Shown here piece by piece: positions 1-38,354 of a stretch of 38,354 bases of DNA. Each line of letters begins with the position of its first letter. Position 1 is the first letter of the stretch. The position numbers were made by a program, and so were the translations under genes. The notes beneath the pieces were generated by a model. That model was not told the DNA's origin, made no database searches, and worked only from the letters and a program-made list of their open reading frames with translations. This DNA comes from Parvularculaceae bacterium (GTDB lineage: Bacteria > Pseudomonadota > Alphaproteobacteria > Caulobacterales > Parvularculaceae), in NCBI GenBank assembly GCA_021776465.1, contig JAJFFU010000025.1, forward strand, positions 1 through 38,354. The letters run 5' to 3'.

Positions 1-813
1 GCTGACAAGGCGGTTTCGGAGGCGAAAGAACGCGTGCGCGGCGCCTTATGCGCTGTCGGTCTCGGTCTTCCGGCAAAACGGATCACCGTCAATCTCGCGC
101 CGGCCGACCTTCCCAAAGAGGGGAGCCACTATGATCTGGCGATTGCGCTGGCGGTGCTGATCGAGATGGGCGCCGCGCCGCATGACTGCGCCGCCGGTTT
201 CGCTGTCATGGGAGAGCTCGGCCTCAGCGGCGATATCGCGCAGGTCGCTGGCGCCCTCCCGGCTGCCGTTGCTGCAAACGCATTGGGCCTTGGGTTGATC
301 TGCCCGGCGGCGAGCGGCCCGGAGGCCGCATGGGCCGGGGGCGATGCGGAGATCCTTGCGCCACGATCGCTCATTCAACTGGTCAATCATTTTAAAGGCG
401 CCCAGGCGCTGACGCCGCCGCTGCCCGGTACGTTGGCGGAGGCCGCCGCGGCGCCCGATATAATCGACGTCAAAGGTCAGGAAACCGCCAAACGCGCCCT
501 CGAAATTGCCGCCGCCGGGGGGCACAATCTTCTGATGGTAGGGCCGCCCGGCGCCGGCAAATCGATGCTGGCCGCACGCCTGCCCGGTTTGCTGCCGCCG
601 CTTTCACCGCCCGAGATGCTTGAAATTTCCATGGTTCAGTCACTTGCCGGACTGCTGGAAGGCGGCCGCCTGACGCGCGCGAGACCCTTTCGCGCGCCGC
701 ATCATTCCGCCTCCATGGCGGCGATGGTCGGCGGCGGCATGCGGGCCCGGCCGGGCGAGGCCTCCCTTGCCCATCACGGCGTCCTTTTTCTCGATGAGCT
801 GCCGGAATTTTCC
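1..813 (+). pseudogene. comM: comM (YifB family AAA+ ATPase), 5' fragment of an interrupted gene
   Basis: This is the N-terminal part of a Mg-chelatase-like ComM/YifB protein. In the family, ComM is a hexameric branch-migration helicase that helps integrate incoming single-stranded DNA during natural transformation. The frame is open from base 1 ([13 protein letters not shown]), so the true start lies upstream of the window. The N-terminal fold is followed by a Walker A motif (GPPGAGKS, about 538-561) and a Walker B motif ([10 protein letters not shown], 784-813). Right after Walker B the frame enters the mobile element, adds about nine foreign residues and stops at 841-843. The fragment lacks the rest of the ATPase and the C-terminal domain and should be inactive. 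Identification is firm from the motifs and from the matching 3' half at 7099-7771. Confidence 0.93.
804..813. repeat. Left copy of target site duplication
   Basis: GGAATTTTCC directly precedes the left inverted repeat and recurs directly after the right one. The 8-bp core GAATTTTC (805-812) matches the usual IS1595 duplication length if the repeat is read as starting with CGGCATT. Confidence 0.88.
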
Positions 814-836
814 GGCATTACTACGCAAACTCACCA
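814..836 (+). repeat. Left terminal inverted repeat
   Basis: It starts GGCATTACTACGCAAA, then C, then TCACCA. It matches the reverse complement of 7076-7098 with one mismatch (C versus T at the 17th base). The inner TCACC forms one half of the regulatory palindrome at 831-846, so transposase-binding and operator sequence overlap here. Confidence 0.9.
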
Positions 837-846
837 TATATGATGA
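831..846. promoter_or_regulatory. TCACC-N6-G(G/A)TGA palindrome, copy 1 (left end)
   Basis: TCACCATATATGATGA has the arms and 6-base AT-rich spacer of the three other copies in the element (1479, 1537, 7042), with one arm mismatch. It overlaps the inner edge of the left inverted repeat. A looser CACC-N7-GGTG occurs at 899-913. The repressor is inferred, not known. Confidence 0.5.
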
Positions 847-930
847 GTGAAGTCAAGCCCTATATTTAAAAATCGAACATGTTTTAATAGGGTGTCTTCA
901 CCGCTGTAAGGTGTGGGCTCATACATCAGC

Positions 931-954
931 GCCGCCTCGTTTCGACGGGGCGGC
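931..954 (-). terminator. Hairpin after the DUF6471/77-aa operon
   Basis: A 10-bp GC-rich stem (one G-T pair) with a 4-base TTCG loop (CGAA on the minus strand) begins one base after the stop codon of the minus-strand gene at 956-1189. There is no clear U-tract, so it may stabilise the RNA end rather than act as a classical intrinsic terminator. Confidence 0.5.
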
Positions 955-955
955 G

Positions 956-1189
956 TCATTCATTCAGGGATCGGTATATCCGTGCCCAAAGATGGTTTCG
1001 GAAATGATCGCCGCGGCGGGCGGAATTGACCATCAACCGCTTAACTACTGACGTGGCGCCACGGCCATACTTCAGGTCCAAACGACGCGCCCATTGATTG
1101 GTCAGGGCTTCAATCCGGCGGCGATATTTCACGCGCGTAGGGATTGGTAAGCGGCTTAAAAGTTGGGTTAGGGCCGTTTGGCCGGTCAT
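956..1189 (-). CDS. Small basic hypothetical protein (77 aa)
   Basis: I do not recognise a family. The protein is short and rich in Arg/Lys (for example RVKYRRRIEAL and VVKRLMVNSARR), as expected for a nucleic-acid-binding or accessory protein, but no motif proves this. Its ATG overlaps the stop of the upstream DUF6471 gene by 4 bases (1186-1189), so the two are very likely translated from one mRNA and may work together. A strong hairpin lies directly after the stop. It sits between the left inverted repeat and the transposase and is therefore part of the mobile element. Confidence 0.65.
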   Translation of the reverse strand: MTGQTALTQLLSRLPIPTRVKYRRRIEALTNQWARRLDLKYGRGATSVVKRLMVNSARRGDHFRNHLWARIYRSLNE

Positions 1190-1473
1190 CGCTTGTTTGG
1201 TGTCAAATTCAGTTCAAGGGCCTCAATACATTGAAGCAGAAAGGCCCCGCTGAAGCCGCCACGACTTATTTTGTTTTCCAGCCCCCGCTCACTAATTTCG
1301 ACCCCTAGGGCGTTCAGGTTTGCCGCCAGAGCGCCATAGTCGGCATTCCTCAAGGACATGGCGTATTTCACGAGCGCCTTTGCTTGCGTCTCGTATTCCG
1401 CATTTATGGGGTTATCCTTGCGGACCTTAGGCTTGGGCGGCTTGCTCTTTTGTGCTTTTGTGGCGGCTGGCAT
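1186..1473 (-). CDS. DUF6471 family protein, candidate element regulator
   Basis: 95 aa from the ATG at 1473 (MPAATKAQK). This start has a good ribosome binding site (AGGTGA, 5 bases upstream); an 18-residue upstream extension reads through the promoter and is unlikely. After a Lys/Pro-rich basic N-terminus, residues about 30-90 match DUF6471 as I remember it: a helical segment, 'LAANLNALGVEISERGLENKIS' and 'FLLQCIEALEL'. The pattern resembles a small helix-turn-helix fold; DNA binding is an inference. The gene is divergent from the transposase across 85 bp, and each start codon is preceded by the same TCACC-N6-GGTGA palindrome. That makes this protein a reasonable candidate for an autorepressor that also limits transposition. 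Confidence 0.75.
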   Translation of the reverse strand: MPAATKAQKSKPPKPKVRKDNPINAEYETQAKALVKYAMSLRNADYGALAANLNALGVEISERGLENKISRGGFSGAFLLQCIEALELNLTPNKR

Positions 1474-1478
1474 GAAAA

Positions 1479-1494
1479 TCACCTGTTTTGGTGA
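1479..1494. promoter_or_regulatory. TCACC-N6-GGTGA palindrome, copy 2 (DUF6471 promoter)
   Basis: TCACCTGTTTTGGTGA has perfect 5-base arms, 5 bases upstream of the DUF6471 start codon. Its minus-strand right arm supplies the AGGTGA ribosome binding site, and a TATATT -10-like hexamer (1494-1499, minus strand) abuts it. A bound protein, or an RNA hairpin, could block expression. Confidence 0.65.
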
Positions 1495-1503
1495 ATATAG
1501 CAC

Positions 1504-1534
1504 TTGACGCCGCTGGGTTCTAGTCACATATATA
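1504..1534 (+). promoter_or_regulatory. Probable transposase promoter
   Basis: TTGACG (1504-1509) is followed by TATATA (1529-1534) at 19 bases, or CATATA (1527-1532) at 17. Transcription would start near the palindrome at 1537-1552, leaving a leader of only about 15-20 bases before the transposase ATG. Confidence 0.5.
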
Positions 1535-1536
1535 AA

Positions 1537-1552
1537 TCACCATATAAGGTGA
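1537..1552. promoter_or_regulatory. TCACC-N6-GGTGA palindrome, copy 3 (transposase start)
   Basis: TCACCATATAAGGTGA has perfect 5-base arms, extended to 7 bp by flanking AA/TT. It lies 6 bases upstream of the transposase ATG, and its right arm is the AAGGTGA ribosome binding site. In RNA the stem would hide that site, a strategy known from IS10-type elements to prevent expression from read-through transcripts; as DNA it could be a repressor site. Confidence 0.65.
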
Positions 1553-1558
1553 TTATAC

Positions 1559-2509
1559 ATGGCCCAGCATTTCCTACTCTCCTCCGAAGCAAAAACGCTT
1601 TCCCTCGTAAAAGTCCTGCGCATGACGGACAAAGCGGCGGAGAATGCTTTCCGGTCGATCCGCTGGGTGGCGACGGACGGCGAGCCTATTTGCCCCGAAT
1701 GCGGCTGCCTAGAGCATTACAACCTGAAATCCCGCCCGGTCTGGAAATGCAAGGGCTGCAAAAAGCAATTCAGCATCACGTCGGGAACAATTTTCCATGG
1801 CCGCAAACTGGCCCTGCGCGACATTCTTGGCGCCATTGCGATATTCACGAACGGCGCAAAAGGCATCTCCGCTCTACAACTGAGCCGCGACCTTGGCGTC
1901 AGCTACAATTGCGCTTTCGTTCTCTGCCACAAGATGCGCGAAGCAATAGCGCTGGCCCGTCAGGAAGGCGCTTTACAAGGCGACGTTGAAGTCGATGGCG
2001 CTTACTTTGGCGGCTATGTGAAACCGGCAAACGTCCGCAAAGATCGCAAGGATCGCCGCCGCAAAATCCATCAGTCAGGCAAGCGCCAAGTTGTGATCGC
2101 CGCCCGTGAACGCGGCGGGCGCACCGTCACGCATGTCGGCGCCAACGAAGCCGAAGGCGTTGCGGTCGCTCGCGCAAACGTTGCTGCCGGCGCTACGATC
2201 CACGCCGATGAGGCTTCCCATTGGGACAAGCTCGCCGCTCACTTTCCGATAAAGCGCGTCAATCACAAGGAAGAATATTCGGGCGAGACGAATACCAATC
2301 AGGCGGAAAGCTTCTTTTCACGCCTGCGTCGCGCTGAAATCGGAACGCACCATCATATCGCTGGAAAGCACCTTGCCGCCTACGCAACCGAGATGGCATG
2401 GCGCGAGGATGCACGTCGCCAACCTAATGGCAACCAATTCACGATGATAGTGAGCGCCGCGGCGATTGCGCCGAAATCGGTGAATTGGTGTGGATATTGG
2501 TGCCGATAA
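1559..2509 (+). CDS. IS1595-family transposase (ISXO2-like DDE domain)
   Basis: 316 aa, a normal length for the family. An N-terminal zinc ribbon (C45-P-E-C48 and C64-K-G-C67, within WKCKGCKKQFS) binds DNA in this family. The ISXO2-like catalytic domain follows, with D146 in VEVDGAYFGG, D217 in IHADEASHWD and N247/E250 in NQAESFFSRLRR, in the order expected for the D-D-N/E active site; the basic stretch at 160-176 lies between. No frameshift or internal stop is seen, so the enzyme looks functional. The ATG has a good ribosome binding site. The end lies 7 bases from the convergent gene at 2517. It should cut and join the inverted repeats at 814 and 7098 and mobilise the whole cargo. Confidence 0.95.
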   Translation: MAQHFLLSSEAKTLSLVKVLRMTDKAAENAFRSIRWVATDGEPICPECGCLEHYNLKSRPVWKCKGCKKQFSITSGTIFHGRKLALRDILGAIAIFTNGAKGISALQLSRDLGVSYNCAFVLCHKMREAIALARQEGALQGDVEVDGAYFGGYVKPANVRKDRKDRRRKIHQSGKRQVVIAARERGGRTVTHVGANEAEGVAVARANVAAGATIHADEASHWDKLAAHFPIKRVNHKEEYSGETNTNQAESFFSRLRRAEIGTHHHIAGKHLAAYATEMAWREDARRQPNGNQFTMIVSAAAIAPKSVNWCGYWCR

Positions 2510-2516
2510 AGCAAAC

Positions 2517-3437
2517 CTAAGGAAAGACAGACGGCTTAAGACCCAAGGTTAGCTGCTGGGGGTCTTTGTTCTTCCAAATAATCCACACACGTGTCGCCGT
2601 TTTCATACGCAGCTTCACAGAATAAACAATCGCGCTCCTAGATGCGGATTCTGCAGGATCCTTCCTAATATCAAGATCTTTAACGCCCATCCCCTGTATG
2701 AAGAATCCCTTCACATCTAACGGCTCAGATCCATTCAGGAAAACCATCTTTACATTTATTGATTCATGTGGGGTGCGCACAATCGTTAGATTAAATTCAG
2801 GCTCCTCAATGTCATATTCGTTATCATATTCAATTGATTGATAACGACGGATAATATTGTGATTGATTAGGTAGTTATGATCTGTGCCAAGAATTTTTAG
2901 TAAGAATTTTGGAATCAGAGGGAAAAACGGATTGTAGGGTAAAGGTTTTCCAAATCTCTGAAATATCTCAACCCCTTTGTCTGTCCCATTTACAAGGAAC
3001 TTGTTTCCGTCTTGATAGGATGGTCCTTTTGCGGAGCAAGAAATTTTGTCAAAACAAATTTTTCCATTTGGCGCGTTCGCCGAGCTATTTGATCTGTAGG
3101 CGGTCACACCGGGCTGATTGACGCGTAAAAGCTGGTCCCGTTCGACTTTCGCGGTTGCGCCGTACTCATCCAGAACTGTAATTGTCAAATCGGTATGTAG
3201 GCTCGTGAACGGTCGCTTGCGAAATCGCCAGCTCACCAACGCGACATTTATTGACATCGCGATAACGGCGATCAATGCCCAATCATATGCGAGTTGATCG
3301 AAAGGACGACTAAGGTCGATCAGCGAAATTGCGCGCTCGGTGAATGACCGGCCATCAGATAATACCGGCTTAAAAAACTGGTAGGCCGACGCGACGGCCA
3401 GGAGCGCTGAGACGAATTGAACGATGTATCTAATCAA
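2517..3437 (-). CDS. Two-TM membrane protein of unknown function (cargo)
   Basis: 306 aa if started at the TTG at 3437; not a family I recognise. Two hydrophobic segments (residues about 4-21 and 53-70) are joined by a short loop and followed by a basic RFRKRPF stretch, suggesting the long C-terminal domain (about 75-306) is cytoplasmic. That domain reads as strand-rich with few charged helices. DNA is clearly more AT-rich than the chromosome. The start is odd: no ATG or GTG precedes the first TM helix in frame, and the only candidate TTG sits in the T-run of a strong hairpin (3441-3470) with no clear ribosome binding site. The gene may be 5'-degenerate or unusually controlled. A defence or effector role is speculation based on its neighbours. 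Confidence 0.6.
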   Translation of the reverse strand: MIRYIVQFVSALLAVASAYQFFKPVLSDGRSFTERAISLIDLSRPFDQLAYDWALIAVIAMSINVALVSWRFRKRPFTSLHTDLTITVLDEYGATAKVERDQLLRVNQPGVTAYRSNSSANAPNGKICFDKISCSAKGPSYQDGNKFLVNGTDKGVEIFQRFGKPLPYNPFFPLIPKFLLKILGTDHNYLINHNIIRRYQSIEYDNEYDIEEPEFNLTIVRTPHESINVKMVFLNGSEPLDVKGFFIQGMGVKDLDIRKDPAESASRSAIVYSVKLRMKTATRVWIIWKNKDPQQLTLGLKPSVFP

Positions 3438-3440
3438 AAA

Positions 3441-3470
3441 AAACCCCCGACATAGGTCAGTCGGGGGTTT
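3441..3470. terminator. Strong bidirectional intrinsic terminator
   Basis: AAACCCCCGAC and GTCGGGGGTTT form an 11-bp stem around an 8-base loop. It is followed by T-rich sequence on the plus strand (TCTTTATTTT) and by a run of T on the minus strand. It lies immediately upstream of the minus-strand gene at 2517-3437, so it would block transcription entering that gene from the cargo to the right. Confidence 0.8.
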
Positions 3471-3476
3471 TCTTTA

Positions 3477-4015
3477 TTTTCGTCTGATATGTCTAGCTAG
3501 GACAGTCAGATTTCTTCAGTTGAGACCGATAGTCCCCCATTCGTATTGCAGAAATTCATTGGTCTGGCCTCCTGATTACTCATTCTCACGGTATATATAG
3601 TAAATTCCCGTTGATTTACAATAGGTTAACGGGATCGTTACTTCCGCGCGTCGCATAGGATATAAGGGACAGTCCTAAATCGTCAACACAACGCTCGGTG
3701 CAACGTACAATTCTCAAGCCAAACAGGCGAAAATGTGATGTTATTACACCGATATTGCGGCTTATTCTTATACCACATATGGTTGGTTTTAGTAATTTTG
3801 CTTTGAAATCAACTATATAGTGAAAACTGAGCAGTTCGTGTGGTTGCATTTCATATCATTTTTCACCCACCCCCGCCGGCCCTTGTCGCGATCACAGAAC
3901 AGCGCCATAAGGTAAGCGGAACCGGAGCGGATTTCTCCGCCCCGGCCTCCGCGGATTGACCGGCTACCCGGCTGAGAACCTAGGCAGGGTACGACCTTCC
4001 TAGGCCCTGAAGCCC
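3477..4015. other. 539-bp gap without a convincing gene
   Basis: 3477-3850 is AT-rich, with an inverted repeat TCCCGTT/AACGGGA (3606-3612 and 3628-3634) and GGACAGTC occurring near 3500 and 3670. From about 3860 to 4015 the composition changes to GC-rich with several short hairpins, such as GGAGCGGATTTCTCCGCC and a CCTAGG pair. Minus-strand frames at 3616-3849 (77 codons) and 3813-4019 (68 codons, TTG start overlapping the preceding stop) are open but show no motif. The GC-rich part could be a 3' untranslated region of the P63C gene or a structured RNA. Confidence 0.4.
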
Positions 4016-5071
4016 TCAAGAGTGCAGCTCCTGAGGGTTTTCTTTTGTCTGTTGGTCTGTGCCGTCGGTTGTGAAAGCAAATTCGAGCGTCTCATTGTAT
4101 CTTGTAAAAACGCGATCAAGCGTACGCCTGAAGCTGTCCCAATTTTCGGCCCCCTTCATCAAGGCGATCACACCAGCGATATGTTCCCGTAGCGCTGGAT
4201 GGCCGTTTTGCGGGTTGAACCATTGATGGTGCTTAGCGGCCCGCTGGCCTGACCTCGTTGTCGGATTCTTTGTTCGCAGCTCTTCCGTGATGCCGGGTGC
4301 GAGACGGTCATATACGAAATCATTCGTCCAGTGAGCGATTACTTGTGGCTTCTTTGTTGTCCACGGTTTCCATTCCCATCCGCGCAGACGGTAGATTTCC
4401 TTGTAGAAATCAAGCGGGAACGTAGGAGCCCACTTTTGTCTTTCTTCGGCAAGATAGTGCTGCAGAATCTTGGCCAGAGCGTCCTTTGCACGAACGTCTT
4501 GATAGCCAGTTGCCTCATCAACGAGAGCAATAATGCCGACCTGCGCGAGGCTGCGCACGACCAAATCCGCGGCCTGCACCATTCGCTCATAGCGAGCGGG
4601 TACAGAGCCGTTCGCTTTCAGGTGGTAATCTCGAAACCGTAGGTAGACCTCAGCTACGCTAGGCAGGGCGCGAGCATCATAGCCGATCCCTTTGCCGCCC
4701 GAGGAAGTTCGGTACAAGATCGGTTTCGTCGACATCAATAAGTCTTGATCTATAAACGGAGAAAACGCTTTTGAAGCGAGGAAGAATGGCGGTTCGTCGA
4801 CCGTCGATAGAACCCCTGTGCCTGCCTTGGGAGACCGCGCCCTGCCCAGTGACCTCAAAAAGCTCGCTTGAGCGATAATCCGCGTGTCAGTGCCTACGAT
4901 AGCGCACGCAATTTCCGAGTCGCCTAACGGAATAGATCCCTCAAGGATCGCCTCTGGTAGATCCTTGTCCCAACGCGAGGCGGCGGCCTTGCGAGCAATC
5001 TCCCGCCGTCGTTCTGGTGTCAGATTTTCGGCACGTGCTTTGCCGCCTTTTGATTGTGCACTATGTGACAT
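4016..5071 (-). CDS. P63C-domain protein
   Basis: 351 aa from the ATG at 5071 (MSHSAQSKGGKA); a 20-residue upstream extension would run through the operator-like repeats and is less likely. The N-terminal segment (SKGGKARAENLTPERRREIARKAAASRW) is a basic, helical motif seen at the start of several mobile-element proteins. The C-terminal half fits the P63C domain as I remember it: FPLDFYKEIYRLRGWEW, then VIAHWTNDFVYDRLAPGI, then KHHQWF...GHPALREHIAGVIALMKGAENWDSFRRTLDR. P63C proteins occur in phages, plasmids and islands; their biochemical role is not established to my knowledge. It is the last gene of the minus-strand cargo run. Repeated GCAAGCA half-sites upstream suggest its own regulation. 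Confidence 0.8.
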   Translation of the reverse strand: MSHSAQSKGGKARAENLTPERRREIARKAAASRWDKDLPEAILEGSIPLGDSEIACAIVGTDTRIIAQASFLRSLGRARSPKAGTGVLSTVDEPPFFLASKAFSPFIDQDLLMSTKPILYRTSSGGKGIGYDARALPSVAEVYLRFRDYHLKANGSVPARYERMVQAADLVVRSLAQVGIIALVDEATGYQDVRAKDALAKILQHYLAEERQKWAPTFPLDFYKEIYRLRGWEWKPWTTKKPQVIAHWTNDFVYDRLAPGITEELRTKNPTTRSGQRAAKHHQWFNPQNGHPALREHIAGVIALMKGAENWDSFRRTLDRVFTRYNETLEFAFTTDGTDQQTKENPQELHS

Positions 5072-5079
5072 TATCGGCC

Positions 5080-5136
5080 TGCTTGCTAATCGCTTCTTGC
5101 AAGCAATATGCTTGCTGACTGGTGCGCGCAAGCATA
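5080..5136 (-). promoter_or_regulatory. GCAAGCA/TGCTTGC repeat cluster upstream of the P63C gene
   Basis: A perfect inverted repeat GCAAGCA-ATA-TGCTTGC (5099-5115) is flanked by single half-sites TGCTTGC (5080-5086) and GCAAGCAT (5128-5135). All lie within 65 bases upstream of the ATG at 5071. The arrangement is typical of a repressor operator with cooperative sites; the binding protein is unknown. Confidence 0.55.
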
Positions 5137-5158
5137 TTTTATCCCCATAGTGGGCCTA

Positions 5159-5845
5159 TTAAATCCGTCGATTTTCCTGCTGATTTTCTAAATCCCGTAA
5201 GATTTGGAAAAGACGGCCTTTGAAATATTCATTTACACGCTCAATTTTTCCAAAAACTGGAAATCCGAAGTGGTCGTCAAGCTCTTCGCCGGTAAGTGAA
5301 AACGGTTTTGGGATTGAGCGAAGCCCGTAATAAAAAACGATATGTGATCGCGCCGTCGCTACTTCTTTATTGGCAAAAGTTTCACCGTAGCTCTTTAAAA
5401 GTATCTGCGTTGCTTGTAGGTCGCGCTTCATTGACCTTTGTTTTCCCGCGTCGTGCAAGCCGTTCCCGCGTTTTATCTCATATGCACCGATAATTTTTTC
5501 AGTATGGTCATACGTAATAAGATCAATCTGTACTGTTCGGACAGCATCACCATAAGGTAGTGATGCATTTGGATATTCGTCGTCGGACAAATTGCCCAAA
5601 ACCGCTTCGGCAGCTTGCGAAACTTTGAATTTGGATTCACCCCACACTTCATAACGGTTGCTATCCCGCAGCGCTTCAACAAATGCCGCCTCAATTATGG
5701 TGCCATGTCGTTTGTATGCTGAGCTAATTATGCTGGTTTGCGCTGATAACAGCTTTCCAACAATTGGGTCGTCTCTGAATTTTCTCTTTGCAAGCCCAGC
5801 AATGGTTTTATCAACCACCGGCATCACGCGTTCAAAATAATCCAT
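5159..5845 (-). CDS. PD-(D/E)XK nuclease-like protein, probable restriction endonuclease
   Basis: 228 aa from the ATG at 5845, which has GAGGG 6-10 bases upstream; an earlier in-frame TTG adds four residues. The predicted PD-(D/E)XK core is visible in order: helix with E52 (HGTIIEAAFVEAL), strand with D108 (VQIDLITYD), strand with E123-I-K125 (GAYEIKRGNG), then a helix (KRDLQATQILLKSYG). These are the residues that bind metal and catalyse phosphodiester cleavage in this superfamily. It follows the methyltransferase gene on the same strand with a 59-base gap, so the simplest reading is a type II restriction-modification pair. I cannot name the type or recognition sequence. Alternatively it could be a standalone defence nuclease. 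Confidence 0.75.
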   Translation of the reverse strand: MDYFERVMPVVDKTIAGLAKRKFRDDPIVGKLLSAQTSIISSAYKRHGTIIEAAFVEALRDSNRYEVWGESKFKVSQAAEAVLGNLSDDEYPNASLPYGDAVRTVQIDLITYDHTEKIIGAYEIKRGNGLHDAGKQRSMKRDLQATQILLKSYGETFANKEVATARSHIVFYYGLRSIPKPFSLTGEELDDHFGFPVFGKIERVNEYFKGRLFQILRDLENQQENRRI

Positions 5846-5858
5846 CGTCGCCCTCAAT

Positions 5859-5872
5859 TGGCCTTTCGGCCA
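5859..5872 (-). other. GNRA-type hairpin before the nuclease gene
   Basis: On the minus strand TGGCC-GAAA-GGCCA forms a perfect 5-bp stem with a GAAA tetraloop, 13 bases upstream of the nuclease start. It could set the relative expression of methyltransferase and nuclease, for example by processing or attenuation, but this is inference. Confidence 0.4.
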
Positions 5873-5904
5873 CTAGGAAGCGATTAGATTGCAAAAGATT
5901 TACG

Positions 5905-6552
5905 CTATGCGGAAGCCCTATATTCGCTTGAAAATACTTCGTCGTAATCGCTTTCTCGCTCTAAAGCCTTCCTACACGGAGGAATCCAGACAACCTCCGT
6001 TGACCGTCGGGACGTTTTCGCATCCCAAACAATCCAACAGTAACCGGTTGCTGTCGAAGCTTTTCGATCTAAACGGCCTTTGACCATTGGAACTCGCTCC
6101 GTGAACTGCGCAAAATACTGAGGCTTGTTTTTGCTAAATAGCCTAGAATAGCGCCCGATGCTTTCAATGAATACGGTTCTGGTCAGCATGCAAACGCCTT
6201 CGCGGGCAAGTTTAACGCCTTTTAAGACAAATTCTTCCGCGAGCCTAAAGGGTGGATTGGTAATCACCCAATCTACGCTTTTGGGCTCAAAGTTGCCTGT
6301 CAAAAAATCTTTTTCCTGTCCGTATCCGTACGGATACGCATCTGAAGATTCCACGTTCGCAAAATATTCTTCGAGCACTTTCGACATATGCCCAGCACCA
6401 CACGCCGGTTCTAAGCACGTGCTTTTTGAAACATCCGATTTGATGACGTGCTCGATCAATGCGCGCGTCGCCCAAGGCGGCGTTGGGAAATTATCGAGGC
6501 TTTCTTTTGCTTCGATCCGTTGCGACATGACGGCGTGCGATGTGTTTTGCAT
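5905..6552 (-). CDS. Adenine-type DNA methyltransferase
   Basis: 215 aa. It has the SAM-binding motif I (LEPACGAGHM, residues 47-56) followed by catalytic motif IV NPPF (99-102), the order of gamma/N6-adenine or N4-cytosine methyltransferases; NPPF favours adenine. The N-terminal DNFPTPPWATRALIEHV is common in small methyltransferases of phages and mobile elements. No separate target-recognition domain is evident, so specificity must lie in the C-terminal 100 residues. The start could be the first ATG (6552) or MSQRIEAKE (6528); neither has a clear ribosome binding site. Upstream of the nuclease gene on the same strand, it would protect element and host DNA if the two form a restriction-modification system. 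An orphan methyltransferase is the alternative. Confidence 0.85.
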   Translation of the reverse strand: MQNTSHAVMSQRIEAKESLDNFPTPPWATRALIEHVIKSDVSKSTCLEPACGAGHMSKVLEEYFANVESSDAYPYGYGQEKDFLTGNFEPKSVDWVITNPPFRLAEEFVLKGVKLAREGVCMLTRTVFIESIGRYSRLFSKNKPQYFAQFTERVPMVKGRLDRKASTATGYCWIVWDAKTSRRSTEVVWIPPCRKALERESDYDEVFSSEYRASA

Positions 6553-6592
6553 AATAACTAATGAGTCCGGTTCGGCCGGTCAGTAAAGACCT

Positions 6593-7024
6593 TTAGCCGT
6601 TGATTTTCCACAACTTATACTCGCCGTCGCTGCCGACTTCCTCAATAACTCCATCTTTCTTGATTGTCTGAATGCAGGCGCCGACGCGCTTACGCAGTAT
6701 TACTCGCGTGGATTCGTCCGGCGCGAGGCCCCGGTCCTTTATCCAAGCATCGGTAATGTCACGGGAAGATAGAGGCGCGCTCGCCTCGCGAAACTGGCCC
6801 AGCACAAAGCGCTTCATATGGCCCTTGGGCGCCCGGTGCTTCGTGGCGTAGCGATTGAGGCGGATGCGCTCAATGTCGGCGTTAGGATCGAAAATCCGGA
6901 TCGTGGCGTCGATATGGTCGATATCGCAGAGAACCTTCTTGGCTTCCTTCACTAGCTCATTGTGAAGCTTAGCCAGTTCCTTGCGCTTTGCCTGAAGGCC
7001 GGAGATTGTGTTAGGGCGTTCCAT
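6593..7024 (-). CDS. Coiled-coil/winged-helix-like protein, putative regulator
   Basis: 143 aa from the ATG at 7024 (MERPNTISGL); an 8-residue upstream extension would begin inside the palindrome. Residues about 5-45 are heptad-like and charged (LQAKRKELAKLHNELVKEA), consistent with a short coiled coil. Residues about 75-143 suggest a winged-helix fold: MKRFVLGQFREA, then SSRDITDAWIKDRG, then RKRVGACIQTIKKDGVIEEVG and a final strand. This implies DNA binding, but I do not know a named family. It is the first gene of the minus-strand cargo run, 40 bases from the methyltransferase start. Its promoter contains a TCACC-N6-GGTGC palindrome between -35 and -10, so it is regulated by, or may itself be, the element's common regulator. 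Confidence 0.7.
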   Translation of the reverse strand: MERPNTISGLQAKRKELAKLHNELVKEAKKVLCDIDHIDATIRIFDPNADIERIRLNRYATKHRAPKGHMKRFVLGQFREASAPLSSRDITDAWIKDRGLAPDESTRVILRKRVGACIQTIKKDGVIEEVGSDGEYKLWKING

Positions 7025-7033
7025 AATGGCACA

Positions 7034-7062
7034 CCCATATATCACCATTTATGGTGCGTCAA
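7034..7062 (-). promoter_or_regulatory. Promoter with palindrome copy 4 in its spacer
   Basis: On the minus strand TTGACG (7057-7062) is the -35, with a weak -10 (TATGGG at 7034-7039, 17-base spacing, or TATATG at 7036-7041). The palindrome TCACCATTTATGGTGC (7042-7057) fills the spacer. The same TTGACG hexamer precedes the transposase. The mRNA would be nearly leaderless for the ATG at 7024. Confidence 0.5.
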
Positions 7063-7075
7063 TAACTAAATATGG

Positions 7076-7098
7076 TGGTGAATTTGCGTAGTAATGCC
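7076..7098 (-). repeat. Right terminal inverted repeat
   Basis: Read on the minus strand it starts GGCATTACTACGCAAA, then T, then TCACCA, matching the left repeat at 22 of 23 bases. It is followed by the second target copy. Confidence 0.9.
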
Positions 7099-7108
7099 GG
7101 AATTTTCC
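7099..7108. repeat. Right copy of target site duplication
   Basis: GGAATTTTCC is identical to 804-813. The comM frame reads gaa-ttt-tcc-gcc here, so joining base 813 to base 7109 rebuilds PEFS-APVLDSL without gain or loss. Confidence 0.88.
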
Positions 7109-7771
7109 GCCCCTGTGCTCGACAGCCTGCGCCAGCCCCTAGAAACGGGCGACGTCTTGATTGCCCGGGCGAATTTTCATGTGCGCTATCCAGCGCGGTT
7201 TCAGCTCATTGCCGCAATGAACCCATGCAAATGCGGTTTCGGTAAAGCGAGCGGGCGGGCCTGCGGGCGCGGGCCCCATTGCGAGGAAATCTATCAATCG
7301 CGCATTTCCGGGCCACTCCTTGACCGGATGGATATCTCGATCGCGCTGCCGGCGGTAACGGCTGTTGATCTCGCGGGGCCAACAAACGGCGAGCCGACAA
7401 GCACTGTTGCGGCTCGTGTTGCCGAAGCGCGCGCCGCACAAACAGACCGGGCCGGCGCCACCAACGCCGCCCTCGACGACGCAGCCCTAGCGAAGATTGC
7501 CGCGCCGGACGCTGACGGCGCGGCCCTACTTTCCCAGGCGGCGGAAACGCTTGGCCTTTCTGCCCGCGCCTATACACGAATATTGCGCGTATCGCGCACG
7601 CTTGCCGATCTGGACGGGACGACGTCCGTGCGGCGCCGCCATATCGCCGAGGCCGTCAGCTATCGACGACGCGACAGCACCGCTGCGCCAACCGGGTCCG
7701 CTGCGCCAGGCGGGCGCACGTCGCCGCAAATGCGCAGCGAGACCTCGCCGGTGCGCGCAATTCAACGTTAA
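7099..7771 (+). pseudogene. comM: comM, 3' fragment
   Basis: This encodes the missing second half of ComM: APVLDSLRQPLETGDVLIARA, then AAMNPCKCGFG and the GPLLDRMDI segment (sensor region of the AAA+ core). A C-terminal helical domain with SARAYTRILRVSRTLADLDG and IAEAVSYRR follows; the last 35 residues are low-complexity. It has no promoter or start of its own beyond an ATG formed by the inverted repeat (7094), so any product would lack Walker A and Walker B. Together with 1-813 it would make an otherwise full-length ComM. The insertion is clean and both halves keep an open frame, which suggests a recent event. Confidence 0.93.
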
Positions 7772-7851
7772 ACGTTAACCAAGCCTTTCAACGAAATTTC
7801 AAGCCGTCGCCGCCATGATCGCGACTGTTAGGGCAGGGGACGTTCACAAAT

Positions 7852-9693
7852 ATGCCAAATACAGGCGACGATCAGCACCAGACAGTCAGTGAACTGATCG
7901 TCATATGCGATGAAACCGGCGCGATCAGATTTGTTTCGCGCGACTTCGCCAGTTTTTTCGGATCGCCGATCGAGCAATGGCTTGGTCGCGCTTTTGCGCC
8001 TGGCGGGTCGACCGCGACCGTCGGCGCCCCGGCGTCTTATCGCACACGCGCACGCATTGCCGATCGTGAATGCATCATAGGCTGGACGGAAACAGCGCTT
8101 GAGGGCGGCGAGCGGCTTTATGTTGGCGCAACGGAGCCGGACGGCCGGAACAACCTTCCGGGGCGGCGCGTTGACGATGAAAAGCTGAAATTTCTGGCGC
8201 TCATGAGCCACGAAATGCGCACACCGTTAAACGGCATCATCGGCATGAACGCATTGCTGCTCGACACAGCGCTGGAACCCAACCAGCGCGCCTATTCAGA
8301 ATCGGTTCGCGAATCGAGCGCCGCATTGCTGGCGCTGATCAATGATCTTCTCGACTACGCCAAGATCGACGCCGGCCGCATGTTGCTGGACAAGGACCCG
8401 TTCTGCCCAAAATCGCTGGTGCAGGCCATCGCCGAACTGCTCTCGCCGCGGGCCGCCGAAAAGGGCATCGAAATCGCCGCTTATGTTGACGAGCGCATCC
8501 CGGAAAAGCTGATCGGCGACGAAACGCGGCTGCGTCAGGTCCTGATCAATCTCGCCGGCAATGGCGTAAAATTCACAGACCATGGCGGCGTGCTGATTGA
8601 AGCGCACCTTATCGGACTTGAACCGGACGGCGCGCGCGTGCGCTTCAATATTCGCGACAGCGGCATTGGCGTTCCTGAAGATATGCAGGAAACGATTTTT
8701 CAGGAATTCAGCCAGGCGGACTCCGGCGCCGCCAAGCGCAAGGAGGGCACCGGACTTGGCCTGACGATCGCCAACAAGCTCGTTACTGCTATGGGCGGCG
8801 ATATCGGCATTGAGAGCAAGGTAAACGCCGGCAGCCTGTTTTCCTTCGAGCTCGCCCTTGGCCATGAGGGCGCGCCGGCCGTTCGTGCGCCGGTCAAACA
8901 GACAGTCGTTATTGCAACGCGGTCTCAAATGCTCGCGCGCGCCCTGAACATGCAGCTTTCATCGCTCGGCGTCGATCAGGTTATTCAAACCGAGAGCGCC
9001 GAGGAGGCGGGCAAAGCGCTAGCCAGCGCGCCGGGCGCTGTTTTGCTGTGCGATATTTATCTCGCTGGCGACGGCGCTTTATTCGGCCTTGAAAATGCCG
9101 GTCGGTCGATTGTGTTATTGTCGCCCCTGGCCCGCGACCGCTTGAGTGCTTTGCGTGAGGCGGGGTTCGACAGCTATCTCATCAAGCCAATTCGTCAATC
9201 ATCCCTATACGAACAGGTTGCTGGTAAGGAGGGCGGTTGCCCCGGTAAGCTGGAAAAGATTACGCCCCGCGCCGCCGACATCGCCAAGCCCAACGGAATC
9301 GCGCGCCGCGTCCTGTTGGCCGAGGACAATCAAATCAACGCTGTCCTGGCGACGACGCTTTTGAAACGCGCCGGCCATCATGTCGATGTCGCCATTAACG
9401 GCGCCGAGGCGCTCGACGCCCTGCGCCGGGCCGATTACGACATCGTGCTCATGGACATGCACATGCCAGAGATGGATGGCCTCGAAGCGACACAGGCGAT
9501 CCGCGCCCTTCCCGGCGATGAAGCGCGCATCCCGATTGTCGCCCTGACCGCCAACGCCATGGGCTCTGAGGAGCGCAAATGTTTTGTCGCCGGCATGGAC
9601 GACTTCCTGTCGAAACCGTTTGAGCCCGACGACCTCACCGGCATGATCGACAAATGGGCGGGCCAACAAAGCCAGTTCGCGAAAGCATCATAA
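7852..9693 (+). CDS. Cytoplasmic hybrid histidine kinase with two receiver domains
   Basis: 613 aa with no signal peptide or TM segment. Residues about 12-95 look like a PAS-type sensor ([21 protein letters not shown]). HisKA contains H120 in [14 protein letters not shown], and HATPase_c has N233, DSGIGVP (269-275) and EGTGLGLTI (298-306). A first receiver domain (about 351-455) is partly degenerate: the acidic pair is replaced by ATRS, though D401 and K445 remain. A second receiver (486-602) is intact: E491/D492, D535 in [12 protein letters not shown]567 and K588. It would autophosphorylate on His and pass phosphate to the second receiver; the output partner is not in the window. No gene in the window is clearly its response regulator. 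Specific signal unknown. Confidence 0.9.
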
Positions 9694-9742
9694 GCCGTCA
9701 AGCGGCCTTTATTACGACAGAAAACGCTCCTAGCGTTTCCCC

Positions 9743-11086
9743 ATGACAAACGAACAAACGGCGCCTGCCGAAAAGACCTCGATTCTGCAGTCCCTCGGCG
9801 GATATATCCGGCCGCGCTCGATGGTGATGTTGGCGCTGGGCTTTTCCGCTGGCCTGCCGTTTTACATGATTTATCAAAACCTTTCGCTCTGGCTTGCTGA
9901 GGCCGGCGTCGATAAGGGGGAGATCGGACTGTTTGCGTGGACCGGTTTTGCTTTCAGTTTTAAATTCCTGTGGGCGCCGGCGGTGGACCGCCTGCCCATT
10001 CCTATACTGGAAAAAATGGTCGGGCGTCGGCGCGCCTGGATGGCGGCGGCGCAGATCGGCGTTGCGCTGACGCTGCTGGCGATGTCCGCAGCTGATCCCG
10101 CTGGTAATCTCGTTATTGTTGCGCTGATTGCGGTTGTTATGGCGTTCATGGCGGCGACGCAGGACATTGCAATCGACGCCTGGCGTATCGAAGCGGCGAC
10201 CGATGAAGAGCAGGGCGTCATGGCCGCGATGTATCAATATGGATATCGCGTCGCCATCATGGTTGCGGGCGCCGGCGCTTTAATTGTCGCCGATAATGTA
10301 AACTGGCCCGCCGCCTATCAGTTCATGGCGCTCCTGATGGGAATAGGCTTGCTGACGGCGCTGTTCGCACCCAAGGTCGAGGTTCGCGAATATGAACCGC
10401 CCGCCGCCGCGCCGCTATCGGAAACAATCACAAAATCCATCGTCGGGCCGTTCCGCGACTTCTTTTCCCGATACGGCGTTCACGCCATCGTCATCTTGTT
10501 GTTCATTTCGCTATTTCGCGTGCCCGATTTTTTAATGGGGTACATGACCGGCCCGCTTTATATCGAGCTTGGCTACGACAAAACCACGATCGGCGCTGTT
10601 CGTTCCGGGGCCGGCCTTTTTGCGACGCTATTCGGCGTCTTTCTCGGGGGCGTCATTGTCTCTCGGATTTCATTTAAATGGGCGCTTCTGTTCGGCGTTC
10701 TATCGCAGTCCTTGACCAATCTGATTTACTCCTGGCTCGCGCTTTCCGAGGCGACAACCGGCGGGCTGGCATTCGCCGTCATTGTCGACAATGTCGCTTA
10801 TGGCGCAGCCGGCACAATACTAATCGCGTATATGTCGAGCCTGACAAACACCGCGTTTACAGCAACGCAATACGCATTGTTTTCATCGTTCTATGCGCTG
10901 CCGGGAAAGTTTGTCGGCGGTTTTTCCGGCTTTATGGTCGAGGCCGCCGGGTTCGCGTGGTTTTTCGCGATAACAGCGATTGTCGGGATCCCTGCCGCCA
11001 TCCTTGTCTTCTTCTTGAAGTTTTCAGAAAAGCGCTTCTCGCTGGATCCCAAGAAAGCTGCTGCAGAACTTGAGGGCGCCGACTAA
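9743..11086 (+). CDS. ampG: AmpG-like MFS permease
   Basis: 447 aa with about 12 hydrophobic segments. The N-terminal motif (LALGFSAGLPFYMIYQNLSLWLAEAGVDKGEIGLFAWTG, then KFLWAPAVDR) matches the AmpG family, which imports GlcNAc-anhydromuropeptides from the periplasm for cell-wall recycling. The DIAIDAWRIE segment is also typical. It could be a related AmpG-like sugar or siderophore permease, since the family contains paralogues with other substrates. It lies 49 bases after the hybrid kinase gene and ends in a 4-base overlap with the convergent lipoprotein gene. No strong ribosome binding site is visible before the ATG. Confidence 0.85.
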   Translation: MTNEQTAPAEKTSILQSLGGYIRPRSMVMLALGFSAGLPFYMIYQNLSLWLAEAGVDKGEIGLFAWTGFAFSFKFLWAPAVDRLPIPILEKMVGRRRAWMAAAQIGVALTLLAMSAADPAGNLVIVALIAVVMAFMAATQDIAIDAWRIEAATDEEQGVMAAMYQYGYRVAIMVAGAGALIVADNVNWPAAYQFMALLMGIGLLTALFAPKVEVREYEPPAAAPLSETITKSIVGPFRDFFSRYGVHAIVILLFISLFRVPDFLMGYMTGPLYIELGYDKTTIGAVRSGAGLFATLFGVFLGGVIVSRISFKWALLFGVLSQSLTNLIYSWLALSEATTGGLAFAVIVDNVAYGAAGTILIAYMSSLTNTAFTATQYALFSSFYALPGKFVGGFSGFMVEAAGFAWFFAITAIVGIPAAILVFFLKFSEKRFSLDPKKAAAELEGAD

Positions 11087-11451
11087 CCAGCCGCGAGACA
11101 GGCGTCGAGCGCTGGTTTTTCCGCCCCGGACGATAACGCCGTCGCCTCCAGATGGGCGGCCCGCGCTGCGCCGGCTTCATCCGGATACAGAATAACGATC
11201 AACATGCATTCGGAAAGAGCGTAGCGGCGATATTCGCCGGCGCCTTCTTTTCGGGTCAGCGCCGGGGCGCCGAGCAGGGCGTCTATGGCCGCCGGGGCTG
11301 CGCCCATAATATCGCGCGCCACATATACGGGCGCTGACGGCGCAACAGCCTCTACCTCAGCCGCAATCGGCAGCGGCGCCTCACGTTTCGACGCGCAGGC
11401 AGCGAGCGCCAATGCGGCCAGGCTGCAGGATGCAATTTTCAGGGAATTCAT
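11083..11451 (-). CDS. Small lipoprotein of unknown function
   Basis: 122 aa from the ATG at 11451 (MNSLKIAS); an upstream GTG at 11469 adds six residues. A lipoprotein signal peptide ends in the lipobox LAAC (C19), so it is probably lipidated and anchored in the inner or outer membrane. After a Pro/Ala-rich linker, the sequence IDALLGAPALTRKEGAGEYRRYALSEC resembles the compact fold of BamE-like lipoproteins, but I would not assign that function. It is the only gene on this strand between comM and coaE, and converges on ampG with a 4-base overlap. Confidence 0.8.
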   Translation of the reverse strand: MNSLKIASCSLAALALAACASKREAPLPIAAEVEAVAPSAPVYVARDIMGAAPAAIDALLGAPALTRKEGAGEYRRYALSECMLIVILYPDEAGAARAAHLEATALSSGAEKPALDACLAAG

Positions 11452-11586
11452 AAAAACGGACCGGGTCACTCACGAAACCCCGACGATAAATGCGCCCGGT
11501 TTCAGTCACAAGCGCAATCGCCTTGCCCGCGCGAATTGCCCTTCCTATAAGCGCGGACGCGCTCGTGGCCGGTAAAAAGGGATTTC

Positions 11587-12585
11587 ATGACTGATCAAAA
11601 ACTTGACGTAATTGGCTTTGGCAACGCCATTGTTGATGTTCTCGCCAAATGCGACGACGCATTTTTAGAGAAATTCGGGATTCCCAAAGGCGGTATGATC
11701 CTCATTGATGGGGATAAAGCCCTGGCGATCTACGAAGAGATGGCGCCGGGCGTCGAGGTTTCGGGCGGCTCGAACGCCAACGCCGTCGCTAGCATCGCCT
11801 CGCTGGGCGGGCGCGGCGGTTTTGTCGGCAAGGTCGCAAAAGACGCGCTGGGCGATATTTTCCGCCACGACCTCCACGCCATGGGCGTTGAATATGAAAC
11901 GGCGGCGCTTGCCGACGGCCCCGGAACAGGGCGCTGCCTCGTTAACGTAACGCCGGACGCTCAACGATCGATGGCGACGTTTTTGGGGGCAGCCGGCCTC
12001 GTTACAGACGCCGATATTGACGAAAGCCAGATCGCCCGCGGAGAAATCTCATTCTTCGAGGGGTATTTGTTCGAACAGCCGGACGCCCGGGCCGCCTTTG
12101 TGCACGCTTGCGGCATCGCGCGCAGCAATGGCAAGCGCACAGCGTTGACCCTCTCGGACGCCAGCGTCATCGACCGTCAGGGCGCAATTATCTCCCATTT
12201 CGTGCACGACCATATTGATATTCTCCTCGCCAATGAGGCCGAGGCGACGGCGCTTTTTGCCTCGTCGGATCTTTCCGTCATCGTGGAAAAGGCCCGGGAC
12301 ATGGCGCCTTTAACCGCAGTCACACGCTCCGAGCACGGATCACTTCTCATCCCCCGCGACGGCGACGTTGTAGAAATCGCCGCGCAAACGCCCGATGCGC
12401 TGGAAGATACGACCGGCGCAGGTGACGCCTATGCGGGCGGGCTGCTTCTGGGGCTTGCGCGCCAATATGATCTGGCCACAGCCGGGGCGCTGGGCTCCCT
12501 TGCCGCAAGCGAGGTGATATCTCATTTCGGCGCACGTCCGGCCGCGTCGCTGAAGAAGCTGGCGACCGACGCCGGCCTGATCTGA
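11587..12585 (+). CDS. PfkB-family carbohydrate/adenosine kinase
   Basis: 332 aa, normal for ribokinase-fold kinases. The N-terminal GNAIVDVLA and GGSNANAVASIASLGG (60-75) bind the sugar, and the C-terminal signature DTTGAGDAYAGG (274-285) forms the anion hole with catalytic base D280. Alphaproteobacterial proteins with this pattern are usually annotated adenosine kinase, converting adenosine to AMP for purine salvage; the sequence alone does not exclude another sugar substrate. AAAAGG lies about 8 bases before the ATG. The alpha/beta hydrolase follows 13 bases later and may be co-transcribed. Confidence 0.88.
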   Translation: MTDQKLDVIGFGNAIVDVLAKCDDAFLEKFGIPKGGMILIDGDKALAIYEEMAPGVEVSGGSNANAVASIASLGGRGGFVGKVAKDALGDIFRHDLHAMGVEYETAALADGPGTGRCLVNVTPDAQRSMATFLGAAGLVTDADIDESQIARGEISFFEGYLFEQPDARAAFVHACGIARSNGKRTALTLSDASVIDRQGAIISHFVHDHIDILLANEAEATALFASSDLSVIVEKARDMAPLTAVTRSEHGSLLIPRDGDVVEIAAQTPDALEDTTGAGDAYAGGLLLGLARQYDLATAGALGSLAASEVISHFGARPAASLKKLATDAGLI

Positions 12586-12598
12586 CGGAAGAAACTCT

Positions 12599-13468
12599 AT
12601 GAAGCGCGCACTTATTATCGCTGGTATTGTTTTCGCCGCAGCCGCCATGTTCGCGGCGTGGCGGCTTGAGCCGCTTTACCTTGGGTGGCTTGCCGGCAAG
12701 ACAGACGCGCAAGATTTGGAAGAACGACAGGCGCTCCTTGCGGGCGCCATTGAAGTCATTGTTCCGGACACGGACGATGAGACGTTTCCAACGGTGTTGA
12801 TGTTTCATGGCTGCGCCGGTCCGCGCAAGCCCTTCCTGCGCCAGTGGGCCGCCGTTTTTAATGACGCCGGTTACGCCGCGATGATCGTCGACAGCACCGG
12901 CCCGCGCGGCTATTCGCGCCAAGACGCCCTTGAGGTTGTGTGCGCCGGAAAGACCTTGCTCGGGCAGGAGCGCGCCGGCGATGTTTTTGCGGCGATCGAA
13001 CTTGCGCGCACCGACCCGCGGCTCGATACGGATCGGTTGCTTCTCGCGGGCTGGTCGCACGGCGCTTGGACGGTGATGGATTTTCTCACGATGGATGGTG
13101 AAAAACGCCGTCCTGCAGGGCTTTCCGGCGACCTCCCTGATGCCGCTAACGTCGGTGGGGTGGTGTTGTTTTACCCCCATTGCGGGACAGGCGCCTTGTC
13201 GCGGTTTCGTCCGTGGCGACAATCACCGCCCGCAATCGCCTTTATCGCCGGCGCCGATACGGTCGTGAAATCGGAAAAGTGTGTTCGGCTGGTCAATCGC
13301 AAAACACGGCGCGGGGCGCCGATCGACATGACCGTTTATCCGGATGCGCAGCATGTTTTCGACGATCCGTTTCTCGAACCTGAATGGCATCATTGGTATA
13401 ATGAAGAAGACCATCAGGATGCGGAGAATCGCTTGCGCGCATTTCTCGGCGACCTTCAGGACGGCTAG
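12599..13468 (+). CDS. Membrane-anchored alpha/beta hydrolase (dienelactone hydrolase-like)
   Basis: 289 aa. One N-terminal TM helix (about 4-21) probably tethers the catalytic domain to the periplasmic face. The triad is visible: nucleophile S153 in GWSHGAW, D220 in IAGADTVV and H252 in [14 protein letters not shown] (69-74) would form the oxyanion hole. The HGCxG and GWSxG pattern fits the dienelactone hydrolase-like branch, but substrate cannot be deduced. GGAAGAA stands before the ATG. The gene ends in a 4-base overlap (CTAG) with the convergent coaE. Confidence 0.85.
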
Positions 13469-14070
13469 CGCTGCTTGGGGCCTTTTTCGATAATCGCGTC
13501 ATAGGCCGCCTTAATGTCATCGGCCATCGCATCAATCGGCTGGTCTGACGATATGACGTAATCAGCGCCGGCGCGTTTTTCCGCATCCGGCATTTGTTGC
13601 GCAAGGATGGCGGCAAGCTTTTCTTCGGTCATGCCGGTGCGCGCGAGCACGCGTTCGCGCTGAACATCTTCCGGGGCGCTGACGACAACGACGGCGTCGA
13701 AAAGACCCTCAGCGCCATTTTCAAACAAAAGCGGGATATCCAAAACCACGGCCGGCGCGCCCGTCGCGGCCGCCTCAACAAGAAACCCCGCCTGATCGCG
13801 CCCAACAAGCGGATGGACGATCGCTTCGAGGGTTTTCAGCTTATCTGGATCGTTGAGCACAATTTTGGCGAGGGCCGGTCGATCAATGGCGCCATCGACA
13901 ACCACACCGGGGAAAGCTGCCCCGATGGGCGCGACCGCGGCCCCGCCGGCGGCATACATCCGGTGGACAGCGTCATCGGCGTCCCAGACTGCAGCGCCCA
14001 GTTCTGCAAACATTTTCAGCGCGGTTGATTTGCCCATGCCGATGGACCCGGTAAGGCCAATGCTAATCAT
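13465..14070 (-). CDS. coaE: Dephospho-CoA kinase
   Basis: 201 aa, the usual length. CoaE phosphorylates the 3'-OH of dephospho-CoA, the last step of coenzyme A synthesis. The P-loop is GSIGMGKS (8-15), followed by the substrate-binding [10 protein letters not shown], the IVHPLV segment and the LFENG motif, all characteristic. Its start overlaps the end of the maf-aroE fusion by 8 bases, so it is translationally coupled to it in the ppsR-maf/aroE-coaE order common in alphaproteobacteria. Confidence 0.96.
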
Positions 14071-15538
14071 GTTGCTTCTCGTTTTTCAGCGCTTCCACCA
14101 TGAGGTCGCGCAAATCATCGTCGACCTGCGGCTTCAGCCGGTAGGGCCGGTTGCCGAACCACGCAGAAAAACCCGGCGCGGCCTGATGCATGAGCATTTC
14201 AAGCCCGTTGATAACGGCAAGTCCGCGCGCGCGCGCCGCTTTTAACAGCGGCGTTTCCAGCGGCGTATAGACGATATCGAATACTGTTGCTTTGTTGGGC
14301 AGGCCGGCAAGATCAATTTCCAGCGCCGGTTGTCCCGTCATACCGAGCGAGGTTGTGTTAACGAGAAGATCGCAGTCAGCGAGCCCCGATGGCTGCGCCG
14401 ACCAGTCTATGACTTCGAGCCCGAACTCTTCTCCGAGCGCCTCGGCCTTTTCGCGCGTTCGGTTTGCAATGATGATGCGCTTGCACCCGACACTGCGAAG
14501 CGCCGCAATCACGCCGCGCGCCCCGCCGCCAGCGCCCAACACCATCGCCGTTTCCATTCTGTGTGAAGCTGACGGGCTTTTCGCCAACGCTTGCGCAAAA
14601 CCCGCCGCGTCGGAATTGTCTGCGTAAGTCCCGTCTTCCCCGAAAGACAGCATGTTCGCCGCACCGATCGTTGTCGCTGCATCGCTCGCCCGGTCGGCAT
14701 ATCTCAAGGCGTTTTCCTTGTGGGGGATCGTGACATTGACGCCGGCAAAACCCAGCTCTCGCAAGTCGTTCATGGCTTCAGCGAAGGCGTCGTAGCCGGG
14801 CGCTACTTCGATGGTTCGGTACTGCCCCGCAACGCCGGACCGGCGGACCCATTCATTATGGATCAGCGGCGACAAGGAGTGGGAAATCGGGAAGCCGACA
14901 ACGCCCGCGAAAACGGGCTGCGGGTTTTTCCATTCCTCACCGAAAGCGCCCTGTCGGCGCAGCTCCGCGAGCAACGGGTTTACCGCAATTCCCTGTACCG
15001 CGAACCAGTCACCGTTGATGGCGTTAAAAAGCGAGGCGCCCAATGGGGTTTCAACCTGATAGGCGCCGACGCTGAGCAAGACCTCGTCGCCAGCGGCCTC
15101 TATGTAAGCATCAATTTCGGCGCTGGTCATACTGCGTATGGTCAGGCTTGGGCGCTCCAGATTGCGCCAGATGATTTCGCCGCCGCGCGCAGCAACAGTG
15201 GCGTTGATGAGGGTGTGGGTTTTCCCTTGCATCTCATGCAGTCGCGCTTTGGCCTCGGCCATATCGCGGGGTTTGTCGTAAGCGCGGCCTTCGAATTCGA
15301 GGATCTGGTCGGCCCCGATGACGAAACCATCTTGTGTCTTCGCAACGGCCATACATTTTGCATCGGCCAGACCCATGGCCATGTCCTCAAGTCCGAGTCC
15401 AGCCTTCATAGCCTCACTCTTGATAATGGACTCATCCACACCCGGTTTCGCGACCTGAAAATCAACGCCATGGGCTTTTAAGATCGCAGCGCGGATCGCG
15501 CTACCTGATGCGAGTGTAATGGTTGGCGTTTCGCTCAT
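14063..15538 (-). CDS. maf-aroE: Maf nucleotide pyrophosphatase fused to shikimate dehydrogenase (AroE)
   Basis: 491 aa in one uninterrupted frame. Residues 1-200 are a Maf/YceF-type domain, hydrolysing non-canonical or m7G nucleoside triphosphates: LASGSAIR (9-16), the catalytic-site VIGADQIL (73-80), YDKP (87-90) and GAYQVET (158-164). Residues 208-491 are AroE, which reduces 3-dehydroshikimate with [17 protein letters not shown] (213-224), catalytic K274 in TIPHKEN, D310 in [17 protein letters not shown] (335-343), ANRT (358-361) and a C-terminal GLEMLMHQA. In alphaproteobacteria these are normally separate adjacent genes; the junction ([16 protein letters not shown]) has no stop and no ATG, so fusion is seen directly. 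Both active sites look intact. A base error removing a stop is the alternative. Confidence 0.92.
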
Positions 15539-15544
15539 CGGGCT

Positions 15545-16423
15545 CTATCGATTCTGGCGGGCGGAAAGTTTCGTCAGGATGGAGGCGGCTGTTTCCTCGA
15601 CCGATTTGCGGGTGACATCGATCATCGGCCAGCCATGTTTTGCGTAAAGCCGCTTGGCGCGCAGCACTTCCGCGCGGATTGTGTCGAGATCAGAATATTC
15701 ATCCGCCGCGCCGACCGCATTGATCCCGCCCAAGCGGCTCTTGCGAATTTGCGCCAGTCGTTCAGGGCTTGCGACAAGACCAACCACGAGCGGTTTTCGC
15801 AACTCAAAAAGTTCCGGCGGGGGGTCGGCGGTTGGCACGAGCGGCACGTTCGCCGCCTTGATGCCGCGGTTTGCCAGATACATGCAGGTCGGGGTTTTCG
15901 AGGTGCGGCTGACACCGACCAGAACCACATCGGCCGAAGCGAGGTCCCAGTTCATCTGGCCGTCATCGTGAGACAGCGTGTAATCGAGGGCTGCGATCCG
16001 CGTGAAATACCGATCGTCCAATTCGTGCTGGGCGCCCGGTTTTTTCGTCTGCTCAAGGCCGAGATAATCCGTGAAAGCATCCAACATGGGATCGAGGACG
16101 GAAACCGCCGGCGTCTGTAATTCGCTGCAACGTATTTCCAACAGGCGACGAAGATCGGGATTGATCACTGTATAAAGGACGATACCGGGCGCGGCTTCTA
16201 TCGCGGCGAGCGTGCGCTCCATCTGCCGGGGCGAACGAACAAGCGCGTAGATATGTTCAAGGGGTTTGGCGTGGGCAAATTGCGACGCTGTCGCCTTCAA
16301 CATGGCGTTCAGGGTTTCGCCCGTCGAATCCGAAACCAGATGAACATGGAAATAGGTGGCAAGCGGCACAGACAGCGCGCTTTCTTTTTCTTCCACTTTT
16401 TCCGCATCATCACTGGACATCAC
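15545..16423 (-). CDS. ppsR: Pyruvate phosphate dikinase/PEP synthase regulatory protein (DUF299)
   Basis: 292 aa. The family is a bifunctional ADP-dependent kinase and Pi-dependent pyrophosphorylase that switches PEP synthase or pyruvate phosphate dikinase off and on by threonine phosphorylation; in alphaproteobacteria the target is usually the dikinase. Visible markers are FHVHLVSDSTGETLN (25-39), the P-loop-like GVSRTSKTPTCMYLANRGIKAANVPLV (170-196) and the C-terminal KSVEETAASIL. An acidic N-terminal stretch (DDAEKVEEKES) is extra. It is the first gene of the minus-strand operon with maf-aroE and coaE (6-base gap) and is divergent from hemE. Several in-frame starts exist at MMSSDD. Confidence 0.93.
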   Translation of the reverse strand: MMSSDDAEKVEEKESALSVPLATYFHVHLVSDSTGETLNAMLKATASQFAHAKPLEHIYALVRSPRQMERTLAAIEAAPGIVLYTVINPDLRRLLEIRCSELQTPAVSVLDPMLDAFTDYLGLEQTKKPGAQHELDDRYFTRIAALDYTLSHDDGQMNWDLASADVVLVGVSRTSKTPTCMYLANRGIKAANVPLVPTADPPPELFELRKPLVVGLVASPERLAQIRKSRLGGINAVGAADEYSDLDTIRAEVLRAKRLYAKHGWPMIDVTRKSVEETAASILTKLSARQNR

Positions 16424-16809
16424 TGGGGACTTATAAGGGAAAGTCGCACCATTTCGCGACAGGGAAATTTATTAGCGGGAAAACCGACCGGTCATACCAA
16501 CCTGGCGCCCATGGGGATCGCAAAAGGTAAACCGGTGATCTTCCATGCGGCGTTTTTTCAACCGATGCCGGAAAAGGTTCGTTTCCACACCCGGTTGTGC
16601 GAAGTTTCCTGAGTGAATCAAACGCCCTGCCAGATTGTCTCCTGTTTGCCGGCGGTAAAAATCCCAGTGGATGTTTTCTGGCGTTAACGGGGCGCCGTCG
16701 ATGGAAAAAAGACAAACGCCTATCTTTCCCCGGCATACAGGCCCTACTCTTATTATTCATACTTTTTTAAGAGTCTTTAATAGAAGGTTAACAGGTAGAT
16801 CTTTGTAAA
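16424..16809. other. Divergent intergenic region between ppsR and hemE (386 bp)
   Basis: Open frames on both strands here lack motifs and start signals, so I see no gene. Promoters for both flanking operons should lie here. The last 60 bases before hemE are AT-rich. No riboswitch or clear operator was recognised. Confidence 0.5.
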
Positions 16810-17847
16810 ATGGCGCAACAATCAAAATTCATAAGAACGCTGAAGGGCGAAAAGCAGGCCATACCGCCCATCTGGTTCATGCGACAGGCCGGCCGGTATC
16901 TTCCTGAATATCGCAAGCTGCGTACTGAGGCAGGCTCGTTCCTGGATCTGTGTTACAATCCGGCGATGGCGTCCGAAGTGACGCTGCAACCGGTCCGCCG
17001 TTACGATCTCGATGCTGCGATCCTGTTCGCTGATATTCTCTTGATACCGCAAGCCATGGGACAGTCGCTTTCTTTTGCGGAAGGGGAAGGCCCGATACTC
17101 GACCCGGTTATAACAGCGGAAAACATTGACCGGTTTCGTAGCCGAGACATCCATGAGACATTGGCGCCGGTCTATGAGACCGTGAAGCTGACCCGCGCAG
17201 CGCTGCCCGACGACAAGGCGCTGATCGGGTTTGCCGGCGCCCCATGGACAGTGGCGACGTATATGCTGAACGGCCGCTCGAGCCGCGATCCGGCAGCTTT
17301 GCGTAAGCTCTATTACGAGGACCGGCCATTCCTGACGGCGCTCATCGATATGCTGGCCGATCACACAATCGACTATCTCAACCGACAGATAGACGCTGGC
17401 GCTGATGCTGTTCAATTGTTCGATACATGGGCCGGCGGGTTGCCTTGGCCGGTGCTGGATGCCGTGTCGGTACGACCCCTGCAAAAAATTGCGGCCGGCG
17501 TGAAAGCTGCGCACCCGGAAACGCCCATTATACTTTTTCCCAAAGGCGTTGGTGAAACCGCGAGCGAATACGCACAGCTAACCGAATGTGATGGCCTTGG
17601 TATTGATTACGCGATGGACCCGGCCTGGGCCCGCGCAAACTTGTCCGGCCATACCGTGATACAAGGCGGCCTCGACCCGATCAGTGTGATTTCCGGCGGG
17701 GAGGCAATGGTGCGCGGTGCCAGCACGTATCTCAAACTGTTCCACGATGTTCCCTATGTCTTCAATCTGGGGCATGGGTTTTCGCCGGAGACGCCGCCGG
17801 AGCATGTCGGCGCGCTTGTTGAATATGTGCGGGGAGGAAACTGGTGA
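16810..17847 (+). CDS. hemE: Uroporphyrinogen decarboxylase
   Basis: 345 aa, the normal size. HemE converts uroporphyrinogen III to coproporphyrinogen III in heme synthesis in the cytoplasm. Signature motifs are PIWFMRQAGRYLPEYR (about 20-35), the LFADILLIP stretch, GFAGAPWTVATYML and the C-terminal VFNLGHGFSPETPPEHV. The ATG is preceded by a weak AGGT. It overlaps hemJ by 4 bases (GTGA), which couples the two heme genes. Confidence 0.97.
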   Translation: MAQQSKFIRTLKGEKQAIPPIWFMRQAGRYLPEYRKLRTEAGSFLDLCYNPAMASEVTLQPVRRYDLDAAILFADILLIPQAMGQSLSFAEGEGPILDPVITAENIDRFRSRDIHETLAPVYETVKLTRAALPDDKALIGFAGAPWTVATYMLNGRSSRDPAALRKLYYEDRPFLTALIDMLADHTIDYLNRQIDAGADAVQLFDTWAGGLPWPVLDAVSVRPLQKIAAGVKAAHPETPIILFPKGVGETASEYAQLTECDGLGIDYAMDPAWARANLSGHTVIQGGLDPISVISGGEAMVRGASTYLKLFHDVPYVFNLGHGFSPETPPEHVGALVEYVRGGNW

Positions 17848-18290
17848 GCGCTTTTTTACTTAATCACTATCTTTGGCTGAAGGCGGCGCATTTGATCGCG
17901 GTCATCGCCTGGATGGCGGGCATGATGTATCTGCCGCGGCTTTTCATTTATCACCATGGCGCACAAAAAGGCGGCGAAGCGGGAACCAGTTTCGTCGCGA
18001 TGGAACGACGCCTCTTAAAAGGCATCATGAATCCGTCCATAGCACTGGTCTGGGTGCTCGGCATCGCGATGCTTGTTGCTAACCCAGCGACCCTTTCAGA
18101 TGGCTGGTTTCATGTAAAACTTACCTTTGTCATCGCGATTTCCGGCATTCACGGGTTTTACGCCAGCGCCCAGCGGAAATTTGCAGCGGGAGAACGCCCG
18201 CGCACGACGAAATTCTGGCGCATCGCGAATGAAGCACCCTTTGTCGGCTTGATCATTATCGTCATCATGGTGATCGTTAAGCCGTTTTAA
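17844..18290 (+). CDS. hemJ: Protoporphyrinogen oxidase HemJ
   Basis: 148 aa, a four-helix integral membrane protein. HemJ oxidises protoporphyrinogen IX to protoporphyrin IX in bacteria lacking HemG/HemY. The first helix has the family pattern WLKAAHLIAVIAWMAGMMYLPRLFIYHH, with the conserved histidine, followed by MERRLLKGIMNP and a C-terminal helix ending VKPF. It begins with GTG inside the last codons of hemE. No hemH is found in this window, although it often lies nearby. Confidence 0.93.
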   Translation: MSAFLLNHYLWLKAAHLIAVIAWMAGMMYLPRLFIYHHGAQKGGEAGTSFVAMERRLLKGIMNPSIALVWVLGIAMLVANPATLSDGWFHVKLTFVIAISGIHGFYASAQRKFAAGERPRTTKFWRIANEAPFVGLIIIVIMVIVKPF

Positions 18291-18303
18291 GCGTCGGCGG
18301 GCG

Positions 18304-19419
18304 CTATAGCCCACCTTGGCCGCGGATTGATTTGAAGGCGCGATCGACCATCGTGTCTTTGAAATGTTTCCAGTCCTCATTGGTCACATTGTCGGTCCAT
18401 GGCGCATAGTCCGCACGCAAATCATCGAGCGCGATTGTTTCCTGAATTTCCGAGAGGATTTTTCCTTCGGTGAGGCCTTGCGCTGTGCGGTCGAGGATTG
18501 TTTTGTAGCTGGCGTGCAACTTTCGCGTATAGTTGTGATCTGTCTGGGTTGGGCCATGACCGAGAACCATAGCGTCAACAGGCATATCCTCGATGTCAGA
18601 CAAAACACTCACCCAGTCGAGCGGCCATGAATAGACCGTGTAAGGCAGCGGAGACTGAACAGCGATGTCGCCGGCGAACAGGATTTTTTCTGCCGGCAAA
18701 TAGATAGTGACGTCATGCGGGCTGTTTGCGCGGCCGTGATCGGTAAGAACGATCCGCCGCTCACCAAGCAAGAGCACTAACCGCCCTTCAAATAATATAT
18801 CACCAGAGACAATGTCGAGTTCTTGCGTGTCGTTCACTTGCGCGCGGTATTTTTTCGCGAAGGCCCGGCGTTCACGCAATTGCCCGTCTGTCAGCGCTTC
18901 GCCGTCTTCGTCCATCTTCGTATCAATATGGTGTTCTAGTTCGGAAAGCCCCTTGAGCATTGATGAGCCGTCCTTCGTCGATAGCGTTTTCCACCATGGC
19001 GAGTTGACCTTGATGTAGCGATCAACATTCTGTTCACGGATGACTACAATGTCCGGGAAGGCTTCGCGATAGGCGATGTCTCCATTGTTATGGTCCATAT
19101 GCCAATGGGTCGTCGTCAGATACCGCACCGGTTTTTTGGTGACCTTCTTGATGAGCTTGATGTCGGCCCGGGCTCGCGCCGGCAGGTAGGTGCTATCGAC
19201 AACAAAGACGCCGTCATCATATTCGATGACGCCTGTGTTGCTGTGCGGCCAGCCGTCTGGCGCATCATCATGGATGATGACGAAAACACCGTCGGCCAGA
19301 CGTTCCATTCGCGCGCCGTCATCGGATGCGACAACATTGAAAGTGCTCGCGGCCGCCTCAGCGCCTGCGAGAAACAAGAAAACCGCCGCCAGTTTCAGCG
19401 TTCGGACAAGACAAAGCAT
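18304..19419 (-). CDS. Secreted metallo-beta-lactamase-fold hydrolase
   Basis: 371 aa from the ATG at 19419 (MLCLVRTLK), which has GGAG 7 bases upstream; an 18-residue upstream extension lacks this. A signal peptide (about 1-24, ending AEAAAS) points to the periplasm. The zinc motif is THWHMDH (104-110), preceded by VIEYDDGVFVVDSTY and followed by ILFAGDIAVQ and MVLGHGPT near the C-terminus. The layout fits MBL-fold hydrolases of the quinoprotein-relay/SoxH or subclass B3-like branch; a lactamase activity is not implied. Convergent with hemJ. It separates hemJ from rho. Confidence 0.88.
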   Translation of the reverse strand: MLCLVRTLKLAAVFLFLAGAEAAASTFNVVASDDGARMERLADGVFVIIHDDAPDGWPHSNTGVIEYDDGVFVVDSTYLPARARADIKLIKKVTKKPVRYLTTTHWHMDHNNGDIAYREAFPDIVVIREQNVDRYIKVNSPWWKTLSTKDGSSMLKGLSELEHHIDTKMDEDGEALTDGQLRERRAFAKKYRAQVNDTQELDIVSGDILFEGRLVLLLGERRIVLTDHGRANSPHDVTIYLPAEKILFAGDIAVQSPLPYTVYSWPLDWVSVLSDIEDMPVDAMVLGHGPTQTDHNYTRKLHASYKTILDRTAQGLTEGKILSEIQETIALDDLRADYAPWTDNVTNEDWKHFKDTMVDRAFKSIRGQGGL

Positions 19420-19685
19420 TGGGCCGCTCCAGTTCCATATAAACGGTGGAAAATATGGCTTTTCCGACGACATGTATTGTAAAAAGCGGACAGAGCCCAG
19501 GCCGGACCGGCGCCGGGATCATAAAAAGCGCATTGACGCCGCTTATTTACGGTCTATATCGACCTGCCTACCTTCCTATTCCGGACCGCGCGGCAAGTGC
19601 GCCTCGCGCCGGACCCAAATTTCACCGTTGATCGCCACGACCCGCTTCTAGTGCGGGCGCATCAATTATATTCGGGAACCGACCA

Positions 19686-20963
19686 ATGCTGCCAGAAAAG
19701 ATGTCCCTTGAGGAACTCAAGGAAAAAACGCCAGCGGCGCTTCTGGAGTTCGCTGAAGAGCTAGAGGTCGAGAACGCCTCGACGATGCGCAAACAGGATA
19801 TGCTTTTCGCGATCCTTAAAGAGCTTGCGGATCACGATGTCGAGATATCCGGCGGCGGGGTTCTGGAGGTTCTTTCCGATGGGTTTGGGTTCCTGCGCTC
19901 ACCAGAAGCCAATTATCTGGCTGGACCGGATGACATTTACGTTTCGCCCAGTCAGATCCGCCGTTTCGCATTAAGGACCGGCGATACGGTTATCGGCGAG
20001 ATCCGCAGCCCCAAGGATGGCGAGCGGTATTTTGCGCTGCTGCAAGTCGGCACGATCAATTTTGAAGAACCGGAAAAGGCGCGCCACAAGGTGCATTTCG
20101 ACAATCTGACGCCGCTTTACCCTGACGAGCGGCTCAACATGGAAATTGTTGACGAGAACGAAAAGGGCAAAGACATGACCGCCCGGGTCATTGATCTGGT
20201 CGCGCCGCTCGGCAAGGGCCAGCGGGCGCTGATTACAGCGCCGCCGCGAACCGGTAAGACCGTCATCTTGCAAAATATCGCCCATTCGATCGCGGCCAAC
20301 CATCCAGAAGCGTATCTGATCGTTTTGTTGATCGACGAGCGCCCGGAAGAAGTGACCGACATGCAGCGGTCGGTGAAGGGCGAGGTTGTTTCGTCAACAT
20401 TTGACGAGCCGGCGACGCGCCACGTCGCGGTGGCCGAAATGGTCATTGAAAAAGCCAAACGCCTTGTCGAGCATGGACGCGATGTTGTTATCCTCCTTGA
20501 TTCCATTACCCGCCTTGGTCGGGCCTACAACACGGTCGTGCCGTCTTCGGGCAAAGTGCTGACCGGCGGCGTTGACGCGAATGCACTGCAACGCCCGAAA
20601 CGGTTCTTCGGCGCCGCGCGTAATATCGAAGAAGGCGGTTCACTGACGATTATCGCAACGGCGCTGATTGAGACCGGATCGAAAATGGACGAAGTCATTT
20701 TTGAAGAATTCAAAGGCACGGGCAACGCTGAACTTATCCTTGATCGCAAGGTCGCTGACAAACGCGTTTACCCGGCCATTGACATCGCTAAATCGGGTAC
20801 GCGGAAAGAAGAGCTCATCACCGATCCTGTAGCGATGCAGAAAATATTTGTCCTTCGGCGTATTCTTTCGCCCATGGGCGTGAACGATGCGATCGAATTT
20901 TTGCTCGACAAGCTCAAGCAAACAAAATCCAATGAAGCGTTTTTCGATTCAATGAACACGTAA
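19686..20963 (+). CDS. rho: Transcription termination factor Rho
   Basis: 425 aa, close to the usual 419. Rho is a hexameric RNA-dependent ATPase that releases RNA polymerase. Domains: Rho_N (about 6-48, [21 protein letters not shown]), cold-shock RNA-binding domain (about 55-125, [30 protein letters not shown]), then the RecA-like core with Walker A APPRTGKT (185-192), Walker [17 protein letters not shown], and the secondary RNA-binding loop region ([14 protein letters not shown]). The 266-base leader contains a small hairpin CCCGC/GCGGG (19641-19657); rho genes are often autoregulated through their leaders. An alternative ATG lies five codons downstream (MSLEEL). Confidence 0.98.
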
Positions 20964-20970
20964 TGGTTGT

Positions 20971-20995
20971 AGGCGGCGCCAACCGGCGAGCGCCT
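20971..20995 (+). terminator. Possible terminator after rho
   Basis: A GC-rich hairpin (AGGCG, CGCC, loop AACC, GGCG, CGCCT, with small bulges) lies 8 bases after the rho stop and is followed by moderately T-rich sequence. Confidence 0.5.
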
Positions 20996-21236
20996 GTTAC
21001 TCATTGTTAATTGTAATGCTTTGGGGCGCTGTTTGGCGATTGGGGCGCTGCTTATTCCCTTTGTGCACAAGGCAATAATAGAAGTCCGCCTTGGGCTCTT
21101 TTGCAGCCGCGGCAAAACTTCACGCTAAAATTAGTGCGATGACACGCACCGTTTATTAACGCTCACTGGACTTTTCTGGCGGCTCAGATTCCATCATCTG
21201 TACGGTTGAAATATCAGTGAAATTGAGTTGCGTGAA

Positions 21237-23408
21237 ATGAACCCGTTCGTCGTCCGTCAGACTTCTCTGGCCGCCATCGCCGTTGCTTTCGCTTTTAATG
21301 CATACGCACCAGCGCTGGGCGCCGAGAATGCGCGCATGTTTAAAGCGACCGGCGCTGAAAAACACGCGGTGCGCGCACATTTCAAAAGCTCACGTCGTAT
21401 ACAGATGAATAAGGCCGCGCTCTATCGGCCGAGATTGAGCGTCAATCTCTTCGGTGAAGACGTGACCGCCATCCGCGACCATGTCGAACATCGCGCGGAC
21501 GGAACAATCTCATGGGTCGGTCATATTTCAGGTTCAGCCGGTGACCGTGTTGTCCTGACGGGATGGCGCGACACATTTGCCGGCCGGATAGATTATGACG
21601 GCCGCCTCTTTGAGATATCGCGCGCCCGCGGCGGCGACCTCATGATCAATGAAATCGATCTCGCTGCGCTGCCGCAGGAAGAGCCGTTTTTTTTGCCGGA
21701 CTCTCCGGACGGCGGACCTGTCGCGAGCGGTGACGAAGCGCCCACGGCGGCGGATGCTGTCCAGCAAGACCTGCTAGTTGCGTATACAGATGATGCTTGC
21801 CGCGCGGTTGGCGGCAACGGGTCCAGCAGTTGCAGTCAGATCGAGGCCAATATCGTCAATGCGGTTGCGGACATGAACGCCGCTTACGCGTCCAGCGGCG
21901 TCAACATCACCGTCAATCTCGTCGGCATGGTGGCGACTGACTATGATGAGGGCAGTAAATCGGCTTCGGACATGCTCGATGAGCTGCGCCGCACCAGCGA
22001 TGGCCAGATCGACGAGTTGCATAGCGAAAGAGACGACTACGGCGCGGATTTACTGGCGCTCGTGACCGGCTCGGGCGGCGGATTTTGCGGGATTGCCTTT
22101 GTCGGTTCCTCTTCCTCCTCGGCGATGTCAGTGACGGCGGAGAGTTGCCTGTCGAACAGAACCCTCGCCCACGAAATTGGCCACAACCAGGGCTCTAGCC
22201 ATGCGCGCTCACAAAATGGCGGTGGCGCGAGTGGCGCTTACAATTACGGGTATCGGCGATGTGACGATGGTTCGGTTGACGATGTTGGCGCACCGTTTTT
22301 CTCAACCATCATGGCGTATGGCTGTCAGGGCGCGGCGCGGATTGGCGGATTTTCCAATCCAGACATCAACCACCAAGGAACGCCGACAGGAATTGATCCG
22401 GCGGATGACGCCAGCAACGGCGCATGGGCGGCCCGGACCCTGAACGAGAGCGCCAGCGCGATCGCAGGCTTCCGAGGTTCGACGTCGCCGCCGACGTCAC
22501 CGCCGCCAACGACCCCACCCACGACCCCACCCACGACGCCGCCACCGCCGCCGCCAGCGACGACACCCGAAGCGCCCAGCAACCTTGTCGCCACCGTTGT
22601 GACCGACACAGTCATTCGGTTGTCGTGGGTCGACAATGCCGACAATGAAAACCAATTTCAGATATTTCGCGCCTCAGCAGGCTCCAACACATTTTACGAG
22701 ATTGCGAGTTTACCAGGCAATTCGACGGACTTTACGGATAACGGCCGTAGTCCGGACACGGAATATGGATATCTGGTCCGCGCATTGAATGCAGACGGCC
22801 CATCGGACCTTTCGAACGTCGCTTATGCTTCAACGCCGGCTCGTATACAGAGCTCTACTGACGTGGCCGACGGCGAGATTTCCTGGAAACGCGGCCGCGT
22901 CCGCGGGACCTATGTCGACACACATCAAGACGATGGAAGGGTGCAGCGCCTGACCGAAGTGAGTATCGGGAACAGTTTCAATACCGGGAACCACCGGGCT
23001 AATCACATTTGGACGTTTGACGTGCTCGGCGGTGCGGAAGTCACGTTTTCCGCCAACGCCTATGTGTCTGGCCGGGAAGGGTTTCAATTTTTCTACAAAC
23101 AATCGTCCAGCACGCGTTGGCAACCGATGTTTGTGGTGGACTCCGGCAATCCGGCGAATGTTCAAGAGTTTACGTTTCCAAGCGGCGTCCGGGGGCGCAT
23201 CATGGTCCGCGCTGTTGACGCTTATCTGGCGGAGAACGAAACTGCTGACACATTGAGTGTCGATTATATGGCGGTGACATCCGATTCAACGTCCCAACGG
23301 CCAGTCGCGGCTGTCACGACGAGACCCGTAATTCGACCGCCGGCGCTCCGACCGTTGCAAAACCGTGCTGCTTTTACGCCCGGACAAGAACGTCGCATGG
23401 AAGAATAG
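21237..23408 (+). CDS. Secreted zinc metalloprotease with fibronectin III-like domain
   Basis: 723 aa from the ATG at 21237. A signal peptide (about 1-28) is followed by a propeptide-like region and an M12/metzincin protease domain: zinc site HEIGHNQGSSH (about residues 312-322) and a downstream Met-turn IMAYG. Paired cysteines suggest extracellular disulfides. A Pro/Thr linker of about 30 residues (22488-22565) leads to a fibronectin type III-like domain (PSNLVATVVTDTVIRLSWVDNADNENQFQIFR... SNVAYAS) and a C-terminal strand-rich domain. It is probably exported and may degrade proteins in the surroundings. Unrelated to its essential-gene neighbours; it is part of the block splitting rho from mnmE. 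Confidence 0.9.
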   Translation: MNPFVVRQTSLAAIAVAFAFNAYAPALGAENARMFKATGAEKHAVRAHFKSSRRIQMNKAALYRPRLSVNLFGEDVTAIRDHVEHRADGTISWVGHISGSAGDRVVLTGWRDTFAGRIDYDGRLFEISRARGGDLMINEIDLAALPQEEPFFLPDSPDGGPVASGDEAPTAADAVQQDLLVAYTDDACRAVGGNGSSSCSQIEANIVNAVADMNAAYASSGVNITVNLVGMVATDYDEGSKSASDMLDELRRTSDGQIDELHSERDDYGADLLALVTGSGGGFCGIAFVGSSSSSAMSVTAESCLSNRTLAHEIGHNQGSSHARSQNGGGASGAYNYGYRRCDDGSVDDVGAPFFSTIMAYGCQGAARIGGFSNPDINHQGTPTGIDPADDASNGAWAARTLNESASAIAGFRGSTSPPTSPPPTTPPTTPPTTPPPPPPATTPEAPSNLVATVVTDTVIRLSWVDNADNENQFQIFRASAGSNTFYEIASLPGNSTDFTDNGRSPDTEYGYLVRALNADGPSDLSNVAYASTPARIQSSTDVADGEISWKRGRVRGTYVDTHQDDGRVQRLTEVSIGNSFNTGNHRANHIWTFDVLGGAEVTFSANAYVSGREGFQFFYKQSSSTRWQPMFVVDSGNPANVQEFTFPSGVRGRIMVRAVDAYLAENETADTLSVDYMAVTSDSTSQRPVAAVTTRPVIRPPALRPLQNRAAFTPGQERRMEE
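22509..22540 (+). repeat. Short tandem repeat encoding the Pro/Thr linker
   Basis: The 12-base unit ACGACCCCACCC occurs twice in tandem (22509-22520, 22521-22532) and then starts again, inside a longer proline-coding stretch. It encodes TTPPTTPP and could change length by slippage in multiples of four codons. Confidence 0.7.
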
Positions 23409-23474
23409 CGAGCCGATAAACGCGCTGAGAAATTTCGCCGGCGCCGGCGGCGGACTTGCCCTAATCATAAAGAC

Positions 23475-23540
23475 TCCCGATTTTTGATTGCCGCACGCGA
23501 GAATGTGAGCGGATCTCACGGCGAATAGAGAAAATCGGGA
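23475..23540. other. Layered inverted repeat, possible structured RNA
   Basis: Perfect 10-base outer arms TCCCGATTTT (23475-23484) and AAAATCGGGA (23531-23540) enclose a second short stem (ATTGCC with GGC-G-AAT) and an inner hairpin GTGAG-CGGAT-CTCAC. It lies 67 bases after the protease gene and 65 before the MATE gene. No T-run follows on the plus strand, so it is not a standard terminator. Confidence 0.55.
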
Positions 23541-23605
23541 TGGCGCCGGTTTGAATATCGCGGCAAGCTCGCATTTCTTTTAGCCGCCGAAAGTTCACCA
23601 GAAAA

Positions 23606-25036
23606 TTGTCCAGCACTGTCGCTGCGCCTGAAAAAAAGCCTGCAAAATTTCTGCACGGCGATTTAATGGGCCACATCATCGTCATGTCGCTGACGTCCAG
23701 CGCCGGGCTTGTTTCTATTTTTCTTGTCGATTTGGCGGACCTTTATTTCATTTCGCTGCTCGGAAAAAAGGAGCTGGCGGCTGCCGTCGGGTTCGCGGGC
23801 ACGCTTTTATTTTTCAATATGTCGATGACGATCGGCCTGATGATCGCGATGTCGGCGCTTGCCGCGCAACGCATCGGCCGGGACGAGCCGGAGGAGGCAA
23901 GGCGGATCGCCACCAGCGTTGCGGTCGCCTCGGTTGCGATTGCGATTGTTCTGGCGGTGCTGTTTTGGGTTTACGCGCCGCAAATGCTCGATCTTATTGG
24001 CGCTGTCGGTGAAACCCGCGACATGGCCGCGCGGTATATGCGTATCGTGGTCCCGTCACTGCCGTTGGCGGCGCTCGCCATGATCGCCTCAGGGCTGTTG
24101 CGGGCCCATGGCGATGCGCGCCGCGCCATGAACGCGACCCTCGCTGCTGGCGCGGTCAACGCCATATTGGACCCTGTTTTGATATTTGCGCTCGGCCTCG
24201 GCCTTGATGGCGCAGCGCTGGCGTCGGTGGCCGCGCGGATCGCCATGGCGGCGACGGCGATCATCCCGATTATCAGGCATTATGGCGGGTTCGCGCCGTT
24301 TAACGCCGGCCAGTTTTTGCGCGATTTGCGACCAATATTCGGTATCGCAATGCCAGCGATCCTTACCAATGTTGCAACGCCGATCGGCGGCATTATCGTA
24401 ACGCGCGCCATTGCGCCTTATGGCGATGCGGCGGTCGCCGGTTTCGCTGTCATCTTACGCCTGACACCGCTGGCTTTTTGTGTGCTGTTCTCTCTTTCCG
24501 GCGCCGTCGGACCGATTGTCGGGCAAAATTTCGGCGGCGGCGCCTATGATCGCGTGCGTGAAACGCTGCGAAAGTCCTTGTTTTTTGCGGCAATATATAC
24601 GCTCGCCATTTGGGGCGTATTGTTTAGCCTTAACGGCGCCATCGCGCGCGCGTTTGGTTTAACCGGAGACGGTGGCGCGCTGGTGTTCTGGTTCGCCGCT
24701 GTCGTTGCGCCGCTATATTTCTTTAACGGCGCGCTCTTCATTTCGAACGCTGCTTTCAACAATTTGAAAAGACCGCTTTGGTCGACCTGGCTTAACTGGG
24801 GCAGGAACACGATCGGCACGGCGCCGTTCGTTTTTGCCGGGTCCGCTATTGCAGGCGCGCCGGGCGTTATTGTGGCGCAGGCAATCGGCGGAATTGCTTT
24901 TGCGATAATCGGCGTTTGGCTCGGCTTTCGGCTGATCGCTGCGTATGATGCGGGCCGCGCTGACCCGGCGGCGGGCTCGGATGTGCCGCTTGCGCGCGCC
25001 CGCCCGGCGCCGCCGCTTTCATCGCCCCGGCTTTAA
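23606..25036 (+). CDS. MATE-family efflux transporter
   Basis: 476 aa with about 12 TM helices. The opening GDLMGHIIVMSLTSSAGLVSIFLVDLADLYFISLLGKKELAAAVGFA and the mid-protein IFGIAMPAILTNVATPIGGIIVTRAIAPYGDAAVAGFAVILRL are typical MATE repeats. The family exports cationic drugs or metabolites using Na+ or H+ gradients across the inner membrane. The start is uncertain: a TTG at 23606 gives a 20-residue lead-in usual for MATE proteins, while the ATG at 23666 (MGHIIVM) would cut into it; no good ribosome binding site is seen for either. The C-terminal tail is Ala/Pro/Arg-rich. Confidence 0.9.
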   Translation: MSSTVAAPEKKPAKFLHGDLMGHIIVMSLTSSAGLVSIFLVDLADLYFISLLGKKELAAAVGFAGTLLFFNMSMTIGLMIAMSALAAQRIGRDEPEEARRIATSVAVASVAIAIVLAVLFWVYAPQMLDLIGAVGETRDMAARYMRIVVPSLPLAALAMIASGLLRAHGDARRAMNATLAAGAVNAILDPVLIFALGLGLDGAALASVAARIAMAATAIIPIIRHYGGFAPFNAGQFLRDLRPIFGIAMPAILTNVATPIGGIIVTRAIAPYGDAAVAGFAVILRLTPLAFCVLFSLSGAVGPIVGQNFGGGAYDRVRETLRKSLFFAAIYTLAIWGVLFSLNGAIARAFGLTGDGGALVFWFAAVVAPLYFFNGALFISNAAFNNLKRPLWSTWLNWGRNTIGTAPFVFAGSAIAGAPGVIVAQAIGGIAFAIIGVWLGFRLIAAYDAGRADPAAGSDVPLARARPAPPLSSPRL

Positions 25037-25225
25037 ACGGGCGCTTCGCGAAGCCGTTTTGTCAGCGTCCATCGCGTCAACGTCTCGCCCTGCCGATTCA
25101 ATGTTGATTGAACGACGAGGGGCCGGTATCGAAAATTACTATCTGTGTACAGACGCTTCCGGGCGTTCTTTCGGTTGTGCGGGCGCACTCATCGTAAGGG
25201 GACGATAAGAAAGGGAAGCACTGTC

Positions 25226-25612
25226 ATGTCTAAAACAATTCTGGCCGCATTTGCGGCGCTTATTGCTGTGTCTGCAACCGCTGTTGCGGCCGATTACGCA
25301 GAACTCAAGGAAGGATATTCATCTGAAGGTTTTGCCAATGCTGATGAAAGATGGCGCCGCCTGACGTCAAACCGTTACGGCGCATGTTCGCGTTACGGCG
25401 ACAAGACGAATACGAGATTGAATGTTCTTGTGGACAGTTATCTCGCGATCGGGTCGGCGCTTGACGCCAACAATGAGGCTGCTGCGATGGCGGCGACGGA
25501 ACGGCTGTCACGCGCTATCAATATAAACGGCCGGTTTGAAGAATGCTGGAACGAGGTTTCTCGCCGCGCTGGCGTGACGCGGGAGTTCCGCGAGATGATC
25601 AAAAGAATGTAA
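25226..25612 (+). CDS. Small secreted protein of unknown function
   Basis: 128 aa from the ATG at 25226, with AAGGGAAG 8 bases upstream. A signal peptide (MSKTILAAFAALIAVSATAVAA) probably cleaves after AVAA. The mature protein is helical and charged, with only two cysteines (YGACSRYG and FEECWNEV) that could form a disulfide. I recognise no family. It is monocistronic: 189 bases from the MATE gene and followed by a strong hairpin. Confidence 0.8.
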   Translation: MSKTILAAFAALIAVSATAVAADYAELKEGYSSEGFANADERWRRLTSNRYGACSRYGDKTNTRLNVLVDSYLAIGSALDANNEAAAMAATERLSRAININGRFEECWNEVSRRAGVTREFREMIKRM

Positions 25613-25622
25613 TGACGCTTTT

Positions 25623-25650
25623 GCCGAGCGCGTTTGCTGGCGCGCTCGGC
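25623..25650. terminator. Bidirectional terminator between convergent genes
   Basis: GCCGAGCGCG and CGCGCTCGGC make a perfect 10-bp stem with an 8-base loop. T-rich sequence lies on both sides (GAATGTTTTG to the right, CTTTTG to the left). It separates the small secreted protein gene from the minus-strand DUF4199 gene. Confidence 0.75.
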
Positions 25651-25681
25651 GAATGTTTTGCGACCTTATCGTTTCGCTCGC

Positions 25682-26215
25682 TTAGCTGCGGGCCGGTAAT
25701 GTTTTGGGGTTTTGCAAAACCGCGGCCGAGACTACTGAAATCAACAACCCCACGGGGAAGATTTCGGAAAATGTAATCGGCATACGGAGCAGCGGGTTGC
25801 TGTAGTATTTCTCCATCGCCGCCATGTCGGCGATGAGCTTTTCAAGCTCAGCACCGGCCATTCCCGCAGCTTGCTTTTTCTCTATGACCGCGGATGTGTA
25901 TTGTTCGATATAGGCGTGGTCGGAGATCGCGAGATAGATTTCCCAGCCGATCACGTAAAACACGCCGGCGATAGCGGCGATCGCAAGGCCGGTCAGAAAG
26001 GCCGGCGCGAACTTGATTACGCCCCCGTGATTGACGTCGCGATGGCGTTTGACGCCGACAAAAATCAGCGTCAATGCAACCAGCATTGTAAGGTAGCCGA
26101 AGACCTGGCCTGAGGCGGCGCCATTTTTGTCGCCTTCCAGAACAATACCAAAAGTCATGACCCCGATGACAATCGTCCCGGCTATCGCCCCGTAGATTAA
26201 TGCAATGCGCAGCAT
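25682..26215 (-). CDS. DUF4199 membrane protein
   Basis: 177 aa with four predicted TM segments (about 3-25, 38-55, 68-92 and 148-168). The GEIYLAI-like central part with a charged loop (IEKKQAAGMAGAELEKLIADMAAMEKYY) and PITFSEIFPVGLLISVVSAAVL are typical of DUF4199, a family of unknown function. It follows the LuxR-type regulator on the same strand with a 116-base gap. I have seen such regulator/DUF4199 neighbours in related genomes, so it may be the regulator's target or sensor partner; that is inference. Confidence 0.83.
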   Translation of the reverse strand: MLRIALIYGAIAGTIVIGVMTFGIVLEGDKNGAASGQVFGYLTMLVALTLIFVGVKRHRDVNHGGVIKFAPAFLTGLAIAAIAGVFYVIGWEIYLAISDHAYIEQYTSAVIEKKQAAGMAGAELEKLIADMAAMEKYYSNPLLRMPITFSEIFPVGLLISVVSAAVLQNPKTLPARS

Positions 26216-26331
26216 GATGGTTCGCCTTTTCTAATTGCGTCTGATGAACGGCGACAATTGATGCTGAAAAATTCCGAAACGCTATCGCCCGAAGGGGTGA
26301 TTCTGGCAAAATCGCCCGAAATTCTCCGGCT

Positions 26332-26745
26332 TCAAGGGATCAGCGACAGTGACCGGGCCTTGTCGACAGCCTCGGTGCGCCGCGCGGCGCCGAGTTTTTC
26401 GTAAAGTCGGGCGAGATGGGTTTTCACCGTATTGGGCGAGACGCCGAGCTTTCGAGCGATCTCCTTGTTGGAAAGGCCGGTGGCGAGCAGTTCCAGCGTT
26501 TCAAATTCGCGCGCGGAAACGCCGAGGGATTTAATCGCCGCTTCGTTCTTCTCGAAGCCTTCCCCGGCGTTGCGTTTCGTCAGGCGCCAGCCCGCCCAGC
26601 CGCCGAGGGCGGCGAAGGCGGCGGCGATGAAGATGAGGTAGATTTCGCCGGTGAAAACCCGCGTCACATATTTAAATTCGAGCCAGGCAAAGAGCGCAGC
26701 GGCGATGGCGAGTGCGATAGCGTAAGCGACAATGGTTCGCTTCAT
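26332..26745 (-). CDS. Membrane-tethered LuxR-type transcription regulator
   Basis: 137 aa from the ATG at 26745, preceded by AAAGGG. Two N-terminal TM helices (about 5-22 and 35-54) are followed by a short linker and a complete LuxR/GerE helix-turn-helix: LGVSAREFETLELLATGLSNKEIARKLGVSPNTVKTHLARLYEKL (74-118). There is no receiver domain, so it is a one-component regulator held at the inner membrane. A much longer upstream frame exists but is low-complexity. Its ATG is 4 bases after the stop of the glycerophosphodiesterase gene, so the two are one operon. Likely input is the membrane state or a TM partner such as the DUF4199 protein. Confidence 0.9.
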   Translation of the reverse strand: MKRTIVAYAIALAIAAALFAWLEFKYVTRVFTGEIYLIFIAAAFAALGGWAGWRLTKRNAGEGFEKNEAAIKSLGVSAREFETLELLATGLSNKEIARKLGVSPNTVKTHLARLYEKLGAARRTEAVDKARSLSLIP

Positions 26746-26749
26746 ATCG

Positions 26750-27721
26750 CTACCCTTTCGATACGCCGCAGACGCCGTCGGTTGGCGCACGGCCCGCCTC
26801 CAGCAGCGCGCTATAGGCGGCGCGCGGTCGGTCCGTGGCGATGATGTCCGCGCCGTCGGCCGCGATTTCGGCGTAGCGTTGCTCTGCGCTGTCTCTGGCG
26901 ATCGCCGCATCAATGGAGTTTGCGCCGCCGAGCGTCCCGAAGATGCCCTCAATGCCCCGTCGGTCGAGGAGGGAAAAGAGCCGTGGCCGCGGCTGTTCAG
27001 TGCCCGTGAAGGCGATCAGGCGGTTTTCAGGGACCCCGGCGGCAATGGCCCTGTTGAGCTCTGATTGAGAATTCACAGACAGTGAAATCATCATATCCGG
27101 GGCCAGTGAGTGGAGTTTTTGCGCGGAAGCCATGGAATAGGCGATCAGGATAACGCGGTCCTCCGCACCCTGACGATATATCTCGTCAATGACATTTCCA
27201 TAGCGCGCAGAGCGTTTGAAATCGACCTGTACAATCGTTCGCGATTTGGCCCAGGCGAGGACGTCGGAAAATTTTGGCGGGGCGAAATTTGAAGCATGCC
27301 CGGCGTCATCTTCGAGGCGCATGTTCTCTATGTCGTCCCAACGCGCTTTGTCCGCAAAGCCTGCGCCAGTGGTTGTGCGCTCGAGCCGGTCGTCGTGCAT
27401 GAGAAAAAGAATGCCGTCTGCAGTTTGCGCAACGTCGATTTCAATCATCGCCGGAACGGCGTCGAGGGTTGCTTGCAAGGTTTCCAGGGCATTTTCCGGA
27501 AAGCCCGCAGCAGGCCCGCCGCGATGGGCGGAAACAAGCGCGAGCCCTGCGCCATCGAGGCAATCAAAGAAGCTGTTGAGGTTGCCGCCGGGGGCCAGGG
27601 ACCAGCCGGGGGCGGCGCCGTCTTCAGCGTGTTGTGCGTCATTCGAGGGCGCATCCGCCTCGCCGCATCCGATCAGCAACGCCGCCGCGCATATTGCGGT
27701 AATAGCTTGAAAATACTTCAT
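26750..27721 (-). CDS. Glycerophosphodiester phosphodiesterase family lipoprotein
   Basis: 323 aa. A lipoprotein signal ends at LIGC (C19). The GDPD TIM-barrel motifs are present: H66-R-G-G with E76 (SAHRGG...PENALETL), E94/D96 (MIEIDVAQTADG), catalytic H109 (FLMHDDRLERTTTG) and late DIIATDRP. The family hydrolyses glycerophosphodiesters to glycerol-3-phosphate and an alcohol; a lipid-anchored periplasmic or outer-membrane form would recycle lipid headgroups. First gene of the operon with the tethered LuxR-type regulator. Confidence 0.9.
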   Translation of the reverse strand: MKYFQAITAICAAALLIGCGEADAPSNDAQHAEDGAAPGWSLAPGGNLNSFFDCLDGAGLALVSAHRGGPAAGFPENALETLQATLDAVPAMIEIDVAQTADGILFLMHDDRLERTTTGAGFADKARWDDIENMRLEDDAGHASNFAPPKFSDVLAWAKSRTIVQVDFKRSARYGNVIDEIYRQGAEDRVILIAYSMASAQKLHSLAPDMMISLSVNSQSELNRAIAAGVPENRLIAFTGTEQPRPRLFSLLDRRGIEGIFGTLGGANSIDAAIARDSAEQRYAEIAADGADIIATDRPRAAYSALLEAGRAPTDGVCGVSKG

Positions 27722-27732
27722 AATATCCCCCT

Positions 27733-28704
27733 TTATGGCGTTATGATAGTCGCGCCGGCGCTGTCTCCACTTTCCAGCAGACGGTGCGCGTCGGCAATGT
27801 CGGCCAGCGCAAAACGATTGCCGATGCTGGGCTTTAGCGCCCCTTTCGTAATCATCTGAAACAGCGCCGAGGCCATGTCGGGCAGGCGGTCCGGCGTTGC
27901 ATAGTGAAAGAGCGTCGGCCGGGTGAGGGTGAGCGAGCCGCGCCTTGCAAGGTCAAGCGGCTGCACGGCCGGGACCGGGCCTGACGCATTGCCATAGGTC
28001 GCCATATGGCCGCGAAGCGCCAGCGAGTCGAGCGACGCTTCAAATGTCGCCGCCCCAACGGAGTCATAAACAACATCGACGCCGCGCCCGTTTGTGAGGT
28101 TGCGAACGTCGGCGGAAATCGATGTAGTCTTTGTACGGACAATAACATCCGCAGCGCCATTCTGGAGCGCCGCCGCCGCTTTCGTTTGTGAACCGACAAC
28201 TGCAATGACGCGCGCGCCAATATCGGCGGCCCATTGCGTCAGGAGCGTGCCGACGCCGCCGGAAGCGGCGTATATAAGGCAGGAATGGTGTGCTTTGAGC
28301 GCAAAAACGTCGCGCACAAGCATGTAGGCGGTAAGGCCTTTCAAAAATACTGCGGCGGCGATTTCGTCATCGACGCCATCGGGGATTTTTGCCGCGACGG
28401 CGGCGGGACAAAGCGTCGTCGTTGCGTAGGCGCGCCCGCCCGAGAGATAGGCGACGCGATCACCCGGCGCTAACGTATCGACATCATCGCCAACGGCCTC
28501 GACGACGCCGGCGCCTTCCTGTCCGAGGATGGCTGGGAAGGCGATCGGATAAAGGCCTTTGCGCTGGTAAATATCGATGAAATTGAGGCCGATAGCGGCG
28601 TTTCGCACTAAAATATCGTTCGGGCCGGGCGCGCCGGGATTATGGTCGCGCAGCTCGAAATTTTCCGGCCCGCCGACCTCATCCAGAAAAACCGCTCGTT
28701 CCAT
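27733..28704 (-). CDS. qor: NADPH:quinone oxidoreductase (zinc-independent MDR family)
   Basis: 323-324 aa from the ATG at 28704, which has GGAGCGG upstream. Features of quinone oxidoreductase: FIDIYQRKGLYPIAFPAILGQEGAGVVEAVG near the N-terminus, GDRVAYLSGGRAYA, and the nucleotide-binding AASGGVGTLLTQWA in a Rossmann fold. No structural zinc cysteines are seen, as expected. It reduces quinones with NADPH. The gene ends 12 bases upstream of the glycerophosphodiesterase start, so it may head that operon. Confidence 0.92.
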   Translation of the reverse strand: MERAVFLDEVGGPENFELRDHNPGAPGPNDILVRNAAIGLNFIDIYQRKGLYPIAFPAILGQEGAGVVEAVGDDVDTLAPGDRVAYLSGGRAYATTTLCPAAVAAKIPDGVDDEIAAAVFLKGLTAYMLVRDVFALKAHHSCLIYAASGGVGTLLTQWAADIGARVIAVVGSQTKAAAALQNGAADVIVRTKTTSISADVRNLTNGRGVDVVYDSVGAATFEASLDSLALRGHMATYGNASGPVPAVQPLDLARRGSLTLTRPTLFHYATPDRLPDMASALFQMITKGALKPSIGNRFALADIADAHRLLESGDSAGATIITP

Positions 28705-28826
28705 GTCGCCGCTCCGTTCCTGATCGCACCGGCAATACCCATTGCGGCAGCGACTATCCAGCACAATCGCCGCTGTTACGGCGCGGCGCAATTCGCTAGG
28801 CTGCGGGGCGAAAAGGAGAAATTCCG

Positions 28827-29069
28827 ATGAAAATCACTGTTAACCTTGATGTCACACCGCAGGAAGCCCGCTCATTTTTCGGCATGCCTGATGTGGAGCC
28901 GATGAACGCCATGATCATGGCCGAGATGCAAAAACGGGCCAAGGATTCGATGGATACCCTTGCCGACCCGGAACGGCTTGTCGCTGCTTGGATCAATATG
29001 GGCGGCAAGGGCGTGGAAGGCATTCAGGCAATGATGGGCGCCGCGATGGGCGCGGGTAAGAAAAAATAG
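28827..29069 (+). CDS. DUF6489 family protein
   Basis: 80 aa. The pattern MKITVNLDVTPQEARSFFGMPDVEPMNAMIMAEMQKR fits DUF6489 as I remember it, a small cytoplasmic alphaproteobacterial protein of unknown function; the tail is Met/Gly/Lys-rich. AAAAGGAG lies 7-8 bases before the ATG. It is 31 bases upstream of mnmE on the same strand and probably shares its transcript. Confidence 0.85.
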   Translation: MKITVNLDVTPQEARSFFGMPDVEPMNAMIMAEMQKRAKDSMDTLADPERLVAAWINMGGKGVEGIQAMMGAAMGAGKKK

Positions 29070-29100
29070 CTGGGCCCAGCGGTCCCGGGCGCCTGCCAAT

Positions 29101-30438
29101 ATGAACGCCGATGATACGATTTTCGCACGCGCGTCGGGCGCCGGTAAGGCCGGCGTCGCGGTTTATCGCGTCTCCGGACCGAAATCTCATCACATCGCCA
29201 GCGCATTAGTTGGTAAGCGGACGAAATCGCGAATGGCTGTAATGGCCGCGCTGAGTGATCCGGCCAGCGGCGCGCCGATTGATCGCGGCCTGGTCATACT
29301 GTTCGATGGACCGGCGAGTTTCACCGGCGAAGACACCGCCGAATTTCATCTGCATGGCGCCCGCGCGGTCGAGGCGTCCCTTTATGAAACGCTTTCCTCG
29401 CTCGATGCCCGGCCGGCTGAGGCTGGCGAGTTCACCCTTCGCGCGCTGAAGAACGGGAAGCTTGATCTGGCGCAAGCTGAGGCGCTTGCCGATCTTATCG
29501 ATTCCGAAACGACCCTTCAAAGAATGCAGGCTTTGGGGCAACTCGACGGCCGGTTGTCGGTGGTCGCTGAAAATTGGCGGTCGCAGCTTCTAAGCATTCT
29601 TGTTCCCCTCGAAGCGGACATAGACTTCCCGGATGAAGATGATGTGCCGGCGGCTGTGGCGGCTCGCGCCGGTCCGGCAATTAATCAGCTTAAGGATGAA
29701 TTAACCACACACCTTGCCAATTCAGGACGTGCACGGATGATCAGGGAAGGCGTCTCAATCGCGATCATTGGCGCCCCGAATGCCGGCAAATCATCGCTGG
29801 TCAATGCGCTTGCCGGATCCGATGTCGCGATCGTTTCCGATCAACCCGGCACCACACGCGACATTGTCGAAACACGCCTTGACCTTAACGGGATTGTGGC
29901 GACGGTCGCTGACACGGCGGGACTGCGTGCTGCGGCCAGTGACGATATTGAGGCAGAAGGTATGGCTCGCGCCCGTGCGCGCGCTGCTGCAGCCGACATC
30001 CGGGTTTTGGTGATCGATCCCGCCGCTGCTGTTCCACGTGAAACAATGCCGCTCCTGAGGCCGGGTGATTTTCTGGTTTGGTCGAAGGCGGACTTAGGCG
30101 CGGCCGCGCCGGAGACGGCCTGCCCTGAGCGCGTCAGGGAAATCGCCGTATCAGCAAAAACCGGCGCGGGGTTAGCCGATCTTGTCGCCGGTATGACCGA
30201 AAATGTTTCACGTGAAGCGCTCCGAGATGAGCCGGCGCTGACCCGCGCCCGTCATGTGAAGGCGGTTCAGGACGCCCTCGCCGCCCTCATCCGCGCCGAG
30301 GCCAACATCGAGCGAGGCCCGGAACTCGCTGCCGAGGACGCCCGCCTGGCGGCCCGGGCGCTCGGCCAGATCACCGGCGCCGTTGGCGTAGAAGACGTCC
30401 TCAGTGAGATATTCTCCAGCTTTTGCATTGGAAAATAG
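29101..30438 (+). CDS. mnmE: tRNA modification GTPase MnmE
   Basis: 445 aa. With MnmG it installs the cmnm5 group on wobble uridine 34. The N-terminal tetrahydrofolate-binding domain (about 1-118) and helical domain surround a G domain: G1 GAPNAGKS (224-231), G2 TTRD, G3 DTAG (271-274). G4 reads SKAD (328-331), where the usual motif is NKxD. The C-terminal FCIGK supplies the conserved cysteine. Two parS-like sites are embedded in its reading frame at 30030 and 30204, the codons giving VPRET and VSREA. Confidence 0.97.
   Translation: MNADDTIFARASGAGKAGVAVYRVSGPKSHHIASALVGKRTKSRMAVMAALSDPASGAPIDRGLVILFDGPASFTGEDTAEFHLHGARAVEASLYETLSSLDARPAEAGEFTLRALKNGKLDLAQAEALADLIDSETTLQRMQALGQLDGRLSVVAENWRSQLLSILVPLEADIDFPDEDDVPAAVAARAGPAINQLKDELTTHLANSGRARMIREGVSIAIIGAPNAGKSSLVNALAGSDVAIVSDQPGTTRDIVETRLDLNGIVATVADTAGLRAAASDDIEAEGMARARARAAAADIRVLVIDPAAAVPRETMPLLRPGDFLVWSKADLGAAAPETACPERVREIAVSAKTGAGLADLVAGMTENVSREALRDEPALTRARHVKAVQDALAALIRAEANIERGPELAAEDARLAARALGQITGAVGVEDVLSEIFSSFCIGK
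30030..30045. promoter_or_regulatory. parS: parS-like site 1 (15/16)
   Basis: TGTTCCACGTGAAACA differs from the consensus TGTTTCACGTGAAACA at one base. It lies within mnmE. Confidence 0.85.
30204..30219. promoter_or_regulatory. parS: parS-like site 2 (14/16)
   Basis: TGTTTCACGTGAAGCG keeps the core TTTCACGTGAA and differs at two outer bases. It lies within mnmE. Confidence 0.7.
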
Positions 30439-30444
30439 GCGCAA

Positions 30445-30462
30445 AGGCGGACTAGACCGCCT
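30445..30462. terminator. Hairpin between mnmE and the convergent small gene
   Basis: AGGCGG and CCGCCT form a perfect 6-bp stem with a 6-base loop just after the mnmE stop; the stop of the minus-strand gene at 30452 lies in its loop. No T-run, so termination is only likely, not certain. Confidence 0.45.
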
Positions 30463-30691
30463 CCGCCGTTATCGAGCGCAACTGCTTGGCCGCCCGCAAC
30501 AAGACGCCTGCCGCGTCTTTTTCGCCGCGCATTTCGAGGCGGGACGCGATCCGTTCATAACTGCGGATCTTCTCGCATTGGCGCCGTCGGAGGACGCGCT
30601 TGATCATTTGTGCTTCGAGATTATCAGTCGTTTCTGTGTTGCGTCCGAAGGCCGCCTGTTGGTGTTTCAAAACCGCACTTTGCATAGCCAT
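30452..30691 (-). CDS. Small hypothetical protein (79 aa)
   Basis: No family recognised. A good ribosome binding site (GGAAGGGA about 8 bases upstream) precedes ATG-GCT-ATG, giving either MAMQSAVLKHQ or MQSAVLKHQ. The protein is helical and basic (IKRVLRRRQCEKIRSYERIASRLEMRG), with a C-terminal LLRAAKQLRSI. It is the only minus-strand gene between mnmE and mnmG and starts about 115 bases from the perfect parS. Confidence 0.65.
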   Translation of the reverse strand: MAMQSAVLKHQQAAFGRNTETTDNLEAQMIKRVLRRRQCEKIRSYERIASRLEMRGEKDAAGVLLRAAKQLRSITAEAV

Positions 30692-30806
30692 GGATCAATC
30701 CCTTCCTGAGCCCGTCTTCATCGACAGTATGGCCAGTGCTGCAGCGCCCGTGCCGGAGAACATTGCCGATCCGTAGCCTTTCCAATTTGTAAAATCGCCA
30801 TCGCGA

Positions 30807-30822
30807 TGTTTCACGTGAAACA
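30807..30822. promoter_or_regulatory. parS: parS site 3 (16/16), intergenic
   Basis: TGTTTCACGTGAAACA is a perfect palindrome and an exact match to the bacterial chromosomal parS consensus. It is the only copy outside a long reading frame and a likely main ParB nucleation site. Confidence 0.95.
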
Positions 30823-30855
30823 GTTTTGTAAGGGCGCGGAGGTATCCTCGGCCCC

Positions 30856-31086
30856 ATGTGTATCGGCCTCGACAGTGGATTGCTTGTTCCCTTGCTGGCG
30901 GTTTTCGCCGCCCTCGTTTTGACGACGTTCTTTAACGTACGGCGGTTTATTCGGGCTGTCCGCGGTGTTTCCGATGAGCGGGGATGGATTGAAGCGATGC
31001 ACGATTGCGGGCCGCAGCTCCTCACCAACGGGATTTGGATATTCATTGCATTCCTGACGGCAAGGTCCTGCGGCGCCTTTCTCTGA
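30856..31086 (+). CDS. Small membrane protein of unknown function
   Basis: 76 aa with two hydrophobic helices (about 7-25 and 56-71) joined by a charged loop (RRFIRAVRGVSDERGWIEAMHDCG). GGAGG stands 14 bases before the ATG, rather far. The gene lies between the perfect parS and mnmG on the same strand. The hydrophobic pattern and absence of a better overlapping candidate support it, but no family is recognised and it may not be expressed. Confidence 0.5.
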   Translation: MCIGLDSGLLVPLLAVFAALVLTTFFNVRRFIRAVRGVSDERGWIEAMHDCGPQLLTNGIWIFIAFLTARSCGAFL

Positions 31087-31131
31087 TTGATCAATTCCCA
31101 AAAGGACCGTGGGCGCCTATATGGCGGTCCC

Positions 31132-33036
31132 ATGAGTTCTGCGCGCGCATATGATGTCATTGTAATCGGCGGCGGCCACGCTGGCTGTGAAGCTGCGACC
31201 GCCGCGGCGCGGGCCGGCGCGGCGACAGCGCTGGTCACCCACCGTCGCGACACCATTGGCGAAATGTCCTGCAATCCGGCGATCGGCGGTCTCGGCAAAG
31301 GACACCTTGTGCGCGAGGTCGACGCCCTCGACGGCGTCATGGGCAAAGTCATTGATCAGGCCGGCATCCAGTTCCGCATGCTCAACCGGTCTAAAGGCCC
31401 TGCCGTTCGCGGCCCAAGGGCGCAGGCTGATCGCAAACTCTATCGCGAAGGAATGCAGGCCCTGCTCGGCGACTACCCCGGCCTCGATATCATTGAGGCC
31501 GCGGTTGAGGATCTGACTGTTTCACATGGAACAGTTTCCGGCGTTGTCCTCGCTGACGGCGCGACCATTGCCGCGCGTGCCGTCGTGCTGACCACCGGCA
31601 CATTCCTCAAGGGCATGATCCATATTGGCGACAAACGCATTCCGGCGGGCCGAGCCAATTCCCGCGCGGCCAACAAGGAATGGGGCGGCGGCGTTGAGGC
31701 CCCGTCGGTTGGCCTGTCCGACCGGCTCTACGGTCTTGGCCTGCAAATGGGGCGTCTCAAGACAGGTACGCCGGCGCGCATCGACGGCTCGACAATTGAT
31801 TGGGACCGCCTGGAGATGCAGCCTGCGGACGCGCGGCCTGTCCCGTTCTCGTTTCTGAGCGATGCAATCGCCGTTCCCCAGGTCTCTTGCGGGATCACAC
31901 ACACGACGGTGCAAACCCATCGCATCATTGAAGAGAACATCGGCAAGTCAGCGGTCTATGGCGGCGCCATCTCGGGGCGCGGCCCGCGCTATTGCCCGTC
32001 CATTGAAGACAAGGTCGTCCGCTTCGCCGAGCGCGACAGCCACCAGATTTTTCTGGAGCCCGAAGGCCTGGACGACAATACGGTGTACCCGAACGGAATT
32101 TCGACGTCCCTTCCCGAAGACGTTCAGGCGGCGTTTTTAAAAACCATTCCCGGCCTCGAGAATGCGCGCGTCGTTCGTTACGGCTACGCGATTGAATATG
32201 ACTATGTTGACCCGCGCGCCCTCAGCCATTGTCTTGAAACCCGCGCCCTGCCCGGCCTTTTTCTCGCGGGACAGATCAACGGCACGACGGGTTACGAAGA
32301 GGCTGCCGCGCAAGGGTTGATGGCCGGCGTTAACGCTGCACGCCGGGCGAACGATAACGATACGCCTTTCACACTTGATCGCAGCGAAGCCTACATTGGC
32401 GTCCTCATCGACGACCTCGTCACCCATGGTGTCAGCGAACCTTATCGCATGTTTACAAGCCGCGCCGAGTATCGCCTGACCTTGCGCGCTGACAATGCAG
32501 ACCAGCGACTGACGCCTGTCGGTATTGCCGCGGGCATCGTTGGCGAGACCCGTGTGCAGGCGTTCCACGTGAAAAAAGCAGCGCTCGATAAAGCGCGCGA
32601 TTGGGCGGGCGCGACGTCGCTGACGCCCAATGAGGCGGCGCATCACGGCCTGAAGATCAATCAGGACGGGCGTCGCCGCAACGTGCTTGATCTCCTTTCC
32701 CTGCCGGACGTAACGCGCGAAACGCTCGGCGCCATCTGGCCCGACTTGCGCACGATGGATGACACCATCGCCGAACAGCTTGAATTCGACGCGCTCTATT
32801 CTGGCTACCTCCATCGTCAGGAGGCGGACATTATCGCCTTCAAAAAAGACGAGTCGCTGCGCTTGCCCGCGGCGCTTGATTACGCCGCCATACCAGGGCT
32901 CTCCAATGAGGTGCGCACAAAGCTGATTGACGCGCGTCCAGCGACATTAGGACAGGCCGGACGCATCGAAGGCGTAACGCCTGCGGCCCAGGCGCTGTTA
33001 TTGGCGTGGATGAAGAAACCGGCAAAAGCGAGATGA
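31132..33036 (+). CDS. mnmG: tRNA uridine-5-carboxymethylaminomethyl modification enzyme MnmG
   Basis: 634 aa from the ATG at 31132; an upstream TTG would add 15 non-conserved residues. MnmG (GidA) is the FAD- and NADH-binding partner of MnmE. It shows the dinucleotide-binding motif [14 protein letters not shown] at the N-terminus, the family signatures [37 protein letters not shown] and [20 protein letters not shown], and a C-terminal helical domain ending near [11 protein letters not shown]. Two weaker parS-like sites lie in its frame (31518, 32561). It overlaps rsmG by 4 bases (ATGA). Confidence 0.97.
31518..31533. promoter_or_regulatory. parS: parS-like site 4 (14/16)
   Basis: TGTTTCACATGGAACA differs from the consensus at two central bases. 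It lies in mnmG. The outer arms are perfect, but central changes may weaken ParB binding. Confidence 0.55.
32561..32576. promoter_or_regulatory. parS: parS-like site 5 (13/16)
   Basis: CGTTCCACGTGAAAAA keeps the CCACGTGAAA core with three differences. It lies in mnmG and is the weakest candidate. Confidence 0.45.
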
Positions 33037-33653
33037 CACCTGAAGAATTCGCCGCCGCAACGAATGTTTCACGTGAAACACTAGAGCGCCTCAACGCGAT
33101 GGACCGTGTACTGATGGAGTGGTCAGACCGGCATAATCTGATTGCGCGATCTACCCTGCCGGATCGTTGGGCGCGCCATTATCTCGACTCCGCACAGATC
33201 GCCGCGCATCTGTCGGCGGACGTTAAAACGCTTGCCGATCTTGGCTCCGGCGCCGGCTTTCCCGGCCTCGTCCTCGCCGCCATCCTCGCCGAACGCGGCG
33301 GCGCTGTTACCTTGATTGAATCGACGGGCAAAAAGGCGGCGTTCCTTGCCGAGGCGGCGCGAGCGATGGAGCTTTCGAATGTCACGGTCATACCGGAGCG
33401 GATTGAGGCGGTGAAACTTTCCCCCAAACCCGAAATTGTCACCGCACGGGCCCTCGCCCCACTTCCGAAGTTGCTCCAATACGCCCATGAAATCGGGGGC
33501 GAAAACACAAAGTATTTCTTTTCCAAAGGACAAGATGTTGATAGTGAGCTCGCTGAGGCCGCAACATATTGGCAAATGACCGTAAAACTGCATAAAAGCC
33601 TTACCAGCCCTTCGGGGACCATTCTGGAGATCGGAAAGTTAGCGCGTGCCTGA
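33033..33653 (+). CDS. rsmG: 16S rRNA (guanine-527-N7)-methyltransferase RsmG
   Basis: 206 aa from the ATG that overlaps the mnmG stop (ATGA); an in-frame GTG at 33006 would add nine residues. RsmG (GidB) methylates G527 of 16S rRNA with SAM. Motifs: [24 protein letters not shown]-binding [29 protein letters not shown] and [13 protein letters not shown]. Codons 11-15 (NVSRET) are written by a perfect parS site. It overlaps parA by 8 bases. Confidence 0.96.
33065..33080. promoter_or_regulatory. parS: parS site 6 (16/16) inside rsmG
   Basis: TGTTTCACGTGAAACA is an exact consensus match within the first codons of rsmG, about 580 bases upstream of parA. Confidence 0.93.
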
Positions 33654-34464
33654 AGCGACCGTCCCCACAAGCCCCCGTATTCTCGCCATCGCCAATCAAA
33701 AGGGCGGCGTCGGGAAGACAACCACAGCGATAAATCTCGCGACAGCACTCGCGGCGGTTGGGGAGCGCGTGCTTCTGGTCGACCTCGACCCACAAGGCAA
33801 CGCATCGACAGGGCTTGGCATCTCGGCGGCGTCGCGCGGCGTCACCACCTATGACGTCCTCACCGACGAATATCGGCTGGAGGCGGCGGTAATTGAGACA
33901 GATATCCCCGGCCTCCTCCTTGCGCCGGCGGGCGAGGATCTCGCCGGAGCCGAGATCGAGCTGATCGACGCAGATCGGCGCCATTATCGTCTGGCCGAAG
34001 CGCTTACCGGTTACAGTGCGGCCGGCCGCGACGGCGTCACTTATGTTTTGATCGACTGCCCGCCCTCTTTGAGCCTGTTAACGCTGAATGCGCTGGCCGC
34101 GGCCGACGCCGTGATCATTCCGTTGCAGTGTGAGTTTTTTGCACTCGAAGGCCTCAGTCAGATTCTCCGGACGATTGATACCGTCCGTGAGCGGATTAAT
34201 GGCCGCTTGGAGTTGCAGGGCGTCGTATTGACGATGCATGACCGGCGCAACAATCTCACCAACCAGGTCGAAGACGATGTGCGCGCGCATCTGAATGACA
34301 AAGTCTATCGCACCGTCATTCCGCGCAATGTGCGCATTTCCGAAGCGCCGAGCCACGGCAAACCGGCGCTTCTTTACGATCTGAAATGCCCGGGCAGCCA
34401 AGCCTATATCCAGCTTGCCTCGGAAGTTATTCAGCGCGAACGGGCCCGGCCGAAGGCCGCCTGA
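33646..34464 (+). CDS. parA: Chromosome partitioning ATPase ParA
   Basis: 272 aa from a GTG start inside the end of rsmG. The deviant Walker A KGGVGKTTTAINLA (19-32), LLVDLDPQGNASTGLG (Walker A') and VLIDCPPSLSLLTLNAL (Walker B) identify a ParA/Soj ATPase. It forms a DNA-bound gradient that moves ParB-parS complexes to the cell poles. parB follows 25 bases later in the same operon. Confidence 0.97.
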   Translation: MPEATVPTSPRILAIANQKGGVGKTTTAINLATALAAVGERVLLVDLDPQGNASTGLGISAASRGVTTYDVLTDEYRLEAAVIETDIPGLLLAPAGEDLAGAEIELIDADRRHYRLAEALTGYSAAGRDGVTYVLIDCPPSLSLLTLNALAAADAVIIPLQCEFFALEGLSQILRTIDTVRERINGRLELQGVVLTMHDRRNNLTNQVEDDVRAHLNDKVYRTVIPRNVRISEAPSHGKPALLYDLKCPGSQAYIQLASEVIQRERARPKAA

Positions 34465-34489
34465 AAACCGGGAAAAAGGCAGGGAGAAT

Positions 34490-35416
34490 ATGGCCGTGGC
34501 GGCGAAAAAGAAAAGTCATTCCAAGGGGTTAGGCAGAGGGCTCGATGCGCTTCTGGGCGATGCTCCAAGCGCGCGGGTGAGCGAGAAAGCCGCCGCGCCC
34601 GGCCCGCGGCGGGAGCTGCCGACGGCGTTTTTAAAGCCCAACCCCGATCAGCCGCGCCAGCAATTTGACGAAGACGCGATCAACGACCTTGCGCGCTCTA
34701 TTGAGGCGCGGGGGTTGTTGCAACCAATTCTCGTACGCCCGATGGGCCGCGACGATTATCAGATCGTCGCCGGCGAGCGGCGCTGGCGCGCGGCGCAAAA
34801 AGCAAAGCTGCATAATGTTCCCGTTATCATCCGTGAACTGACGGATGAAGAAACGGCGGAAATCGCACTCATTGAAAATGTCCAGCGCGTCGATCTCAAT
34901 CCGATCGAGGAGGCGCGGGCTTATCACCGGCTTGCAGATGATTTTGGCCGTAAGCAGGACGAGATTGCAAAAGCGGTCGGCAAGTCACGCAGCCATGTCG
35001 CCAATATCATGCGCCTTTTGAACCTGCCGGATGCGGGTCTGAAGGCGCTGGGCGCTGGCGAGATTTCCATGGGGCACGCCCGCGCGCTGCTCGCCCACGC
35101 AAACCCCGCCGCGGCCCTGAAACAGATTCTGGACAGAGGCTTGTCGGTGCGCGAGACCGAAGCGCTGGTCCGCGCCGAGGGCGTCCGTGCAACGCCGTCC
35201 GGAACGTCCGGGACGAAAAAAACGGGTGGAAAAACAACAGGCTCCGGCAGCGGTGATTCTGACACACGGGCCCTGGAGCGCGACCTTTCGGCCATTCTCG
35301 GGCTCGATGTGTCTATTGCTCACTCGAAAAAAGGCGCCGGCTCGGTGACTGTCGATTATCTCAATCTCGACCAACTCGACGATATTTGCCGCCGCCTGAT
35401 GGGGTCGAGTGCGTGA
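34490..35416 (+). CDS. parB: Chromosome partitioning protein ParB
   Basis: 308 aa from the ATG at 34490, with AGGGAG upstream; a longer frame starting inside parA is not supported. The N-terminal GLGRGLDALLGD (13-24) is the usual ParA-interacting start. The CTPase/N-terminal domain has LQPILVRP, the GERRWRAAQ motif (95-103) and ENVQRVDLNPIEEA. A helix-turn-helix (EIAKAVGKSRSHVANIMRLLNLP) reads parS. A Gly/Thr/Lys linker separates the C-terminal dimerisation domain (VTVDYLNLDQLDDICRRLM). It would load and spread on the six nearby sites. Confidence 0.97.
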   Translation: MAVAAKKKSHSKGLGRGLDALLGDAPSARVSEKAAAPGPRRELPTAFLKPNPDQPRQQFDEDAINDLARSIEARGLLQPILVRPMGRDDYQIVAGERRWRAAQKAKLHNVPVIIRELTDEETAEIALIENVQRVDLNPIEEARAYHRLADDFGRKQDEIAKAVGKSRSHVANIMRLLNLPDAGLKALGAGEISMGHARALLAHANPAAALKQILDRGLSVRETEALVRAEGVRATPSGTSGTKKTGGKTTGSGSGDSDTRALERDLSAILGLDVSIAHSKKGAGSVTVDYLNLDQLDDICRRLMGSSA

Positions 35417-35450
35417 TGCTGCACAACTGCGCGCCAATTCGGGTTAATGC

Positions 35451-36851
35451 ATGACGGATGATGCTCCGCCTACTGATAAAATAGAGCCGGCGACCGAGGA
35501 AATCGAACGCGACCTGGAAGCGGCCGGCGAGTTTTTCATCACATTGAAAGTGCACGCGCTAACGCTCTTCGAACGCCTCGCCGACCAATTGGGATCTGCG
35601 AGCGGCCTTTATCAGGCAGCCGCCATCGCCGCGGCGCTGTTTTTGGGGTGGGCCCTTGGGCGGCCATTGCGCGCGTCAATCGACCGGCTTTTGCAGGGGG
35701 CGCCCGAGGAAGGCCATGCCGAGGCCGACCAGTTTGAAAGCGCCTTGCGCTCGCTTGCGGCGCCCTTTGCCGCCACCATCATTCTCTGGCTCGCCGTCCC
35801 GATATTTCAGGGGTTTGGCCTGTCGGTGAGCTTGATGCGGATCGCCGCCAGCCTCATAACGGCGTGGATCATTATCCGGTTTGTCGCGTCGTTTGTCCGC
35901 GATCCTTTCTGGTCCCGGACGTTCGCGCTGTTCGCGTGGATCGCCGCTGCGCTCAACATTTTACGCCTTCTCGGCCCGACCATCGATTTCCTCGACAGCC
36001 TGCGCATTCCGCTCGGCGGCGGTAATGCAGTTTCCATATTCGACATTTTATGGGCTGCGGCGCTCGCCACCATGTTGTTGTGGAGCGCCTCTTTCGCTGC
36101 CCGCATTATCCGCCAGCGCCTTAACAATTCGACCAAGCTGACACCGTCGGTGCGCGGGCTCCTTGGCCAGTTGATCCAGATCGGCCTCATCGCCGGAGCG
36201 ATCCTCCTCGCCCTGTCCATCGCGCGGGTTAACCTGACCGGCCTTGCCGTCCTGACGGGCGCCATCGGCGTCGGCATCGGTTTCGGGCTGCAGTCGATTT
36301 TTCAGAACTTTATCGCCGGGATCATCATTCTGCTGGAAAAAACCCTGAAGGTCGGCGATTTCGTGGATCTGGAGTCTGGCATTACCGGCGAGGTCAGGGA
36401 AATCAATGTCCGCTCAACGCTGGTCACCACCAATGATAATGTGGACATCCTTGTTCCCAACGCGGAGTTCATCTCCAAGCGCGTCACCAACTGGACCTTG
36501 CGCGAGGCCTACCGGCGCTTACGGATTCCCTTCGGCGTCGCTTACGGCACCGACAAGGAGCTCGTCAAAAAAGCGGCGCTCGAGGCCGGCTGCGCCGTCC
36601 CCTATACGTTGACCACAAACCCCAAGCGCAAGCCCGATGTGTGGCTTGTCGGCTTTGGCGAGTCGAGCCTTGATTTTGAGCTCGTCGTCTGGCTCACCGA
36701 CGACGCTGTAAGCCGGCCGGGCGCGGTCAACGCCGCCTATAATTGGGAGATCGAAACAGCGCTCGGAAAATACGGGATCGAGATCCCCTTCCCGCAGCGC
36801 GATTTGCATATCATTCCGCCAAAAGCGCCGATCGACCAATCTGTAGACTGA
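35451..36851 (+). CDS. MscS-family mechanosensitive channel
   Basis: 466 aa. An acidic N-terminus (1-40) is followed by about five TM segments and the MscS pore and beta domain: VLTGAIGVGIGFGLQSIFQNFIAGIIILLEKTLKVGDFVDLESGITGEVREINVRSTLVTTNDNVDILVPNAEFI. The glycine/alanine-rich pore helix and FQNFIAG are typical. It opens under membrane tension to release solutes on osmotic downshock. It is larger than E. coli MscS (286 aa) because of the extra N-terminal helices. It converges on holA with a 4-base gap and separates parB from holA. Confidence 0.93.
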   Translation: MTDDAPPTDKIEPATEEIERDLEAAGEFFITLKVHALTLFERLADQLGSASGLYQAAAIAAALFLGWALGRPLRASIDRLLQGAPEEGHAEADQFESALRSLAAPFAATIILWLAVPIFQGFGLSVSLMRIAASLITAWIIIRFVASFVRDPFWSRTFALFAWIAAALNILRLLGPTIDFLDSLRIPLGGGNAVSIFDILWAAALATMLLWSASFAARIIRQRLNNSTKLTPSVRGLLGQLIQIGLIAGAILLALSIARVNLTGLAVLTGAIGVGIGFGLQSIFQNFIAGIIILLEKTLKVGDFVDLESGITGEVREINVRSTLVTTNDNVDILVPNAEFISKRVTNWTLREAYRRLRIPFGVAYGTDKELVKKAALEAGCAVPYTLTTNPKRKPDVWLVGFGESSLDFELVVWLTDDAVSRPGAVNAAYNWEIETALGKYGIEIPFPQRDLHIIPPKAPIDQSVD

Positions 36852-36855
36852 TGAA

Positions 36856-37911
36856 TTATGGACGCGCCATCATGGTGACGCGCAAGGCCGCGCGCTCAAT
36901 GATTTCGCGCTGCGGCGCGGCGGTTGTCTTGGCGTCAAATTCTGCATCGATCAGCATGCGGGCGGCGACGTCCAACCGGCGCGAGGGCCATTTGCCAAGG
37001 CGCTGTTCAAAAGCGCGCTGCTCGCCAAAAAAGACCGGCGGGCGCAATTTTTTCATGGCCGCAGAAGCATTATCGCCTGCATCCATATGGGCTTTCGCGG
37101 CTTTGATGCGCGAGACCTGGCGTTGCAGCGCGCGCAGAAGCCCAATCGGGCTGGCGCCGGCCGCCTCGGCCTTGAAAAGCGCTGCAGATAGAGCCGCCGG
37201 CGCGCCGTCGACAGCCGCCGCCGTTGCCTCTTCGAGCGCTTGGCCTGGCCCGTCAACGATTGAAGCGCGTACGTCGTCCACCGTGATTGCGCCCGATCCT
37301 GACCGGACCGACTTTGGACCCTTGAAGAGAATGAGCTTGTCAATTTCTGACCGGGTCAGCCCGTGATCGTCGCCCAAAGTCGCGACCAGAAAATCGAGGG
37401 CGTCATCATCAAATCGCAACTCTTCCGCCCGCGCCAGATCGCGCGCCAGATCGCGCACGTCGGCCGGCGCATCGGCGTAACAGGGAAGCGCCGCGCCACG
37501 CTTTGCTTTTTCAAACAGTTTGCGAAGGCCTGAGCGGGGAGAAAGATCGCCCCCTTCGATAACAACCAGCCCGTTTGGTTTCACAGCGCCCTGATCAAGG
37601 CCTTTGATCAAGGCGCCCGCCGCCTTGGCGCTCGCCTCGCCAGCCGTTCGCAGACGGATGATGCGTTCGCCGCCCATGAATGACAGGGCCGCGATTTCAT
37701 CGGCGAGGCGGCCGGGGTCGTCTTTCAAATCGGCGTCGGTCAATTCGATGGCGTTAAACGGATCATTGAGATCATCGACGATGCGCCGGGCCAATGACGC
37801 GGCGCGTTCCCGCGCCAGCCCGGCATCCGGCCCGTAGACGAGGACGGCGGCGATTTCCGGGTCGGGTTTTTGCAAAAAGGCCTTTATTGCCCGACCCTTA
37901 AGGGCCGTCAC
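36856..37911 (-). CDS. holA: DNA polymerase III delta subunit
   Basis: 351 aa. HolA is the clamp-loader subunit that opens the beta clamp. The N-terminus (KAFLQKPDPEIAAVLVYGPDAGLARERA) and the LADEIAALSFMGGERIIRLR segment are characteristic, followed by the helical lid region (DDHGLTRSEIDKLIL) and the C-terminal collar helices (IGLLRALQRQVSRI). Its start overlaps the lptE stop by 4 bases, the lptE-holA order usual in alphaproteobacteria. Confidence 0.95.
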   Translation of the reverse strand: MTALKGRAIKAFLQKPDPEIAAVLVYGPDAGLARERAASLARRIVDDLNDPFNAIELTDADLKDDPGRLADEIAALSFMGGERIIRLRTAGEASAKAAGALIKGLDQGAVKPNGLVVIEGGDLSPRSGLRKLFEKAKRGAALPCYADAPADVRDLARDLARAEELRFDDDALDFLVATLGDDHGLTRSEIDKLILFKGPKSVRSGSGAITVDDVRASIVDGPGQALEEATAAAVDGAPAALSAALFKAEAAGASPIGLLRALQRQVSRIKAAKAHMDAGDNASAAMKKLRPPVFFGEQRAFEQRLGKWPSRRLDVAARMLIDAEFDAKTTAAPQREIIERAALRVTMMARP

Positions 37912-38354
37912 GCGCCGCGCTCGTCATCCACGCCCTCTTCGATCAGAAACGGGCGGTCGCCGCTTTCGAAGGAATCTTTGGGCGCGCCAATCTCTTCGAT
38001 TGTCGCCGGATCGTAAAAATCGTCGTCTTCGGTCGGCTGCGGCGTGTCGGTGGGGTTGGCGAGGCGCAGGAGGATATCGCGCTCAATTTCCTCGGCGAGC
38101 AGGCGCGCTGCTTTTTCGCGTGCGGCGCGCTCGGCAAATAGCGTTGAATATTGTGAGCTGACGATATTGTACGAGGTAATCGCCTGCACCTTGCCCTGAT
38201 ATACTTTCTGCGTATCCAGATCGCGCAAATTATATCGCCCGTTCAGGCGGTAATTATAGCGGGTCACCGTGGCGTCAATCTGGACCGCGAGGCGCTGCGC
38301 CGCTTCCGATGCGACAACAGTCAGTTCATATTTCGGCGTTTCACCCTCTCGCAA
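37908..38354 (-). CDS. lptE: LPS-assembly lipoprotein LptE (5' end outside window)
   Basis: 148 C-terminal residues are seen; the frame is still open at the window edge, so the lipoprotein signal peptide lies beyond. LptE plugs the LptD barrel that inserts LPS into the outer membrane. The pattern YELTVVASEAAQRLAVQIDATVTRYNYRLNGRYNLRDLDTQKVYQGKVQAITSYNIVSSQYSTLFAERAAREKAARLLAEEI is typical of alphaproteobacterial LptE, with an acidic C-terminal tail. Translationally coupled to holA. Confidence 0.9.
   Translation of the reverse strand: MREGETPKYELTVVASEAAQRLAVQIDATVTRYNYRLNGRYNLRDLDTQKVYQGKVQAITSYNIVSSQYSTLFAERAAREKAARLLAEEIERDILLRLANPTDTPQPTEDDDFYDPATIEEIGAPKDSFESGDRPFLIEEGVDDERGA

Follow-up and report, generated by a model that had tools for sequence, protein, structure and literature searches.

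A Maf-shikimate dehydrogenase fusion gene in Parvularculaceae, probably formed by the joining of two neighbouring genes

Both Maf, of a family that clears abnormal nucleotides, and shikimate dehydrogenase (AroE), which forms an intermediate on the way to the aromatic amino acids, are found joined to other enzymes. Human ASMTL combines Maf with a predicted methyltransferase domain, and the source that describes it gives the Maf active-site signature as S-R-E-K-D-K and the subfamily motifs as R-T-Q in YhdE and W-Q-E in YceF (PMC3899018). AroD-AroE fusions are recorded from plants, some archaea, Planctomycetes and Acidobacteria in a second source (PMC11237513), and the pentafunctional AROM protein and a chorismate mutase-AroE fusion are among the solved structures matched in the PDB. 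The Maf-AroE gene described here resembles ASMTL in that a Maf at the N terminus precedes a second enzyme domain, but ASMTL is eukaryotic, its Maf is YhdE-like and its partner is unrelated. It resembles AroD-AroE and AROM in carrying AroE within a fused enzyme, but their partners belong to the same pathway, whereas Maf lies outside it. No paper pairing Maf with shikimate dehydrogenase or aroE was found in the open-access literature, although unpublished annotation may exist. The gene is regarded as a real fusion and a new pairing, of a kind already familiar.

The fusion lies in a window, here the whole stretch of 38,354 nucleotides analysed, which is contig C158 (JAJFFU010000025.1) of assembly GCA_021776465.1 from a Parvularculaceae bacterium, a draft of 3.43 Mb in 250 contigs that is 83% complete and 3.5% contaminated. 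A single stop-free frame (Table 1) holds Pfam matches to Maf (PF02545, 124.7 bits against a cut-off of 27, covering profile positions 2-186 of 187), Shikimate_dh_N (PF08501, residues 213-296, 91.7 bits against 27) and Shikimate_DH (PF01488, residues 318-397, 42.3 bits against 24.3), and the protein also exceeds the curated cut-offs of the equivalog AroE models NF001312 (318.7 bits, cut-off 295) and TIGR00507 (220.8 bits, cut-off 200.2). The single-gene fusion of maf and aroE proposed in the initial annotation is thereby borne out, with one open frame, both domains complete and the two genes neighbours in relatives, and the residues it had listed as kept (Maf D77, AroE K274 and D310) are all in place. 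The source assembly has one match to PF08501, which is the fusion gene; since the draft is fragmented and 83% complete, a second aroE could be missing from it. A second Maf is encoded in the same assembly on contig C179.

Table 1. Positions, within the window, of the fusion gene, its parts and the flanking genes.
Feature	Positions	Strand	Extent or remark
Maf-AroE fusion gene	14063..15538	-	491 codons + stop
Maf domain	14954..15520	-	residues 7-195
Linker	14909..14953	-	residues 196-210, about 15 residues
AroE (shikimate dehydrogenase) domains	14144..14908	-	residues 211-465 (about)
C-terminal tail of fusion protein	14066..14143	-	residues 466-491
coaE, dephospho-CoA kinase	13465..14070	-	8-nt overlap with end of fusion gene
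Kinase/pyrophosphorylase gene (PF03618), presumably ppsR-like	15545..16423	-	ends 6 nt before fusion gene

The Maf half carries the complete signature (S13, R16, E36, K61, D77 and K89), which is intact in 30/30 Mafs aligned. At the subfamily positions it reads I-Q-E (I15, Q78 and E163), agreeing with two of the three YceF positions, and the remaining 29 aligned Mafs, whether adjacent or fused, share the same nine signature and subfamily residues. The second Maf reads R-T-Q, the YhdE pattern. Because of this difference in residues, the fused copy is classed as a YceF-like paralogue and the separate copy retained by the genome as YhdE-like. The fused copy shares with E. coli YceF and its subfamily (PF02545) the full signature and the YceF-type Q and E, but differs in being joined to AroE and in a divergent first subfamily position, where Ile replaces the aromatic residue. 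It is predicted from these residues to be an m7GTP-type nucleotide pyrophosphatase. The structural matches reported below are all AroE chains, and the family membership of the Maf half rests on sequence.

In the AroE half, K274, D310, GAGGGARG and NRT are all present. K274 and D310, which are presumably the catalytic Lys and Asp, are invariant in 29/29 AroEs aligned, and the NRT motif is taken to suggest NADP, such that the domain is predicted to be an NADP-type shikimate dehydrogenase. An AlphaFold2 model of the fusion, computed from an alignment of 41 proteins from the window and the loci, reached a pLDDT of 94.7 and a pTM of 0.90, with the linker modelled as an ordered block (pLDDT 93-96). 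Residues 205-486 of the model align to solved AroE chains with Z up to 29.9, the value for 2egg (274 residues, rmsd 2.0); 1wxd is likewise an AroE. The fused copy differs from known AroE in the Maf domain at its N end and, in the window, in lacking ATG, GTG and TTG at the junction. As a separate observation, the AroE of one unfused genome, G013 (L020 / L123), reads NTD where the 28 other aligned AroEs read NSD.

The same domain order was sought in related genomes and was found stop-free in four other members of the genus, giving an open Maf-to-AroE frame in 5/28 genus genomes: the window genome (G000), G015, G023, G018 and G012, with 75%, 70%, 67% and 59% identity to the window fusion for the last four, respectively. 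Public-record matches include a Marinicaulis MAG (70% identity; Marinicaulis is placed under Hyphococcus, Parvularculaceae) and an uncultured Parvularculaceae MAG (67%); on the strength of these two, the family of the genomes compared is taken to be Parvularculaceae. The five fusions align without gaps over Maf, linker and AroE N domain, with equal linker length in all and mean pairwise identities of 0.66, 0.59 and 0.70, respectively. Codon position 3 varies most (0.56 in Maf, 0.55 in AroE and 0.45 in the linker), as expected of translated sequence, the contrast being weaker over the 15 codons of the linker, where positions 1 and 2 vary at 0.34 and 0.27. A frame left open by chance is excluded by stop-free reading in five genomes at this range of identity, by the gapless alignment and by the variation at position 3.

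Among 62 genomes of the family that were searched, these five alone are fused. In an order sample of 398 genomes, the matches listed were stop-free only in the five and in G607 (discussed below). In a sample of 385 genomes from the class, the window alone was stop-free at full length among the matches listed, the 13 other full-length in-frame matches each having at least one stop, and ten genomes of another order had no fusion among the matches listed; a weak or very divergent fusion could escape the matches listed for class and order.

The two genes lie together but unfused in 22/28 genus genomes, in agreement with the initial annotation, which had described maf and aroE as adjacent separate genes elsewhere. 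In 20 of these the genes are in different frames, ten with a 1-nt overlap, one with a 4-nt overlap and TTG, eight with a 1-nt gap and one with a 2-nt gap, taking the start nearest the maf stop, and ATG where present. In the other two (G002 and G042) TAA is followed directly by ATG in the same frame, so that altering the one stop codon would suffice to make the frame continuous. In the remaining genus genome, G014, aroE was not found beside maf. Over the family, 53/55 unfused genomes (the exceptions being G044 and G058) have a candidate aroE start between -4 and +6 nt relative to the base at which the maf stop begins; these junction counts leave out G014 and G046, in which a piece of aroE lies at a contig edge. 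Where contigs extend far enough, members of the genus share the order coaE-aroE-maf-ppsR-hemE-hemJ-rho, and adoK was not found near the locus in the two outgroup genomes. The point of joining is also visible in the proteins: 12/22 unfused genus Mafs end in G-A-L-x-F-stop, the fused genomes read G-[AV]-[FL]-G-E-x-[WM] at the same place, and G012 has GAA at the would-be stop and Met at the would-be aroE start. A stop and restart at this position in sister genomes had been named beforehand as grounds for rejecting the fusion. That state was indeed found in 22 of the 27 other genus genomes, but because four others share the open frame it bears on the age of the fusion and not on its reality. The pairing had likewise been called unexpected, a view weakened by the abutting genes of the family, whose physical joining needs no metabolic tie.

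Very probably, the gene arose by operon fusion of two neighbouring genes whose enzymes work independently. This reading is based on the open frame in five genomes, the intact signatures, the gene order and the separate neighbours in relatives. Coupling by termination and re-initiation requires short spacings, and within the conserved ppsR-maf-aroE-coaE run maf and aroE were probably translationally coupled before joining. They would then have shifted into one frame, as in the TAA-ATG arrangement of two relatives today, and loss of the stop codon would have let the ribosome read from Maf into AroE. The product, if made and left uncleaved, would have a mass of about 52 kDa, the figure given in the initial annotation, and comprise a YceF-like Maf and a shikimate dehydrogenase, each presumably active on its own. 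The gain, if any, would be two enzymes in equal amounts without the need for re-initiation.

The same gene run has been joined elsewhere in the family. The AroE frame continues for about 200 residues in nine genomes that belong to three other genera (G053-G056 and G058; G059; G075-G077), reaching 471-485 aa from the domain start (L052, L053, L055, L058, L063, L066, L067, L069 and L070), and the extra part scored above the Pfam cut-off for CoaE in 5/5 tested (G055, G053, G075, G059 and G058). These AroE-CoaE frames, with CoaE confirmed in five of the nine, resemble Maf-AroE as a join of neighbours involving aroE, but they occur in other genera and on the opposite side of aroE. The joining of aroE to the left or to the right in different lineages supports proximity as the cause. 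One family thus holds a series that comprises overlapping separate genes, an in-frame stop-start, Maf-AroE, and AroE-CoaE on the other side, and this natural series makes the question of proximity versus function in gene fusion testable.

A single origin of the fusion is contested by the trees. In the Maf+AroE tree, built from 39 of the 66 loci that have both domains, the five fusions are united (99/96) with the unfused G013 as sister. In the rpoB+rpoC+gyrB tree, from which G018 was left out for lack of columns, G013 groups with G000, G015 and G023 at 100/100, G012 stands apart in an unresolved position, and a clade of the four fused genomes present is rejected (AU p 0.0001). Six neighbour genes, with G018 included, give the same arrangement at 100/100 and also reject a fused clade (AU p 0.0003). 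A clade of the fused genomes plus G013 is rejected neither by the markers (p 0.235) nor by the neighbour genes (p 0.316), and on the Maf+AroE data the species arrangement, with G013 beside the core group (G000, G015, G023 and G018), is marginally rejected (AU p 0.045). In the Maf-only tree G013 falls with the core (83/90) and in the AroE-only tree the five are united (93/97), the opposite arrangement being unrejected in each (p 0.36 and 0.21, respectively). With the unfused G013 nested among fused genomes, the history includes loss, transfer or a second fusion. The suggestion that the fusion could be a lineage marker therefore stands only in part, since marker and neighbour-gene trees put an unfused genome inside the fused set.

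One origin is favoured by the identical linker lengths and by the GE common to the fusions; in that case G013 perhaps lost the fusion, possibly by replacement, or G012 perhaps received it. Separate fusion events in G012 and in the core group are a possible but rather doubtful history. They agree with the 100/100 placement of G013 with the core and the rejection of a fused clade, and the scattered TAA-ATG states of G002 and G042, which stand apart in the trees, make fusion look easy. The near-private residues are divided, AroE having four common to core and G013 against two common to core and G012, and Maf having three common to core and G012 against one common to core and G013. Besides the common linker and GE, two fusions are opposed by the support of 99/96 for the five in the Maf+AroE tree, although the alternative is rejected there only marginally, and by the best matches of the G012 Maf and AroE among the fetched loci, self aside, which are core genomes. 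A donor of the G013 aroE was not found among the fetched loci. The aroE frame of G060 (L043) contains an internal TGA, such that this gene is broken or misread in the draft; its AroE was read with X in the near-private comparison and is absent from the Maf+AroE, neighbour-gene and single-gene trees.

Selection for a common process served by Maf and AroE is an improbable origin of the fusion; such a process might link the quality control of nucleotides to aromatic, PEP or NADPH metabolism, or the two might form an ordered two-domain enzyme whose halves communicate. PEP synthase is regulated by ppsR-type proteins, PEP is an input to the shikimate pathway, and ppsR stands beside maf and aroE in the genus, the latter two being kept together across the family; all of this could be read as coupling, as could the ordered linker and whole-chain pTM of the model and the persistence of the fusion between proteins just 57-59% identical. 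To our knowledge, Maf and AroE share no substrate or product, and we know of nothing linking an m7GTP-type pyrophosphatase to shikimate, which counts against it. The genes are also separate neighbours in most of the genus, and elsewhere in the family aroE is joined to coaE, an indication that position mattered more than the identity of the partner; the literature search yielded no paper that connects Maf with AroE. One study finds short overlaps between genes to be over-represented where the products are subunits of a complex (PMC10666635), a point that favours coupling and opposes an operon fusion without functional tie. Likewise improbable is an enzyme that is obligately bifunctional, with Maf and AroE fixed in arrangement and influencing each other; if true, this would reveal a connection, so far unrecognised, between the clearing of modified nucleotides and the shikimate pathway. 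The case also serves as a caution that fusion-based (Rosetta-stone) inference could wrongly tie Maf to aromatic synthesis.

The fused chain may be cleaved, or AroE may be initiated internally. In the window, in-frame ATG, GTG and TTG are absent between residues 190 and 221, with TTG at 189 and 222, and in G015 and G023 they are absent from 186 to 222; judged from these codons, three of the five fusions are unlikely to have a start of their own for AroE at the junction. The flanking TTG codons of the window and the candidate GTG, ATG and TTG starts near the junction in G018 and G012 would permit internal initiation, but none of these candidates has GGAG, GAGG or AGGA just upstream.

A sequencing or assembly artefact at the junction, of the kind suggested by the apparent fusion in G607 with its conserved Maf C-terminal block out of frame, can be dismissed with near certainty, because the window junction is common to four other genomes, and all five separate assemblies have linkers of one length and an in-frame Maf C-terminus; two of these assemblies are also named public records.

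G607 (family f4) was considered as an independent fusion on account of its stop-free match. Its Maf C-terminal block is replaced by out-of-frame residues, so it is not a comparable fusion, and the 16 relatives examined (17 loci including G607, out of 30 genomes searched) have maf and aroE in different frames; the case is probably a frameshift from assembly error, judging by its residues.

Other long frames were seen in the surveys. Five genomes of genus g58, from the order of G415 (L239, L241, L242, L243 and L244), have a match that breaks in AroE at about residue 320-345 and resumes separately, within open frames of 552-645 aa that may be due to additional sequence, to a frameshift or to a further fusion. 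The class survey also contained AroE frames near 500 aa among the matches listed.

Elsewhere in the window, a Mg-chelatase gene, presumably comM/YifB-like, is split into pieces at 34-843 and 7094-7771, both matching Pfam Mg_chelatase. The intervening segment of about 6.3 kb, which looks like an inserted mobile element, encodes an IS1595-type transposase (1559-2509) and a P63C-domain protein (4016-5131), and a 14-nt direct repeat occurs at 801 and 7096.
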